A DNA stretch of 64,000 nucleotides from Methylophaga sp. (GCA_002706095.1 PAJP01000004.1:115062-179061); one strand, 5' to 3'. Positions 1 to 64,000 are shown, counted from the stretch's first letter. The notes: generated by a model not told the origin, from the letters alone. Numbers and translations: made by a program.

Positions 1-726
1 ATGATTATGTCAGTCTTAGTTACACCGTTTGGCGTTATTGCCGCTGTTTATTTGAAGGAATATGCCAGACAGGGCGCAGTAGTTCGACTTATTCGGATTG
101 CTGTGAATAATCTCGCCGGTGTGCCGTCGATTGTTTACGGTGTTTTCGGTCTAGGCTTTTTTGTCTATTTTATCGGTGGCAGTGTGGATGAGCTGTTCTT
201 CCAGGCAAAATTGCCTTCACCCACATTTGGCTCACCAGGCTTATTATGGGCATCGCTGACATTAGCGATTTTGACAGTACCAGTCGTGATTGTGGCGACA
301 GAAGAAGGCTTGTCACGTATTCCTAGAGCAATTCGCGAGGGTAGCCTGGCTCTAGGGGCAACTAAGGCTGAGACCTTGTGGCGGACTGTATTACCAATGG
401 CTGCACCAGCCATGATGACCGGATTGATTTTAGCCGTAGCGCGAGCGGCTGGTGAGGTTGCACCACTTATGATGGTAGGGGTAGTGAAACTGGCGCCGTC
501 ATTGGCGATTGATAATATCGCGCCCTACCTGCATTTAGATCGTCAGTTCATGCATTTGGGGTTCCATATCTACGATGTAGGGTTCCAAAGCCCTAACGTT
601 GAGGCCGCCAGACCGTTAGTGTATGCGACCGCCTTTTTATTGGTACTGATAATTGTTGTGCTGAACTTGGCAGCGATTGGTATTCGTAATCGTCTGCGAG
701 AAACTTATAAAGCAAGTGAGAGTTAA
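1..726 (+). CDS. pstA: phosphate ABC transporter permease PstA (5' end cut off)
   Basis: Inner-membrane permease of the high-affinity PstSCAB phosphate importer. Only the last 241 residues are visible. The frame is open from base 1, so the ATG at base 1 is probably internal. Several hydrophobic helices are present, and the cytoplasmic EAA-type loop that docks on the ATPase lies around residues 113-132 (EGSLALGATKAETLWRTVLP), followed by the Pst-typical ARAAGEVAPLMMVG. It is followed after 3 nt by pstB and then phoU, the usual Pst operon order, so PhoB control from upstream of the window is likely but cannot be seen here. Confidence 0.93.
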   Translation: MIMSVLVTPFGVIAAVYLKEYARQGAVVRLIRIAVNNLAGVPSIVYGVFGLGFFVYFIGGSVDELFFQAKLPSPTFGSPGLLWASLTLAILTVPVVIVATEEGLSRIPRAIREGSLALGATKAETLWRTVLPMAAPAMMTGLILAVARAAGEVAPLMMVGVVKLAPSLAIDNIAPYLHLDRQFMHLGFHIYDVGFQSPNVEAARPLVYATAFLLVLIIVVLNLAAIGIRNRLRETYKASES

Positions 727-729
727 ACG

Positions 730-1572
730 ATGGAAGCAGTGAAAGAACAGAAAAACGTATCACGAGGTATTGATATTGAATCGATGCAACGCGGCCCTCG
801 TGTGACCCTGGACAATGAAACACTGTGCCTGCAAGTGAAAGATTTCAATCTGTTTTATGGTGATAAGCAAGCATTGCACAACATTAATATGCAGATTCCA
901 AAGAACCGCGTCACCGCGTTTATTGGTCCAAGTGGTTGTGGTAAGTCTACCTTGTTACGCTGTTTTAACCGCATGAATGATTTGATCGATACTGTTCGGA
1001 TGGATGGCCAGTTATTGCTGGATGATATGGAAATTAATTCACCCTCAGTGAATGTGGCAGACTTACGCCGTCAGGTTGGTATGGTGTTTCAGAAACCCAA
1101 TCCATTCCCTAAATCGATCTATGAAAATGTAGCGTATGGCCTCAGGCTGCAAGGTGTGAATGATCGCTCTACACTGGATAAGGTGGTGGAAAAATCATTA
1201 AAAGGCGCGGCACTTTGGGACGAAGTCAAAGATCGTTTGCATGAGTCAGCAATGGGCATGTCTGGTGGTCAGCAACAACGTTTAGTTATTGCCCGCGCGA
1301 TTGCCATTGAACCCGAGGTTTTATTATTAGATGAGCCGGCGTCAGCATTGGATCCACTCTCTACCTTAAAGATCGAAGAGTTAATCTACGAGCTCAAGGA
1401 GAAGTATACGATTGTGATCGTGACGCATAACATGCAGCAGGCAGCACGCGTTTCAGATTACACCGCCTTTATGTACATGGGCGAATTAATTGAGTTTGGT
1501 GCCACGGATGAGCTCTTTACTAACCCAAGTAAAAAACAAACAGAAGATTATATTACCGGCCGTTATGGTTAA
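730..1572 (+). CDS. pstB: phosphate ABC transporter ATP-binding protein PstB
   Basis: ATPase subunit that powers phosphate import with PstA and PstC at the inner membrane. The 280-residue protein has Walker A GPSGCGKS at about residues 66-73, the ABC signature MSGGQQQR, Walker [10 protein letters not shown] with the following D-loop SALDP, and a switch His in VTHNMQQA. The N-terminus carries about 30 residues before the ABC core, a little longer than E. coli PstB. The gene starts 3 nt after pstA and is 21 nt from phoU, so it sits inside one operon. Confidence 0.97.
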
Positions 1573-1593
1573 TCGGCGCTGAGGAGAGAAGAC

Positions 1594-2316
1594 ATGGTTA
1601 CAACTACTTCCCAACATATTTCGCAACAGTTCGAGAATGAATTACAGGATATCCGTTCTCGCGTGTTAGCGATGGGCGGTCTAGTCGAGCAGCAAGTTCA
1701 TAGTGCAATGGAAGCATTAATTAAAGGTGATGCCGATATCGCTCGTGAAGTGATTGCTAATGACGAAGACGTCAATTTAATGGAAGTGAGCATTGATGAA
1801 GAGTGCATTCAGATTATTGCACTTCGTCAGCCAACGGCAGGGGATTTACGTCTGGTATCAGGCATATTAAAAACCATTACCGATTTAGAACGTATTGGAG
1901 ATGAGTCAGTACGTATTGCCAAAATGGCACTGAATCTGTCTGAAAAGGACCGTCCAAAACACAACTACCGTGAGCTGCAAGCAATGGGTAACCATGTGCG
2001 TGGCATGCTGCGTGATGCATTAGATGCCTTTGCGCGATTTGATGTCGATATGGCGCTTCGTGTCGCCAAAGAAGACCGTGAAGTAGATGCAGAATATGAA
2101 GCCATTCTTCGTCAGCTTATGACCTATATGATGGAAGATACTCGTGCCGTGACGCGTGTCATTGATATGATGTGGTCTGCGCGCTCGTTGGAACGCATTG
2201 GTGACCACGCGAATAACATCTGTGAACACATTATTTATTTGGTAGAAGGTAAAGATGTGCGTCACTTGAGTATTGAAAAAGCCGAGCAAGTGATTAAAGG
2301 TCAAATTATTGAATAA
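1594..2316 (+). CDS. phoU: phosphate signalling protein PhoU
   Basis: Cytoplasmic negative regulator that links the Pst transporter to the PhoR/PhoB two-component system and limits phosphate uptake. The 240 residues form two PhoU three-helix repeats. Metal-binding E/D-rich motifs of the family are visible in both halves (LERIGDESVRIAKMA and LERIGDHANNICEHI). The start is supported by a purine-rich GAGGAG Shine-Dalgarno about 8 nt upstream. It is the last gene of the pst operon and is followed directly by a strong intrinsic terminator. Confidence 0.96.
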   Translation: MVTTTSQHISQQFENELQDIRSRVLAMGGLVEQQVHSAMEALIKGDADIAREVIANDEDVNLMEVSIDEECIQIIALRQPTAGDLRLVSGILKTITDLERIGDESVRIAKMALNLSEKDRPKHNYRELQAMGNHVRGMLRDALDAFARFDVDMALRVAKEDREVDAEYEAILRQLMTYMMEDTRAVTRVIDMMWSARSLERIGDHANNICEHIIYLVEGKDVRHLSIEKAEQVIKGQIIE

Positions 2317-2342
2317 AAATCGATGGTTCTTATCGCTTTTAC

Positions 2343-2377
2343 AAAAGGCCCGGCTGCATTTTAGACCGGGCTTTTTT
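2343..2377 (+). terminator. intrinsic terminator after phoU
   Basis: Inverted repeat GCCCGG (2348-2353) / CCGGGC (2366-2371) with a 12-nt loop, flanked by A's on the left and six T's on the right (2372-2377). It closes the pst-phoU operon and separates it from ppx. Confidence 0.92.
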
Positions 2378-2454
2378 ATGAAAAAAACGATTTAACATTG
2401 TCCACCAGCAATCAGCTAGTGCAGAATAAACCTAAAACTGAACTGATAGGTGCT

Positions 2455-3957
2455 ATGCAAGAAACAAATCAAGATGTGCTGGCGGCCGTAGATCTAGGCT
2501 CTAATAGCTTCCATATGATCATTGCTCGAATGCGAGATGGTCACTTCCAGGTGGTGGATCGACTTCGGGAAATGGTACAGCTGCGTGCTGGACTGGATAA
2601 ACATCATTATCTTTCGCTCGAGGCGCAGGAACGTGCCATCGCCTGTTTAGAGCGGTTTGGAGAGCGTATTAGAGACCTACCTTATGGTAGTGTCAGGGTC
2701 GTGGGCACCAACACCTTACGCATCGCTCACAATTCACGCCGTTTTTTACGACAGGCGCGTCTCGCTTTAGGCCATCCCATAGAAATTATTACCGGTGAAG
2801 AAGAAGCACGTCTCATTTATCTGGGTGTGGCGCACTCGCTGGCTTTTGATGATAGTCGTCGTTTAGTGATGGATATCGGTGGCGGCAGCACCGAATTCAT
2901 AATAGGAGATGGCTTTAAAGGCTTGATGCGAGAAAGCCTGGAAATGGGCTGTGTCAGTTTTTCACAAAAGTTTTTTGCTGATGGCAAAACCACAGCAACG
3001 CAAATGCAGCATGCCATGCTAGCGGCGGCGAGACGCATCCGCTACATTCAGCGACCTTATCGACAAGCAGGTTGGCAGGAAGCGATTGGTGCATCTGGTA
3101 CGATTCGCACTGTTGCCAATATTTGTAAAGAACAAGGCTGGGCAGATGATGGCATCATTACTGCCAAGGCATTGGAAAAGATGGTCAATCATCTTATCGA
3201 AGCCGGTAGTGTTGAAGAAGCCAAATTACAAGGGTTATCCGAAGAGCGGAATAATGTCATCGCGGGTGGGCTATGTGTCTTGGCTGCTGCCTTTGAGCGA
3301 CTTGGCATTGAAAAAATGATCGTATCGGATGGCGCTCTTAGAGAAGGGTTATTGTATGACCTGCTCGGTCGTATTCAGCATGATGATGAACGTGACCGTA
3401 CTGTGCTGGCTTTGATGCGACGCTACCACGTCGATGAAGCCCATGCGGAGCGCGTTGCGGTGATGGCATCACAGCTTTATGAGCAAGTCGCCCATGACTG
3501 GGAGCTGGATCATGATGAGTTATTGCACCGCCTGCAATGGGCCTGCAAATTACATGAAGTCGGTTTAGCCATTTCTCACAATCAGTTTCATAAGCATTCA
3601 GCTTATTTAGTTGAACATTCAGATTTACCCGGCTTCTCTCGTGAAGAGCAACATGCTTTATCCGTGATGGTCAGAGGACAGCGCCGCTCGTTTCCGAAGA
3701 AACATATCAATAAATTACCGGATGAAATGCAACTCACTACACAGCGTTTAACCGTGTTGTTGCGATTGGCTATGGTGTTTAACCGTGGACGTTCTGAGCG
3801 TGCGGACACCTACATTAAACTGAAATTAGACGGTAAAAAAATGGAACTGGTCCTGCCTGATGGCTGGTTGAAAGAACATCCACTGACGGAAGCAGACTTA
3901 GAGCATGAAGTGGAACAGCTAAGGAAGGTTGATCTGAAGTTAAGCGTCATAGCCTGA
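2455..3957 (+). CDS. ppx: exopolyphosphatase Ppx
   Basis: Releases terminal phosphate from polyphosphate; the family also includes GppA (pppGpp hydrolysis), but the sequence matches E. coli Ppx throughout. The actin-like ATPase fold shows AAVDLGSNSFHMII near the N-terminus and MDIGGGSTEF at about residue 139, followed by MGCVSFSQ. The C-terminal half carries the HD-like domain (LHEVGLAISHNQFHKHSAYLV). I chose ATG 2455 (500 aa). A TTG at 2398 would add 19 non-conserved residues with no ribosome site, and it overlaps a plausible weak promoter (TTGTCC 2398-2403, CAGAAT 2422-2427). Position after pst-phoU ties phosphate uptake to polyphosphate turnover. Confidence 0.93.
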   Translation: MQETNQDVLAAVDLGSNSFHMIIARMRDGHFQVVDRLREMVQLRAGLDKHHYLSLEAQERAIACLERFGERIRDLPYGSVRVVGTNTLRIAHNSRRFLRQARLALGHPIEIITGEEEARLIYLGVAHSLAFDDSRRLVMDIGGGSTEFIIGDGFKGLMRESLEMGCVSFSQKFFADGKTTATQMQHAMLAAARRIRYIQRPYRQAGWQEAIGASGTIRTVANICKEQGWADDGIITAKALEKMVNHLIEAGSVEEAKLQGLSEERNNVIAGGLCVLAAAFERLGIEKMIVSDGALREGLLYDLLGRIQHDDERDRTVLALMRRYHVDEAHAERVAVMASQLYEQVAHDWELDHDELLHRLQWACKLHEVGLAISHNQFHKHSAYLVEHSDLPGFSREEQHALSVMVRGQRRSFPKKHINKLPDEMQLTTQRLTVLLRLAMVFNRGRSERADTYIKLKLDGKKMELVLPDGWLKEHPLTEADLEHEVEQLRKVDLKLSVIA

Positions 3958-3963
3958 CTTAAT

Positions 3964-4004
3964 ATAAAAAAGGCGTCTCTGATAATCGGTTTCAGAGACG
4001 CCTT
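3964..4004 (-). terminator. strong terminator between ppx and the copper-type TonB receptor gene
   Basis: A perfect 13-bp inverted repeat (3970-3982 with 3992-4004, core GGCGTCTCTGA) with a 9-nt loop. Read on the minus strand it is followed by a T-run (complement of the A's at 3964-3971), so it mainly terminates the receptor gene. It lies between convergent genes and may also stop ppx transcripts. Confidence 0.88.
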
Positions 4005-4011
4005 GTGTCAA

Positions 4012-6246
4012 TCAAAAAGAATAACTGACCGCTGTGTAGAATGAACGACCCATACCGGGAACGGTGACACCCCAAGGTACACCTGAGCCAGACATCGTCA
4101 TACCCTGGCCAGTATAAGCGCCTGATAAAGGTTCACTGTAAGCCTTATCCAGAACATTTTCGATACCAAAATCAACACGAGCTTGTTTCCATTGGTAGCT
4201 GGTGCGTAAATTTAATAAGCCATAACCAGACGTTTCTTGCTCATTACGTTCACTACTCACACGATCCTTAGCGGCAACCACTTGCCATTCCGCCGTGTTA
4301 TGCCAAGCGCCTTTTGCATGCTGCAGTGTGAATGTCGCATTGAGAGGCATGATGTTGTAGAGATTATCACCGGTATCCCGGTTTTTACCCCTGACATAAC
4401 TGAACACCGCTTGGCCGCTGAGATGACCCATCTTGTCATCGTGATAAAGATGTTTAGCTAGAGACAAATCAGCGCCATACAACTTCGCCGAGACGTTGTC
4501 ATACTGAAGATAAACGAAGTCATCGGTCGTGCTCAGATTAGATGCTGTACATACCGCCATCATCCCTGTTTGACCACTGCAGCGTCCAGCATCGATAAAG
4601 TCATCTACATAGCTGATGTAGGGGGTGAAAGTGATATTCCAGTCCTGCTGCTCGGCATCATGCCAGTCAGCGGTAAAACTGATGGTGTGTGCGACTTCCG
4701 GATCCAGATCCACATTACCGACATAACCATTACCATCACCGGCTAGATTCACCATACGTATTGCCATGCCGTTCGTTGACCAGGCATAACGTTCGTAGAG
4801 ATTAGGTGATCGTGTTTTCTGAGCATAGCCAAACTCATAGCGAGCATTGTCTGAGGGCGTAAAACGACCCATCAATGTTATGTCGATATTATTATCGGTT
4901 TTGCTCTTATCTGCATTGTTAAAAGCTGTCGGGTCATAATTTGTGGCGTTATAACCCTGTACAGTGTCGGCATCCATTTTCACTGTTTCGTGACGAATAC
5001 CCGCCAGTGTTGTCCATTTTGAATTCCAGTTAGCTTCCCATTCAGCAAAAACGCCATAACGATCACGTTGGCCATTATTGATATTAATGAATGTGTTTGG
5101 TGACATCATCATGCCACCTGATGCTTCCCAGTAGTCATCAAGACGGTATTGCTGGATATCGGCACCTATTCGATATAGATCACGCTCATTGGCATTGATT
5201 TCAACTTTAGTGCTGAATCCACGATTATCACCTTCCGTTTCCATCGGCATACCATAAGCAGGTGGCGCCATTCCTGTTTGATATAAAAATTGTTTATCAT
5301 CACCAAAATCCATTTTGTGATGGGTTTTTTCTCTGTAGAGCGAGGTTTCCAATGCCCCCCAGTCAAACAGTCCGTTATAAATGAAATTAATACTATTGCT
5401 ACGGTTTTCCGTCATATCCATACGTTGGTTGGGGAAGCCTTGGTAAGGAATATTCTGGTGTGCTAGTTTGACTTGTAATAAGTGATTATCGAGCTTAAAG
5501 CCAAGGTTTAAAGCGTGGTTACGGGTTTCATAGGCGGTTGATCCGACTTCATCTCCATCCAACCAGCCTCTATCTGAGGCTGCCGGTCCAGCCGCCTTGA
5601 AACTATCTGCCGCATCGTAATTATTTGCCTTACTAGTCGAACCTGTGTAATTCAGACTGAAGTTTTCTGTAGCTAATGTCGTGGATAAGTTTGCTCCACG
5701 CGCATCGCCATTACTCCGGTAAAACGCCCCGATTTCTCCTTTTGATAAAACACTGTCAGCATCTTTAGCAAACTCCGGTTGTTTGCTTTTGGCGACGATG
5801 GTGCCACCTATGCTGTCTCCACCAGCACTGACTGGAGTGATGCCTGTATAGACTTTTAATTCAGAGACATTATTTGGGGCAATATACGAAAGCGGTGGAT
5901 TCATATGGTTGGCACAAGCTGAAATCAAATCCATGCCATCAACCTTGATCCGTAGACGATCATCAGCCAAACCATGAATGACCGGTAAACTCGCTATGCC
6001 ACCCGCGCCATAGAGCGATACGCCTGGAATGCCTTTCAATAATGATGCCGTATCACTTGATTGGGCACGTTTTGATTTGAGCGCTTCCAGATGAAGCCCA
6101 GCGCTTTCTTGAGGAAAAGGCTGAATGGCTTGCCCAGAAACAGTGACTTTTTCTAGTTCTTCAACATCATGGCTATGCTCGGCATAGGCCATCGAGGGTA
6201 GTACAAAACTCAGCACAATGCTAAGTGACAGGCTAGTACGTTTCAT
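4012..6246 (-). CDS. TonB-dependent copper receptor, OprC/NosA type
   Basis: Outer-membrane gated channel, 744 aa. A signal peptide ends near residue 22 (PSMAYA), followed by a TonB-box-like region and plug domain, and the C-terminus ends in the aromatic SYSF expected for a beta barrel. The assignment to the copper class rests on two motifs known as copper ligands in Pseudomonas OprC: CxxxM (CANHM, about residue 110) and HxM (HKM, about residue 310), plus the strongly conserved MNPPLSYIAP next to the first. It is transcribed away from a TauE/SafE-type gene across a 158-bp intergenic region, which supports a metal-handling locus. Substrate is inferred from motifs only. Confidence 0.85.
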   Translation of the reverse strand: MKRTSLSLSIVLSFVLPSMAYAEHSHDVEELEKVTVSGQAIQPFPQESAGLHLEALKSKRAQSSDTASLLKGIPGVSLYGAGGIASLPVIHGLADDRLRIKVDGMDLISACANHMNPPLSYIAPNNVSELKVYTGITPVSAGGDSIGGTIVAKSKQPEFAKDADSVLSKGEIGAFYRSNGDARGANLSTTLATENFSLNYTGSTSKANNYDAADSFKAAGPAASDRGWLDGDEVGSTAYETRNHALNLGFKLDNHLLQVKLAHQNIPYQGFPNQRMDMTENRSNSINFIYNGLFDWGALETSLYREKTHHKMDFGDDKQFLYQTGMAPPAYGMPMETEGDNRGFSTKVEINANERDLYRIGADIQQYRLDDYWEASGGMMMSPNTFININNGQRDRYGVFAEWEANWNSKWTTLAGIRHETVKMDADTVQGYNATNYDPTAFNNADKSKTDNNIDITLMGRFTPSDNARYEFGYAQKTRSPNLYERYAWSTNGMAIRMVNLAGDGNGYVGNVDLDPEVAHTISFTADWHDAEQQDWNITFTPYISYVDDFIDAGRCSGQTGMMAVCTASNLSTTDDFVYLQYDNVSAKLYGADLSLAKHLYHDDKMGHLSGQAVFSYVRGKNRDTGDNLYNIMPLNATFTLQHAKGAWHNTAEWQVVAAKDRVSSERNEQETSGYGLLNLRTSYQWKQARVDFGIENVLDKAYSEPLSGAYTGQGMTMSGSGVPWGVTVPGMGRSFYTAVSYSF

Positions 6247-6404
6247 TTATCTTCTCTCTCATATAACTCAACCAAAAATCATAGGAAGTTATCTCTATCA
6301 AGAAGTATGTTTTTTCAAAAAACAGTGTGTGAAATGACACAAACTCATGCTGAAATGGCATGCTAATCTGATATTTAGTCTAAAAATAAAGAGAAACTGA
6401 CAGC

Positions 6405-7130
6405 ATGGCTGCTATTACCAGTTCATATATCACCGCTTTTTTACTCGGTTTATTCAGTACAGTTCACTGTATTGCTATGTGTGGTTCGGTTATTGGCGCA
6501 CTGACCTTAAGTTTGCCTAAAGAGGTTCGTGAGAGTCAGAGACGAATGCTACCGTTTGTGTTCAATTACAACGTGGGTCGTATTCTGAGCTATAGCTTTG
6601 CCGGTGTCATCGTGGGGTTATTGAGTTCACCATTAACGCAGCTCAACGCGCATTGGGTGCTCAGAGTCTTGTCAGTCATCGTCATGATTGCCATGGGCTT
6701 ATATCTAGCAGGCTGGTTTCCTAAGTTTGCTCGTGCTGAGCGTATGGGGGCCCCTTTGTGGCGGTGGTTACAGCCGATAGGTCAGAAGTTGTTGCCCGTG
6801 CGTAAAGTTAGTCAGGCCTTTTTCCTTGGTATGGTTTGGGGCTGGTTACCATGTGGACTTGTTTACGCAGCACTGGCTGTGGCGGCAACGGCTGGGGATC
6901 CAGTTAAAGGTGGGCTGGTCATGTTGGCATTTGGGGCAGGCACTTTGCCCGCGGTGATGGGGGCTGGATTATTTACAGGAATGTTAGCAGCATTGGGACG
7001 TTCAGCAAACTTACGTAAAGCTGCCGGTTTACTGATCATTCTGATGGCAGTCGCGACGCTTTTCTGGCCAATGGAAAGTTTGCATGAACACCATGCCATG
7101 CCTGACCATCAACATCAGATGCAGGGGTAA
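6405..7130 (+). CDS. TauE/SafE / DsbD_2-type membrane protein, probable copper or cytochrome-oxidase maturation role
   Basis: A 241-residue polytopic inner-membrane protein of the family usually annotated 'sulfite exporter TauE/SafE' and often found near cbb3 oxidase maturation genes. The first helix carries HCIAMCG (H21, C22, C26) and a later helix WLPCGLVYAAL, both conserved in this family and consistent with metal handling inside the membrane. The extreme C-terminus is His/Met-rich (HEHHAMPDHQHQMQG), a likely copper-binding tail. It is divergent from the OprC-like receptor and immediately followed by a regulator with 5 nt between stop and start. Sulfite export itself has no support here. 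Confidence 0.8.
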   Translation: MAAITSSYITAFLLGLFSTVHCIAMCGSVIGALTLSLPKEVRESQRRMLPFVFNYNVGRILSYSFAGVIVGLLSSPLTQLNAHWVLRVLSVIVMIAMGLYLAGWFPKFARAERMGAPLWRWLQPIGQKLLPVRKVSQAFFLGMVWGWLPCGLVYAALAVAATAGDPVKGGLVMLAFGAGTLPAVMGAGLFTGMLAALGRSANLRKAAGLLIILMAVATLFWPMESLHEHHAMPDHQHQMQG

Positions 7131-7135
7131 ACGTA

Positions 7136-8062
7136 ATGAATGATATTTTAGGTCAATCGCCTGATTTAACTCACATTTTGCGTACATTACCCATGATTGC
7201 TCTCAGTGATGCCAGTGTTCTAATCAGTGGTGAAACGGGTACTGGCAAAGAGTTAATTGCTTTAAGCCTGCATGAACAAAGTCGCCGTCGTGACAATGCG
7301 CTTATTACGATTAATTGTGCTGCGTTGCCAACTGAAGAGGTGGAACTGGATTTATTTGGTAGAAGTAATGAACAAGGTGAGATTACGTTCCGTGGCCGGT
7401 TACTAGCGGCAGAGGGTGGTACGGTTTTTCTGGATGAAGTCGATGCTCTGCCATTATCTGTCCAGGCAAAAGTATTACGCTTTTTAGAAGCGGGTGAGTG
7501 TCAGTTGCAGGGAAGTCATCGTTTACATGTTGCCGATGTTCGTATTCTGGCAGCGACCAGTGCTGATTTACCAGCTGAAGTAAAAGCGGGAAGATTCCGC
7601 CCCGACTTGTTTTATCGCTTGCAGGTGGTGCCGATTGAGTTACCAGCCCTGCGTGATCGTTCTGAGGATATTTCCTTATTGATGAGACATTACCTGAAAG
7701 TTTATGCGGGTAATAATGCTGTAGTGAGACTATCGAAAGAAGCAGAACAGAGTCTTTTGCATTACAGCTGGCCGGGAAATATCAGAGAGTTGCAAAATTT
7801 ATGTCAACGGCTTGCACTCTTGCACCCTGGAGAATTATTACAGCCCGGTGATCTACCTAGGGAAATGCGTCCGGAAGTCGCCATTCAGCAGCATCAATTT
7901 GTGCTACCAGCCAGCGGTATTGATCTCGCAAAAGTGGAACTGGATCTCATTGAACAAGCACTGGATATGGCGGCGGGTAATCGCTCAAAAGCCGCTCGCA
8001 TGTTAGGGATAAGCCGCGATACACTGTTATATCGGATGCAAAAATATAACCTGTCGCCTTAA
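7136..8062 (+). CDS. AAA+ transcriptional regulator of the NtrC family lacking the GAFTGA loop
   Basis: 308 aa with no receiver or sensor domain. AAA+ core: Walker A GETGTGKE at residues 32-39, Walker B GGTVFLDEVD at about 94-103, and R-finger region FRPDLFYRL. A Fis-type helix-turn-helix occupies the C-terminus (NRSKAARMLGISRDTLLYRM). The loop that normally reads GAFTGA and touches sigma54 is replaced by FGRSNEQGEITFRG (residues 74-87). Family members without GAFTGA, such as TyrR-like or HupR-like proteins, act on sigma70 promoters, so I infer sigma54-independent control. An AGGGGTAA ribosome site overlaps the stop of the upstream gene, so translation is probably coupled. Targets unknown. 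Confidence 0.82.
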   Translation: MNDILGQSPDLTHILRTLPMIALSDASVLISGETGTGKELIALSLHEQSRRRDNALITINCAALPTEEVELDLFGRSNEQGEITFRGRLLAAEGGTVFLDEVDALPLSVQAKVLRFLEAGECQLQGSHRLHVADVRILAATSADLPAEVKAGRFRPDLFYRLQVVPIELPALRDRSEDISLLMRHYLKVYAGNNAVVRLSKEAEQSLLHYSWPGNIRELQNLCQRLALLHPGELLQPGDLPREMRPEVAIQQHQFVLPASGIDLAKVELDLIEQALDMAAGNRSKAARMLGISRDTLLYRMQKYNLSP

Positions 8063-8132
8063 TGAGGTTGTTTGTCTGAACAAGCAATGCCAAAATCATC
8101 AGCAATTTGCAGTGAGAATTGGAGCCTTCTGA

Positions 8133-8984
8133 GTGAGACAGTATCTGGATTTATGCCAACGTATTATTGACGAAGGCGAGTGGGTTGAAAATGAGCGGAC
8201 AGGTAAACGTTGTCTGACCGTGATTAATGCTGATTTAGAATACGATGTTGCCAACAATCAGTTTCCTTTAATCACCACACGAAAGAGTTACTGGAAAGCC
8301 GCGATTGCTGAGATGCTTGGCTATTTACGTGGTTATGACAATGCGGCAGATTTCCGAGCGATTGGTTGTCGAACTTGGGATGCTAATGCCAATGATAATA
8401 AAGACTGGCTGAATAACCCTCACCGCAAAGGTGAAGATGATATGGGGCGGGTTTATGGCGTTCAGGGCCGTCGCTGGCAAAAGCCTGATGGTTCTACCTT
8501 AGATCAGTTACAAAAAATTGCCGATGATCTGAAACGTGGTATTGATGATCGAGGTGAGATTCTGACTTTTTATAATCCGGGTGAATTTGATATGGGCTGT
8601 CTAAGACCGTGCATGCACACCCACACGTTTTCTGTTTTAGGCGGCACGCTATATTTAACTTCTTATCAACGTTCCTGCGACGTGCCTCTAGGATTGAACT
8701 TCAACCAGGTTCAAGTATTCTTTTTACTCAAAATTATGGCTCAGATTTCTGGTCTTAAGCCGGGCAAGGCCTATCATAAGATTGTGAATGCCCATATCTA
8801 TGAAGATCAGCTGGAGCTGATGCGTCATGTGCAATTAAAACGTGAGCCTTATCCTTCGCCTAGCTTGCATATCAACCCAGAAATTCGATCACTAAAGGAT
8901 CTTGAAACCTGGGTGACCTTGGATGATTTTGAGGTTAAAGACTATCGCTATCATGAGGCTATTAAATATCCGTTTTCAGTGTGA
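8133..8984 (+). CDS. thyA: thymidylate synthase ThyA
   Basis: Methylates dUMP to dTMP using methylene-tetrahydrofolate. 283 aa, close to the usual 264 with a short insertion around residues 85-95. Catalytic Cys160 lies in [10 protein letters not shown], followed by the dUMP-binding [14 protein letters not shown] and the C-terminal [12 protein letters not shown]-like end (sequence [13 protein letters not shown]). The start is GTG at 8133 with GGAG 8 nt upstream; no ATG fits the conserved N-terminus [10 protein letters not shown]. It stands 70 nt after the regulator gene. Confidence 0.95.
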
Positions 8985-9014
8985 AATAGCAATGAAATAG
9001 GTTAGGAGATGGGC

Positions 9015-9458
9015 ATGAACAGACCATTATTGCTAGTCTGGCAAGAAGAGTTTAGTCAGCAGGTGCCTATTATTGATGAGCAGCATCGTGCCATCCTCGC
9101 CACCATCAATTCATTACATTATTTTCTACAGCAGGGGCTGGAGTTTGAGTCCTTATTACCTACCGTTAAGCTTTTGATAAGTTATATCCTGTTTCATTAC
9201 AAAACAGAAGAGGGCATATTAAATTCAACGGAATATCCAGAGCTCAAAAACTATCAGCAAGCTATGGATAATCTGATAACTGAATTTAAGGTTGAGTGTC
9301 ATCACGCTAAACAGCAAAAACAGCCAGAGCAAGTCCTTATTTTTCTAAAGAACTGGTGGAACAATCATCTTGAAGAGCATAAAACGATCACACCTTATCT
9401 CCATGACTGGAGCGGTGAATATTGCCGTGTAGATAAACAAAAAGAGAGAGAGAAATGA
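9015..9458 (+). CDS. hemerythrin-like protein with incomplete diiron site
   Basis: 147 aa four-helix-bundle protein of the bacteriohemerythrin family. Matches to the family include W9, DEQH (H24), HYKTEE (H61, E65) and NHL (H118). Three of the seven canonical iron ligands are absent: the HxxxH pair is Y80/M84 and the bridging Asp near the C-terminus is K123. Canonical oxygen binding is therefore doubtful. I chose ATG 9015 because AGGAG (9004-9008) sits 6 nt before it; ATG 9009 would directly abut the ribosome site. The stop overlaps the start of the cytochrome b561 gene (ATGA), so the two are probably co-translated and may work together. Confidence 0.82.
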   Translation: MNRPLLLVWQEEFSQQVPIIDEQHRAILATINSLHYFLQQGLEFESLLPTVKLLISYILFHYKTEEGILNSTEYPELKNYQQAMDNLITEFKVECHHAKQQKQPEQVLIFLKNWWNNHLEEHKTITPYLHDWSGEYCRVDKQKEREK

Positions 9459-10204
9459 AAAAACAAATGGCTAGGACATTAACGGAATACCCGGTATGGG
9501 ATCGCATGGTCCGTTGGTTTCATTGGGTAAATGTATTGTCGGTGATTGCATTGATTGCAATCGGGGTCGCTATCTTGAACAGTAAAGCCCTTGGTGTAAG
9601 TACAGATGGCAAAATTCTGTTAAAGACGTGGCATGTCTATATTGGTTATGTGTTTGTAATTAATTTAGCTGTGCGATTGTTTTGGACGTTTATCGGGAAC
9701 CGGTTTAGTCGTTGGGCAGCCATTTTGCCAGTAGGGAAAAAGTATAAACAACAGCGGCAAATATACCTGGAGAGCATCAACGAGGGTAAGCCGGTGGGGT
9801 TTGCAGGACATAATCCTCTGGCACGTTTGATGGTGACCTTATTATTTATCTTATTAACGACCCAGGCGGTAACCGGTTTGGTACTGGGTGGCACTGATGT
9901 CTATATGCCGCCATTCGGAGAGAGTTTTAAGGCCTGGGTAGCAGAGAGTCCACAGACTGAAGCTTTGGTTGAGCCCTATTCAAAAGATGGTGTTAATGAG
10001 GCCGCTTATCAACAAATGCGAGATTTCCGTTCACCCTTCAAAGAAATACATGAAATCGTATTCTGGTTACTGAGCCTGGCTATCATCTTACATATTCTGG
10101 GCGTCGTATATAGCGAGCTTCGGGAACGTAATGGTCTGGTTTCTGCGATGTTTACGGGCAAAAAAGTCTTTAAAGACACGCCAGTAGATTGGGACGAGGA
10201 TTAG
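9455..10204 (+). CDS. cytochrome b561-type membrane protein
   Basis: 249-residue inner-membrane di-haem cytochrome b of the Ni/Fe-hydrogenase b-subunit/b561 family. Four hydrophobic helices are visible, and candidate axial haem histidines lie in RWFHWVN (helix 1), KTWHVYIGY (helix 2), FKEIHEIVFW and ILHILGVVY (last helices). It would pass electrons between the quinone pool and a partner. The start codon overlaps the hemerythrin-like gene (ATGA). It ends in a 4-base tail-to-tail overlap with the PepSY gene on the other strand. Electron donor and acceptor unknown. Confidence 0.87.
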   Translation: MKKQMARTLTEYPVWDRMVRWFHWVNVLSVIALIAIGVAILNSKALGVSTDGKILLKTWHVYIGYVFVINLAVRLFWTFIGNRFSRWAAILPVGKKYKQQRQIYLESINEGKPVGFAGHNPLARLMVTLLFILLTTQAVTGLVLGGTDVYMPPFGESFKAWVAESPQTEALVEPYSKDGVNEAAYQQMRDFRSPFKEIHEIVFWLLSLAIILHILGVVYSELRERNGLVSAMFTGKKVFKDTPVDWDED

Positions 10205-11334
10205 ATATGACGAGAAGTGGTGCGCTGTCTGGCGCGCCGCTTTTGCTGCCAGCGTAATAAGCCAGTAACAAATAATATTAACGGCACAAAGCCACTGATA
10301 AAGATAATAATCCGCCCAGTCAGTCCAAAGACTTCACCGTTATGTAAAGGGTGTAACCAATTCAGGATTTTATCTCCGGCTTTATCAGCCAACCCATCAC
10401 GGCTGGCGACAATCTGACCATTGTATGCATTCACCCAAACCTGGGTTCTCGGGAAGCGACGACTGGGTTCGCCCTGTTGATAGAAAACGACACGCCAACT
10501 ATTTTTTTGACTACCCGGCGACTCTACCCAGCGTAACTCAGCGTCGGGGAAAACTGTAAACGCTGACCTTACAGCGGCATCTGCTGAGATAACAGGCTTG
10601 TTCGCTTTTTCGTGAAGTGAACGAGTCAGATCGGGGCTTGAGGCTAATGGTGAAAAGGTGCGAATAATGTCATGTGTTTGTGTGGGTAGCGCCAACGCCG
10701 CTCCCGTTAAGCTCAGCATTAACAGCACAATAAAACCATAACTGCCTGACAAAATATGGAGATCAAACACCTTTTTGGCATAGCTGGAGCGCAGACGCCA
10801 AGCCAACACCTGGCGTAATTTTAGCCAGCCTGGCCACCATAGGACCATGCCAGAAATGAGTGATATCAGACTAATCAGGCCGATGATGCCAATAAAGGTT
10901 TTGCCGTTTTTATCTAGTAACAGGGTGTAATGCAGATTGTAGATCCAGGTCATCGCAAACTCACCCCAGAAGCGTTCACTAGTGACGTCTCGTGTGACAG
11001 GATCAAGGGTCACCATTAAAGGCGCAAACATCAAGTCGCGAGTTTCAACTGGCGTGTAATAACGCGCCATGATGGGCCAGCCTGAATGCAATGGTTGTTC
11101 AATACGCCAGGAATCCGTTCGTGTTGGAAATTGTTGATGTAACCGATCAAAGACAGCTTGTTGCTGACGGACAGGTGCTGTCGACACTGCTTCGATATCT
11201 GGATTTAACCAGATATCGAATTGCAGATAAAACACCAAAATACTGCCTGTTAGACCTAATAAGACCAGTAATAACCCTATACTGAGTCCAAGATAGGTGT
11301 GAATGTCCAGCCACAGCTGTCGAGCTTTTCTCAT
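10201..11334 (-). CDS. PepSY-associated transmembrane protein (siderophore/iron-uptake linked)
   Basis: 377 aa inner-membrane protein of the PepSY_TM (PiuB-like) family. An N-terminal helix follows WLDIHTYLGL, and further helices lie around residues 140-170, 190-215 and near the C-terminus. Conserved His residues are seen in DIHTYLG, YNLHYTLL, FDLHILSG and LHPLHNG. The family is often found with TonB receptors and is thought to reduce or strip imported ferric chelates. It starts 6 nt after the stop of the TonB receptor gene, so the two form an operon. Its tail is Arg-rich. Confidence 0.85.
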   Translation of the reverse strand: MRKARQLWLDIHTYLGLSIGLLLVLLGLTGSILVFYLQFDIWLNPDIEAVSTAPVRQQQAVFDRLHQQFPTRTDSWRIEQPLHSGWPIMARYYTPVETRDLMFAPLMVTLDPVTRDVTSERFWGEFAMTWIYNLHYTLLLDKNGKTFIGIIGLISLISLISGMVLWWPGWLKLRQVLAWRLRSSYAKKVFDLHILSGSYGFIVLLMLSLTGAALALPTQTHDIIRTFSPLASSPDLTRSLHEKANKPVISADAAVRSAFTVFPDAELRWVESPGSQKNSWRVVFYQQGEPSRRFPRTQVWVNAYNGQIVASRDGLADKAGDKILNWLHPLHNGEVFGLTGRIIIFISGFVPLILFVTGLLRWQQKRRARQRTTSRHI

Positions 11335-11340
11335 GCGTAA

Positions 11341-13359
11341 TTAAAAGTCATATTGAATAGAACCATATATTGAACGGCCATCACCGGGCGAATGCATTGA
11401 TTCTGAGTTCATCCAAACATACTCATAATAGCGGTCAAAAATATTTTTAAGTTCGAGATCGAGTCTGACTTTTTCTGTCAGTGCATAGCTAGCTGATGCA
11501 TTAACCAAAACGTATTGACCATACTTATTAGTATTGTTTTCCTGATTTAAATAAGCATCATCCTGCGCACTGACCCAAGAAGATAATTTAAGCTTTGGTG
11601 TGGCTTGATAGTCTGCGCCGGCATCAATCAAATAGTGTGGTACATGATCAATCTCATTGCCTTTATTAAGTGGTTTATCTGCACCCGCTTTAAGGATTTC
11701 AGAGTCTTGGAATGAGGCAGCGAACCAGAGGCCCAGCTTATCAGTGGCTTGTGCATTAAATTGAAAATCTATGCCTCGACGTTGCGTTTTACCAATATTC
11801 TCACTGTCATTGTTCGCGTCACCTAACTTGGTTTTAAACTCACCATCAGCGACTTGCTGCCAGACTGCAACGCGTCCATTCAGCCAGTCTGTAGGAGTGA
11901 ATTTAAGTCCGACTTCCCAACCTTCGTTAATCGATGCATCGAGATCGTTTGATAATGTGTTTTGTTTATAGCTGGCGGCACCAGAAGCGACCTGAAAGGT
12001 TTTGCCCCAGTTGGTGTATACAGCATATTGATCATTAAAAGAATAAACGGCGCTCAGCTTAGGTTGATTGATATTACCGTAATCGTTGATATCGCGATGT
12101 GTGCCGTTGTCATTTAAGCTGCCACGCACCGTATCAACACGGAAAGCAGGGACAATTTTCAGTTTTTCAGTGGGTTTATAAATGGCCTGGATAAAGCCGC
12201 CATAAATATCAAAATCGAAATTCTGGTTACGTGTCTCTGATGTTCGGTTTCGGTCCAGGTCGACGATATAACGACGACTTTCATTATTTTGCCATTCAGC
12301 ACTCAGGCCGCCCATCAGGCTGAACTCATGCGCCCAGCTCACATCCGGTCGCCAGGTTAAAGTCGTTAAAGCGCCTTTATGTTCTTCTTCGGTTAATCGT
12401 TCGTTATGGTTGCCGCCTGCTGCAAAGGTGACATAACGATCTTCATCTAACTCATTTAGATAGGCCTTGCTGGTCCAGAAAAGATTATCAGTGATATCAA
12501 TATCCAGATGAGCGCTGAATTGATTCATCATGCGATCACCACCATCTGCCTTGTTATGTGGTCGAGATTGTTCAGGATCATCATGTGCTTCAGCCCGTGT
12601 CAGGTAACCCGCTTCTTCACCTTCAGCTTTACCATGTCGCACAATCAAGCCAACTTGGGCACGCCCACTATTGGGTGTGTAAAACCATTTTCCGGAAAAA
12701 GTACTTTTTTCAATATCACTATGATGGCGATAACGGTTTGAGTTGAGATAACTGATTGCGTAATTTTGCGAGAAGCCATTGTTTTCTATACCACTGACAA
12801 ACTGTACATTTCGTGTCGCATAGCTGCCATAAGTGACGCGGACTTTGTTATAGTTACCGCCTTGATGCGTAAAGATGCCAGCATTACCAGCAATATTATG
12901 CAAACCGTAGCGTGGGTCATTCGTGCCTCGTACGACTTCGATACTTTCGATTTCCAGAGGTGTCAGCAATTCCAGATAAGGCATATTGCCGGAGTTCTGA
13001 TTACTGGGAATACCATCGATGAGGAGTTTTACTGCATTAACTTCACCTTCACCATTAAAGCCACGAAAGGAAATTTTGCCAGACTCATTACCCATACCGA
13101 ACTGCGTTAACATCACACCTGGCATTTGGTCAAAAAGCTGCCATGTGTAATTGACATTTTGATCTTCAATACGGTCTTGGTTCAGCACATCAACAGATGT
13201 CGACAGATTACGCGAGGTCAATGGCCCCGTGCTATCTGATGATACAACCAGACTGCCCAAGCTCAGACTGGCATCATCAATTAACCTGTTTTCAGCAGCA
13301 TAGACATTAATGGTTTGACTCACTAATAAGCCTAGACCGGCTACTTTTATAGACTTCAT
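11341..13359 (-). CDS. TonB-dependent outer-membrane receptor (probable iron/siderophore)
   Basis: 672 aa with a signal peptide ending near YAA (residue 22), a plug domain (LTSRNLSTSVDVLNQDRIED, PGVMLTQFG, FRGFNGEG, IDGIP, EVVRGTNDPRYG) and a beta barrel ending in the aromatic YGSIQYDF. The substrate cannot be read from sequence; the downstream PepSY gene suggests an iron chelate. A sigma70-like promoter and a tet-operator-like palindrome lie just upstream. Alternatives include other metal chelates or a sugar/cobalamin receptor. Confidence 0.88.
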   Translation of the reverse strand: MKSIKVAGLGLLVSQTINVYAAENRLIDDASLSLGSLVVSSDSTGPLTSRNLSTSVDVLNQDRIEDQNVNYTWQLFDQMPGVMLTQFGMGNESGKISFRGFNGEGEVNAVKLLIDGIPSNQNSGNMPYLELLTPLEIESIEVVRGTNDPRYGLHNIAGNAGIFTHQGGNYNKVRVTYGSYATRNVQFVSGIENNGFSQNYAISYLNSNRYRHHSDIEKSTFSGKWFYTPNSGRAQVGLIVRHGKAEGEEAGYLTRAEAHDDPEQSRPHNKADGGDRMMNQFSAHLDIDITDNLFWTSKAYLNELDEDRYVTFAAGGNHNERLTEEEHKGALTTLTWRPDVSWAHEFSLMGGLSAEWQNNESRRYIVDLDRNRTSETRNQNFDFDIYGGFIQAIYKPTEKLKIVPAFRVDTVRGSLNDNGTHRDINDYGNINQPKLSAVYSFNDQYAVYTNWGKTFQVASGAASYKQNTLSNDLDASINEGWEVGLKFTPTDWLNGRVAVWQQVADGEFKTKLGDANNDSENIGKTQRRGIDFQFNAQATDKLGLWFAASFQDSEILKAGADKPLNKGNEIDHVPHYLIDAGADYQATPKLKLSSWVSAQDDAYLNQENNTNKYGQYVLVNASASYALTEKVRLDLELKNIFDRYYEYVWMNSESMHSPGDGRSIYGSIQYDF

Positions 13360-13386
13360 GATAACTCTCTCATCCGGTTTAACGTA

Positions 13387-13405
13387 AACCTATCAATGAT
13401 AGAGA
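13387..13405 (-). promoter_or_regulatory. palindrome resembling the Tn10 tet operator
   Basis: The palindrome CTATCA-A-TGATAG (13390-13402) lies just downstream of the predicted transcription start of the TonB receptor gene, where a repressor would act. On the minus strand the 19-mer matches the tetO1 operator at 16 of 19 positions by my alignment, with 15 contiguous identical bases (13390-13404). No tetR-type gene is present in the window. A TetR-family or other dimeric repressor is inferred. Confidence 0.45.
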
Positions 13406-13415
13406 GCCTGAGTTT

Positions 13416-13443
13416 ATTCTAATTAGGTCATTTCACTTGTTAA
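13416..13443 (-). promoter_or_regulatory. predicted sigma70 promoter of the TonB receptor/PepSY operon
   Basis: On the minus strand a -35 TTAACA (13438-13443) and a -10 TAGAAT (13416-13421) are separated by 16 nt. The start site would fall just upstream of the palindrome at 13390-13402. I see no clear Fur box. Confidence 0.55.
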
Positions 13444-13460
13444 TGAGGCAATTGACATAG

Positions 13461-14135
13461 TTAGACATGGCCAAGCTGTGCAAGTGAGGTTACATCAGCA
13501 TCGCCGACGATGATGTGGTCCAGTACTCGGATATCCACAAGGTCAAGTGCAGACTGGATGCGTTTTGTTATGTGAATATCAGCCTGACTGGGCTCAGCAA
13601 TACCTGAGGGATGATTATGAGCAAGAATAACCGCTGCAGCATTATGTTGGAGTGCTGACTTGACGACTTCACGTGGATACACACTGGCCCCATCAATCGT
13701 GCCACGAAATAATTCGTCAAACTGTAGAAAACGATGCTGATTATCCAGGTAGAGGCAGGCAAAAACCTCATGCGGGTAGGCACGTAAACGCTGTTTTATA
13801 TAACGCATGGTAGTGTCTGCATCGGTAAATGCATCGCCATGTTTCAGGCTGGATTCTAAATGACGACGGCCCATCTCCAGAACGGCTTGTAATTGCACAT
13901 ATTTTGCCTGGCCAAGTCCATGGCCCTGACAAAACTCTTGCTGATCCGCTTCCAGTAAGCGCCGCAACGATCCAAATTCATGGATGAGTTTGCGGGCTAA
14001 GTCGACAGCGGAAAATCCTTTTACACCCGTGCGCAGAAAAATCGCCAGTAGCTCTGCATCAGACAATGCCTTAGCACCTGATAATAAAAGCTTTTCTCGA
14101 GGGCGATCATCGGCAGGCCAATCCTTGATTGCCAT
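13461..14135 (-). CDS. radC: RadC/YeeS family JAMM-domain protein
   Basis: 224 aa. An N-terminal helix-hairpin-helix-like region (about 1-95) precedes the JAB/MPN domain with the metal motif [16 protein letters not shown] near residue 175. The family was once linked to DNA repair, but its biochemical role is not settled. It starts at ATG 14135 with the conserved [17 protein letters not shown]. It is divergent from miaB across 125 bp. Confidence 0.93.
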
Positions 14136-14260
14136 GATTCACTTCCTTGTTGTTGTTGCTTCCCACACTATATTTGCAGTTATTAGTAAAAACAATCACT
14201 TGTATGTACTAATCAGCTAAAAAATAGTATCCTGTGCGCCCTTTGACTTTAGCAGAAACT

Positions 14261-15601
14261 ATGGCTGGCAAACTTTATATCAGAACATTCGGCTGTCAGA
14301 TGAATGAGTACGATTCATCAAAAATGGCAGAAGTCCTGGCGGCATCTCATCAATTAGAACCTACCGATATTCCAGAAGAAGCGGACGTATTGTTGCTCAA
14401 TACCTGTTCGATTCGTGAAAAAGCTCAGGAAAAGGTCTTCCACCAACTGGGCCGCTGGAAACGCTGGAAAGACTCACGTCCTAACCTGGTTATCGGTGTG
14501 GGTGGCTGTGTGGCCAGTCAGGAAGGTGAAGCCATTCGCCAACGCGCGCCGTATGTGGATTTGATTTTTGGACCGCAAACATTGCACCGTCTTCCGGCGA
14601 TGCTGGAAGAAGTCAAAATCAGCCGCAAACCCAGCATTGATATCTCATTTCCTGAGATTGAGAAGTTCGATAACTTACCTGCCCCGAAAGCAGAAGGCCC
14701 GACCGCCTTTGTTTCGGTGATGGAAGGCTGCAGTAAATACTGCACATTCTGCGTTGTGCCTTATACCCGTGGTGAAGAAGTCAGTCGTCCGGTTGGTCCT
14801 ATTCTGCGTGAAATTCGTCAGTTGGCAGCGCAAGGTGTACGCGAAGTCAATCTGTTAGGCCAGAATGTTAACGCTTATCAAGGTGTTATCGAAGGTGATG
14901 AAACTGCGGATTTAGCGTTACTGATTCATTACGTGGCAGCCATTGATGGTATTGAACGGATTCGTTTTACCACGTCTCATCCTGTTGAATTTTCTGACAG
15001 CTTGATTGAAGCGTTTGCCGAAGTACCTGAGTTGGTGAATCATCTGCATTTACCCGTTCAATCTGGCTCCGATCGTATTCTGACGATGATGAAGCGCGGT
15101 CATACTGCATTGGAATATAAAAGTAAGATTCGCCGATTACTGGAAGTCAGACCGAACTTAAGTATGTCGAGTGACTTTATTGTCGGTTTCCCCAATGAAA
15201 CAGAAGAAGACTTTCAGGCGACCATGGATTTAATCAACGAGATTAAATTCGACCACTCATTCAGCTTTGTTTATAGCGCTCGCCCTGGGACACCGGCTGC
15301 GGCATTTGTGGATTCTGTCTCTGAAGAAGAAAAGAAACGCCGTTTGCAAATTATGCAGGATCGTTTGCGTGAGCTGGAAGATGAACATGCGAAAGCGATG
15401 GTGGGCACAACACAACGTATTCTAGTCGAGCGCGAAGCACATCGTGGTGGTGGCGATATGGCAGGTCGTACCGAGAATAACCGAGTGGTAAATTTCCCCG
15501 GTGACAGCAGTCTTATCGGTCAGTTTGTCGATGTGTATATCGAAGAAGCCTTCTCGAACTCCTTGCGCGGCGAATTAGTCGCTGATAGCGTTGCACTTTA
15601 A
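14261..15601 (+). CDS. miaB: tRNA methylthiotransferase MiaB
   Basis: Radical-SAM enzyme that adds the methylthio group to i6A37 of tRNAs. 446 aa. The N-terminal UPF0004 domain holds three cluster cysteines ([30 protein letters not shown]), the radical-SAM motif is CSKYCTFC, and a TRAM RNA-binding domain closes the protein. ATG 14261 ([13 protein letters not shown]) matches family N-termini; a GTG 9 codons upstream would add unconserved residues. First gene of the conserved miaB-ybeZ-ybeY-ybeX-lnt run. Confidence 0.95.
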
Positions 15602-15619
15602 GCTCATCGGAATTATATA

Positions 15620-16597
15620 GTGACTCAAACCTCTCAAGCGCTCGATAGCATCAGCTTCGAGCTAAGCCCAGCAGATAATCCTCGCCTTGCCAACCTCTGT
15701 GGTCATTTGGATGAACATATTCGAATGATGGAGCGTGGCTTTGGGGTGGAAATCAATAATCGTGGTGTTAACTTTCAGATTATCGGTCCGGCAGACACGC
15801 TGACCTTAATTCAGGAAGTGATTCACGACTTGTACGCCGAAACCGCACAGTCAGTGTTAGCGCCTGAACAAATTCACATGGCGATTCGTAAAAGCGGTGG
15901 TGAAGATATATCCGCGGCGACAGAACCAGACAAAGAAGTGGTGATTAAAACAAAACGAGGCTTGATTAAAGCCCGTGGCGAAAATCAGCAAGCGTATTTG
16001 CGTCGGGTCATGACCCACGATATAAACTTTGGTGTGGGCCCTGCCGGTACGGGTAAAACCTACCTTGCTGTGGCTTGTGCCGTTGAGGCTTTGGAGCGTG
16101 ATTTTTGTCGTCGGATTGTACTGGTCAGACCCGCAGTAGAAGCGGGCGAGCGTCTCGGTTTTTTACCGGGTGATCTAGCGCAGAAAGTCGATCCTTATCT
16201 CAGACCATTGTTTGATGCTTTATATGAAATGCTTGGGTTTGAGCGCGTGGCTAAATTAATGGAACGTAATGTCATTGAAGTGGCACCACTGGCTTATATG
16301 CGTGGTAGAACACTGAATGAATCTTTCATTATTCTGGATGAAGCGCAAAATACCACCACCGAACAAATGAAGATGTTCCTGACTCGTATGGGCTATAACT
16401 CTACTGCCGTTATTACGGGTGATATCACTCAGGTAGATTTACCCGGTTCAACACGCTCTGGTTTACGTCATGCCATTGAAGTATTGAAGGATGTGGACGG
16501 TATCGGCTTTACTTTCTTCCAGGCAAAAGATGTTGTTCGACATTCGCTGGTACAAAAAGTCATCTTGGCATACGATAAGGCTGATAAAAAAGCATGA
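15620..16597 (+). CDS. ybeZ: PhoH-like ATPase YbeZ
   Basis: 325 aa P-loop ATPase of the PhoH family, associated with YbeY in ribosome and rRNA metabolism. A short N-terminal KH-like part is followed by the PhoH core with Walker [26 protein letters not shown], Walker [11 protein letters not shown] and the sensor [14 protein letters not shown] at 15620 is the start, 18 nt after miaB. Its stop overlaps the ybeY start (ATGA), indicating coupled translation with its functional partner. Confidence 0.93.
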
Positions 16598-17058
16598 GCG
16601 TTGTCGTGGATTTTCAGTGCGTTTATGAAGGCGAAAAGCCAGATGAACCACTGTTTACTCAATGGGCTGAAGCGGCACTATCCGAAGTCAATGAAGACTG
16701 TGAGTTGAGTATCCGCTTAGTCGATGAATCAGAAAGTGCTGAACTGAACAGTCAGTATCGTGGCAAAAATGGCCCAACCAATGTCTTGTCTTTTCCTTTT
16801 GATGCACGCATCAAATTAGAGCCTCGTTTATTGGGCGATTTAGTGATTTGCGTACCTGTAGTCAGAAAAGAAGCACAGGAACAAGGCAAGGCAGAGTTAC
16901 ATCATTGGGCACATATGGTGATCCATGGATGTTTACATTTATTAGGTTATGATCATATTGAATCGGATGAAGCGGAACAGATGGAAACATTGGAAATAAA
17001 TATTCTGCATCAATTAGATATAGCTAATCCCTATGAATGGCAGGGAGTGGAATCATGA
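16594..17058 (+). CDS. ybeY: endoribonuclease YbeY
   Basis: 154 aa zinc-dependent RNase needed for 16S rRNA 3'-end maturation and ribosome quality control. The metal motif [11 protein letters not shown] is clear at about residues 109-119, preceded by the conserved [14 protein letters not shown] and LGDLVI. Start overlaps the ybeZ stop and its own stop overlaps the corC start (ATGA). Confidence 0.95.
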
Positions 17059-17921
17059 GTGAAGGACGACCGAGTCGCTTAGCAAATCAATCCTGGGTGC
17101 GAAAGCTCAGTAATTTATTTCTGGAGCCACAAGATCAGGAACAACTGATTGAATTAATTCGTTCAGCATCTGAACGACATATTCTGGACTCAGAAGCGCT
17201 ATCTATTGTCGAAGGCGCATTAAGCGTGTCACAAATGCAAGCCCGCGATATTATGATTCCACGCTCACAAGTGGTCATGGTGTCACGTGATGCACCACCT
17301 GAAGAAACACTGAAACTGGTCACCGAAACGGCTCATTCTCGCTTTCCTGTGATGGATGATGACCGTGATGATGTGATTGGTATCTTGCTTGCCAAAGACC
17401 TATTAACCGCTGTGGTGAACAGCGGTGATTTTAATTTCGACCTGCGCGAAATATTACGTCCCGCTGTATTTATTCCTGAAAGCAAACGTTTGAATGTGTT
17501 GTTACGTGAGTTTCGGGCTCGCCGTAATCATATGGCCATCGTTGTAGATGAGTATGGTGGTGTGGCAGGTATCGTCACCATTGAGAATGTACTGGAACAA
17601 ATCGTCGGTGAAATCGAAGATGAGCATGATATCGATGATGATGCGCCGATTCTGCAAAGAAATGAAAATACGTACACCATCAAGGCATTAACGATGGTTG
17701 AAGACTTCAATGAGTTTTTTGAAACCAATTGGAGTGATGAAGACTTTGATACGGTGGGTGGTTATGTCGTTAATCAGTTCGGTCACCTGCCTGAACGAGG
17801 GGAAGAAATCACGATTGATCGCTTCCAGTTCACCATTTTGCGTGCCGACAATCGTCGTTTATATCTGATGAAAATGGTGATTTTACCACCTGAAGAAGAG
17901 CCAGAAGCTGATACCGAATAA
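17055..17921 (+). CDS. corC: CorC/YbeX family CBS-domain protein
   Basis: 288 aa. Two CBS domains (about residues 60-185) are followed by a CorC_HlyC C-terminal domain (about 205-285). The family is tied to magnesium/cobalt efflux and, in E. coli YbeX, to ribosome metabolism. ATG 17055 is chosen because GGGAG (17043-17047) lies 7 nt before it; an ATG at 17037 would add six residues upstream of the ribosome site. Overlaps ybeY and lnt by a few bases each. Confidence 0.93.
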
Positions 17922-19426
17922 TGCAAAAAAGTAATAGGCTGACAATGCAGGGTTGGAAAGGAAATATCGTTGCATTCATGGGTGGCGCTATTTTGCCGCT
18001 GGCATTTTCCCCTTTTAACCTATATCCCATTGCCATTCTCAGCCTGATTTTGCTTTTCGCCAGTTGGGATAATACAACACCGAAACAAGCCGCATGGCGC
18101 GGATGGTTATTTGGTCTTGGTATGTTTGGTGTGGGTGTGTCCTGGGTGTATGTCGCCATTCATGTTTTTGGCCATACCAGCTGGATTTTAGCAGGCATGC
18201 TGACTTTTCTGTTTGTCGCTATCCTGGCTTCTTATCTGGCGTTATTTGGCTGGCTAGTCAAAAAATGCACTTCTCATACATTCACTCTCTTTGATATCGC
18301 ACTGCTGTTACCCACCATATGGTTTGGCTTTGAATTATTTAAAGCCTGGTTTTTGAGTGGTTTTCCCTGGTTAGAGCTTGGCGTGAGCCAGATAGAAGGG
18401 CCATTAGCAGGTTGGGTGCCGGTCGTGGGGGTGAATGCTGTGTCTTTCCTGGTGGCTCTGACGGCAAGCAGTTTGTTTATTGTGTTTAAACATAAAAAGC
18501 CATTATTCATTGTGCCTGTTATCGTCATATGGGTGGGAGGACAAGGGCTAAAATCTGTTGAGTGGACTCAGCCTTCAGGCGAAGCTATTAACACTACGAT
18601 CGTGCAGGGTAATGTGCCACAGGATGTAAAGTGGAGCCCCGAACAGCTTGTCAGTACGCTTGCACTCTATCAGAAGTTAACCGAGCAACATTGGGACAGC
18701 CAACTGGTGGTTTGGCCTGAAAATGCCGTTCCTGCTTTTTATCATCAGCTGAAAGATTTTTTTATCGACCCGCTCATTAAGGAAGCGAAACAACACAATA
18801 CGGATATTTTATTAGGCTTGCCTTTTGAAGATGAAAACGGGCAAGACTATTACAACAGTATGATGGTGGCTGGTGAGGATGCTGGTTTCTACCATAAGCG
18901 TCATTTGGTGCCGTTTGGAGATTATGTGCCTTTTGCCTGGTTAAGAGGCTTGATTGCTTTCTTTGATTTGCCGATGTCTGGCTTTGTACCAGGACCAGAG
19001 CAACAAAGTCTGTTAAAAGCCTCTGGGCAGCAAGTTGGCATCTCTATTTGTTATGAAGATGTGTTTTCACTTGAAGTTTTGGATTCCTTGCCGGAAGCTT
19101 CTATTCTGGTGAATGCGACTAATAATGCCTGGTATGGGGATTCATTTGCGCCGCATCAGCATTTACAAATTTCACGAAGTCGTGCCCTGGAGACTGAGAG
19201 ACCGTTGGTCCGAGCCACGACAAACGGTATTTCAGCATTTGTTGATTATAAAGGCCGTATTCAGTCACAAACGCCTCAGTTTGAGCAGGCAACGCTGACG
19301 ACAAACATTCAACCAAGGCAGGGAGCAACGCCGTATGTCACCGCGAAGCGTTGGCCAATATTTATTCTGATAGTGCTTATCATGGCTATTTGGTTTTATT
19401 ATCGTCGTCAAGCGAGTTTGAGCTAA
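17921..19426 (+). CDS. lnt: apolipoprotein N-acyltransferase Lnt
   Basis: Adds the third acyl chain to lipoproteins at the inner membrane. 501 aa with about eight hydrophobic segments, then the periplasmic nitrilase domain. The catalytic triad is visible as Glu in VVWPENAVPA, Lys in KRHLVPFGDYVPF and Cys in GISICYEDVF. The start overlaps the corC stop (TAATG). An internal ATG at 17945 (MQGWKGN) is an alternative start. Confidence 0.94.
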   Translation: MQKSNRLTMQGWKGNIVAFMGGAILPLAFSPFNLYPIAILSLILLFASWDNTTPKQAAWRGWLFGLGMFGVGVSWVYVAIHVFGHTSWILAGMLTFLFVAILASYLALFGWLVKKCTSHTFTLFDIALLLPTIWFGFELFKAWFLSGFPWLELGVSQIEGPLAGWVPVVGVNAVSFLVALTASSLFIVFKHKKPLFIVPVIVIWVGGQGLKSVEWTQPSGEAINTTIVQGNVPQDVKWSPEQLVSTLALYQKLTEQHWDSQLVVWPENAVPAFYHQLKDFFIDPLIKEAKQHNTDILLGLPFEDENGQDYYNSMMVAGEDAGFYHKRHLVPFGDYVPFAWLRGLIAFFDLPMSGFVPGPEQQSLLKASGQQVGISICYEDVFSLEVLDSLPEASILVNATNNAWYGDSFAPHQHLQISRSRALETERPLVRATTNGISAFVDYKGRIQSQTPQFEQATLTTNIQPRQGATPYVTAKRWPIFILIVLIMAIWFYYRRQASLS

Positions 19427-19431
19427 ATATT

Positions 19432-20883
19432 ATGCAGTTACTGACGATTCAGCGCATTCTAGGAATTTTACTGTCACTGTTCAGTATTACCATGCTGCCG
19501 CCGGTTTTGGTGTCCTGGTATTACCAGGATGGAGCCAGTAGTGCGTTTTTAACGGCGTTTGTTTTGCTGTTAATCATTGGATTATTGTTCTGGTTACCTG
19601 TTAGACACCATCGTAAAGAGCTAAAAATACGTGATGGTTTTATCGTGGTGGTGATGTTCTGGATTGCATTAGGCTTATCTGGGTCACTCCCTTTCTTTTT
19701 GACTGAAGTCCCAAAAATGTCGTTTACCGATGCTGTATTTGAGTCGATGTCTGGCTTAACTACAACTGGGGCAACAGTGCTAACAGGACTCGATACACTG
19801 CCCAAAGCCGTATTATTTTATCGTCAGTTTTTACAATGGCTAGGCGGCATGGGGATTGTCGTCTTGGCTGTCGCTATTTTGCCCTTATTGGGTGTGGGTG
19901 GTATGCAGCTCTATCGTGCTGAGACTCCGGGGCCGATGAAAGATGCGAAACTGACACCTCGCATCACCGAAACAGCCAAGGCGCTCTGGTATATCTACTT
20001 ATCATTAACCATTGCTTGCGCCATTGCTTTCCGTTTAGGTGGCATGACTTGGTTTGACGCCATTTGTCATAGTTTCTCAACAGTGGCTATAGGTGGTTTC
20101 TCCACACATGATGCCAGTATTGGTTTCTTTGATAGCGCCACGATTGAAATGATTACCGTCGTTTTTATGTTGATCTCTGGTATGAACTTCTCGCTACATT
20201 TTCTGGCTTGGCGTCATCGTAGTATCAAACATTATTGGAAAGACTCAGAGTTACGAACTTATTTGGCCATTCTCGGTGTTATCTCGGTCGTGACATCCAG
20301 TTATCTGTATTTCAGTGCTACCTTTGATAATTTGTGGACTGCGGTCCATCAAGGTGTTTTCCAGACAGTATCTATTGGCACGACTGCTGGTTATACCACT
20401 ACAGATTATTACCTATGGCCTGGTTTCTTACCTATCCTGTTATTGATGGCAAGTTATATCGGTGGCTGTGCTTTTTCTACGGGTGGCGGCATCAAAGTCA
20501 TCCGTATTATGTTGCTGTTTAAGCAGGGCTACCGTGAAGTATTACGTCTGATTCACCCTAATGCGGTCTTTGCCATTAAGGTGAATGGTAAAGCCCTACC
20601 TGCGAAAGTGGTTGGCGCGGTATGGGGCTTTTTTGCTATGTATGTGTTCTGTTTCAGTATCATGCATTTGTTTTTAATGTCGACCGGACTCGATGTGGTC
20701 ACGTCATTCTCGGCAGTAACTGCCTGTCTAAATAATCTGGGACCTGGTCTGGGTGAAGTTGGTGCCAACTTTGGTGATATCAATGCTCCATCTAAATGGG
20801 TTCTGGCCATGGCTATGTTATTGGGACGTCTGGAAATATTTACATTACTTGTCGTATTAACCCCTGCATTTTGGCGCCGTTAG
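19432..20883 (+). CDS. trkH: Trk potassium uptake channel TrkH
   Basis: 483 aa inner-membrane K+ translocation subunit that works with TrkA. The four selectivity-filter regions can be read as GLTTTGATV, STVAIGGFST, SIGTTAGYTT and CLNNLGPGLG. ATG 19432 (MQLLTIQRILG) gives exactly the E. coli length; an earlier in-frame ATG lies inside lnt. Five nt separate it from lnt. No trkA is present in the window. Confidence 0.95.
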   Translation: MQLLTIQRILGILLSLFSITMLPPVLVSWYYQDGASSAFLTAFVLLLIIGLLFWLPVRHHRKELKIRDGFIVVVMFWIALGLSGSLPFFLTEVPKMSFTDAVFESMSGLTTTGATVLTGLDTLPKAVLFYRQFLQWLGGMGIVVLAVAILPLLGVGGMQLYRAETPGPMKDAKLTPRITETAKALWYIYLSLTIACAIAFRLGGMTWFDAICHSFSTVAIGGFSTHDASIGFFDSATIEMITVVFMLISGMNFSLHFLAWRHRSIKHYWKDSELRTYLAILGVISVVTSSYLYFSATFDNLWTAVHQGVFQTVSIGTTAGYTTTDYYLWPGFLPILLLMASYIGGCAFSTGGGIKVIRIMLLFKQGYREVLRLIHPNAVFAIKVNGKALPAKVVGAVWGFFAMYVFCFSIMHLFLMSTGLDVVTSFSAVTACLNNLGPGLGEVGANFGDINAPSKWVLAMAMLLGRLEIFTLLVVLTPAFWRR

Positions 20884-20885
20884 CT

Positions 20886-21464
20886 TTGGATGTGCAGAAA
20901 AAATGGGATGCCATATATTCAAAGCAGGATGCTGAACTTGCAGCGTCAACGGTTTCACTGGTATTAGAGCAAAATCAACATTTATTGCCGATAACCGGGC
21001 TGGCACTGGAGCTAGCTTGTGGCCTGGGGGCGAATAGTCTTTTTCTGAGTGAAAAAGGCTTAAAAGTTCACAGTTGGGATATCTCTGCGGTTGCTATTTA
21101 TCAACTAGATAAAATGGCCTTAAAAAGAAATGCTGACATTCACACCCAACAGCGTGATGTTATCGCTAATCCGCCTGAGGACAATCTTTATGATGTCATT
21201 GTGGTGTCTCATTTTTTGGACAGGGACCTGACGGCAAAGATCATATCGGCGCTCAAACCTGGAGGCATATTGTTTTACCAGACTTTTTGCCGTGATAAGG
21301 TCAATGATAGCGGACCTAGCAATCCCGCTTTTTTATTGGCAGATAATGAGTTGCTTAGACTATTTAACGCGCTCAAAGTAAGAGTTTACCGTGAGGAAGC
21401 CTTGATTGGACAATGTGATTTAGGTTGGCGAAATCAAGCCATGCTGGTGGCTGAGAAAGTATAA
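20886..21464 (+). CDS. class I SAM-dependent methyltransferase (TehB-like)
   Basis: About 192 aa. Motif I ALELACGLGANSLFLSEKG, then HSWDIS for the acidic loop, DVIVVSHFL and a post-motif LKPGGILFYQTF identify a small Rossmann methyltransferase resembling TehB-like enzymes. Substrate unknown. The start is uncertain: there is no ATG near the conserved N-terminus, and TTG 20886, two bases after the trkH stop, is my choice, with GTG 20892 as an alternative. Tight coupling to trkH is likely. Confidence 0.75.
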   Translation: MDVQKKWDAIYSKQDAELAASTVSLVLEQNQHLLPITGLALELACGLGANSLFLSEKGLKVHSWDISAVAIYQLDKMALKRNADIHTQQRDVIANPPEDNLYDVIVVSHFLDRDLTAKIISALKPGGILFYQTFCRDKVNDSGPSNPAFLLADNELLRLFNALKVRVYREEALIGQCDLGWRNQAMLVAEKV

Positions 21465-21533
21465 ACATAATTTATTATAAATAAACTTGCCTGAAGTCGG
21501 GTTGATCTATAAAATAACGCGGTTCTAAAGCTC

Positions 21534-21549
21534 GTAACCTTATGGTTAC
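21534..21549 (+). promoter_or_regulatory. small hairpin in the rpmE leader
   Basis: Inverted repeat GTAACC / GGTTAC with a 4-nt loop, about 40 nt before the rpmE start. L31 is known to control its own mRNA through the leader in E. coli; whether this hairpin is the counterpart is inferred. A possible promoter lies upstream (TTGCCT 21487-21492, TATAAA 21508-21513, spacing 15). Confidence 0.35.
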
Positions 21550-21587
21550 AGCAAGATTTTTGCAAACACACATTAACGAGTACAGAT

Positions 21588-21788
21588 ATGAAAGCGGATA
21601 TCCATCCAGATTACACCGAGATCAATGTTACCTGTAGCTGCGGTAACACCTTTAAAACTCGCTCTACACGCACTTCAGACTTGACTCTGGATGTGTGTTC
21701 AGAATGCCACCCGTTCTACACTGGCAAACAAAAAATGTTAGACACGGCGGGTCGTGTTGATAAATTCCGTCAGAAATACGGTAAATAA
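21588..21788 (+). CDS. rpmE: ribosomal protein bL31 (zinc-binding form)
   Basis: 66 aa large-subunit protein. Four cysteines (CSCG at residues 16-18 and CSECH at 37-40) make this the zinc-containing C+ type, which cells can replace with the C- paralogue under zinc limitation. HPFYTGKQK and the C-terminal [11 protein letters not shown] are typical. Stands alone between the methyltransferase and the M48 protease. Confidence 0.97.
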
Positions 21789-21817
21789 TCTGTCGGAACC
21801 ACAGAATGGTTTGAATT

Positions 21818-23308
21818 ATGATTGACGTATTAGTAAAAGCTAGTACAAGTCACGACAGAATACGAAGCCTCTGCTTAATCGCAGGGGCTTTGTTGTTTCT
21901 GGGGCTTGGTGGCTGTGCAACAAACCCGGTAACCGGGGATCAAAACTTCGTCATGTTTGGCGAAGATTCTGAACTGCAAATGGGCAGAGAAAACCATCCC
22001 AAAATCATTGCAGAATATGGTCGCTACGATGACGAACAACTGCAACGTTATGTGCAGGGAGTTGGAGAAAAGCTGGCTGCTGTCAGTCACCGTACAGATC
22101 TGGTCTACCGATTTACGGTATTAGACTCTCCTGTTATTAATGCGTTTGCTTTGCCGGGGGGGTATATCTATATCACTCGGGGGCTGATGGCATACCTGAA
22201 CTCTGAAGCAGAACTTGCGGCAGTACTTGGTCATGAAATTGGTCATGTCACAGCCAGACATGGTGTCAGACAACAGAGTGCGGCGCAGGCTGCCAATATT
22301 GGTTACACACTTGGGTCATTATTGATACCTGAGCTGCGCAACGCTGGTTCTCAAAATATATTCAACATGCTGGGCGGTGCATTATTGAGTGGGTATGGTC
22401 GCGAGCATGAGCTTGAGTCAGATCGCTTGGGTGCTGAATATCTGGCTAGAGCTGGCTATGATCCGAGCGCGATGATTGATGTGATTTCTGTGTTAAAAAA
22501 CCAGGAAATATTTGCTGCTGCTGAAGCCAAGAAGCAAGGACGTGACTATCAAGGCTATCATGGCCTGTTTGCCAGTCATCCAGATAACGATACGCGCTTA
22601 CAGGAAGTGGTGGCTGCTGCTGGTAAAAATAAAGTGGCTGATGGCCGGATTGAGAAAGCGGCCTACTTGGAACATATTGCTGGCATGACATTTGGCGATA
22701 GTGAGGATCAAGGCATACGATCTGAGAATCATTTTTACCATCTATCTATGAACTTTGCCGTTGATTTTCCTGAGAAGTGGCATATCAACAATAACCCCGA
22801 CAGTTTGCAAGCGATTGCTCCTGATGGCAAAGCGGTGATAGAGATGGGGGCGGCAGATTTGAATCGTCAGTTATCACCTGAGCAATTTATCAAGCAGCGG
22901 TTAAAAATCACGACGATCCGATCTGGCCAGGCTTTTGAAAGTCATGGATTATCAGGTTATACCGGTATTGCTTTAAGTCAGAATAAAACGATCAGGGTTG
23001 GGGTGGTATACCTGAATGACAAAGCCTTTATTTTCTTTGGCGGTACTGAAAGTAGCAATATGTTTAGCAGCTATGATCCGGCTTTTCTGACAACGATTAA
23101 AAGCTTACATCGTTTAAGAGATGATGAAGTGAAACTAGCCCAGGAATTAAAAATTCAAATTGTGAAGGTGGGTAAAAGTGATAACTATGCTGCGTGGGCA
23201 AAACAGAGCAGAATCAGTAATAGCCCAATCGAGCAATTGCGTTTACTCAATGGTGATTACCCGGACGGCGAATTACAGCCCGGGCAGTTAGTAAAACAAG
23301 TTCGGTAA
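21818..23308 (+). CDS. M48 family periplasmic zinc metalloprotease lipoprotein
   Basis: 496 aa. A lipobox LGLGGC ends the signal peptide at Cys33, so the protein is probably membrane-anchored. The catalytic motif HEIGHVTARHG and the third ligand ELESDRLG identify an M48 peptidase of the YggG/BepA group, which handle misassembled outer-membrane proteins. After the protease comes a domain of unknown role (about 230-430) and a LysM-like C-terminal end (LNGDYPDGELQPGQLVKQV). A terminator-like hairpin lies within the signal-peptide codons. Ends 1 nt from mrcA, convergent. Confidence 0.9.
   Translation: MIDVLVKASTSHDRIRSLCLIAGALLFLGLGGCATNPVTGDQNFVMFGEDSELQMGRENHPKIIAEYGRYDDEQLQRYVQGVGEKLAAVSHRTDLVYRFTVLDSPVINAFALPGGYIYITRGLMAYLNSEAELAAVLGHEIGHVTARHGVRQQSAAQAANIGYTLGSLLIPELRNAGSQNIFNMLGGALLSGYGREHELESDRLGAEYLARAGYDPSAMIDVISVLKNQEIFAAAEAKKQGRDYQGYHGLFASHPDNDTRLQEVVAAAGKNKVADGRIEKAAYLEHIAGMTFGDSEDQGIRSENHFYHLSMNFAVDFPEKWHINNNPDSLQAIAPDGKAVIEMGAADLNRQLSPEQFIKQRLKITTIRSGQAFESHGLSGYTGIALSQNKTIRVGVVYLNDKAFIFFGGTESSNMFSSYDPAFLTTIKSLHRLRDDEVKLAQELKIQIVKVGKSDNYAAWAKQSRISNSPIEQLRLLNGDYPDGELQPGQLVKQVR
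21866..21900 (+). terminator. terminator-like hairpin inside the protease signal-peptide codons
   Basis: AGCCTCTGC (21866-21874) pairs with GCAGGGGCT (21881-21889), 9 bp with one G-U, a 6-nt loop and a T-rich tail (TTGTTGTTTCT). It could end rpmE transcripts 77 nt after the rpmE stop or attenuate the protease gene. It may also be a coincidence of codons for Ser-Leu-Cys-Leu-Ile-Ala-Gly-Ala. Confidence 0.5.
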
Positions 23309-23309
23309 A

Positions 23310-25685
23310 TCAGAATAGTTCAATTACCGGTGACGAGCCGCTATCACCTTGTCCTGATAGCGGTGCCATCCGCTTCGGTACATACTCTTCTCTGAAGGTT
23401 TCGTATATTGCATCCGTTGCTTCTGGTCTGGCGAGCAAACCCGTGGCAGGATCAATTCTCACTGTCACCATACCCACTGGTGGTTCCAGAGGAGATTCTG
23501 GCATACCTTCCAGAGCGACCTTCATAAAGTCTATCCACATAGGCAGGGCAGCACGTCCACCCGTTTCATAACGCCCCAACGAGCGTGGGTTATCAAATCC
23601 TACCCAGGCTACAGCGACCAGTTCCGGATGGAAACCATTAAACCAGGCATCTACCTGATCATTAGTTGTTCCTGTCTTTCCTGCGAGATCATTCCGTCCA
23701 AGACTCATCGCTTTACGCCCCGTGCCGTGTTTAACGACATCACGCAATAGACTGTTCATGATGTAATTATTCTGTGGTGTCATGATGCGTTGCGCGGCAT
23801 GGAACTCGTCATTATCGTCATTAGAGGCATCCAGTAAACAGGTTTCACACACGGTATCTGGCGTGGCCTGCATCACAATCTTTCCTGAAGCATCTTCAAC
23901 ACGTTGAATAATGTAAGGTTCTACTCTATAGCCGCCATTAGCCAGTGAAGAATAGGCACGAGCCATATCCCAAGGTGCTGCACTGCCACTACCTAATGCT
24001 AAAGATAGATTTTTGTGCATCATGCCCGGTTTAAATCCAAACCGCTCTGCATACTCAACAGCATAGTCTGCGCCGATATCACGCAGCAAGCGGATAGAAA
24101 CCAGGTTGCGGGAATGAATTAAGGCTTCTCTTAAGCGCGTGGGACCAAAGAATTTGCCGCTGTAGTTTTGTGGGCGCCAGACATTCTCTAAGCCAGGATC
24201 ATCAAATACGACTGGCGCATCATTGACGATGGTAGCGGCGGTGTAGCCTTTTTCCAGTGCGGCAGAATATATAAACGGCTTAAATCCAGAGCCAGGTTGA
24301 CGACGAGATTGAGTCACCCGGTTAAACTTATTATTGAAGAAGTCAAAACCACCATTCAAAGCGGTGACAGCGCCATCATACGGTGCAATTGCTACCAGTG
24401 CGCCCTGTGCCTCGGGTAACTCAGCCAGCTCCCAGTTCGAACTGGTTAATTGTTCAACTCGAATAATGTCACCGGCCTTAATCGCATCGGTGATTTTCTT
24501 TGGCACAGCGCCTCGGCTATTGGTACTCAGTTTTTTCTGAGCCCATTTCACCGCATTGAGTGGTAAATGTGCGTAACCCCAGTTCCTGATGTATAACTCA
24601 GCTTTTTCGTCAGTGGTTTCAATCACAAGGGCTGTTTTTAGTGGACCAATATTGTCGTAGTCTTTCAGAATTTTATCGAGAGCTGCTCGATCTGATAGGT
24701 CCTCTGGTAAAGCTATATTGGTGACTGGACCGCGATAACCATGTCGACGATCGTAGTCTAACAGTGCAGTCTGTATGGCTTTATTAGCAGCTTGTTGATG
24801 CTTGGCACGAATTGTTGTGTAGACATTAAAGCCATTGGTATAGGCTTCTTCACCAAACTTGGCGATTAGGTCTGTACGTACCATTTCTGAAACGTAAGGG
24901 GCATATACTTTGATTTCCGGACCGTGATAGCTTGCCGTAACGGGCGCTTGTATAGCCTGATCGTAATCTTCTTTTTTGATAAAACCCACTTCCCACATAC
25001 GGCGTAAAACATAATTGCGTCTGATAGTGGCTCGTTCTGGGTTTGCAATAGGGTTGTATGCTGAAGGTGCTTTGGGTAAACCGGCGATCATGGCCATTTC
25101 TGATAAAGATAATTTATCTAGTGGTTTGCCGTAATAGACATTAGCCGCTGCGCCAACACCGTAGGCGCGGTTGCCTAAATATATCTTATTCAGATAGAGC
25201 GATAAAATGTCTTCTTTGGATAAAACTTTCTCAATTTCAAGGGCGAGAATAATTTCATTTAATTTTCTTAAATACGTTTTTTCATTAGATAAGAAAAAAT
25301 TGCGCGCAACCTGCATAGTAATCGTACTACCACCTTGCGATTTTTCCCCTGTCACTAACAAAGAATAAGCCGCGCGGATAATACCTTGATAATCAACACC
25401 AGGATGTTGGTAGAAGCGATCATCTTCCGCCGCTAGAAAAGCATCAGCAAGCGATTTCGGGATTTCATTGTACTCAACAGGGATACGTCTTTTTTCACCA
25501 AATTCGGCCATTAACAGGCCTTCAGAACTGAAAATCCGTAGCGGGATTTGTAACTGTGTTTCCTTGAGGGTATTGGTGTCTGGCAGTTTCGGCGCCAAAA
25601 AGAAATAGACAACGCCAACGGCGATAAGTGTCAACAACGCTAGAATTAAAATAAGCTTTGTAGTGAAACGAATAAATCGATGCAT
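23310..25685 (-). CDS. mrcA: penicillin-binding protein 1A (MrcA/PonA)
   Basis: Bifunctional peptidoglycan synthase, 791 aa. One N-terminal helix (KLILILALLTLIAVGVVYF) anchors it. The glycosyltransferase domain shows EDDRFYQHPGVD and QGGSTITMQVARNFF. The transpeptidase domain shows SGFK (active-site Ser in RQPGSGFKPF), SRN and KTGTT. An OB-like insertion lies between them. ATG 25685 (MHRFIRFTTK) is preferred; a GTG at 25736 would add 17 residues before the anchor. Divergent from pilM, as mrcA is from the hof genes in E. coli. Confidence 0.95.
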   Translation of the reverse strand: MHRFIRFTTKLILILALLTLIAVGVVYFFLAPKLPDTNTLKETQLQIPLRIFSSEGLLMAEFGEKRRIPVEYNEIPKSLADAFLAAEDDRFYQHPGVDYQGIIRAAYSLLVTGEKSQGGSTITMQVARNFFLSNEKTYLRKLNEIILALEIEKVLSKEDILSLYLNKIYLGNRAYGVGAAANVYYGKPLDKLSLSEMAMIAGLPKAPSAYNPIANPERATIRRNYVLRRMWEVGFIKKEDYDQAIQAPVTASYHGPEIKVYAPYVSEMVRTDLIAKFGEEAYTNGFNVYTTIRAKHQQAANKAIQTALLDYDRRHGYRGPVTNIALPEDLSDRAALDKILKDYDNIGPLKTALVIETTDEKAELYIRNWGYAHLPLNAVKWAQKKLSTNSRGAVPKKITDAIKAGDIIRVEQLTSSNWELAELPEAQGALVAIAPYDGAVTALNGGFDFFNNKFNRVTQSRRQPGSGFKPFIYSAALEKGYTAATIVNDAPVVFDDPGLENVWRPQNYSGKFFGPTRLREALIHSRNLVSIRLLRDIGADYAVEYAERFGFKPGMMHKNLSLALGSGSAAPWDMARAYSSLANGGYRVEPYIIQRVEDASGKIVMQATPDTVCETCLLDASNDDNDEFHAAQRIMTPQNNYIMNSLLRDVVKHGTGRKAMSLGRNDLAGKTGTTNDQVDAWFNGFHPELVAVAWVGFDNPRSLGRYETGGRAALPMWIDFMKVALEGMPESPLEPPVGMVTVRIDPATGLLARPEATDAIYETFREEYVPKRMAPLSGQGDSGSSPVIELF

Positions 25686-25788
25686 GTAGACTTGGCTGTT
25701 ATGTAAGAAATGATGTGAAAGTATATATTGAGTCACAAATAATAACAGTGAGAGAGTTCAAATCACTAGTTTTATTGATATATTTAGG

Positions 25789-25816
25789 TTGACAACCCCA
25801 ATAATCTTAATAAACT
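25789..25816 (+). promoter_or_regulatory. predicted sigma70 promoter of pilMNOPQ
   Basis: Consensus -35 TTGACA (25789-25794), 16-nt spacer, -10 TAAACT (25811-25816), about 60 nt before the pilM start. Confidence 0.6.
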
Positions 25817-25877
25817 ACTTTAAGTAAGAGTGCTAAGTGGGCTTATGCAATTGAATCAACGGGAATTGAGGCGATAA

Positions 25878-26936
25878 ATGTTCGGACGAAAAAAATCCCC
25901 TTTGCTAGGAATAGATATCAGTTCTTCGGTAGTAAAGGTATTAGAACTGAGTAAAAAAGGTGAGAAGTACACTGTCGAGTCATATTCCGTTGAGCCATTG
26001 CCTGTTAATGCCGTGGTGGAAAGCCGCATTGAAAATAGAGATGAGGTCGCTGGAGCGATTAGACGAGCAGTCAAACGTTCCGGTACCAAAGCCAAAGAAG
26101 CCGCTGTTGCCGTGTCTGCGAATTCTGCCATTAGCAAAATCGTTTCTTTCCCTGCTTCATTATCAGAACGTGAGTTAGAAGAAAACGTATTAATGGAAGC
26201 AGAAAATTATATTCCTTATCCGCTGGATGAAGTCCGTTTGGACTTTGAGATATTAGGTCCTTCAGCTGCTGATGTTGAGGCTGTGGATGTGTTGCTGGCT
26301 GCTTCCCGACGTGAAAATGTAGACGTACGTACCGAAGTCGTAGAAAAAGCGGGCTTAAAGCCAAGGCTGGTCGATGTTGAAGCGTACACCATGGAAAATG
26401 CTTTCGAGTTAATCGCGCGTCAATTACCACATCATGGACAGGGATTAACTGTTGCTGTAGCGGATGTGGGGGCCACCTTAACGACCTTACATGTTTTAGT
26501 CGATGGCAAGATTGTATTTACTCGGGAACAAACGTTTGGTGGCAGGATGTTAACCGAGGATATTGAGCGCCATTATGGTATGTCATACCAGGAGGCCGGA
26601 CGTGCTAAAAAGGATGGCAGTTTACCCGACGACTATGGCCCAAAAGTGCTTGAGCCATTTAAACGTTCGATGGCCATGACCGTCACGAGAGCATTACAGT
26701 TTTTCTTTTCCGCGTCGACACAGTACCAGTCTATTGATCATATTATCTTGGCTGGAGGCTGCGCATCTATCAATGGTATCGATACGATGATTGAAGAAGA
26801 AACGGGTACTTCAACCTCTATTGCGAATCCCTTTGCTGAAATGATTCTTGGTTCACGAGTGAAGATTCAGGCATTGAGTAATGATGCTCCCTCGATGATG
26901 ATTGCTTGCGGCTTGGCAATGAGGAGTTTTGACTGA
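25878..26936 (+). CDS. pilM: type IV pilus assembly protein PilM
   Basis: Cytoplasmic actin-like protein that binds the N-terminal tail of PilN and forms the inner-membrane alignment platform. 352 aa. ATP-site motifs LGIDISSSVVKVLEL near the N-terminus, VADVGATLTTLHV in the middle and ILAGGCASINGI near the C-terminus fit the FtsA/PilM fold. Its TGA overlaps the pilN start (TGATG). Confidence 0.95.
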   Translation: MFGRKKSPLLGIDISSSVVKVLELSKKGEKYTVESYSVEPLPVNAVVESRIENRDEVAGAIRRAVKRSGTKAKEAAVAVSANSAISKIVSFPASLSERELEENVLMEAENYIPYPLDEVRLDFEILGPSAADVEAVDVLLAASRRENVDVRTEVVEKAGLKPRLVDVEAYTMENAFELIARQLPHHGQGLTVAVADVGATLTTLHVLVDGKIVFTREQTFGGRMLTEDIERHYGMSYQEAGRAKKDGSLPDDYGPKVLEPFKRSMAMTVTRALQFFFSASTQYQSIDHIILAGGCASINGIDTMIEEETGTSTSIANPFAEMILGSRVKIQALSNDAPSMMIACGLAMRSFD

Positions 26937-27496
26937 TGGCACATATCAATTTACTGCCATGGCGTGAAGAACGAAGAGAAGAGCGGCAGAAACAGTTTTA
27001 TTTAGCGATGGGCGCGACTTTTTTGTTTGCAGCCCTTATTTTTTATCTTGTAATGAGTTATGCCAATAGCTTGATTAGCGAGCAAAATCAAAGAAATACC
27101 TTATTACAAACAGAAATCGCCAAGTTAGATATCAAGATCAAAGAAATTCAAGATCTGGAGCAACAGAAAAAACGCCTGCTAGCGCGTATGCAGGTTATTC
27201 AAGACCTACAGGAAAGCCGTCCCAAAGTGGTTAAAGTGTTCGACTCCATCGCTCGAGTCGTGCCTGAAGGCATCCATTTGGAAAAAGTAGTACGGACAGG
27301 GAACACCATTACATTCAGTGGCACAGCAGAATCGAATGCCCGAGTATCTGTGTTCATGCGCCAACTAGATGAAAATCCGGAATACGGCGAATCTCGTCTA
27401 CAAGTCATCAAACGCACATCCAGCAACAACAATGCAATTAGACAGTTTACGGTGGAAGTAAACGAATCAACTGATGCTACTCAGGAGGATAAATAA
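26936..27496 (+). CDS. pilN: type IV pilus assembly protein PilN
   Basis: 186 aa bitopic inner-membrane protein. The cytoplasmic tail INLLPWREERREERQK is the conserved PilM-binding motif, followed by one helix (about 24-44), a coiled coil and a periplasmic ferredoxin-like domain that pairs with PilO. Overlaps pilM and pilO by single bases. Confidence 0.94.
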   Translation: MAHINLLPWREERREERQKQFYLAMGATFLFAALIFYLVMSYANSLISEQNQRNTLLQTEIAKLDIKIKEIQDLEQQKKRLLARMQVIQDLQESRPKVVKVFDSIARVVPEGIHLEKVVRTGNTITFSGTAESNARVSVFMRQLDENPEYGESRLQVIKRTSSNNNAIRQFTVEVNESTDATQEDK

Positions 27497-28083
27497 TGGA
27501 TCTCTCCTCTATCAATGAATTGGATTTTAATGAAAGTGGTGAGTGGCCAACGCCGATAAAAATTATTGCTGGTGTTTTGATATGCCTGTTGGTCTGGGCA
27601 GGAGGCTATTACTTCATATTGAAAGATAAGCAGGCAGAATTGACAAAGCTTGAACAGAAAGAAGTGGAGCTCAAACAAATTTTTGAGATTAAACAAGCTA
27701 AAGCTATCAATCTTGAAGCTTACAAAGAGCAATTAGCTGAAATGCGCGTGATGTTCTCTTCCATGCTTGAGCAGTTACCTAAGAAAAGCGAAGTACCAGA
27801 TTTACTCGTGGATATCACCCGAACAGGGTTGATAAACGGCTTGGAGTTTGAGTTATTCAAACCTGAAGGTGAAAGACCTGTAGATTTTTATGCTGAACTG
27901 CCGATACAAATGACGGTAACCGGTACCTATCATCAATTTGGCGAGTTTGTCAGTGGGGTAGCATCGTTACCACGAATTGTCACGCTTCATGACATCAGTA
28001 TGGGGCCTATGAGTCAGGCAACAGGTAAGATGACAATGAATGTTACCGCCAAAACATATCGTTATTTTGATGATGATAAATAG
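27496..28083 (+). CDS. pilO: type IV pilus assembly protein PilO
   Basis: 195 aa. One transmembrane helix (about 22-42), coiled coil with many Lys/Glu, then a periplasmic domain. It dimerises with PilN and contacts PilP. Start overlaps the pilN stop (TAATG). Confidence 0.94.
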   Translation: MDLSSINELDFNESGEWPTPIKIIAGVLICLLVWAGGYYFILKDKQAELTKLEQKEVELKQIFEIKQAKAINLEAYKEQLAEMRVMFSSMLEQLPKKSEVPDLLVDITRTGLINGLEFELFKPEGERPVDFYAELPIQMTVTGTYHQFGEFVSGVASLPRIVTLHDISMGPMSQATGKMTMNVTAKTYRYFDDDK

Positions 28084-28090
28084 AGTGACA

Positions 28091-28648
28091 ATGAATATGA
28101 AAACAATTCACACATCATCAAAAGCCTTATTAAACGTAATCGGTACTCTATTAGTGATGTTGTCTTTGACTGCATGTGATCAGGATAAAGCTGACTTAAC
28201 CGTGTATATCGCCGAGGTAAAAAGTCAACAGAAATCAGATATAGAACCGATACCTGTCATGAAGCCTTATGAAAAATTTGCTTATGCAGCGTCAAGTTTA
28301 CGTGATCCGTTTATTCCTACTGTTATTGATGTACCACAACCTGCACCAGAACCTGTCATAGATAATGGTATTCGCCCTGATGAAAACAGACGAAAAGAAG
28401 TGTTAGAGTTTTTTGACTTATCTCAGTTGCAGTATGTTGGTACGTTAGAGCAAGAGCAGGTCTGGGCACTTGTTAGAGCACCTGACGGTGTTATTCACCG
28501 TGTGCAAACAGGCAATTACATGGGGCAGAATAACGGTAAGATTATGGAAATCAGCGACTCAAAGCTGATTCTCAAGGAAATCGTTCCTCAGGGCGGTGGT
28601 GGATATATTGAACGAGAGACTTCCGTTCCAGCGGTAGAGGTAAACTAG
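28091..28648 (+). CDS. pilP: type IV pilus lipoprotein PilP
   Basis: 185 aa. A signal peptide ends in the lipobox LSLTAC, so the mature protein is inner-membrane lipoprotein that links PilNO to the PilQ secretin. The C-terminal beta domain has the conserved LRDPF and QYVGTLEQEQVWALVRAPDG. ATG 28091 (MNMKTIH) gives a normal signal peptide; earlier in-frame starts overlap pilO and add charged residues. Confidence 0.92.
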   Translation: MNMKTIHTSSKALLNVIGTLLVMLSLTACDQDKADLTVYIAEVKSQQKSDIEPIPVMKPYEKFAYAASSLRDPFIPTVIDVPQPAPEPVIDNGIRPDENRRKEVLEFFDLSQLQYVGTLEQEQVWALVRAPDGVIHRVQTGNYMGQNNGKIMEISDSKLILKEIVPQGGGGYIERETSVPAVEVN

Positions 28649-28651
28649 TCA

Positions 28652-30769
28652 ATGAAAATGATGAGAGATCAAAAAGTCATGGATACACAGCAATCATTAG
28701 AAACCAAATCCAGCTGGAGCGTTAGATTGAAACATCATTTATTCTGGCTAACTGCTCTATTTGTAGCTAATACCGCTGCTGCGACAGATATAACTGCTGT
28801 GGATTTCAGTGCGTTGCCTGGTGATAAAGCGAAGATCCTGGTCCAGTTCTCGGATGACTTTCCTGAGCCACACAGCTTTTCAACGGATGACCCAGCTCGC
28901 ATTGTGATTGATTTTGCTGGAGTAAAAAATGCACTCCCACAAAGAGTGAAACAGGTGAATGTTGGCGTCACCAAAAGCATTGCGGCTGTAGAAGCTGGTG
29001 ACCGCACACGAATGGTTATCAACTTACTGCAAAAAGTGCCATACACCATTACACGAAACAATCGTCAGATGACTATCAGTATCGATAGTGCCAATGTAGC
29101 GAAAAATAAAACATCTACCGGTTCTGCATTAAACAGCGTCAAGGATATTGATTTTCGACGTGGAGACGATGGACAGGCTCGTTTAGTGTTAAAGCTGGCT
29201 AATGACAACGCAACCATGGATGTGAAACAACAACGTGGAGATATTGTTGTCGATTTGAGTAATGTGTCGTTGCCGGAAAATCTTCATCGCCGTCTAGATG
29301 TGATGGACTTTGCCACGCCTGTTCAATTCATCGATACAGAAAGTAAAGACGGCGGCACACAGTTAACGCTAACCACAAAAGGCAAATATGAGCACCTTGC
29401 CTATCAATCTGAAAATACATTAGTGGTTGAAGTAAAACCTGTTGCCGATGACGAGTTGAAAAAAGGTGGGCGCAATGAGTTTGGTTATACTGGCGAAAAA
29501 CTCTCACTCAACTTCCAGAATATTGAAGTGCGGGCTGTACTTCAGCTTTTAGCTGATTTTACAGGCATGAACCTCGTTACCAGTGACACCGTGACTGGCA
29601 ACCTGACTCTACGTCTAAAAAATGTTCCCTGGGATCAAGCTCTGGATATCATCTTAAAAACGAAAGGCCTTGCCATGAGACAAAATGGCAATGTGATGTT
29701 AGTTGCACCAGCTTCAGAAATCGCCGCCAGAGAGAAACAAGAACTGGAAGCTCAAAAACAACTTGTTGAGTTAGAGCCACTGTATACGGAGATTAAAGAA
29801 ATCAAGTTTGCTAAAGCCGATGAGCTGGCAACCTTGTTACAAGGTGACGGTAAAGAATCGGGTTTCTTATCTGCCCGAGGTAATATTACGATTGATGCCA
29901 GAACTAATTCTCTGTTAATTCGTGATACGGCAAAAGGTCTGACTGAAATCAGTCAAGTCATTGAACAATTAGACAAACCTGTCAGACAAGTATTAATAGA
30001 GTCACGTATTGTTATTGCAAATAATGACTTTGAGAATGAATTAGGTGTTCGTTTTGGGGCGTCTGGTCGTAGCCGAACCTTGGGTGTGGGTACGTCTGGC
30101 TCATTAGATGGCTTGACCGTGACTGATGGTGTGAGTAATCCAAACTTGGTCACACCCGCAACCGGCACACGAACATTAGGTCAGGATTTAAATGTGAACC
30201 TTCCTGTGACAGATGCTTCTGGCACCATAGGACTTGCTTTAACAAAACTTCCACTAGGAATGATACTAGAGCTTGAATTATCAGCCATGGAGACCGAAGG
30301 TAAAGGTGAGGTTATTTCTTCACCACGAGTGATTACCTCTAACCAAAAGCAAGCTACCATTGAGCAAGGGACAGAAATACCGTATCAGGAAGCAACATCA
30401 AGCGGCGCAACGAATGTGTCGTTCAAAGAGGCCGTGCTGAAGCTGGATGTGACACCTCAAATTACACCTGATGATCGTATTGTGATGGACTTAGAAGTCA
30501 GCAAGGATGCCGTTGGTAGTTTATTCAATGGTATTCCGAGTATTGATACCCGTAAAGTTCAGACACAAGTCTTAGTTGACAATGGTGAAACAGTAGTTTT
30601 GGGTGGGATTTATGAACAAACAAAATCTGACACGGTAGAGCGTGTCCCGTTTTTTGGTGATTTACCTTACGTTGGCTTTATGTTCAGAAATACGAATAAA
30701 ACAGATTCAAAACGTGAATTACTGGTTTTCATCACACCCAAAATTGTAAAAGAAGGATTTCAATACTGA
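28652..30769 (+). CDS. pilQ: type IV pilus secretin PilQ
   Basis: 705 aa outer-membrane secretin through which the pilus passes. Two AMIN domains (about 50-250) bind peptidoglycan, followed by a secretin short N-domain (LNFQNIEVRAVLQLLADFTG), an N1-type domain and the secretin core with VISSPRVITSNQKQATIEQG and the C-terminal GDLPYVGFMFR, ELLVFITPKI. The start lies 3 nt after pilP with GAGG upstream. The signal peptide is long (about 45 residues). A strong terminator follows. Confidence 0.95.
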   Translation: MKMMRDQKVMDTQQSLETKSSWSVRLKHHLFWLTALFVANTAAATDITAVDFSALPGDKAKILVQFSDDFPEPHSFSTDDPARIVIDFAGVKNALPQRVKQVNVGVTKSIAAVEAGDRTRMVINLLQKVPYTITRNNRQMTISIDSANVAKNKTSTGSALNSVKDIDFRRGDDGQARLVLKLANDNATMDVKQQRGDIVVDLSNVSLPENLHRRLDVMDFATPVQFIDTESKDGGTQLTLTTKGKYEHLAYQSENTLVVEVKPVADDELKKGGRNEFGYTGEKLSLNFQNIEVRAVLQLLADFTGMNLVTSDTVTGNLTLRLKNVPWDQALDIILKTKGLAMRQNGNVMLVAPASEIAAREKQELEAQKQLVELEPLYTEIKEIKFAKADELATLLQGDGKESGFLSARGNITIDARTNSLLIRDTAKGLTEISQVIEQLDKPVRQVLIESRIVIANNDFENELGVRFGASGRSRTLGVGTSGSLDGLTVTDGVSNPNLVTPATGTRTLGQDLNVNLPVTDASGTIGLALTKLPLGMILELELSAMETEGKGEVISSPRVITSNQKQATIEQGTEIPYQEATSSGATNVSFKEAVLKLDVTPQITPDDRIVMDLEVSKDAVGSLFNGIPSIDTRKVQTQVLVDNGETVVLGGIYEQTKSDTVERVPFFGDLPYVGFMFRNTNKTDSKRELLVFITPKIVKEGFQY

Positions 30770-30793
30770 AATCAGTCATTATCGGTTAAAATG

Positions 30794-30826
30794 AAAAAGC
30801 CGGATCTTATGTGATCCGGCTTTTTT
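30794..30826 (+). terminator. intrinsic terminator after pilQ
   Basis: GCCGGATC (30799-30806) pairs with GATCCGGC (30813-30820), 6-nt loop, followed by six T's, with A's on the other side. It separates pilMNOPQ from aroK by only 26 nt. Confidence 0.92.
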
Positions 30827-30852
30827 GTCATCAGCATTTGGATTAAACCACT

Positions 30853-31404
30853 TTGAGTTTAGGAAATATATTTCTTGTTGGGCCGATGGGCGCAGGTAAA
30901 TCTACAATAGGTAGACAGCTTGCAAAAGCTCTACACAGGAAGTTTTACGATAGCGATAAAGTTATTGAAAAGCGAACAGGTGTGTCTATTTCCTGGATAT
31001 TTGAAATGGAAGGGGAATCTGGCTTTAGAGACAGAGAATCAAAAGCGATTGATGAATTAACTGATTTGAAAAAGGTAGTTGTGGCTACTGGTGGCGGTGC
31101 GGTTTTGTCTGAACAAAATCGTCAATGGCTTAAAACGCGTGGCCAGGTTATTTATTTATCTGCATCGGCAGAGCAATTATATCGACGTACAGCCAGAGAT
31201 AAAAAACGTCCCTTATTACAAAACACCGATAGACGTAAACAAATTGAAAACTTACTCTCAATTCGAGATCCTCTCTATCGTGATGTGGCTGATATTATTG
31301 TAAAAACAGGTGAGCAATCTGTTCAGCATACCGTCAATGAAGTGATTCGTAAGCTGAAAGAATTAGACAAAAAAAGTGAAACGCATGAAAACGCTACAGG
31401 TTGA
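30853..31404 (+). CDS. aroK: shikimate kinase AroK
   Basis: Phosphorylates shikimate in the chorismate pathway. 183 aa. P-loop GPMGAGKST, shikimate-binding [24 protein letters not shown] and the lid RDKKRPLL match AroK. Start is TTG 30853; no ATG or GTG precedes the P-loop strand. The end overlaps aroB. Confidence 0.94.
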
Positions 31405-32470
31405 ATTAGCAGAACGCAGTTATCCCATTTATATCGGGACTGAGTTATTGTCACAGAAAGAGTTGCTAAGCAAGCATATCAAACGTCGCGAAGTCGTGAT
31501 TGTGACGAATGAGACCATTGCACCTTTATACCTTGAGAAAGTGAGTGCTTTACTGACCGAGTTTAAGTGTGAATCTGTCATTTTGCCGGATGGTGAGTCG
31601 TATAAAACTCTCGAGGTAATGAATCAGATTTTTGATAAGTTACTCTCGGAGCAGTTCTCAAGGCAAGTGACATTGATTGCACTTGGAGGGGGCGTTATCG
31701 GTGACATGACAGGGTTTGCTGCGGCATGTTATCAACGGGGTGTACCATTTATCCAAATACCCACCACCTTGTTATCACAAGTTGACTCTTCCGTGGGCGG
31801 AAAGACTGCGGTGAATCATGCTTTGGGTAAGAACATGATTGGCGCGTTTTATCAGCCGCAATGTGTCATTGCGGATACCAACACACTCAATACCCTGGAT
31901 GATAGACAATTAGCTTCCGGTATAGCGGAAGTCATCAAATATGGCTTGATTAATGATTTGGCTTTTTTTGAATGGCTGGAAAACAATATTTCAGCGTTAA
32001 AGCAGCGTGATCCACAGGCATTAGCCTATGCTATCGAGCGTTCATGTCAGGATAAGGCCGATATTGTTGCTAAAGACGAGACAGAACAAGACGTTCGTGC
32101 ATTATTAAATTTAGGTCATACTTTTGGTCATGCCATTGAAACGGGCATGGGCTATGGCAATTGGTTGCATGGCGAAGCGATTGCAACCGGGATGTTAATG
32201 GCCGCCGATCTGTCAGCAAGACAAGGTTGGATGTCAACTGAGGATGTTGCACGTATACGAGATTTATTCATTGCTGCAGGGCTACCAGTTGATGGACCAC
32301 AACAAATGTCTTCTGACGACTTTATGTCATTAATGTCAGTTGATAAAAAAGTTCAGGATGGAGTCATTCGCCTGGTGTTATTGAAAGGCATAGGCAAAGC
32401 CATTATCAGTGATAATTATGATGCAGATAAACTGCGTGAAACACTGATGGCATTTCAAAAAGAACTATAG
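31385..32470 (+). CDS. aroB: 3-dehydroquinate synthase AroB
   Basis: Second step of the shikimate pathway; NAD+ and zinc enzyme, 361 aa. Motifs: [45 protein letters not shown], and zinc ligands in [11 protein letters not shown] with HGEA. ATG 31385 ([15 protein letters not shown]) fits the family; a GTG 9 nt upstream is a weaker choice. Overlaps aroK by 20 bases. Confidence 0.95.
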
Positions 32471-32477
32471 GTGCTGA

Positions 32478-34019
32478 ATGAGTGATATTGCTGCAACATC
32501 GCCAGAGCCAGCATATATCACTAAGCTGGCTTTACGTCATCTTCCTTTCTCTGAGGTAAAAGAGACGCAAGACTTTTTCGATGGCCGCTATATCAAGCAA
32601 CGACGTTTACTGATATTACATTTATTAAGATCTACTACTACTCCCATTCTGTTGCAGGCAGATTCAGGGGCAGGTAAGACAACGTTATTACAGCAACTAC
32701 AGCGTCAGGCACCGTCTGATATACGGTTTTACAGCTGGCAGAAAAATGTGTCAGCTGCTGAGCAGTATCAAAGCATGTTAAAAATATTAGCGACTGAAAC
32801 GGCTTCGACACGAGATGAAACAGCGCTAACGAATATTTTAAAAGAGCGGTTCGGTCATCTAAAAAAACTCAACATTACTCCTGTCTTACTGGTTGACGAT
32901 GTGCACTTGTTGACGGAGGTTGAGCAGCAAGTCTTACAAGTCTGTCTCAGCTGGCAAGATGAGCAGAAAGAGCCAGTCATGCAAGCTGTCATAGCAATGA
33001 CGGCAAAAACACCCTTTACGCTTATTTCCACGCAATGGATGGATTTACCGCCATTAGAGCTTATTGAAACAGAAGCGTATTTATTACACCGCTTGAAATA
33101 CGCTGGACTTCAGGGAGATAGCCCTTTCACCCAAAAAGAGATTCAATATTTAAGTAAGACATCAGCAGGGAATCTGGCAAAACTGAATGCCTTGGCGCAT
33201 CAGCAATTATTAGGCATCAAAGCCAAAAAGTGGCGTACCAGACCTTCTATCAGCCTTGGAAACGTCCATTGGCTAAGATGGGGTGGAGGACTTTCGCTGG
33301 CCATTGTTATTCTGCTTATCCTAAGTTTTCAGAATCAAATCAATGAATGGATTACAGCCTCTACCACAACTGAAAATCACCTCGATTTGCCGGAAGATAT
33401 TACAACCGAAGATGAGAAGCTGGCCACGGTTATTGTTGGGGATGAGCAAGAAAAAGCAGCAGAAATGCTCTCGGAACGTGAAAAGTTAGAAGCGCTACTT
33501 GCTGAAATTCCTCCTCCAGCGTCCCAGGAAAGTGAGGCTCCAAAGGCCATAGAGCCAGAACCACTCAGCGCACCTGTTCCTCAGCAACTTTCTGAGCCTG
33601 AAGAACAACCCCTCGCCGAGATATCAGTGGAAGAGCTGTCAGGGGAAAACACCAGTCAGCAATCACGTCAGGAAGCTACAGATAAAGCTGATGAGGATAT
33701 GCTGAGCGCTGTTCACCAAAGAGACTGGATTCTGTCTCGTCCAGAAAAAAGCTATACATTCCAATTAATGGGATCGTGGGAAGATAAAGAAGTCGATGAC
33801 TTTATCAAGGAGCATGGGCTGAAAGGCGATGTTGCCCGCTTCACCAGCTTACGCGAGAATAAACCATGGCATGTGCTTATTTATGGTGTTTATCCATCTA
33901 AGCAAGCAGCCCTAAAAGCCAGTAATCAGTGGTCTGGTGCCATGAATAATTTGCCAACCTGGTTACGTCGATTTGATAGTGTACAAAAACAAATCAAAGA
34001 AAAGGGCGTAGCACCCTAA
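32478..34019 (+). CDS. damX: DamX-like cell-division protein (AAA ATPase plus SPOR domain)
   Basis: 513 aa. Cytoplasmic AAA/ExeA-like ATPase domain (about 20-255; Walker A ADSGAGKTTLL, Walker B VLLVDDVHLL), one transmembrane helix (about 272-290), an acidic Pro/Glu-rich periplasmic linker and a C-terminal SPOR domain (about 435-505), which binds denuded septal glycan. Follows aroB by 7 nt as in E. coli. E. coli DamX keeps a shorter version of the N-terminal part. Overlaps the convergent decarboxylase gene by 26 bases. Confidence 0.9.
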   Translation: MSDIAATSPEPAYITKLALRHLPFSEVKETQDFFDGRYIKQRRLLILHLLRSTTTPILLQADSGAGKTTLLQQLQRQAPSDIRFYSWQKNVSAAEQYQSMLKILATETASTRDETALTNILKERFGHLKKLNITPVLLVDDVHLLTEVEQQVLQVCLSWQDEQKEPVMQAVIAMTAKTPFTLISTQWMDLPPLELIETEAYLLHRLKYAGLQGDSPFTQKEIQYLSKTSAGNLAKLNALAHQQLLGIKAKKWRTRPSISLGNVHWLRWGGGLSLAIVILLILSFQNQINEWITASTTTENHLDLPEDITTEDEKLATVIVGDEQEKAAEMLSEREKLEALLAEIPPPASQESEAPKAIEPEPLSAPVPQQLSEPEEQPLAEISVEELSGENTSQQSRQEATDKADEDMLSAVHQRDWILSRPEKSYTFQLMGSWEDKEVDDFIKEHGLKGDVARFTSLRENKPWHVLIYGVYPSKQAALKASNQWSGAMNNLPTWLRRFDSVQKQIKEKGVAP

Positions 34020-35142
34020 GAATATTGTCTGCGCTTGTATCGAGTCCTGCAAAAACGACACGATAATACAAGGTTTGATTTAATTTAATAGTAGAAATGG
34101 TGCCATTTTTAATTAATGATGTTAAATCATGATCCTGGTTGAGCTTGAAGCAGACAATACCTGTCCCATGATTGATCACTTTACACTTAGCTTGTTCAAG
34201 TGCTTCGGTAAAATGTGCTGCTTGTGCAAGACGATAAGCCATTTTTTCAATAAACCATGTTTTGCCCAGCAGCTTCCAGTTTAACCATAAGGGAAGAAAA
34301 ACCTCTCCTCCATAAGAACCACCAATGGTCATCTCGGGCGGCTCTGATAGGTAATCAATCGCACTCATCAATTCTGGGGCTTGATGGCTAAATAAAAGAC
34401 TGCATGGTCTAGGTTGGAATAATGCTTTATGGGGGTCGAAACTCAAGCTATCGACTTTCGATATGAGTTGTTTAAGCTCATTAGCCTGTAAAAGCATAAA
34501 GCCTCCCCAGGCGCCATCTACGTGTAACCATGAGTCATATTTAGTCGCAATTGCTGTTATCTCTTCGATGGGATCCACAGCCCCCGTGGCTGTGGTTCCC
34601 ATATTAGCAATAATGGCAAGTGGTGCAGTCTCTGCACATTTTTCTTCTAATGAGGCGAGGTGGATTTGTTGACGCCCGTTACATTCAATTACTTCAAAAG
34701 TGATACCGAGAATATCACAGGCTTTGGCTATGGAATAATGGCACGCTTCACTGCCATAAATCACGTTTTTATTAGTGTCTGACTGCTTTCTCGCCTGCCA
34801 TAAAGCCTGTAGATTTGAGAATGTTCCACCATGAGTAAATTGGGTGTAAGTAAATCCAAACTCTTCTGCCAGCGTGTAACGAAGTTCTGTTTCAGCTTGT
34901 TTGAGTTTGGGATAAAGCTCAGGAGATAACAGATTGCCATGATGGTGCAATGCCAACTGCATACCTAACTGACTGTATGGTGCCAGATCGGGTGTCATAT
35001 GAGCTGCCCAACATGCATTCTGGTAACGGCTGGCCTCTTCGACAAGATCCTGATAACTGATATCAGACGAAAGATTTTCCCGTGCATTATCTGCTTGTGC
35101 TGTCTGGCTTATTCCATCCTCAGCATCATAGTTATGTTTCAT
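33994..35142 (-). CDS. PLP-dependent group II decarboxylase, MfnA-like
   Basis: 382 aa. The PLP lysine lies in SFDPHKALFQPRPCS, and the cofactor-binding HVDGAWGGFML and THGGTFSNLQAL are conserved. The compact size matches archaeal MfnA (tyrosine decarboxylase giving tyramine for methanofuran; some homologues make beta-alanine from aspartate). It is last in a tight minus-strand run of methylofuran-type genes, which favours a tyrosine or related substrate. Other group II substrates cannot be excluded. Its tail overlaps damX. Confidence 0.78.
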   Translation of the reverse strand: MKHNYDAEDGISQTAQADNARENLSSDISYQDLVEEASRYQNACWAAHMTPDLAPYSQLGMQLALHHHGNLLSPELYPKLKQAETELRYTLAEEFGFTYTQFTHGGTFSNLQALWQARKQSDTNKNVIYGSEACHYSIAKACDILGITFEVIECNGRQQIHLASLEEKCAETAPLAIIANMGTTATGAVDPIEEITAIATKYDSWLHVDGAWGGFMLLQANELKQLISKVDSLSFDPHKALFQPRPCSLLFSHQAPELMSAIDYLSEPPEMTIGGSYGGEVFLPLWLNWKLLGKTWFIEKMAYRLAQAAHFTEALEQAKCKVINHGTGIVCFKLNQDHDLTSLIKNGTISTIKLNQTLYYRVVFAGLDTSADNILRVLRPFL

Positions 35143-35148
35143 GTTTGT

Positions 35149-35733
35149 TCATTGCAGTACAAGACCTTTGTCGGGAAACAAGGCTTGCTGTTGAAAGTGA
35201 AACAGGCGTGTCATAACGGGCTGTTGATGGAATAAGGGCAGAAAGCCACTGTCCAGGACGTTATGATTAATTAAAGATTTTATCTGACTAGAAATAACGG
35301 TACTGCGTTTAATGATGCTGAGCTCATCCGCCTTGAGTGACTGACTCAGCCACAAGGCCATGCTATCTGAAGTAATATTCCAGCTATGTTTTAACTCTGC
35401 TACAGACAATACTCTATGATCGGGAAGCCAGATATATAAACCATTTTTCAATAGCGTTGTCTGTTGCTCACCTGGGTAGTAGAAAGGGCGACAATTCGGT
35501 GCTAGATCTTTTATTAATAAACCAAATTGTGACATGGCTAAGATGGCCATATGATGTGCTGTCGCATCACTAAAGCGGTGTAAACGTTGAGCATGCCGAA
35601 CTTCATCAGCAAAAGGGCCACCGCCAGGTACGATAATCACGGTTTCGTATTCGCTGGCTCGACTTAATAATGTTAGCCATTGCTTAAGTTCTGGCGTATG
35701 AAAAAGACTACCACCCAGTTTAATAATTCGCAT
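35149..35733 (-). CDS. amino-acid-kinase-fold protein, MfnE-like
   Basis: 194 aa. N-terminal MRIIKLGGSLF, VIIVPGGGPFADEV and the later WNITSDSMALWLSQ show the aspartokinase/uridylate-kinase fold. MfnE phosphorylates aminomethylfuran-methyl phosphate in methanofuran synthesis, and the gene stands between pabB and the MfnA-like gene with gaps of 1 and 6 nt, so this role is inferred from fold plus context. Confidence 0.78.
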   Translation of the reverse strand: MRIIKLGGSLFHTPELKQWLTLLSRASEYETVIIVPGGGPFADEVRHAQRLHRFSDATAHHMAILAMSQFGLLIKDLAPNCRPFYYPGEQQTTLLKNGLYIWLPDHRVLSVAELKHSWNITSDSMALWLSQSLKADELSIIKRSTVISSQIKSLINHNVLDSGFLPLFHQQPVMTRLFHFQQQALFPDKGLVLQ

Positions 35734-35734
35734 G

Positions 35735-37120
35735 TTATTGTAAAAATTGAATTAGGTTAATCATTGCTGCTGCTTTATCGTGCACTTCCTGGTATTCCTC
35801 ATCTGCATCAGAGTCTGCCACAATTCCGCCTCCAGCCCAGAATCTTAGACGATTATCACTGAATACCATGGTGCGAATAGTAATGTTGGTATCCATATTA
35901 CCATCAAAACCAATATAGCCGATGCTTCCACAGTAGACACCGCGACGTTGGGGTTCAAGCTCTTCTATAATTTCCATTGCTCGTAGTTTTGGCGCGCCAG
36001 TTATAGAGCCGCCAGGGAAACATGCTCTGAGTAAAGTCACCGCTGACTCTGTCTTGGCCAAGGTACCTGTAATCGTGCTCACGAGGTGGTGGACAGTGGC
36101 AAAGCTCTCCAATGCAAAAGGGTGAGGGACCTGAATACTTCCCGGTTCACAAACCTTACCAATATCATTCCTTAGCAGGTCGACAATCATTAAGTTCTCG
36201 GCACGATCTTTTAGGCTGTTTTGAAGTGACTCAGCAAGCAATCGATCTTTTTCAGGATTATGGCGATCGCGAGGTCTTGTTCCCTTGATAGGTTTTGTTT
36301 CTACCTGTGTTCCCTCAACACGCAATAAGCGTTCTGGTGAAGAGCTTAAGACCGAGACGGTACCCGTATCAAAATAGGCTGAAAAGGGCGCTGAATTTTG
36401 TTTTCTTAAAGCCTGATATGCCAACCATGAATCACCTTCAGCATTAACTTCGAAGCGCTTTGCCAGATTAACCTGATAACAATCGCCCTCAGTAATGTAG
36501 TTTTTTATTTTTTTGAAAGCTGACTTATACGATGTCGTATCGAAGTTACTTTTTAATCGACTGGTGATATTGAATGTTCTTGCTTGCTTGTCAGCTAAGG
36601 AGTTCAAGGTTTTGAGCAAGTCTGACCATCTATCCTCTGTATGAGGATCAAGACCATGACTAACCAGCCAGCTACGTTTCAACTTGTGATCAACGACGAC
36701 TGCCCAGTCATAAATGCCCACTGCCATGTCTGGAATCTGTTCAGCATCTTCAGCCACTGCTGGTAGTGTCTCCAGATAGCGACCTAAATCATAAGCAAAG
36801 TAGCCAATCGCACCACCGGTAAAAGGTAATGATGTTGTGTCTTGTTTGTAGCGCTGTAAAAGATCATTGAGCAGTAGAAAGGGGTCGGATGTCACCGTTT
36901 TTTTATTCTGACTCTCTGAGATCACTGTTGTGCCATCAGTCGTTTCTAATGTCATAAATGGGGCAGCAGCCAGAATGTCAAAGCGGCCAATATCGGGTGA
37001 AGTATTGGCACTATCCAGCATCACTGGCCAAGGAAAGTGACGGATACGGCAAAAAAGCTCAGCGCTATCTTCAAGATAAGGGAGTTCAGTGGTTAAACGT
37101 GGGTATTCAGAGTTCATCAT
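35735..37120 (-). CDS. pabB: aminodeoxychorismate synthase component I (PabB)
   Basis: 461 aa chorismate-binding enzyme that makes 4-amino-4-deoxychorismate for p-aminobenzoate. The nucleophile-bearing PIKGTRPR (Lys, as in PabB; TrpE has PIAGT) and FPGGSITGAPKLRAMEIIEELE, CGSIGYIGF, IRTMVF and AGGGIVADSD are all present. pABA feeds both folate and the arylamine part of H4MPT, which fits its place inside the cofactor run. Two adjacent ATGs (37120, 37117) are possible starts. Confidence 0.92.
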   Translation of the reverse strand: MMNSEYPRLTTELPYLEDSAELFCRIRHFPWPVMLDSANTSPDIGRFDILAAAPFMTLETTDGTTVISESQNKKTVTSDPFLLLNDLLQRYKQDTTSLPFTGGAIGYFAYDLGRYLETLPAVAEDAEQIPDMAVGIYDWAVVVDHKLKRSWLVSHGLDPHTEDRWSDLLKTLNSLADKQARTFNITSRLKSNFDTTSYKSAFKKIKNYITEGDCYQVNLAKRFEVNAEGDSWLAYQALRKQNSAPFSAYFDTGTVSVLSSSPERLLRVEGTQVETKPIKGTRPRDRHNPEKDRLLAESLQNSLKDRAENLMIVDLLRNDIGKVCEPGSIQVPHPFALESFATVHHLVSTITGTLAKTESAVTLLRACFPGGSITGAPKLRAMEIIEELEPQRRGVYCGSIGYIGFDGNMDTNITIRTMVFSDNRLRFWAGGGIVADSDADEEYQEVHDKAAAMINLIQFLQ

Positions 37121-37126
37121 GTTATT

Positions 37127-38173
37127 TTACGATAACTGCTGTGCAGCAAGAAGCGCTAATGCCGTAGCGGGAGCATAGGATGCAGCATCAGGATGATGCT
37201 GACAGAAGGCAGCGTAATCCACATAAGGGCGATTGAGTCGTGATGCGCATTTCTCGACGATGAATTGACCAATTCCGGCACCTATAATCGGACTTGATGG
37301 TTGCCAATCAGGAAATTGACTTAATACTTGATAGCAGCCATTAAGGATCTGTTGCATTTGCTTCTCAGCAAAATAAGCGGCTACATTTTGCCATTGTGCG
37401 TCGGTGGCATCACGGGCGTCAGAGCCCAACATTCTGGCTAACCGTTGTTGGCTATGCGTTTGAGTCCATGGCTGGCCATCAGTACTACTATCTTGAATAT
37501 CGCTCTCATTGAGTTGATTCAATATCAGCCAGATATCAGCACTACTGGCAAACCATTCTGCAGCCAGGGAAACCCGATTGCCGTGTAATGGGGCAGCATC
37601 ACTTATCGCCATTAACGGTGTTCGTATCGCACCGGTATAAACCAGCTCGCCCGAGCATTGTCGTCCATAATCGGTTGTGGCTGTTGCCGAAACTTGGTGA
37701 CGATCAATCCCAATGATATCGCAGGTCGTGCTGCCGATATCAATGAATACCGCCTGTTCAATATGTTGAGCAGCAAGCAATGCACTTGCTTGCCAGTTCA
37801 TTGAAGCAATATTCTGCCATTGCTCAATCGCTTGATTTTTTGTTAGCCAAGTTGCCTGACCAGCAAAGAAACGCACGTCACTGTTATTGAGGTGAGCGTC
37901 AATAGTTTCGACAATCGCTTTCACTCCTTCTTGGCGATCAGGGAAGGCATCTACGAGTTCTCCTGTCATGGTAATGTAATGACCAGCCGTAGCTTTGGGT
38001 AATAGAGCAAGGGCAGATCTGATGCTTTCATTCAGGGCATCAATGCCTTTCCATAAGGCGCAGGGGAGTTGAAAGACATGTAGTAAATTTCCCGTTGCAT
38101 CAGCATAAGCCACTTTAAGGTGTGCGCCACCAATATCCCAGCCGCAAAATGCCATATTAGTTTGTGTTGTCAT
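37127..38173 (-). CDS. hydantoinase/oxoprolinase-like protein, MfnF-like (H4MPT-linked C1 pathway)
   Basis: 348 aa. Actin-like ATPase motifs CGWDIGGAHLKVAYAD at the N-terminus and FIDIGSTTCDIIGID in the middle, with IIGAGIGQFI near the C-terminus, identify the family known from H4MPT-using methylotrophs and methanogens. In archaea MfnF joins the furan amine to glutamyl-tyramine. It overlaps the ATP-grasp gene by 17 bases upstream and is 6 nt from pabB, so it belongs to one operon. The role here is inferred. Confidence 0.82.
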   Translation of the reverse strand: MTTQTNMAFCGWDIGGAHLKVAYADATGNLLHVFQLPCALWKGIDALNESIRSALALLPKATAGHYITMTGELVDAFPDRQEGVKAIVETIDAHLNNSDVRFFAGQATWLTKNQAIEQWQNIASMNWQASALLAAQHIEQAVFIDIGSTTCDIIGIDRHQVSATATTDYGRQCSGELVYTGAIRTPLMAISDAAPLHGNRVSLAAEWFASSADIWLILNQLNESDIQDSSTDGQPWTQTHSQQRLARMLGSDARDATDAQWQNVAAYFAEKQMQQILNGCYQVLSQFPDWQPSSPIIGAGIGQFIVEKCASRLNRPYVDYAAFCQHHPDAASYAPATALALLAAQQLS

Positions 38174-39122
38174 GGTTGAGTGCTTGTATATGTGTATTCA
38201 ATAATCTTGCAGGATTTGTTTGGCTTCGCATGGCTGGTTCTGCATAGGTTGTGGTCAGTCGCGGATTGACTTCTACTACATAAATGACGTTGTCAGTTTT
38301 GATAAGATCAACACCAACGAAGCCCCATAGCCCTGGGATTGCCATACGAATCTGTTCAGCGATTTCTTGTGCTTTCTCAATGGATAGCATATCAAATCGT
38401 TGGGCTTCAAATGCCTCTAAGTGCAGCTGTTGCTGATGTTTTTTTACATGCTGAATATTGACGGATAGTAAGTGAGACTTTTCACCTGTCATAAACAGAC
38501 TCAAGCTTAGGCTGTCACCGTAAATATATGGCTGAACAATAAACCGGTCTTTGTTTAAGGTTAAAAGCTGATGTCTGGCATCAATACTGTTGAATAAATA
38601 CGTGTCCTCACAGCCGGCACCATCTATGGGTTTTAAGACCCACTGATGGTGATCATGATGATCTTTGCAAAGCCATTCATCGGCTGTGAAGGTGACAGAT
38701 GTCTTTATCTGATAAGCTTTAAATTGCTGATAAGTTCGGTATTTATCAGTACATAAAAGAATAGCCTCAGTACGGCAGTTGAGGATGGTTTTGGATTGTT
38801 GTTCGAGACTTTGTATTAAATCAAACAATATTAAATCCGTTTCGGGCGCGATAATGAGAAACAGGTCATAGCGTTGCTGGCATTGTAACCAAGTCTGATT
38901 GAATTGCTTCTTAGTTTGGATAGGGTAGGTGGTTATACGTTCTGTTGAGAAGGGTAAAGCAGGAAGTCGCTCATCTCGCATAATGGCGATGTGATGACCA
39001 TATGCCTGTAAATCCTGACAAATGCTTGCCAGCATTAATTCACCTTCGTGCATCAAACCAGCGGAAAAAACCGTTTCTGATAACGCGCCACTGGTAAGAT
39101 GTTCGTATATAAAAATTGTCAT
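38157..39122 (-). CDS. ATP-grasp ligase, MfnD-like
   Basis: 321 aa. N-terminal MTIFIYEHLTSGAL, ATP-grasp core with WVLKPIDGAGCEDTYLF, FIVQPYIYGDSLSLSLF and metal-binding VGVDLI...VVEVNPRLTTTYAE. MfnD (tyramine-glutamate ligase) is the closest functional match given the MfnF-, MfnE- and MfnA-like neighbours. First gene of the minus-strand run, with its start only 22 nt from the divergent HisA-like gene. Confidence 0.8.
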   Translation of the reverse strand: MTIFIYEHLTSGALSETVFSAGLMHEGELMLASICQDLQAYGHHIAIMRDERLPALPFSTERITTYPIQTKKQFNQTWLQCQQRYDLFLIIAPETDLILFDLIQSLEQQSKTILNCRTEAILLCTDKYRTYQQFKAYQIKTSVTFTADEWLCKDHHDHHQWVLKPIDGAGCEDTYLFNSIDARHQLLTLNKDRFIVQPYIYGDSLSLSLFMTGEKSHLLSVNIQHVKKHQQQLHLEAFEAQRFDMLSIEKAQEIAEQIRMAIPGLWGFVGVDLIKTDNVIYVVEVNPRLTTTYAEPAMRSQTNPARLLNTHIQALNHDNTN

Positions 39123-39144
39123 TTAAGCGGACATATTAAGAACT

Positions 39145-39858
39145 ATGAATATTATACCTGTCATTGATATTCGTGATGGTATTGTTGTGCATGCACGGGG
39201 TGGCGAAAGAGCAAACTATCAGCCACTAAAGTCATTATTAACTCAGTCTGTGAAGCTAGAACAAGTCATTGATGATTTACTCGCGTGGTACCCGTTCAAA
39301 CAGCTTTACATTGCCGATCTCGATGCGATTGAGCAAAAACAACATACGCCTCAACAATATCAACATTTAATCGACACATTTCCACAACTGAGCCTCTGGC
39401 TTGATGCTGGTATTACTGAGATGAGTGCGTATTCATATTATCCGATGTCGCCACAATTACGTCTTGTCCTTGGAAGTGAAACGCTGACAGATCTGCAATT
39501 GTTAAAAGCGCCGCATGTCAGACAACAGTCAATTTTGTCTCTGGACAAGAAGTCTGGATCCATTTTGGGCAGTGAAGAAATAGCAAAAGAGCCAGCTTAT
39601 TGGACACAAACATGTATAGCCATGAGCTTAGATAATGTAGGTACAGATAAAGGACCAGACTTTGACTGGCTCAAATCATTAATGAAAGAGCAAGAATGCG
39701 TGAAATGGTATGCTGCGGGTGGAGTACGTGATGAAGCTGATTTAAGTCAGTTAGCACAAATAGGTGCCACAGGGGTATTAGTAGCCAGTGCATTGCACAC
39801 TGGTAAATTAGGTCGCTCGACTATAGAACGATTAAGCAGGGACATCACTCTTCCGTAG
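39145..39858 (+). CDS. HisA/HisF-like TIM-barrel protein of the H4MPT cluster
   Basis: 237 aa. N-terminal IIPVIDIRDG and C-terminal AAGGVRDEADLSQLAQIGATG with LVASALHTGKL are the phosphate-binding and catalytic ends of the HisA fold. Both general acid/base Asp positions seem present (IDIRDG; ILSLDKKSG). The rest diverges from histidine-pathway HisA, and there are no other his genes around. Related genes occur in one-carbon clusters of methylotrophs; the substrate is unknown. An Amadori-type or aldose isomerase step on a phosphorylated sugar is one possibility. Confidence 0.8.
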   Translation: MNIIPVIDIRDGIVVHARGGERANYQPLKSLLTQSVKLEQVIDDLLAWYPFKQLYIADLDAIEQKQHTPQQYQHLIDTFPQLSLWLDAGITEMSAYSYYPMSPQLRLVLGSETLTDLQLLKAPHVRQQSILSLDKKSGSILGSEEIAKEPAYWTQTCIAMSLDNVGTDKGPDFDWLKSLMKEQECVKWYAAGGVRDEADLSQLAQIGATGVLVASALHTGKLGRSTIERLSRDITLP

Positions 39859-39869
39859 AAGAGTGATGT
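39842..39869. repeat. 12-bp hairpin over the HisA-like stop codon
   Basis: ACATCACTCTTC (39842-39853) and GAAGAGTGATGT (39858-39869) form a perfect stem with a 4-nt loop across the stop codon, between convergent HisA-like and fae genes. There is no clear T-run on either side, so it may protect 3' ends or act with low efficiency as a terminator. Confidence 0.6.
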
Positions 39870-39884
39870 ATGTAAGCTTAAATC

Positions 39885-40445
39885 TTACTTAGCACCAAAT
39901 GGGTGTTCGCTAGATTTGTATTGTGCAACAACGTCAGCCGCTTTTGGCTCACGAGCAACAGCACGTTTGATAGCTTCTTTAGTAGCGCGATAGTTCCAAT
40001 CTTGGATTTTTTCATCGCTATCAGCAGTTGGAGAAATGAATACGCCAACGCAGATAAAGCAATCATCAGCTTCACCAGCTGGGATAGTGCCATCTTCAAC
40101 ACATTCAGCAACAGCAAGTGAAACACCACGCTGTGCTGGGCCGAACATTTGAACGGCTTGTTTCATGTTTTTGATGGTGACTTTGTTGAACATTACAGTT
40201 GCAGGCTTAACCATTAAGTTAGGCGCAACAACAGCCAACAAGCCATTAACCCCTTGTTTCTGGTCGGTGAGAGTACGGCAGAAGGCATCTTCTGCTGCAG
40301 AACCACGTGGACCCATGATTAAGTCAATGTGTGCAACGTTGTCTAAGTCACCATCTTCGATGACCAATGATTCACCTACAAGTACGCGATCGATAACTGG
40401 CATGTTATATTTTCCTGTTCCAAAAAAATTGTCAAAAAGGCTCAT
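39885..40445 (-). CDS. fae: formaldehyde-activating enzyme Fae
   Basis: Condenses formaldehyde with H4MPT to methylene-H4MPT, the entry of the one-carbon oxidation route in the cytoplasm. 186 aa. The catalytic His lies in [14 protein letters not shown] (His39), with [15 protein letters not shown] and [15 protein letters not shown] following. Start 40445 is backed by a very strong GGAGGG 6 nt upstream, giving about 14 more N-terminal residues than Methylobacterium Fae. An internal ATG at 40403 ([11 protein letters not shown]), matching the shorter family N-terminus, has AGGA 9 nt upstream. Confidence 0.95.
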
Positions 40446-40451
40446 TTTTTT

Positions 40452-40457
40452 CCCTCC
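40452..40457 (-). promoter_or_regulatory. strong Shine-Dalgarno of fae
   Basis: GGAGGG on the minus strand, six A's before ATG 40445. It decides the longer Fae start and points to high translation, as expected for a major methylotrophic enzyme. Confidence 0.8.
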
Positions 40458-40506
40458 TTATTGTGAAAGGAAGGGTTTATACGTAATAAAGGAACGTATC
40501 ACCTGC

Positions 40507-41397
40507 TCAGTGCCGTCCGCTAAATGCTTCGTGGTACTGAAATTCATTAAAAGAAAGCAATTGCTTAAATTTATAAAGCAACAAGGTGGCTGCAATAAGA
40601 TCAGCCGATGTCCCTGGATTAATTGCTTTCTCTTTTAATTCTTTATCCCAGTGAGTGAGTGCATCAAAATGGGTCTCTACAGTACCCGTTTCTTCTATTT
40701 GGATCACAAACTGTTTTGCTCTCTCACTGACTTTGGTTGCCAGCGCAGTGGATTGCTTACGGGATATCAAGCTATCCAACGCCTTCGATAACAACTTAAG
40801 ATACGCGAAAGCCGTTGCCCATTCAACACTTTCCCCAGAATTTATCGCTTTTGTCAATGATGGCAAACTCAGATCCCATAGCGTGTTGAAATTATTGATA
40901 TATTGCTGTGCAATTTGATCACGATTTTTTGCTAAATCCATCGCTTCAAGCAAGGTAATGGTTGGTACTGCGCTGATATCCTGTTGGTCTTGTTTACCTA
41001 GTCCACCCGCTTCAGCTAAACGAATGGCTTGGTAGCAATCGATGGCATCATCTACAGTCAGATTATTGAGTACGACTTGAAGACGTTCTGGAAGTTCGTC
41101 AAAGGTTTCACACGACTGAACAGCCTGACACAGTGGTGCAAACAGTAAAACAATACCTAAGTTGGTATTGCAGTTGACAACACGTCGGGTTGCCTGAATC
41201 GATTGCAAAATACGTTCACCTACGGTCAAATCAGGTTTTGCCATAACCGGGGCGATAGCGTGAGCACTTTTAATAAAATCTTCCACCACCATATTATGCC
41301 CATCACTGATGACATTAACATTACCGGGTTTGGGGGCAGAGACCTCTTGCTCACAGGCCCAGAATACAGCGTCTTTTAAATCTGACTCAGAGAGCAT
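40507..41397 (-). CDS. CitG-like triphosphoribosyl-dephospho-CoA synthase family protein (H4MPT cluster)
   Basis: 296 aa from ATG 41397. Family motifs include APKPGNVNVISDGHNM at the N-terminus, NCNTNLGIVLLFAPL and AEAGGLGKQDQQDISA. True CitG transfers a phosphoribosyl group from ATP to dephospho-CoA; no citrate lyase genes are near. Its place between the MptN-like ligase and fae marks it as the CitG-like member of methylotroph H4MPT clusters, with unproven function. A TTG at 41418 is an alternative start. Overlaps the upstream gene by 11 bases. Confidence 0.83.
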   Translation of the reverse strand: MLSESDLKDAVFWACEQEVSAPKPGNVNVISDGHNMVVEDFIKSAHAIAPVMAKPDLTVGERILQSIQATRRVVNCNTNLGIVLLFAPLCQAVQSCETFDELPERLQVVLNNLTVDDAIDCYQAIRLAEAGGLGKQDQQDISAVPTITLLEAMDLAKNRDQIAQQYINNFNTLWDLSLPSLTKAINSGESVEWATAFAYLKLLSKALDSLISRKQSTALATKVSERAKQFVIQIEETGTVETHFDALTHWDKELKEKAINPGTSADLIAATLLLYKFKQLLSFNEFQYHEAFSGRH

Positions 41398-42301
41398 GGG
41401 TCGCTTGTTTTTGTTCAATACGTTTGACTAATGCTTTAGCCAGGTGCATAGCCACATCCGTTCCGGTAGCTTGATAGAGTCCTTTCCAAGCTGGAACACT
41501 GTTCACTTCTAACACGGTAAAGTGTCCATTTTTATCCCTGATCAGATCGACACCGGCATAGTCTGCATTCACTGCTGCCGTCGCTTTGACAGCTAATTGC
41601 CTCATCTCTTCGGTGACCGTGGTAGCAAAACAGCTGGCTCCTTGAGCAAAATTGGTTATCCATTTATTGGCGCGTCGGCTCATGGCGGCGCAGACTTCAT
41701 TATCAATGACCAATAGACGCCAATCCTGCCAGATACCTTCAAGTTCTGGTGCAATATATTCCTGCAGATAATAAGCACCACCAACAGGAGGAAGTTGTTC
41801 GAATTGCGATAATTCTTCGATTAAGGTGATACCTTTACCTTGGCAGCCGAATAACGGTTTCATCACGATTTTATTACCCATATTCAATTCTCGGGTAATG
41901 ATCTGTTTGGCCATATTGCTGTCTTCGCATGCCCAGGTTCTTGGCGTGCTCAATCCAGCCTGATTCAGGCGTAATGATGTTCTGGCTTTATCTACCGTGT
42001 ATTCGATAGCCGTTGCTGGGTTAAAAACAGGAATTCTCAATTCAGCTAAGGTATGCAGGACATCCATGCGAAGGGTGATTTGTTCGAGAAAACCTGGCGC
42101 AATACCTCGAACCATTGCGGCGGCGGGTAATTCATTCTCAAAGCCGGGAATAAACAAACCGGTCGGGGAGTCTAGATCGATTCGACATGCCGCTAAGTCT
42201 GTTAACACTGCTTCGATACCAAACTGGCTCAGTGAATGTGTTAATTGTTCACTGTGCCAGCCGTGGGTATCGTTAAAAATAACAAGGCGGTTTGACGCCA
42301 T
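41387..42301 (-). CDS. RimK/MptN-like ATP-grasp ligase (H4MPT cluster)
   Basis: 304 aa. ATP-grasp motifs IVMKPLFGCQGKGITLIEE, YYLQEYIAP, DWRLLVIDNEVCAAMSRRA and AGVDLIRD...VLEVNSVPAWKGL match RimK-type glutamate ligases. MptN adds alpha-glutamate to the tetrahydromethanopterin tail in archaea, and this gene follows mch by 6 nt, so a cofactor-tailoring role is likely. Which cofactor, H4MPT or methylofuran with its glutamate tail, cannot be decided from sequence. Confidence 0.83.
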   Translation of the reverse strand: MASNRLVIFNDTHGWHSEQLTHSLSQFGIEAVLTDLAACRIDLDSPTGLFIPGFENELPAAAMVRGIAPGFLEQITLRMDVLHTLAELRIPVFNPATAIEYTVDKARTSLRLNQAGLSTPRTWACEDSNMAKQIITRELNMGNKIVMKPLFGCQGKGITLIEELSQFEQLPPVGGAYYLQEYIAPELEGIWQDWRLLVIDNEVCAAMSRRANKWITNFAQGASCFATTVTEEMRQLAVKATAAVNADYAGVDLIRDKNGHFTVLEVNSVPAWKGLYQATGTDVAMHLAKALVKRIEQKQATHAL

Positions 42302-42307
42302 AGTGAT

Positions 42308-43291
42308 TTAAAGTCCGAAAGAAAGATTGAGTAATTCCTGATTCAGCTCACCAGCAGTGAAGCTTTTACCTGTTTTTGTGCTAGTCACAATCACTTTACC
42401 TGGACTGAACAACATGCCATCAATTTTGAAAAAGTCATATTCATAAGATTTAAAGATGTCGGCAAAGGGACGGCCATAGTCTGATGAAGTATTACTAGGC
42501 ATTTTTTCAGCCAGATCTTTCGCTTCTTCATCTGTAGCATCAACAAATAAATGTACTTGGCCACCAAATAAAATTGCATCATTAGTGCGGCCCATGGCAG
42601 TCATAAAGTCACCACCTGGAGGCGCGACTGGCGTTGAGCCATAACCATCAACAATTTTTTCTAACGGGAAATGCAGTTCGTGTGCTTTATGCATGGCGAC
42701 TTCCAGGACACGGATAGCAATTTGCATCACACCAGCCAGACTCGAGGTAGGCGTCAAGATGAACGTGAGGTTTTCAGGCTTAATACCACAGTTATTGGCC
42801 ACTTTTTCAGCCACTTCTACTGGCGGGAAACTATCCACTTCCAGAACAATGACGGTTGATTCAGCTTCGTCTTTGTAACCAAACTCTTTGAAAATTTCTT
42901 CTCTAGCTGCCAGCGCACGACCGGGGCCAGAGCCTAAAGCAAAGAACTTACTGTCTTCGCTTTTATGAGATAAGCTCCATCCGGCATATTGACTGCCGAG
43001 GCAACTTAAAACGGGGGTCTTAGCATGGACATTAACTGACCATGGCCAGTTGGCAAAGCCACTGTTGGTACCCATGGTGGCCGTACCCAGCCCACCCATA
43101 CAAATTTCACCAATAAGACGTCCGGCTTCCAGCCCGCCGTTACAGTTAATGCCAGCATCAACCACCCGAGTGCCATTGCTTAAGGTGCTGATTTCAAGTT
43201 GTAATGCTTCAGCATTATCAATTAAGGCATCCACTAATGGTTGGCAGGCAGCGTTTACACTGGTCCATTTGGCTGAAATGTCTGTGCTCAT
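42308..43291 (-). CDS. mch: methenyl-H4MPT cyclohydrolase Mch
   Basis: Converts methenyl-H4MPT to formyl-H4MPT in formaldehyde oxidation. 327 aa, the usual size for the family. Motifs include [23 protein letters not shown], split here as [13 protein letters not shown] and [11 protein letters not shown], then [38 protein letters not shown] and [10 protein letters not shown]. Start ATG 43291 with AGGA 7 nt upstream. First gene of the mch-ligase-CitG-like-fae run. Confidence 0.95.
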
Positions 43292-43332
43292 TGTAACGTC
43301 CTATAGATAGAGTCGAAAAAAAGGTTCATTAG

Positions 43333-43363
43333 ATTATACGTGATGAAGGGCTGGCTTATGCAA
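43333..43363 (-). promoter_or_regulatory. predicted promoter of the mch operon
   Basis: A perfect -10 TATAAT on the minus strand (43333-43338), with a weak -35 TTGCAT (43358-43363) at a long spacing of 19 nt, in the 74-nt gap between cca and mch. Confidence 0.5.
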
Positions 43364-43365
43364 GG

Positions 43366-44601
43366 TCATGGCGCTGCTCGGTAGTGGGATAAGACCCCCT
43401 CAATTGCATTGAGTCTATGTTGGCGAATTGCCGATTTGATTTGCTCGCCTGCTAAACCTTGATCAAGTAATGGTTTGATATCGACCTCGGCAGCGTGTTG
43501 ATAACAAGCCGAAAAGGCATCTTTTTCAGGATAAGCGGCGGTTTCATACCCTGGTCGACCACGAAAGTCCGCTTCACCTGCCAATAAAAACTGTTCAAAC
43601 CGGTGAGGACGGCGGAAGCTATCCAAACTTTCAAGCACCTCTAAAACCCGACTGGCATCAAGTTCAAATAATAAGTGAACATCGGTATGAAACTCTGCGA
43701 CTTTTGCGGCAAGCGAACTGATATCTTTAGGTACTCTCAAGCGCTGGCATAACTGTTGGGTCAGTTTAATACTTGTCGCTTCATGACCGGCATGACTGGG
43801 CAGTATATCTTTAGGTGTCAGACCTTTACCCAGATCGTGGCATAAAGCAGAAAATCTGACAGCCAGGTCTTCGGTTAACTTTGCAGCCTGATCGATAACC
43901 ATCATCACATGCACACCAGTATCGACTTCAGGGTGCCATTTGGGTATTTGTGGCACACCAAACAGACGATCCACTTCAGGGAATAAAGTGGATAGCGCAT
44001 TCACCTGTCTGAGGCTAGTGAAAAATACGGAAGGTTGTTCTGTTTGTAATGCTTTTGATAACTCTTGCCAGACCCGTTCAGCCACCAAGTGTTCAAGTTC
44101 GCCACTGGCTACCATTTGTTTGATTAGCTGTTGAGTTTCATCGGCAATAGTGAAATTGAAGCGAGCTGCAAAACGAGCGATACGTAGTACCCGAACAGGA
44201 TCTTCTACAAAAGCAGGTGATACATGCCTGAGAATGCCTTGTTCAAGATCACGAATGCCGTTGAAGGGATCGATAAGCTCACCATCAAGTGATTCGGCAA
44301 TGGCATTGATGGTTAAATCACGACGTGCGAGATCATCTTCTAAGGTGACGTCTGGCGAAGCATGGACGGTAAATCCCTGATAACCATGTCCTGATTTGCG
44401 TTCAGTTCTGGCAAGTGCGTACTCTTCCTGCGTCTTAGGATGAAGAAACACGGGAAAGTCTTTCCCTACTGGTTTGTAACCATTTTCCAACATATAGTTG
44501 GTTGAGGCACCAACGACTACCCAATCACGATCCTTGACAGGTTTTCCGAGCAGTTTGTCTCTAACACAACCGCCAACAAGATACGTTTTTATCGTGTCGA
44601 T
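43366..44601 (-). CDS. cca: CCA-adding tRNA nucleotidyltransferase with non-canonical start
   Basis: Adds or repairs the CCA end of tRNAs. The frame includes the class II head motif YLVGGCVRDKLLG, the metal-binding KDRDWVVVGA (D-x-D), RRDLTINAIA, the RFAARFNF region and a C-terminal HD domain (CHDLGKGLTP), so it is a complete gene of about 411 aa, like E. coli Cca. The frame is blocked by TAA at 44620-44622, and no ATG, GTG, TTG or CTG lies between it and the GG-VRD motif. ATC 44601 (5 nt after AGG) or ATA 44592 (aligns with the E. coli Met) must start it, unless a base is wrong. ATG 44493 would delete the active site. It follows the slt stop by 7 nt. Confidence 0.88.
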   Translation of the reverse strand: MDTIKTYLVGGCVRDKLLGKPVKDRDWVVVGASTNYMLENGYKPVGKDFPVFLHPKTQEEYALARTERKSGHGYQGFTVHASPDVTLEDDLARRDLTINAIAESLDGELIDPFNGIRDLEQGILRHVSPAFVEDPVRVLRIARFAARFNFTIADETQQLIKQMVASGELEHLVAERVWQELSKALQTEQPSVFFTSLRQVNALSTLFPEVDRLFGVPQIPKWHPEVDTGVHVMMVIDQAAKLTEDLAVRFSALCHDLGKGLTPKDILPSHAGHEATSIKLTQQLCQRLRVPKDISSLAAKVAEFHTDVHLLFELDASRVLEVLESLDSFRRPHRFEQFLLAGEADFRGRPGYETAAYPEKDAFSACYQHAAEVDIKPLLDQGLAGEQIKSAIRQHRLNAIEGVLSHYRAAP

Positions 44602-44608
44602 AACGACC

Positions 44609-46531
44609 TTACTCCGATTTTATTCTAGGCATTCTTTCTGACAACGGTTTAATTGATTGGTTACGTTGACTATCAAAAATAGCTGCATAGCTCATGACCG
44701 TTTGGACATAGTGCCGGGTTTCATTAAATGGAATATTTTCAGCCCAAATATCAGCATCAAGTGAATTATCAGGTAACCACTTACTGACACGATGTGGTCC
44801 TGCATTATAGGCGGCAGTGGCTAATACAGGATTTTGTTGATTCTCATCATACATGCGACGTAAATAAGCACTACCTAGTTCGATATTACGCTCTGGACGA
44901 TACAGTTCGTTAAGCTGTTTTAATGGACGATTAATCAGTTTAGAAATCAGGCGACCAGTATCGGGCATCAGCTGCATTAGTCCCATTGCACCAGCATGTG
45001 AGCGGGCTTCTGGGTTGAACGCACTTTCCTGACGAGCGATGGCTAGTAACCATGACGGATCTAAACCTTGTGCTTTACTGGCCTGACGCATGGCATCATC
45101 ATAAACGACAGGGAAACGTAAATCTAAAGCATCCCAATATTGGGCTTTACCCAATAAGGCGATGGTTTGATTATGCCAACCCCATTCGTGAGTCAGCATC
45201 GCAATCATTTGAAGTTCACGGTCCGGCCGCGTTTGTTTCAAATGGTAAGCCTCTCTGCGTGCTTCCAAGTGCATACCTTGTATATAGAACTCATGTAAGC
45301 GTTGGATTGCAGATTGTTTTTTTAACGCTGCCATGTCTTGTTGAGTCACCGGTATAGGGCGGTGATTCATTTTATAAGGCTGGGTTAGATGATCAGAAGC
45401 CAAGAAAGAGTAATAATCGCGCTTACCTAAAATGGCTGAAAATGTTTGATTAGCAGCTTGTTTTTTCCCTAGTGCTTCCTGACTTCTGCCTAACCAATAC
45501 TGCCAGCGTGTTGTACCCAGCTCATCAATATTCATCAATTTGATAGCTTTTTCAGCGGCTTTCCAGTCTTTTTGCCATAATGCGGCACGCACCTGCCATT
45601 CACCACCCGGAATATCACCAAAGTAACGCAAAGCTTTTTTATCACGGTTAAGTGCGGCCCATTTTCCAATCGCTTTTCTAGCTTCAATCGTATCTTGTTG
45701 GCTAAAATTGTAGCGCGTTTTAATGTTTGACCAGCTAGTGAATGCTTGCTCCGGCGAACGTCTGGCTAGTCGTTGCAAACCATGAATAATCATTTCACGA
45801 TTGAGGGCCGTATCAGCGCTTAATGAGCTATTCTTGGCAAGCCCGTTGAATACAGAGAGGGGATTATTATGTATCGCTTGCCACTGCTTCACCAACTGCT
45901 GATTATCTACTGGGTTGGCGGTTGATTTAGCTAGATAAGTCGCCATAGAGAATTGATTGGCACGCAAGGCCAGCATCATACGTTGATAGCGTAAATCATT
46001 GTTTAATAAACCCGCCGTCTCCCAAGCTGAGAATACGGGATCACAGGCTTTTTCTTGTGAGTGGGGGACCAGCCATAACTCAGGCGTAAGTTCAAAAGCT
46101 TTTTGTTTCTGACCCGAGGCTAGTAATGCTTGCAGGTAATAGCACTGCCTTGTTGCTGATTGTGGAGGCTGGTAAAAATTCAAATAGTCGGACCAACGAT
46201 TTTGTTGAGCTAACTTATTTAGCCAAAACATACGTAAACGTTCAGCATAGAAACTGCCATCTTCTTTCTTTAAAAACTCGCTGACAGAAGCGTTGCTGGC
46301 CTGACTCAGGCGTCCATTCAGATATAGATACTGTAAATAACCTTGTAGTGGATAGCCATCAAGTTGTTTATGTAGCATTTGATAGCGTGATATTTGATTA
46401 TCTTGTAGCGCTTTTTTTGCTTGCTGGAACAAATGTCGTTGTTCAGTTAGTTGCACAGCATTATCGCTATAAGCCAGTGGGCTCATCAGTAGACAGAGAA
46501 TGAAAAACGGCAGTGTTTTGATAATGTTCAT
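44609..46531 (-). CDS. slt: soluble lytic murein transglycosylase Slt70
   Basis: Periplasmic enzyme that cleaves peptidoglycan to anhydro-muropeptides. 640 aa, close to Slt70. Signal peptide ends near PLAYS (residue 22), a long alpha-superhelical U-domain follows, then the catalytic domain with ARQESAFNPEARS (Glu is catalytic), GAMGLMQLMP and NIELGSAYLRRM, AYNAGPHRV. The stop is 7 nt before the probable cca start, so cca is likely translated from slt mRNA. Confidence 0.95.
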   Translation of the reverse strand: MNIIKTLPFFILCLLMSPLAYSDNAVQLTEQRHLFQQAKKALQDNQISRYQMLHKQLDGYPLQGYLQYLYLNGRLSQASNASVSEFLKKEDGSFYAERLRMFWLNKLAQQNRWSDYLNFYQPPQSATRQCYYLQALLASGQKQKAFELTPELWLVPHSQEKACDPVFSAWETAGLLNNDLRYQRMMLALRANQFSMATYLAKSTANPVDNQQLVKQWQAIHNNPLSVFNGLAKNSSLSADTALNREMIIHGLQRLARRSPEQAFTSWSNIKTRYNFSQQDTIEARKAIGKWAALNRDKKALRYFGDIPGGEWQVRAALWQKDWKAAEKAIKLMNIDELGTTRWQYWLGRSQEALGKKQAANQTFSAILGKRDYYSFLASDHLTQPYKMNHRPIPVTQQDMAALKKQSAIQRLHEFYIQGMHLEARREAYHLKQTRPDRELQMIAMLTHEWGWHNQTIALLGKAQYWDALDLRFPVVYDDAMRQASKAQGLDPSWLLAIARQESAFNPEARSHAGAMGLMQLMPDTGRLISKLINRPLKQLNELYRPERNIELGSAYLRRMYDENQQNPVLATAAYNAGPHRVSKWLPDNSLDADIWAENIPFNETRHYVQTVMSYAAIFDSQRNQSIKPLSERMPRIKSE

Positions 46532-46623
46532 GAGGCCTATCTTAAACCATATACGCAGACAAAATCAGCCTATCTGTAAAGAAAATATGAGTGCGATTGA
46601 TGACGTAAATAGATGATAAATTT

Positions 46624-47112
46624 TCAATCGTTTTTAGCTGATAAATTTGCGTTCTTTATGGCGATTTCCAGCGTATCAAGATTAGGAATAAAGGCCACTT
46701 TATTACCCACTTTTATTTGGCAATACAGATAATCAGAGTTGTTCTGGTCGTGTGTCATTTTAAGCGCCGAAGCGTTTAGCGTAATGAGTTGTGGTGAACC
46801 TGTGCAAGGAATCGCATAATACCCAATATCGGCATCAGCATTAATGCCTTCGATAATGCACAGTTTGTTAGCAGGATAAAGTGTTTCTATATTTTGCTTG
46901 AGTAAAGTCTCAAGATCGACAACAGCTAATTTTTTTTGTTGCCATTCGACCCACTCTAACCAAGGAGTCATCTTCGTGGCCGCTTGTTTAATCGTTGCTT
47001 TTGGAAGCACTTCCGTTATCGTGCTGTTTGGCAGCAGTAGGTAATGTTTCTGCAGTGGAATCAGCATGCAGTGCACGAATTGAGCTTGGGCAGGTTTTTC
47101 CATATCTGACAT
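46624..47112 (-). CDS. CheW-like protein (ChpC position)
   Basis: 162 aa single CheW-like domain protein, e.g. CMLIPLQKHYLLLPNSTITEVLP and KLAVVDLETLL. It directly follows chpA with no gap, the place where Pseudomonas carries ChpC, and probably couples receptor and kinase. Sequence similarity is only at family level, so ChpC is inferred from position. Confidence 0.8.
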   Translation of the reverse strand: MSDMEKPAQAQFVHCMLIPLQKHYLLLPNSTITEVLPKATIKQAATKMTPWLEWVEWQQKKLAVVDLETLLKQNIETLYPANKLCIIEGINADADIGYYAIPCTGSPQLITLNASALKMTHDQNNSDYLYCQIKVGNKVAFIPNLDTLEIAIKNANLSAKND

Positions 47113-50100
47113 CTACTGTGTGGTTTCCTGAAAACTGACTTTACCCAGCAATTTCTGCATCTGCCAGATGAGTTCTTCTTCTTGGTAAGGTTTGCCCAAA
47201 TAGGCATTCACACCGATTTCCAGGGCTCTTTCACGATGTTTATTCCCTGTTCTTGAGGTGATCATGATAATTGGAAGATGCCTGAATTCTTGGTCATTAC
47301 GTACAATCGAGGCGAACTCAAAGCCATCCATGCGAGGCATTTCAACGTCTAACAGAATAATGTCGGGCTTCTGCTCATGTAATTGCGATAGCGCATCAAC
47401 GCCATCACGAGCTGTCATGACTTCGAAGCCGATACGACGTAAAAGATTGCCTGTCGCTTTGCGCATGGTAATAGAGTCATCGACGACCATCGCGGTTGGC
47501 AGTCTGTCTTGTAACTGTTCGAGTTCACGTTCGAGGTTAATCGCATCGTCAGTATCCAGAGAAATATTCTGGCTACTATCCATCAGTGTGGGTATATCCA
47601 ATATAAAGACCACCCGACCATCCCCAAGAATGGTGGCGCCGTTGATGGCTGTAATATGACCAAGTTGTGTACCGACAGATTTAATGACAATTTCGCGGTT
47701 GCTGACAATATCATCCACTAACAAGGCAATGCGTAAGTCACCAGAGCGGAACAGAAGCAGCGGCATTTGATGTTTCAGATTATCAGACAATGATAGTGGT
47801 TTATCGAGCAATGAACTCAGCGGCATAAACCGGTATTTTTCACCCTGAAAATCATAATGCGGTTTATGTGTGCCCAACATTAATTTGATGTCACGAACGC
47901 TGATACGTTCACCTGCCGTGATGGTATTTAAAGGCAGGGCGTACTGTTCATCCTGAATGCGAATTAATAAGGCCTGGATGACAGACAAGGTTAATGGCAG
48001 ACGAATTGTAAATGTACTACCTTTGCCTCGTTCAGATTTGATACTAAGACGGCCTTTCATACCGCGGATTTCATTGCTGACAACATCCATGCCAACACCT
48101 CGGCCAGCAAGCTGAGAGACATTGTCTGCGGTACTAAAGCCTGAGCTCAAAATCAGCTGAATCAGCTCATCTTCTGATGGCATATCATGATGGTTGATAA
48201 GGTTCATGGATAAGGCTTTTTCTCGCACCTTATCGATATTGATTCCTTGCCCATCATCACTGATATTGATGACAATTTCTGAACCTTCACGTGTGATAAC
48301 TAATGACAGCAAACCGTTAGCTGCTTTACCGTGGTTGAGCCGATCTTCGCTATCTTCAATTCCATGCGCAATCGCATTACGAAGAATATGCTCCAATGGG
48401 GCGACAAGGCGGTCAAGAATCGTTCTATCGATATCGAGTTCAGAGCCTCGAATTTTTAACTCGACTTTTTTACCTAACTCAGATGCTGTTTGTCTGACGA
48501 TGCGTTCAAGTCGACCAACAATGCCACTGAAAGGTAGCAAACGGGTGGTCATCAGACCTTGCTGTAAGTCGGTATTAAGCCGTGACTGCTGCAACAGAAT
48601 TGCATCAGTTTCCCTGACCAAGGTATCCATCGAGTGACTGATGTCATGTAAATCAATGACGCTTTCAGTTAGCCCTCGAGATAACTGCTGAATCATGGAA
48701 AAACGATCCAACTCTAATGGATCAAAATCCGATTCATTCTTGAGTCGTTCATCTTCATAACGGAACAAAATCTGAGTTTCCGTTTCAATTTCCAAATTAC
48801 GCAGCTGATCATGTAAACGAGCAACCGTCTCTTCCATTTCGTGAAGTTGCTGACGCAGTGCTATATGTTGTTGCGTCACCCGATCACGCGAAATACTGAC
48901 TTCGCCGGCAAAGTTTGTCAGATAATCCAGAAGATCAGCACGAACTCTGACTTGCTCGACATGTTGAGGCGCTGGTGGGGTATCAGTTTGAATCGGGCTG
49001 ACTGGTAATATATCGGACGCGGTATCGATATCTCTTTCTGCTTGTCTAACTTTTTCTGGTGCAGGTAGCGGTCTGTCTTCAATATGTAAATCCTGGCCTT
49101 CCGTGCGTGTGGATATCTCGGCAATCAAAGATAATGCCGTTTTCACCGGCTGGTGATTGGCTAATTGTTCCTGCATTTCCGCCAGCTTATCCTGACAGCG
49201 TTGCAGTAAATCAAAGAAATCCTCATCGGCTTCTTGTAAGCCATCGCTGACGGCCAACACTAATGTTTCGATTTGATGCGTCAAATCGGCCATAGGTGAA
49301 ATACCCGTCAGCCTTGCGCCTCCTTTTAGCGTGTGTAAGTCACGCTGGAGCTGCAATATATCTTGTTCAGTATGAGTATGGCTCACCCAGGCTTTGATGA
49401 TTTGACTGCTTGAGTCGAGTAGCTCTTGTGCTTCTGCGGCAAAGGCTGACAGCAAGTCATCATCCATATCTGCAGGTATGGCGTAGTCTGTTTCATCCAA
49501 GCCCATATCCTGCTGATGACGTGTTTTTTGAGCTAGGTAGTTATCAACCCGAGCAGAAAAATCGGCAGAGGTGGAAAGCGGCTTATTCTGTAATAAGCTT
49601 TCAATAAACTGGTTTAACTGCTCATACCCCTGTTCCAGTAAGGCATTTAAACCAATATCTTGAGGATGGCATTGATTAATGAGCTTGTTCAGGCTGGCAT
49701 ACGTGTTAGCAATGAGGGTTTGTTGTGCATCGGATGCCGTTTGCTCTAACTGCCGCAAGGTTGAACTAATGGCAAGCAGATTGTCCTGATCCGTGGGCAC
49801 CAATTGCCACTGTTTTAATTGCTTGGTGTAATCTTCAAGGAGTTCATCCGTTTCTTCCAGCAAGATCATCAGAAATTCAGGATCAATGACTGGTGCCAGT
49901 GCCGTTTCTCCAGACGGTGTCAGTTCAGAAATATAGGATGATAATGTGATCAGGTCAGGCTGTTCGCTCTGATTCATCACGTGTTCAAGCAGTTTGTCTA
50001 GGCCATCAACCACCTCATGCATCAACGTCATCTGATGATTATCAAGCACAGTATCGTTCATATGGAGTTGCTTAACAGCTTGATCCATTTCTGTGGCAAT

Positions 50101-52983
50101 CATCGCCATGGTTTTTATGCCGGCAATATTGGCACAGCCTTTTAATGAGTGAACCGAGCGTAAAACTGGCGAAGTGATTTGTCTGGAAAAAGCGATATCG
50201 TTGAGGCTTTGCTTCAGTGTTGAAATATGTTGTTGTGCTTCTGCCACAAAGATATTGAGCAACTCATTATGCTCTTCTTCTGCAATTTCATCCGCTTCCT
50301 GTTCAGATAATGTTTTTGCTTTGATGTATTGATCGACAGATGTGTTGTCTTGAGCACGTTGAATCAGGTAACGGTCAACAGAGCTTATGGGGGACAGTAT
50401 TTCTTCTACAGGAATACTTGTGCGGAATGCCTCAATTTCTTTTAAACGATCCTGCTGGGCAATATAGCGTGCGACACTCGTTTGTTGAGGTTCAGTAGTG
50501 GTTGTTTCATGCTCTGTATGCAAACGCTGTATGTAGCTTTCAACGCTGGTCATAAGTGGACTTTGCTGCTTCTCTAGCCCCCACTTCATACGAATATATC
50601 GTTCGACGCCCGTAGGCAGAATGGGATCTATTTCAAAAACAGGTTTGTCCGGGAAATATTGCGCATCTTGCTGTGCCTGATACGTTGCTAAATCGATATC
50701 TAACCTTGCTGCATCACGTGCTTGACGAATTTGGATATAACGTTCAACAGAGGTGCGTTGGTCCTGCTGTCTTTGCGCTTTTACTTCTTTGAGTAAGGGA
50801 TTTAAGCACCTTTCTTTTAGTTCATACAACGCATCGATGTTATCTGGCGAACTGGTATCTGCTTGAGTGAAACGTGACAGTAGCTCTGGTAAGAGTTGAT
50901 AACTGTCTTGTACTAATTTTTTGACAAGATCATTATCGTCTCGGCTGCCCTCAATGACGTGATTCAACACATCTTCAACAGCCCAGCAAAGATCGGCAAT
51001 GACCTGAGCCTCTGCCATACGCCCGCTACCTTTAAGCGTATGGAAGTGACGCCTTGTTTCATTTAATGCTGCCTGATCCTGCTGTTGAATCCAGGCAGGA
51101 ATGTGGTGCGCTAGTTCCTGTAACACTTCTGTGGCTTCTTCAATGAAGATAGCAGCTACTTCAGCATCAATACCCTCAGCAAAATGCCAGTCTGCGTCAG
51201 CGCCTGAATCTGTGCCGGCAATGTTGGGTTGGTCAGTTGATACCTCGACTGGGGATGAATGAACGGTATCATCGATAAAGTCATATGGCTCAATACGCTT
51301 ATCCTCAACGGATAGCGCAGGTTCGGCGGAAGTCTCTGTGTCAATTATGACGTCTTCATCAGTCGCTGTTTCATATTCATTATCGAACTGCAGCAGTTTG
51401 GTTTTAGCTGTTGCCAGATAATCGTCATCAGCCTGTCCGTGATGACGCACGCCCTCCATGTATAATTCGCAGCAAGCAATGATATCAGCCAAACGTTGCA
51501 GCTTAATCGCCGAGAAGGTTTTCTCCCCTGCGTGATAATCAGATAGTGTCTCCGATGTCATTTTCACGATCTCGGCCGCAGCAGCCTGGTCCAGCATATC
51601 AAGACTGCCTGCAATCAAACTTAACTGTTGTTCTGTTTCTCCTAAGCCATCAACATAGCGTTCTGATCGCTCCATTAATGTTAGTGTTTCTTTGATATTA
51701 CTCAGCTCTAGCAAACATTCGGTCATGACTGTTTGGCGCAACTGGTCACTGACGTTTGCCTGTGTCGTAGATGCCAGTAGGGCTTCTGCCTGTAATAAGC
51801 TATCGGCAAGTTGCGTTAAGTCATCTTCACTGGGAATATCACCGCGACTGCTTATCGCATTGAGTTGCTCTACCTGATGATGTAATAGATTGCTGGCTTC
51901 ATACTCTGCAAGTAAAGCCAGTGTGTCTGACATGCTTTGTAATTGTTTTGATGTCGACTCAATCACATCAATATCAACATCGCCATCATGAACGTGTTGA
52001 TTTAACTGTTCTTTTATATCCTGAAGTTGCTCAAGCAAAGCAAGGTGAGCATCACCCAGCGCATTGTCACTCATTCCATAGATACGGGAACGTTGATCAA
52101 AGAAATACAGTTTTAACGTCGCTTTTAGTAAGGTGACATGTGGGCCACGGCTGGTCGCTTTGGCAATGGCTAATAACAGCTGTTTTTCCAAGTCTGCAGG
52201 AAAATCCAATTGTAGGGCGGCTTCACCGGCTTCGCTATGTTGCTTAATTGGTTGAACCAATTTACCCATTAGGGGTTTTATTTGCCCGGCAGACGTCAGT
52301 CCTTGGTGTTCAATAGCTTCAATGAAAGCTTCGGCTGTCCACCAGAACAGGCAGACTTTTTCTTGGTGGCTGGATAAGCGAAGAAAATGCACGATGGCAT
52401 ACATTTGCCTTAGGCTGTCATTATCTTGCTGACGTAACCATTGCAGTAGCAAGACTTGGAAAACATGTCCCAACTTACGTTGTTCAATATTCAATGCTGG
52501 AAGTTTTCGGGCTGGATTGGGTGCAATGCTGTCTGGTAGAGCAATGGAAAGCGTTGGATTAAACAGCTCGATTTCAGTTCTGGTATCTGCTTTGCAGACT
52601 TTTCTCAGCTCGTTAATGATATCCAGCAGGGACAGTGGGTGATCCAGAAAGTCGTTATTCAGCAGTTTGATGTAGTTCGGTAATAGTAATAACGATTTTA
52701 CAATGGCATCCTGCGCCGCTGAGGTATCTGTTACCTGATTATTTTGAAGGGCTCTGACGGCTTTTTGTGTTTCTTCAGTCAGCATTGACGCACCGGACAT
52801 ATTAATCATATCCAGTGTCCCTTTCACCTGATAAAGAGACTCGATAGTATCGGTAAGAAGCTTCTCTTCAGCCTGGCCATCGAGAAAATTATTCATGGCC
52901 GCTAAGGCATGAGCAAGAGACTGCTGCAATTCATCTTGCAGCCAGACTAATGCATCGTAATTGCCTTTGATGAGTTGTGCCAT
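47113..52983 (-). CDS. chpA: ChpA-type hybrid CheA histidine kinase of the Pil-Chp system
   Basis: 1956 aa multidomain kinase controlling type IV pilus activity. In order: an N-terminal degenerate Hpt-like/FimL-like region (YQVKGTLDM, His absent, about 50), long helical region, Hpt with HFHTLKGSGRM (about 646), six TSVxxYI repeats (744-887), Hpt VHSLKGCAN (about 944), Hpt LHTLKGGAR (about 1216), dimerisation, HATPase (HILRNAIAHG about 1536; GRGVGMDVV about 1629), CheW (about 1665-1810) and receiver VVDDS...LLDVEMPRMDG (about 1831-1950). Pseudomonas ChpA is longer with more phospho-acceptor domains. Start ATG 52983 with GGAG 11 nt upstream. Confidence 0.94.
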   Translation of the reverse strand: MAQLIKGNYDALVWLQDELQQSLAHALAAMNNFLDGQAEEKLLTDTIESLYQVKGTLDMINMSGASMLTEETQKAVRALQNNQVTDTSAAQDAIVKSLLLLPNYIKLLNNDFLDHPLSLLDIINELRKVCKADTRTEIELFNPTLSIALPDSIAPNPARKLPALNIEQRKLGHVFQVLLLQWLRQQDNDSLRQMYAIVHFLRLSSHQEKVCLFWWTAEAFIEAIEHQGLTSAGQIKPLMGKLVQPIKQHSEAGEAALQLDFPADLEKQLLLAIAKATSRGPHVTLLKATLKLYFFDQRSRIYGMSDNALGDAHLALLEQLQDIKEQLNQHVHDGDVDIDVIESTSKQLQSMSDTLALLAEYEASNLLHHQVEQLNAISSRGDIPSEDDLTQLADSLLQAEALLASTTQANVSDQLRQTVMTECLLELSNIKETLTLMERSERYVDGLGETEQQLSLIAGSLDMLDQAAAAEIVKMTSETLSDYHAGEKTFSAIKLQRLADIIACCELYMEGVRHHGQADDDYLATAKTKLLQFDNEYETATDEDVIIDTETSAEPALSVEDKRIEPYDFIDDTVHSSPVEVSTDQPNIAGTDSGADADWHFAEGIDAEVAAIFIEEATEVLQELAHHIPAWIQQQDQAALNETRRHFHTLKGSGRMAEAQVIADLCWAVEDVLNHVIEGSRDDNDLVKKLVQDSYQLLPELLSRFTQADTSSPDNIDALYELKERCLNPLLKEVKAQRQQDQRTSVERYIQIRQARDAARLDIDLATYQAQQDAQYFPDKPVFEIDPILPTGVERYIRMKWGLEKQQSPLMTSVESYIQRLHTEHETTTTEPQQTSVARYIAQQDRLKEIEAFRTSIPVEEILSPISSVDRYLIQRAQDNTSVDQYIKAKTLSEQEADEIAEEEHNELLNIFVAEAQQHISTLKQSLNDIAFSRQITSPVLRSVHSLKGCANIAGIKTMAMIATEMDQAVKQLHMNDTVLDNHQMTLMHEVVDGLDKLLEHVMNQSEQPDLITLSSYISELTPSGETALAPVIDPEFLMILLEETDELLEDYTKQLKQWQLVPTDQDNLLAISSTLRQLEQTASDAQQTLIANTYASLNKLINQCHPQDIGLNALLEQGYEQLNQFIESLLQNKPLSTSADFSARVDNYLAQKTRHQQDMGLDETDYAIPADMDDDLLSAFAAEAQELLDSSSQIIKAWVSHTHTEQDILQLQRDLHTLKGGARLTGISPMADLTHQIETLVLAVSDGLQEADEDFFDLLQRCQDKLAEMQEQLANHQPVKTALSLIAEISTRTEGQDLHIEDRPLPAPEKVRQAERDIDTASDILPVSPIQTDTPPAPQHVEQVRVRADLLDYLTNFAGEVSISRDRVTQQHIALRQQLHEMEETVARLHDQLRNLEIETETQILFRYEDERLKNESDFDPLELDRFSMIQQLSRGLTESVIDLHDISHSMDTLVRETDAILLQQSRLNTDLQQGLMTTRLLPFSGIVGRLERIVRQTASELGKKVELKIRGSELDIDRTILDRLVAPLEHILRNAIAHGIEDSEDRLNHGKAANGLLSLVITREGSEIVINISDDGQGINIDKVREKALSMNLINHHDMPSEDELIQLILSSGFSTADNVSQLAGRGVGMDVVSNEIRGMKGRLSIKSERGKGSTFTIRLPLTLSVIQALLIRIQDEQYALPLNTITAGERISVRDIKLMLGTHKPHYDFQGEKYRFMPLSSLLDKPLSLSDNLKHQMPLLLFRSGDLRIALLVDDIVSNREIVIKSVGTQLGHITAINGATILGDGRVVFILDIPTLMDSSQNISLDTDDAINLERELEQLQDRLPTAMVVDDSITMRKATGNLLRRIGFEVMTARDGVDALSQLHEQKPDIILLDVEMPRMDGFEFASIVRNDQEFRHLPIIMITSRTGNKHRERALEIGVNAYLGKPYQEEELIWQMQKLLGKVSFQETTQ
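50323..50754 (-). repeat. six short TSVxxYI repeats in ChpA
   Basis: Peptide repeats at residues about 744, 791, 812, 835, 867 and 881: TSVERYI, TGVERYI, TSVESYI, TSVARYI, SSVDRYL, TSVDQYI (nt 50734-50754, 50593-50613, 50530-50550, 50461-50481, 50365-50385, 50323-50343). Spacing is 14-47 residues. A weaker copy, ARVDNYL, lies near residue 1143. They sit in the linker between the first two His-bearing Hpt domains. Confidence 0.85.
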
Positions 52984-53006
52984 TAGATGACTATCTCCAA
53001 ATAAGC

Positions 53007-54272
53007 TTAGCGAGGTAACTTAAAGCCAGATACAGACTTACGCAGTTCGTTTGTTAACTCTAGAAGTCGACCAATCGAAGCTGCACTCTCATTGGTGCCG
53101 GTAGAGGTTTGCATAGTGATTTCCTGAATAACATTCATGTTCTCAGAGGTCGTCACCGCAGCCGTTGCCTGTTGTTTGGCATTATCGGAGATATTGTTGA
53201 TAAGTTCTGCCAACTGGTGAGAAACACTTTCAATTTGCTCGAGAGAGGTACCGGCATCCTGTGATAGTTTTGCTCCGGCAACGACTTCGGTTGTGCTTTG
53301 CTCCATCGAGCTGATGGCTTCATTTGTGTCGCTTTGAATCGTTTTAACCAGGGCATCAATTTGGCGTGTAGCGTTACTGGAACGTTCAGCAAGGCGCTGA
53401 ACCTCATCCGCTACCACAGCAAAACCGCGACCAGCTTCACCAGCCATCGCAGCCTGAATGGCTGCGTTCAGTGACAGAATATTCGTTTGTTCAGCGATAT
53501 CATTAATCAGTTCAACAATATCTCCGATTTGTTGTGAGCTTTCACCTAAACGTTTGATGCGTTTTGATGTTTCTTGAATTTGTTCACGGATGGTATCCAT
53601 ACCATGTATTGCTTTTTTCACCGCACTGTTACCCTGGATAGCCAGAGATACAGATTGTTGCGCTACATCAGATGATTGGCTGGCACTACGAGATACTTGC
53701 TCGATAGAGCCTGCCATTTGATTGATAGACGAACTGACTTCGGTAATTTGTTGTGCTTGATGCTCACTGGCATCGGTCAGATGTAAGGCAGTTGCTTGTG
53801 TTTCTTGCGCTGCAGAAGCAACCTGCATGGTGGTAGAATTAATTTGCTCAACCAGACTTCTCAATGCGTCTATAGTGTAGTTAACGGAATCAGCAATAGC
53901 GCCTGTGATGTCCTCTGTCACTGTGGCACTGACGGTAAGATCACCATCAGCCAGATCACCCATTTCATCCAGTAATCGAAGAATCGCATCTTGATTGTGT
54001 CTGTTTTGTAATTCCATTTTATCCAGTGACACTTTCAACTGCTGAATAGAAGGCAGGCACAGATTAATAGCTGCCAGTGTAGAGAGAACAAACAGTATGG
54101 CTACACCAATGCTGATATAGAGCAAATTGGGGTAGAGGAGTGTGTACATACCCGTTGCAATCAGCCCTAAGCCTGTCAGGGTGAGTATAAACAGAATGAT
54201 AAACGCGGCCAGTCCCGGCCAGTTCTTACTGTTTTTCAGCGACGAAAATAAAAGCTTGCTGGTTGAGTTCAT
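53007..54272 (-). CDS. short PilJ-like methyl-accepting chemotaxis protein
   Basis: 421 aa receptor. Two adjacent hydrophobic helices (about 18-42 and 49-70) leave almost no periplasmic loop, followed by a HAMP-like region and a full signalling domain with the hairpin tip [20 protein letters not shown]. Pseudomonas PilJ is about 680 aa with a periplasmic ligand domain, which is missing here. Its place between pilI and chpA marks it as the PilJ of this system. Confidence 0.88.
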
Positions 54273-54296
54273 ATACCTAGTCCTGATATCAAATTA

Positions 54297-54851
54297 TTAT
54301 GCGGCAGCATTAATAAACCTTTCATCTTCAATAAGTTTCGAGAAACTGAAAACGTCCCATTGTATGTCTTGCTGGTAAACACTACCTGTTAAGTAAGGTG
54401 TAATTTCTTTATGTGCTTGCGTGTCGAGAGAGTCTGGCTCACGTTGAAAATGCTTGAGTCCATAGACTTCATCTACTAATAAACCACTGTTGATGTCTGC
54501 ATCGTTGATAACAATAATGCGGCTTCGTTTAGATAATCTGCTGGGTTTATCAAGAAGATAATGCTTTAGATCCAAGACGGGTAATAGTTCACCACGAAGG
54601 TTAACGATGCCATATACCCAAGCTTTAGCTTTTGGCACGGCGGTAATGTGGTCGGGGACGGGAAAGACTTCTCTGGAATCGTTTAGTGGAATCACAAAAT
54701 GCTGACCAGCAAGACGAAATCCGATGGCTGTCCAGCTTTGCCCAAGCGATTCTTGCTGTGTTAACCCTGCCGCTTTTTGTCTGCTACGGCGTTCGACATC
54801 TTGCAATATGGCAATAATGTCTTCGGGTGTTTGTGGTTGCATCATAGTCAT
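54297..54851 (-). CDS. pilI: CheW-like protein PilI
   Basis: 184 aa with one CheW domain (GFRLAGQHFVIPLNDSREVFPVPDHI, shown in part: AGQHFVIPLNDSREVFPV; VYGIVNLRGELLPVLDL). Adaptor between PilJ and ChpA. Overlaps the pilH stop by 4 bases. Confidence 0.9.
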   Translation of the reverse strand: MTMMQPQTPEDIIAILQDVERRSRQKAAGLTQQESLGQSWTAIGFRLAGQHFVIPLNDSREVFPVPDHITAVPKAKAWVYGIVNLRGELLPVLDLKHYLLDKPSRLSKRSRIIVINDADINSGLLVDEVYGLKHFQREPDSLDTQAHKEITPYLTGSVYQQDIQWDVFSFSKLIEDERFINAAA

Positions 54852-55213
54852 TTATCCAGCAACGATTGAATCTGTTCAATAATCTCATCCTCTGAGACCG
54901 GTTTGCCAAGATAACCTTTGGCTCCCTGGCGGAGTCCCCACATCTTATCGGTTTCCTGATTCTTTGAGGAAACAATAATGATAGGAATGTGACGAGTGTC
55001 ATCATCACGACTTAAAAGACGTGTAGCCTGAAAGCCATTCAGGTTAGGCATAACCACATCCATCAATACTAAGTCTGGTTGTTCTTCTTGTGTAATACGA
55101 ACTGCTTGCTCACCATCTTCTGCAACCAGAACCTGATGACCATGTCGTTCTAACAGTTTTTGAAGCACATATACTTCGGTAGGCGAGTCGTCAGCGATTA
55201 AAATTCGAGCCAT
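54848..55213 (-). CDS. pilH: response regulator PilH
   Basis: 121 aa single receiver domain: acidic pocket ADDS, phospho-acceptor Asp in LVLMDVVMPNLNGFQ, and Lys in GYLGKPVSEDE. In Pseudomonas, PilH counteracts PilG in twitching control. 3 nt after pilG. Confidence 0.9.
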   Translation of the reverse strand: MARILIADDSPTEVYVLQKLLERHGHQVLVAEDGEQAVRITQEEQPDLVLMDVVMPNLNGFQATRLLSRDDDTRHIPIIIVSSKNQETDKMWGLRQGAKGYLGKPVSEDEIIEQIQSLLDK

Positions 55214-55216
55214 AAA

Positions 55217-55627
55217 TTAATTTGCGTCCTGAGTTTTTTCCAGCAAATGTGTTCGGATGGCACCGAGTAAATCTTCACGAGTAAAAGGCTTGGTTAAATA
55301 TTGTTCGGCCCCTACAACGCGTCCTTTTGCTCTATCAAATAAACCATCCTTGCTGGAGAGCATTACTACGGGTATGTCCCTAAATTTAGGGTTATTCTTC
55401 ACTAGTGCACAAGTCTGATAGCCGTCCAGTCGTGGCATCATAATATCGATAAATAAAATATCGGGATGATGGGCACTAATGATGGGTAGAGCTTCAAATC
55501 CATTGTCAGCCGTTAACACATCACACCCTGCTTTTTTTAATAGTGTTTCAGCTGTGCGGCGAATGGTGTTGCTATCATCAATCACCATCACTTTCAGACC
55601 GTTAAATTCGTTTTCACTCTGGCTCAC
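55217..55627 (-). CDS. pilG: response regulator PilG
   Basis: 136 aa single receiver domain: IDDSNTIRRT, phospho-acceptor in ILFIDIMMPRLDGYQ, and KPFTREDLL. It activates pilus extension, via FimL/CyaB signalling in Pseudomonas. Start GTG 55627. First gene of the pilGHIJ-chpA operon; divergent from gshA. Confidence 0.91.
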   Translation of the reverse strand: MSQSENEFNGLKVMVIDDSNTIRRTAETLLKKAGCDVLTADNGFEALPIISAHHPDILFIDIMMPRLDGYQTCALVKNNPKFRDIPVVMLSSKDGLFDRAKGRVVGAEQYLTKPFTREDLLGAIRTHLLEKTQDAN

Positions 55628-55649
55628 GACTATGCTATACCTGAATTAT

Positions 55650-55677
55650 TTTATAATTGTAGTGCACACGAAGATAA
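55650..55677 (-). promoter_or_regulatory. possible promoter of the pilG operon
   Basis: Minus-strand -10 TATAAA (55650-55655) and weak -35 TTATCT (55672-55677), spacing 16. Within the 223-bp gap to gshA, in which I see no other clear feature; the gshA promoter must also be here but is not obvious. Confidence 0.4.
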
Positions 55678-55850
55678 CCCATTTTTGTGTTACAGGCTAG
55701 TGATGACTTGAGTTGAATAATCATCTCAGCGAACTGTAAATTCACAACGGTTAAGTATGAATGACTTGAAATATCAAATTTGTGTCCCATGTCTCTTCTT
55801 ATCGACATTTATACTCAACTCTACACTTTAAAACATAAGCGAGCTTAACC

Positions 55851-57125
55851 ATGACTTCTGGCGTCCCACACTTAACCACCGCTTTAAATGGTCCTCTTCT
55901 AAAGTTAGAAGCCATATTGCTAGAAAAGCAGACACAAGTTGAAACATGGTTAAGAGAGCAGTGGTTAAAAACGCCTTCGCCGTTTTATGCTTCTGTCGAT
56001 CTCCGAAATGCGGGGTTTAAGTTGGCGCCTGTGGATACGAATTTATTCCCTGCTGGGTTTAATAATCTCAACGCCTCTTTTATGCCTTTGTGTATTCACG
56101 CTGCTCAGGCTGCTGTTGAACGAACCTGTCCAACAGCAAAACGCGTATTGATCGTGGCTGAAAATCATACGAGGAACTTGTTCTATCTCGAAAGTTTGGA
56201 AACCTTACGTGACATCTTCCAAAAAGCAGGTATGGAAGCTCGCATTGGCAGTTTATTAGAAGAGATTGAAGAGCCTACGAGCATTGACCTGCCATCAGGT
56301 AAGCAAATTACGCTTGAGCCATTAGTCAGAAAAGGTAATCGTGTTGCCGTGGATGACTTTTCACCCTGTCTGGTTCTGTTAAATAATGACTTATCTGCCG
56401 GACGGCCAGCTATTCTCGAAAATCTAGAGCAAGAGGTTATTCCACCATTACGCGCAGGCTGGTCAACCAGAAAAAAATCTGATCATTTCACTCAATATAA
56501 TCAAGTCGCAAAAGAATTTGCTGAGCAGATTGATATAGATCCGTGGTTAGTATCCCCTTTGACATTGCAATGCGGTGAAGTGAATTTTAAAGAAAAGTCG
56601 GGCATAGAGTGTCTCGCCAAAAATGTGAACAATTTGCTGACATCTATTCGAGCCAAATACGCTGAATATAATATCGACAGAGAGCCATTTGTTGTTGTGA
56701 AAGCCGATTCCGGTACCTATGGGATGGGCATTATGACGGTTAAAAGCGCCGAGGAAATCGAAAACCTCAATCGTAAACAACGAAATAAAATGTCATCCGC
56801 TAAGGAAGGTTTGGTGGTGGATAATGTGTTGGTTCAGGAAGGCGTTTACACCTTCGAGACATTGGGGGAAGAAAAGGCGGTAGCTGAACCCGTTATTTAT
56901 ATGATGGATCACTATGTGGTGGGTGGCTTTTATCGTGTACACACAGGGCGTGGGGTTAATGAAAATTTAAATGCGCCAGGGATGCATTTTGAACCACTGG
57001 CCTTTGCTCAGTCCTGTAGCACACCAGATCAAACAGATTTGCCTGATTCGGAACCGAACCGCTTTTATGCCTACGGTGTCATCGCCAGATTAGCGTTGTT
57101 AGCAGCAGCGAGAGAAATCGCCTGA
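55851..57125 (+). CDS. gshA: glutamate-cysteine ligase, ATP-grasp (proteobacterial) type
   Basis: First step of glutathione synthesis, 424 aa. The sequence matches the proteobacterial GshA family that is unrelated to E. coli GshA: SFMPLCIHAAQ, LIVAENHTRNLFYL, VVVKADSGTYGMGIMTV and VYMMDHYVVGGFYRVHTG (sequence VIYMMDHYVVGGFYRVHTG). In many proteobacteria gshB lies next to pilG; here gshB is absent from the window and gshA takes that place. Convergent with the FIST gene; a hairpin spans both stops. Confidence 0.9.
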   Translation: MTSGVPHLTTALNGPLLKLEAILLEKQTQVETWLREQWLKTPSPFYASVDLRNAGFKLAPVDTNLFPAGFNNLNASFMPLCIHAAQAAVERTCPTAKRVLIVAENHTRNLFYLESLETLRDIFQKAGMEARIGSLLEEIEEPTSIDLPSGKQITLEPLVRKGNRVAVDDFSPCLVLLNNDLSAGRPAILENLEQEVIPPLRAGWSTRKKSDHFTQYNQVAKEFAEQIDIDPWLVSPLTLQCGEVNFKEKSGIECLAKNVNNLLTSIRAKYAEYNIDREPFVVVKADSGTYGMGIMTVKSAEEIENLNRKQRNKMSSAKEGLVVDNVLVQEGVYTFETLGEEKAVAEPVIYMMDHYVVGGFYRVHTGRGVNENLNAPGMHFEPLAFAQSCSTPDQTDLPDSEPNRFYAYGVIARLALLAAAREIA

Positions 57126-57137
57126 TTTAATCAGGCG
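57119..57137. repeat. hairpin spanning two convergent stop codons
   Basis: CGCCTGA (57119-57125) and TCAGGCG (57131-57137) with a 5-nt loop; each arm holds the stop codon of one gene (gshA and the FIST gene). No T-run, so terminator activity is uncertain. Confidence 0.55.
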
Positions 57138-58273
57138 TTGTGCTCACTCAGATAAGCGATAGTCATGGTTTGGTTGTGCAGTAAACTGTGACTATCATCT
57201 TCCCCTGAACAGATTTCACCATTTGAATAGAATCCGGTGATGCCTGTCTGCATACCCAATAGTCTTTGCACAGCAAACACTTCGTCTGATACCTGAGATT
57301 CCATGACTAATTTACGGCCAACACAGCTTACGCAAATAGCTAAGGCTTTATCGTTTATGTTGACGTCTTTTTGTAATATTTGTCTGGCTGCTTCACTGGC
57401 ACCTAAGACCAAGCGGTCATGGTCAGACTTTAAGAACCGAACAGTAGACCCTTCTTTTATATTGCCTGCAAAGGTCAAGCTATTATCTTGTTCATTAATC
57501 GAGAGGAGTGTTCTGATGACATTAACATTCTTCTCGTCCATGATGGCAAAGGGGAAATTCAAGCCAGAAGCAGGTAATTCATTGGCGTAATAGCCTATGT
57601 ACATCTTGTAAAGTGGTAGAGCGGGTTTATTGTCTAATTCATACACCACATTTTTGTTTGAACGCGTAATTTTTCTTGGGGGGCCGTATGGTTGCCAGCC
57701 GCCTAAGGCACCACTGGTAACGATGGCATCTTCTCCGTAAATACCAACAGCGATCACTGTACGATCCTGAATTTTGTCATTGTTGATGAGTAAGGTTTGC
57801 TTGAATGCAGCAGAATCGCCTGCTAGACCACCTGTGATAGGAATATTGGGCAATATCTCCTGGAGACCTTCTACCAGTTCAGAACCATTAACATTCAAAC
57901 CGTCACTGAGAACAAACACGCCTTTGAGATCATCCATTTTTAACTCAGCGGCAATTTGAGCACCCAGTGCATGGGATTGCTCCATACTATTAACCGGCTT
58001 GCTAATAAAGCGGAGCGTGCTTCGCTCCCACTGCATGGCTGTGATGTGGATGCTGTCATCATAAACACCATCACCTGTAATCTCGCCCGATGTGGTGCAA
58101 CCGATGATTTCGGCGTTTGGGTAGCGTTTTTTTATGGTTTTAGCAAAACCTTTATCGTTGAAGCGGCTGACTGAGCCGAAAACGAGTACCCAGTTGGCTT
58201 CAGGGAGGGGAGAGGCCGACGGTAATTTATTTAAACCCGTCTTGGCGGGGAGGTGCTCCTGTACAAACTTCAT
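57131..58273 (-). CDS. FIST-domain sensory protein
   Basis: 380 aa with FIST N (NWVLVFGSVSRF, IIGCTTSGEITGDGVYDD, GVFVLSDGLNVNG, ITGGLAGD) and FIST C (SCVGRKLVME, TGFYSNGEICSG). FIST domains are thought to sense small ligands such as amino acids and often accompany signalling proteins. ATG 58273 (MKFVQEHLPAKTG) is my start; a TTG at 58321 would add 16 residues. A chemotaxis link is possible through proximity only. Confidence 0.85.
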   Translation of the reverse strand: MKFVQEHLPAKTGLNKLPSASPLPEANWVLVFGSVSRFNDKGFAKTIKKRYPNAEIIGCTTSGEITGDGVYDDSIHITAMQWERSTLRFISKPVNSMEQSHALGAQIAAELKMDDLKGVFVLSDGLNVNGSELVEGLQEILPNIPITGGLAGDSAAFKQTLLINNDKIQDRTVIAVGIYGEDAIVTSGALGGWQPYGPPRKITRSNKNVVYELDNKPALPLYKMYIGYYANELPASGLNFPFAIMDEKNVNVIRTLLSINEQDNSLTFAGNIKEGSTVRFLKSDHDRLVLGASEAARQILQKDVNINDKALAICVSCVGRKLVMESQVSDEVFAVQRLLGMQTGITGFYSNGEICSGEDDSHSLLHNQTMTIAYLSEHNA

Positions 58274-58431
58274 TGGTTGGTCAACCTTTGCTCCATCATT
58301 GGCTTTTAGCGCCGTAGTCAAAAAAGCGTAACAAATCCATCGGGTGATACTACATCGTTTAGCGATTAAGGGGAATCGGGTCGCTTGTAATTTGTGAGAT
58401 GCCTCACAATGAATGCAGAAAAATCGGCCAT

Positions 58432-58461
58432 AAAAAAAGCCGCTCAGTGGCGGCTTTTTTT
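58432..58461 (-). terminator. terminator after gatB
   Basis: GCCGC (58439-58443) pairs with GCGGC (58450-58454) with a 6-nt loop, extended by seven A's on one side and seven T's on the other, so it can work in both directions. It lies 25 nt beyond the gatB stop. Confidence 0.88.
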
Positions 58462-58485
58462 GATGATTGGCTCATGTGTCAGGAA

Positions 58486-59928
58486 TTATCCATTTAGTTT
58501 TTTCTTCAATAATTCATTTACCTGGGCTGGGTTAGCTTTACCTTTTGACGCTTTCATTATTTGGCCAACGAAGAAGCCAAGTAATTGTTCCTTGCCATCA
58601 CGGTATTGCTGCACCTGATCAGGATTATTCGCCAATACTTCATCCACCATAGCTTCAATAGCGCCAGTATCGGTGACTTGTTTCAGGCCTTTATTTTCGA
58701 TGATCGCATCGGCATCTTTACCTTCGCCTTTCCACAATGCTTCAAACACGGTTTTGGCGATTTTGCCTGAAATGGTGTTATCACTGATTCTGTTTAAGAC
58801 ACCAGCAAGCTGTTCAGCATTCACCGGCGATTCAGAAATATCCAGGCTTGCTTTGTTCAGTGCACCGGATAGTTCAACAATAACCCAGTTAGCACATTGT
58901 TTCGGATCATTGCCCTCAGTGGCCGCTAATAATGATTCAAAATAAGTGGCCAGCTCACGGCTGCTGGTGAGTACTGAGGCATCATACAGCGATAGGCCTA
59001 ACTCTTTAACAAAGCGATCACGCTTTTCGTTGGGTAGTTCAGGCAATGTGGCTTTAATATCAGTGATCGTGGCTTGGTCAATAATCAGTGGAAGCAAGTC
59101 AGGATCAGGGAAGTAACGATAGTCATTCGCTTCTTCTTTACTACGCATCGCGCGAGTTTCATTTTTATCGGCATCGTACAAACGCGTTTCCTGAACGACT
59201 TCACCACCTGACTCCAACACATCAATTTGACGCTCAACTTCGTAGTTAATAGCGCGCTCAACGTTACGGAAAGAGTTAATGTTTTTCAGTTCGGCACGGG
59301 TACCAAACTTTTCCTGGCCTTTAGGGCGAACTGAAACGTTAGCGTCGCAACGGAATGAGCCTTCCTGCATATTGCCATCACAAATCTCAAGATAGCGAAC
59401 CAGTGAGTGGATTTTCCTCATATAAGCAACCGCTTCTTTTGCGCTGCGCATATCAGGTTCAGACACAATTTCTAACAATGGTGTGCCTGCTCGGTTTAAA
59501 TCAATGCCTGTTTGACCGTCAAAGTCTTCATGTAGTGATTTGCCAGCATCTTCTTCGAGATGAGCACGAGTAATACCGATAACTTTTTCAGAGCCATCTT
59601 CCAGTTCGATACTGATGTGGCCTTTTCCGACAACGGGTAATTCGTATTGGCTAATTTGATAGCCTTTTGGTAAGTCAGGATAGAAGTAATTTTTGCGGGC
59701 AAAGACTGAACGTTCAGAAATCTCAGCATCAACGGCAAGACCAAACTTAATCGCCATTCTGACAGCTTCTGCATTAAGTACCGGTAATACGCCCGGCAGA
59801 CCCAGGTCAACGGCACATGCTTGTGTATTCGGCTCTGCACCATATGCTGTAGCAGCACCAGAGAAAATCTTAGACTTGGTGGCGAGTTGGGTATGAATCT
59901 CTAACCCAATAACAACTTCCCATTCCAT
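58486..59928 (-). CDS. gatB: Asp/Glu-tRNA amidotransferase subunit B (GatB)
   Basis: Amidates misacylated Asp-tRNA(Asn) or Glu-tRNA(Gln) with GatA and GatC. 480 aa. N-terminal [52 protein letters not shown] and a C-terminal YqeY-like tail. ATG 59928 is the true start; upstream codons in frame are not conserved. gatA and gatC are not adjacent; the upstream neighbour is a HAD phosphatase. Confidence 0.95.
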
Positions 59929-59977
59929 AATGACGGCCTGATTGTGAATGATAAAAAACGATGAATTGTAACAATTA

Positions 59978-60631
59978 TTAACGCAAACTGAGAATTTTCC
60001 AGCCTTTTTCCTTAGCAAAGGCTTCAAGCTTCTCATCGGGATCAACGGCGACAGGGGTATCGACCAGTTCTAACAGTGGGATATCGTTATGAGAATCACT
60101 GTAGAAAATACTGTTTTCCATTGTTTCATCCCGGTGGTTTAACCACATTTTCAAGCGTTCGACTTTACCACGCTGAAACGAAGGCGTGCCTGAGACTTTG
60201 CCGGTAAACGCGCCATCAATCATTTCTGGATCTGTGCCAATTAAATGTTCAATGCCCAGGAGCTCCGCGATAGGCTGAGTCAGGAAACTATTGGTGGCGG
60301 TGATAATCAGTAAAGTGTCGCCTTTGGCTCGATGCTTTTCGATGAGTTCGATGCCGGCTGGCAAAATGATCGGTTTAATTTTTTCTTCGAGATAGGCCGC
60401 GCGCCAAGCTTCTAATTCCGACATGGAGTGGTTGGCGTATGGTGTAAAGACAAATTCTAAAAATGCGTAGATGTCGAGTGAGCCGTTAATGTATTCCTGA
60501 AGAAAATGATCATTGCTAGCCCGGTAGGCCTTCTCGTCTACAATGTTATTTTCACACAAGTAACGACCCCATAAATAGTCGCTATCACCAGCCAATAAAG
60601 TATTATCCAAATCAAAAATTGCCAACGCCAT
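59978..60631 (-). CDS. HAD superfamily (SerB-like) phosphatase
   Basis: 217 aa. DxDxT motif [17 protein letters not shown] at the N-terminus, motif II IITAT, and motif [14 protein letters not shown] fit the HAD-IB subfamily, which includes phosphoserine and histidinol-phosphate phosphatases. The substrate is not known. It precedes gatB by 49 nt on the same strand. Confidence 0.88.
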
Positions 60632-60779
60632 GGTGCTGGAAAAGTCTCCGTTTTAATCAAAAATGCGACTATTGTATGTCAAAATGCATTGCATACTGAC
60701 AGTGCTTTTAATAATCTAATCGCTAATTGAGAATAAACCGCTGGGGGCGATTGCGCTCAGCCAGCTAGAGACTTCAGTC

Positions 60780-61289
60780 GTGATTGATAAAGATGGCTTC
60801 AGGCCTAACGTAGGGATCATACTCTGTAACGAAGAGAATCAGGTGTTGTGGGCGCAACGTGCGCAACATGATTCGTGGCAGTTTCCTCAGGGGGGGATCA
60901 AGTCCCATGAAACTCCTGAGCAGGCGGCCTATCGTGAGCTTACGGAAGAGGTAGGTTTACTGCCAGAACATGTTGAGTTAATTGCAATGACCCGAGGGTG
61001 GTTGCGCTATCGCTTACCTAAACGTTACCTGCGATATGGAAATAAACCGCTTTGTATTGGCCAAAAGCAGCGCTGGTTTTTAATGCGTTTTACCGGTAAG
61101 GAAGAAGACGTCAAGCTTAATCTGCATGAAAAACCAGAATTCGATGATTGGCGCTGGGTGGATTACTGGACGCCGGTGGATGAAATTGTGTTTTTCAAAC
61201 GCCGTGTTTATGAAAAAGCACTCCATGAATTTGCGCCATTATTATTTCCGGAATATCGACGTCAGTTAAATAACAAAAAAAGACGTTAA
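60780..61289 (+). CDS. rppH: RNA pyrophosphohydrolase RppH
   Basis: Removes pyrophosphate from mRNA 5' ends to start decay. 169 aa. N-terminal [16 protein letters not shown] and Nudix box [16 protein letters not shown] followed by LTEEVGL. Start is GTG 60780. Ends in a 4-base overlap with argA on the other strand. Confidence 0.95.
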
Positions 61290-62587
61290 TCCAGTTCTTT
61301 TCTGAACACACGCGATTTGCGCTGGTAATTGTATAGGGCTTGTTTTGCGACGGGGAGATCAGCTATTTCTGCTGGTTTGAACCCATGCTCTAAAAACCAG
61401 TGCGCCGTTTGAGTGGTTAACACGCACAGATTATTGATGCCTTGTGCTTTTGCTGACTGCTCCAATACCCCGAGTAATTGTTGACCGCGACCATGACTCT
61501 GGTATTGATTCGACACTGCCAGGCAAGCAAGTTCTGCCATATCATTATCAGGATAGGGGTAAAGTGCCGCGCAGGCTACAACACTGCCATCACGCTCCAT
61601 GACCGTGAAGTGATCGATCTCTCGTTCTAGTAACTCTCTTGAACGTTTTACGACAACCCCTTTTTCTTCTAACGGCTGAATCAACTCCAGGATACCGCCG
61701 ACATCATCAATCGTTGCTTGTCTTGTGGTTTCAAAAGAGGTGGACGTGACCAGCGTACCAGCGCCATCACGGCTGAATAATTCCTGTAATAAAACACCGT
61801 TAATGGCTCTATCCAGAATATGTACTCTGGTGACGCCAGCTTTACAGGCTTTAACCGCTGCATGCAATGAAGGGTGGGAACTGAGTGTTTTTTCTGCCTC
61901 ATTCACCGTCAGTTCGCGGGGCATCGTTTTGTTACTGTGACCAATAAAGATCAATTTATCTGCGCGTAATGCTGTGGCCACTTCTGTCGCGATAGATTCA
62001 GCTGAAACGTTAAAGCTTTCGCCCGTAAGGGAGTAACCCAGAGGGGGCAGCAAAACAATATTACCTAATCCCAATTGTTGATTGATGCCTTCAGCATCGA
62101 TACGACGCACTTCACCGGTATGACCCAGATCCACACCATCTATGATGCCAGCAGGTCTGGCAATTACCAGGTTGCCACTGATACAACGGATGCGTGCATC
62201 GGCCATTGGCGTATGTGGTAATCCAAAGGACAGTTTCGATTCGATATCAAGGCGCAGTTTCCCAATGGCTGCTTTGGCAATAACCAGGCTGATATCATCG
62301 GTCACTCTCAAACCATTGTGATATCTAACAGGTATGTTTTGCTCGATACAGCTTGCTTCAATCTGAGGTCTGGCACCATATACTAAAACCAGTTTAATCC
62401 CTAAGCTGTTCAGGATAGAGATATCATGGAGCAGGGGCTCGAATTCCTGGCTATCGATGGTTTCACCATCAAAAGCAATCACAAAAGTCGCGCCACGATG
62501 ACTATGAATATAAGGCGCAGCGGTACGAAACCAGCTGGTTGTGGTGGCTAAGTTTTGTGGTGTAACTGGCTTTACAGTGTCGTTCAT
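61286..62587 (-). CDS. argA: amino-acid N-acetyltransferase ArgA
   Basis: First step of arginine synthesis, making N-acetylglutamate. 433 aa: amino-acid-kinase domain (about 30-280; [13 protein letters not shown]) that senses arginine, and a C-terminal GNAT acetyltransferase domain (about 295-430; [21 protein letters not shown]). Matches the classical ArgA type. Confidence 0.95.
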
Positions 62588-62704
62588 TCGTTTCTTTTTA
62601 TCTCAGACTCGGCACGCTTGCCAAGTGTCGTGTAAAATTTATCAGATTATTACCATGTGATCTAAGGGTTACGTGGGGCAAAACAGATTTTGGAGAGATT
62701 TCGC

Positions 62705-64000
62705 ATGCCTCAATATCGTTCAAGAACATCTACCGCGGGTAGAAATATGGCTGGCGCTCGCGCACTGTGGCGGGCGACAGGAATGAAAGATGATGATTTC
62801 AATAAACCTATCATCGCTGTTGCAAACTCGTTTACACAATTTGTTCCCGGACATGTTCATCTAAAAGACCTTGGCCAACTGGTTGCGCGCGAAATTGAAA
62901 AAGCGGGCGGTGTGGCAAAAGAGTTCAATACCATTGCCGTTGATGATGGTATCGCTATGGGGCATGGCGGCATGCTTTACAGCTTACCATCGCGCGACAT
63001 TATCGCTGACTCTGTTGAGTATATGGTCAATGCGCACTGCGCGGATGCCATTGTTTGTATTTCAAACTGCGACAAGATCACACCCGGCATGTTAATGGCC
63101 GCTATGCGACTCAATATTCCGGTGATTTTTGTTTCTGGTGGACCAATGGAAGCGGGTAAAACAAAACTCGCTGGTAAAGACGTCAAGCTGGATCTGGTGG
63201 ATGCCATGGTGCAGGCAGCGGATGAGCATGTCAGTGATGCGGATGTCGAACAGGTTGAGCGTAGTGCCTGTCCTACCTGTGGTTCATGCTCTGGTATGTT
63301 TACAGCTAACTCAATGAACTGCCTGACGGAAGCTTTGGGGCTATCATTACCAGGCAATGGTTCATTGCTTGCTACACACGCGGATCGCAAAGAACTGTTT
63401 CTGGAAGCAGGTCGTCGCATCGTCGATTTAGCTAAACGCTACTATGAAAATGATGAAGAGGATGTATTACCGCGATCTATTGCGACAAAAGCGGCGTTTG
63501 AAAACGCCATTGCCCTAGATATTGCGATGGGTGGTTCAACCAATACCGTGCTGCACTTATTAGCGGCGGCGAATGAAGCCAAAGTCGACTTTACTATGGC
63601 TGATATTGATCGCATGTCACGTAAAATTCCGAATTTATGTAAAGTCGCGCCTGCCACCAACAAATACCACATGGAAGATGTACACCGCGCTGGTGGTGTC
63701 ATTTCTATTCTTGGTGAATTAGCGGCTGGTGGTTTATTGCATACTGATGCGCCCACAGTTCACAGCAAAACCATGGGTGAAGGTTTAAAACAATGGGATG
63801 TGAAACGCACAGACTATGAGCCTGCATTAACACGTTATCTCGCTGGTCCTGCTGGTATTCCAACACAGGAAGCCTTCAGTCAGAACTGCCGTTGGCCAGA
63901 GCTGGATTTGGATCGTGAAAACGGCTGTATTCGTGATGTCGAACATGCTTATAGTAAAGATGGCGGCTTGGCCGTGTTGTATGGCAATTTAGCTGAAGAT
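62705..64000 (+). CDS. ilvD: dihydroxy-acid dehydratase IlvD (3' end cut off)
   Basis: Branched-chain amino acid synthesis; Fe-S enzyme. The first 432 codons are visible and the frame runs open to the window edge. [19 protein letters not shown] starts the protein, with GGAG 9 nt before ATG 62705. Iron-sulfur cysteines are seen in [12 protein letters not shown] and [17 protein letters not shown], and [18 protein letters not shown] is typical. About 180 residues are missing compared with the usual length of about 610. Confidence 0.95.

Follow-up and report, generated by a model that had tools for sequence, protein, structure and literature searches.

The window, a stretch of 64,000 nucleotides, lies on contig 4 of a Methylophagaceae genome of 3.57 Mb. 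Five open reading frames, all on the minus strand, occupy positions 33994-39122 (Table 1). The mfnD-like and mfnF-like frames overlap by 17 bases, and the remaining gaps within the five-gene run are 1 – 6 bases. The last gene of the run, coding for a group II decarboxylase, overlaps at its 3' end a convergent damX-like gene by 26 bases. Together with mch, myfB, orf7, fae and the divergent orf17 directly upstream, the run forms a larger C1 cluster. The original prediction had described a tight minus-strand run of mfnD-, mfnF- and mfnE-like genes, a decarboxylase and pabB; open reading frames and family searches confirmed this arrangement down to the exact coordinates.

Table 1. Features of the window, with the family matches on which their assignment is based
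Feature	Position	Strand	Family match
PLP-dependent decarboxylase of group II (382 aa), last in the run	33994-35142	-	PF00282
mfnE-like kinase (Orf21)	35149-35733	-	NF040622 6.5e-24, 85 bits; AA_kinase
pabB, aminodeoxychorismate synthase component I	35735-37120	-	TIGR00553 389 bits (cut-off 328)
mfnF-like (Orf9), condensing enzyme of the MYFR core	37127-38173	-	TIGR03123 317 bits (cut-off 244); NF040623 152 bits
mfnD-like ATP-grasp ligase, candidate tyramine/tyrosine:glutamate ligase	38157-39122	-	NF040722 2.5e-33, 116 bits; PF02655
orf17 (HisA/HisF-like), divergent	39145-39858	+	TIGR00734, PF00977
fae, formaldehyde-activating enzyme	39885-40445	-	TIGR03126, over cut-off
orf7 (CitG-like)	40507-41418	-	PF01874 3.5e-71
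myfB (orf5), RimK/MptN-like glutamate ligase (function per PMC8141765)	41387-42301	-	NF040720 206 bits
mch, methenyl-H4MPT cyclohydrolase	42308-43291	-	TIGR03120, over cut-off
ORF of 1956 aa in ChpA/PilL hybrid-kinase style	47113-52983		repeated Hpt-like, CheA-like and receiver regions (by eye)

With mfnD, mfnF, mfnE, myfB and orf17 next to tetrahydromethanopterin (H4MPT) genes, the locus is a methylofuran (MYFR) biosynthesis cluster; mfnB and fhcD are found in the same genome. The MfnE-, MfnD- and 'MfnA'-like proteins score well under the archaeal equivalog cut-offs, yet are clearly homologous (85, 116 and 112 bits, respectively). As p-aminobenzoate is a precursor of tetrahydromethanopterin, pabB fits the C1 cluster, and its role here is presumably the supply of p-aminobenzoate for H4MPT. 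The orf17 gene is required for MYFR in M. extorquens (PMC8141765). The second cluster, which holds mfnB away from the window cluster (L168:9742-13097, G000:C14), contains, as read by eye, genes for a DUF447-like protein, a pterin-binding-like protein of 514 aa and a flavoprotein-like protein.

The decarboxylase matches PF00282 with 104.6 bits (gathering score 27; 6e-30) and Aminotran_5 with 38 bits (1e-9). The PLP lysine K239, H135, D209 and the C-terminal carboxylate-binding R361 are invariant in 46 sequences. Y264 of the catalytic loop, likewise invariant, aligns with Y333 of Sphaerobacter 4rit, a position for which the PDB has the mutants Y333N and Y333Q. The AlphaFold2 model of the protein (pLDDT 85, pTM 0.84) is disordered only at the N-terminus and in loop 259-275, and the low model confidence of this loop around Y264 would be as expected for a mobile loop. 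The top Foldseek matches of the model are all group II decarboxylases. The best of them is a tryptophan decarboxylase, although the model also aligns with many others, and MfnA ranks 34th; TM-scores are similar throughout, so the fold does not name the substrate. By family, fold and catalytic residues the gene codes for a group II, fold type I PLP decarboxylase.

The same data bear on whether the protein could instead be the bacterial MfnC, the transaminase that gives the furan moiety its aminomethyl group. MfnC should depend on PLP, which the weak Aminotran_5 match would suit, and it has no assigned gene in bacteria (PMC8141765). The PF00282 score is, however, far above that of Aminotran_5, the protein does not qualify as an aminotransferase, and the catalytic-loop tyrosine is conserved. 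Moreover, the gene is absent from the MYFR operon of one Methylophagaceae genome (G010, see below) and from 39 MYFR neighbourhoods examined in other Gammaproteobacteria, which need MfnC too. A transaminase is therefore highly improbable.

The original prediction called the enzyme MfnA-like, a term that holds at the level of the superfamily but not as the label MfnA. Against TIGR03812, the MfnA equivalog, the protein scores 112 bits (cut-off 299), and this cut-off was exceeded in none of 397 Pseudomonadota genomes. A profile of the Methylophagaceae decarboxylases scores 180 bits with 8zpi, 166 with 4rit, 152 with 4obu, 119 with HDC and 100 with MfnA. Models of DABA-DC, HDC, MfnA and PanP match all 30 family members about equally; with PanP (TIGR03799) the protein of the window reaches 95 bits (cut-off 606). 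Judged by sequence, the enzyme is not MfnA and is no closer to MfnA than to HDC, DABA-DC or PanP. It is about equally far from enzymes acting on tyrosine, histidine, diaminobutyrate and aspartate, so homology gives no substrate. Bacterial TIGR03812-like matches of 216 – 262 bits were considered as MfnA and rejected, since they are nearer sphingosine-phosphate lyase. The PF00282 proteins of Pseudomonadota are diverse (L152-L163, L171-L177), and the best TIGR03812 scorers among them are nearer that lyase than MfnA.

Comparison with known enzymes gives the same picture. MfnA of Methanocaldococcus jannaschii (3F9T, 6JY1; TIGR03812) is likewise a group II PLP enzyme of similar length with a link to furan-coenzyme synthesis, and its catalytic Lys, His, Asp, loop Tyr and C-terminal Arg align, but the pairwise score is 36.6 bits, identity in the structure alignment is about 20%, and the Arg at the loop end is not kept in the Methylophagaceae. 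The best profile and fold matches, 8ZPI, 4RIT (Sphaerobacter) and 4OBU (R. gnavus TrpDC), differ by an identity of only about 24% in the structure alignment and a length greater by about 100 residues; we know of no C1-coenzyme link for any of the three. PanP, bacterial histidine and plant serine decarboxylases (HDC and SDC also of similar length) have similar profile scores and differing known substrates. Residue 277, at the loop end, is Y, F, H or N in nearly all Methylophagaceae members and Arg in most of the group II decarboxylases compared (GTR in MfnA, GSR in HDC, LGRR in AADC), and its replacement implies that the pocket or the loop anchoring is altered. Other residues, such as an LYP motif, are also specific to the family. 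Profile scores and residues together suggest that the enzyme is probably a branch of the superfamily separate from MfnA and recruited independently.

Relatives of the decarboxylase were found by a profile scan of genome contigs, in which a single-sequence scan had given no match. Among the named loci of the profile scan, the closest decarboxylases outside the genome itself are those of M. aminisulfidivorans and M. sulfidovorans (69% identity). The gene directly follows mfnE in 45/45 named Methylophagaceae loci, and the complete run mfnD-mfnF-pabB-mfnE-decarboxylase is present in all 41 of those not cut by a contig end; a convergent damX is nearly always next. The same order in 45 loci excludes a chance arrangement. 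Among 35 Methylophagaceae genomes the decarboxylase was detected in 32 and mfnF in 33. A reduced genome of 1.1 Mb, reported as 100% complete (G023), lacks the decarboxylase, mfnF, mfnB and fhcD and has kept panD. In G004 a contig ends inside pabB, and in G018 the decarboxylase is on a contig cut inside pabB. In G010 the run mfnD-mfnF-pabB-mfnE is present without the decarboxylase or damX, and a convergent aroB lies 138 bases from mfnE (L169, G010:C75), so the decarboxylase is not indispensable. No PF00282 match was found in G010; this genome is only 68% complete, and the absence is stated for the locus, not for the whole genome. In the genome of the window, no second PF00282 gene was found.

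The absence at the G010 locus would fit a neutral or decaying passenger gene without a part in MYFR synthesis. This is extremely improbable, as the gene is intact in all 45 loci with invariant catalytic residues, its dN/dS of about 0.12 – 0.21 in close pairs indicates purifying selection, and its divergence between species is similar to that of mfnD, mfnF and orf17. Across the Methylophagaceae the decarboxylase is a member of the MYFR operon and no accidental neighbour, which bears out the methylofuran-type context first proposed for it.

Outside the family the operon looks different at its end. The mfnF gene was found in 45 of 370 Gammaproteobacteria searched. The proteobacterial cluster mch-myfB-orf7-fae-orf17-mfnD-mfnF-pabB-mfnE is shared, with its gene order largely kept, by many other Gammaproteobacteria, but in the Methylophagaceae the extra decarboxylase follows mfnE. 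In the 39 non-Methylophagaceae neighbourhoods the operon is mostly the same and generally ends with mfnE, which this decarboxylase follows in none. The one related gene in these neighbourhoods, 8.5 kb from mfnF (G265), codes for a distant homologue of 528 residues, and 27/41 mfnF-bearing Gammaproteobacteria genomes outside the family have no PF00282 match at all. The decarboxylase is therefore an addition to the standard operon, so far confined to the Methylophagaceae. A different decarboxylase was sought by eye 3' of mfnE and between orf17 and fae in other Gammaproteobacteria, and none was seen; the genes read there were a ribonucleotide reductase, a chemotaxis protein, an SrkA-like kinase, a PTPS-domain protein and spurious antisense frames.

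Two further observations were made in these genomes. Between orf17 and fae, several other lineages carry a protein of about 410 – 430 aa with, by eye, a 6-pyruvoyl-tetrahydropterin-synthase-like stretch (L137:12039-13259; L110, L118, L122, L126, L131, L136), possibly for a pterin step of H4MPT synthesis. In addition, large-genome MYFR-bearing Gammaproteobacteria (L145-L150; G151, G124, G204, G118, G408, G240) have homologues of plant-type tyrosine/aromatic amino-acid decarboxylases, with more than 450 bits to 6eei or 3rbf. These are located away from the MYFR cluster and are possible tyramine sources for a tyramine-type MYFR.

PLP decarboxylases require a free alpha-amino group, so the enzyme should act on tyrosine before ligation by MfnD. 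It is likely that this operon-end, non-MfnA decarboxylase makes tyramine from L-tyrosine for a tyramine-type methylofuran, with substrate, product and coenzyme type predicted from gene content and sequence. In the proposed route, free L-tyrosine would be decarboxylated to tyramine, which the MfnD-like ligase would join to glutamate; MfnF would attach the furan moiety, and MyfA/MyfB would add further glutamates. The resulting methylofuran would be of the tyramine type, like archaeal methanofuran and the methylofuran of six bacteria (PMC8141765).

Methylofuran is a formaldehyde-handling coenzyme. According to Hemmann et al. 2021 (PMC8141765), M. extorquens, M. radiotolerans and M. album have its tyrosine-type form, in agreement with what the original prediction says of M. 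extorquens. The same study showed the tyramine type by LC-MS in six proteobacterial strains. BLAST with MfnA gave homologues in three of these, Methylobacillus flagellatus (Mfla_2033), Starkeya novella (Snov_0063) and Variovorax paradoxus (VAPA_RS28950), and the remaining three were suggested to use tyrosine decarboxylases of another kind (PMC8141765). Like the Methylophagaceae, these three producers have both a PF00282 decarboxylase and the proteobacterial MYFR pathway; in contrast to the Methylophaga gene, Mfla_2033 adjoins the mxa cluster, outside the MYFR operon (PMC8141765). Methylophaga was not among the organisms of that study, and no paper was found that joins Methylophaga with tyramine MYFR.

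An aspartate, glutamate or diaminobutyrate decarboxylase that is merely located in the operon, and supplies beta-alanine, GABA or a diamine, would also agree with the near-equal matches to the PanP, DABA-DC, HDC and MfnA profiles, and the PDB entries for the MfnA structures of M. jannaschii carry the label tyrosine/aspartate decarboxylase. PanD is present in 24/24 Methylophagaceae genomes tested, however, which makes a role in beta-alanine supply unnecessary, and the linkage of the decarboxylase to MYFR genes is strict across the family. In G023 the decarboxylase was lost together with mfnF, mfnB and fhcD, but PanD stays. Such an enzyme is thus very unlikely, and aspartate, named as an alternative substrate in the original prediction, is not supported.

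Alternatively, the substrate could be an unusual amino acid or an aromatic one other than tyrosine, and the result a third type of methylofuran with an undescribed core amine. The lost Arg at the loop end would then reflect a changed substrate, and the LYP motif and the top structural match to tryptophan decarboxylase, many other alignments notwithstanding, would point the same way. The chemistry of MfnF, however, needs a phenol-type acceptor. Every known methylofuran or methanofuran carries tyrosine or tyramine (PMC8141765), and a new core amine is very unlikely.

Tyramine from tyrosine remains the best prediction for the Methylophagaceae. The general idea of a tyramine-type methylofuran in bacteria, the main idea of the original prediction, is not new, as it was published for six proteobacteria in 2021 (PMC8141765). 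The new part is a specific, non-MfnA, operon-fixed enzyme together with the tyramine-type prediction for this family, that is, a new enzyme variant and not a new pathway. The enzyme is a candidate of the non-MfnA tyrosine decarboxylase kind predicted in PMC8141765; as it is found only in the Methylophagaceae, it does not explain the three MfnA-less tyramine-type strains of that study. Its fixation in the MYFR operon throughout a family of marine methylotrophs provides a concrete gene and a mass-spectrometric prediction for named strains, such as M. aminisulfidivorans, M. thiooxydans and M. lonarensis. If the prediction is true, the tyramine supply for methylofuran would have been recruited more than once from group II decarboxylases.
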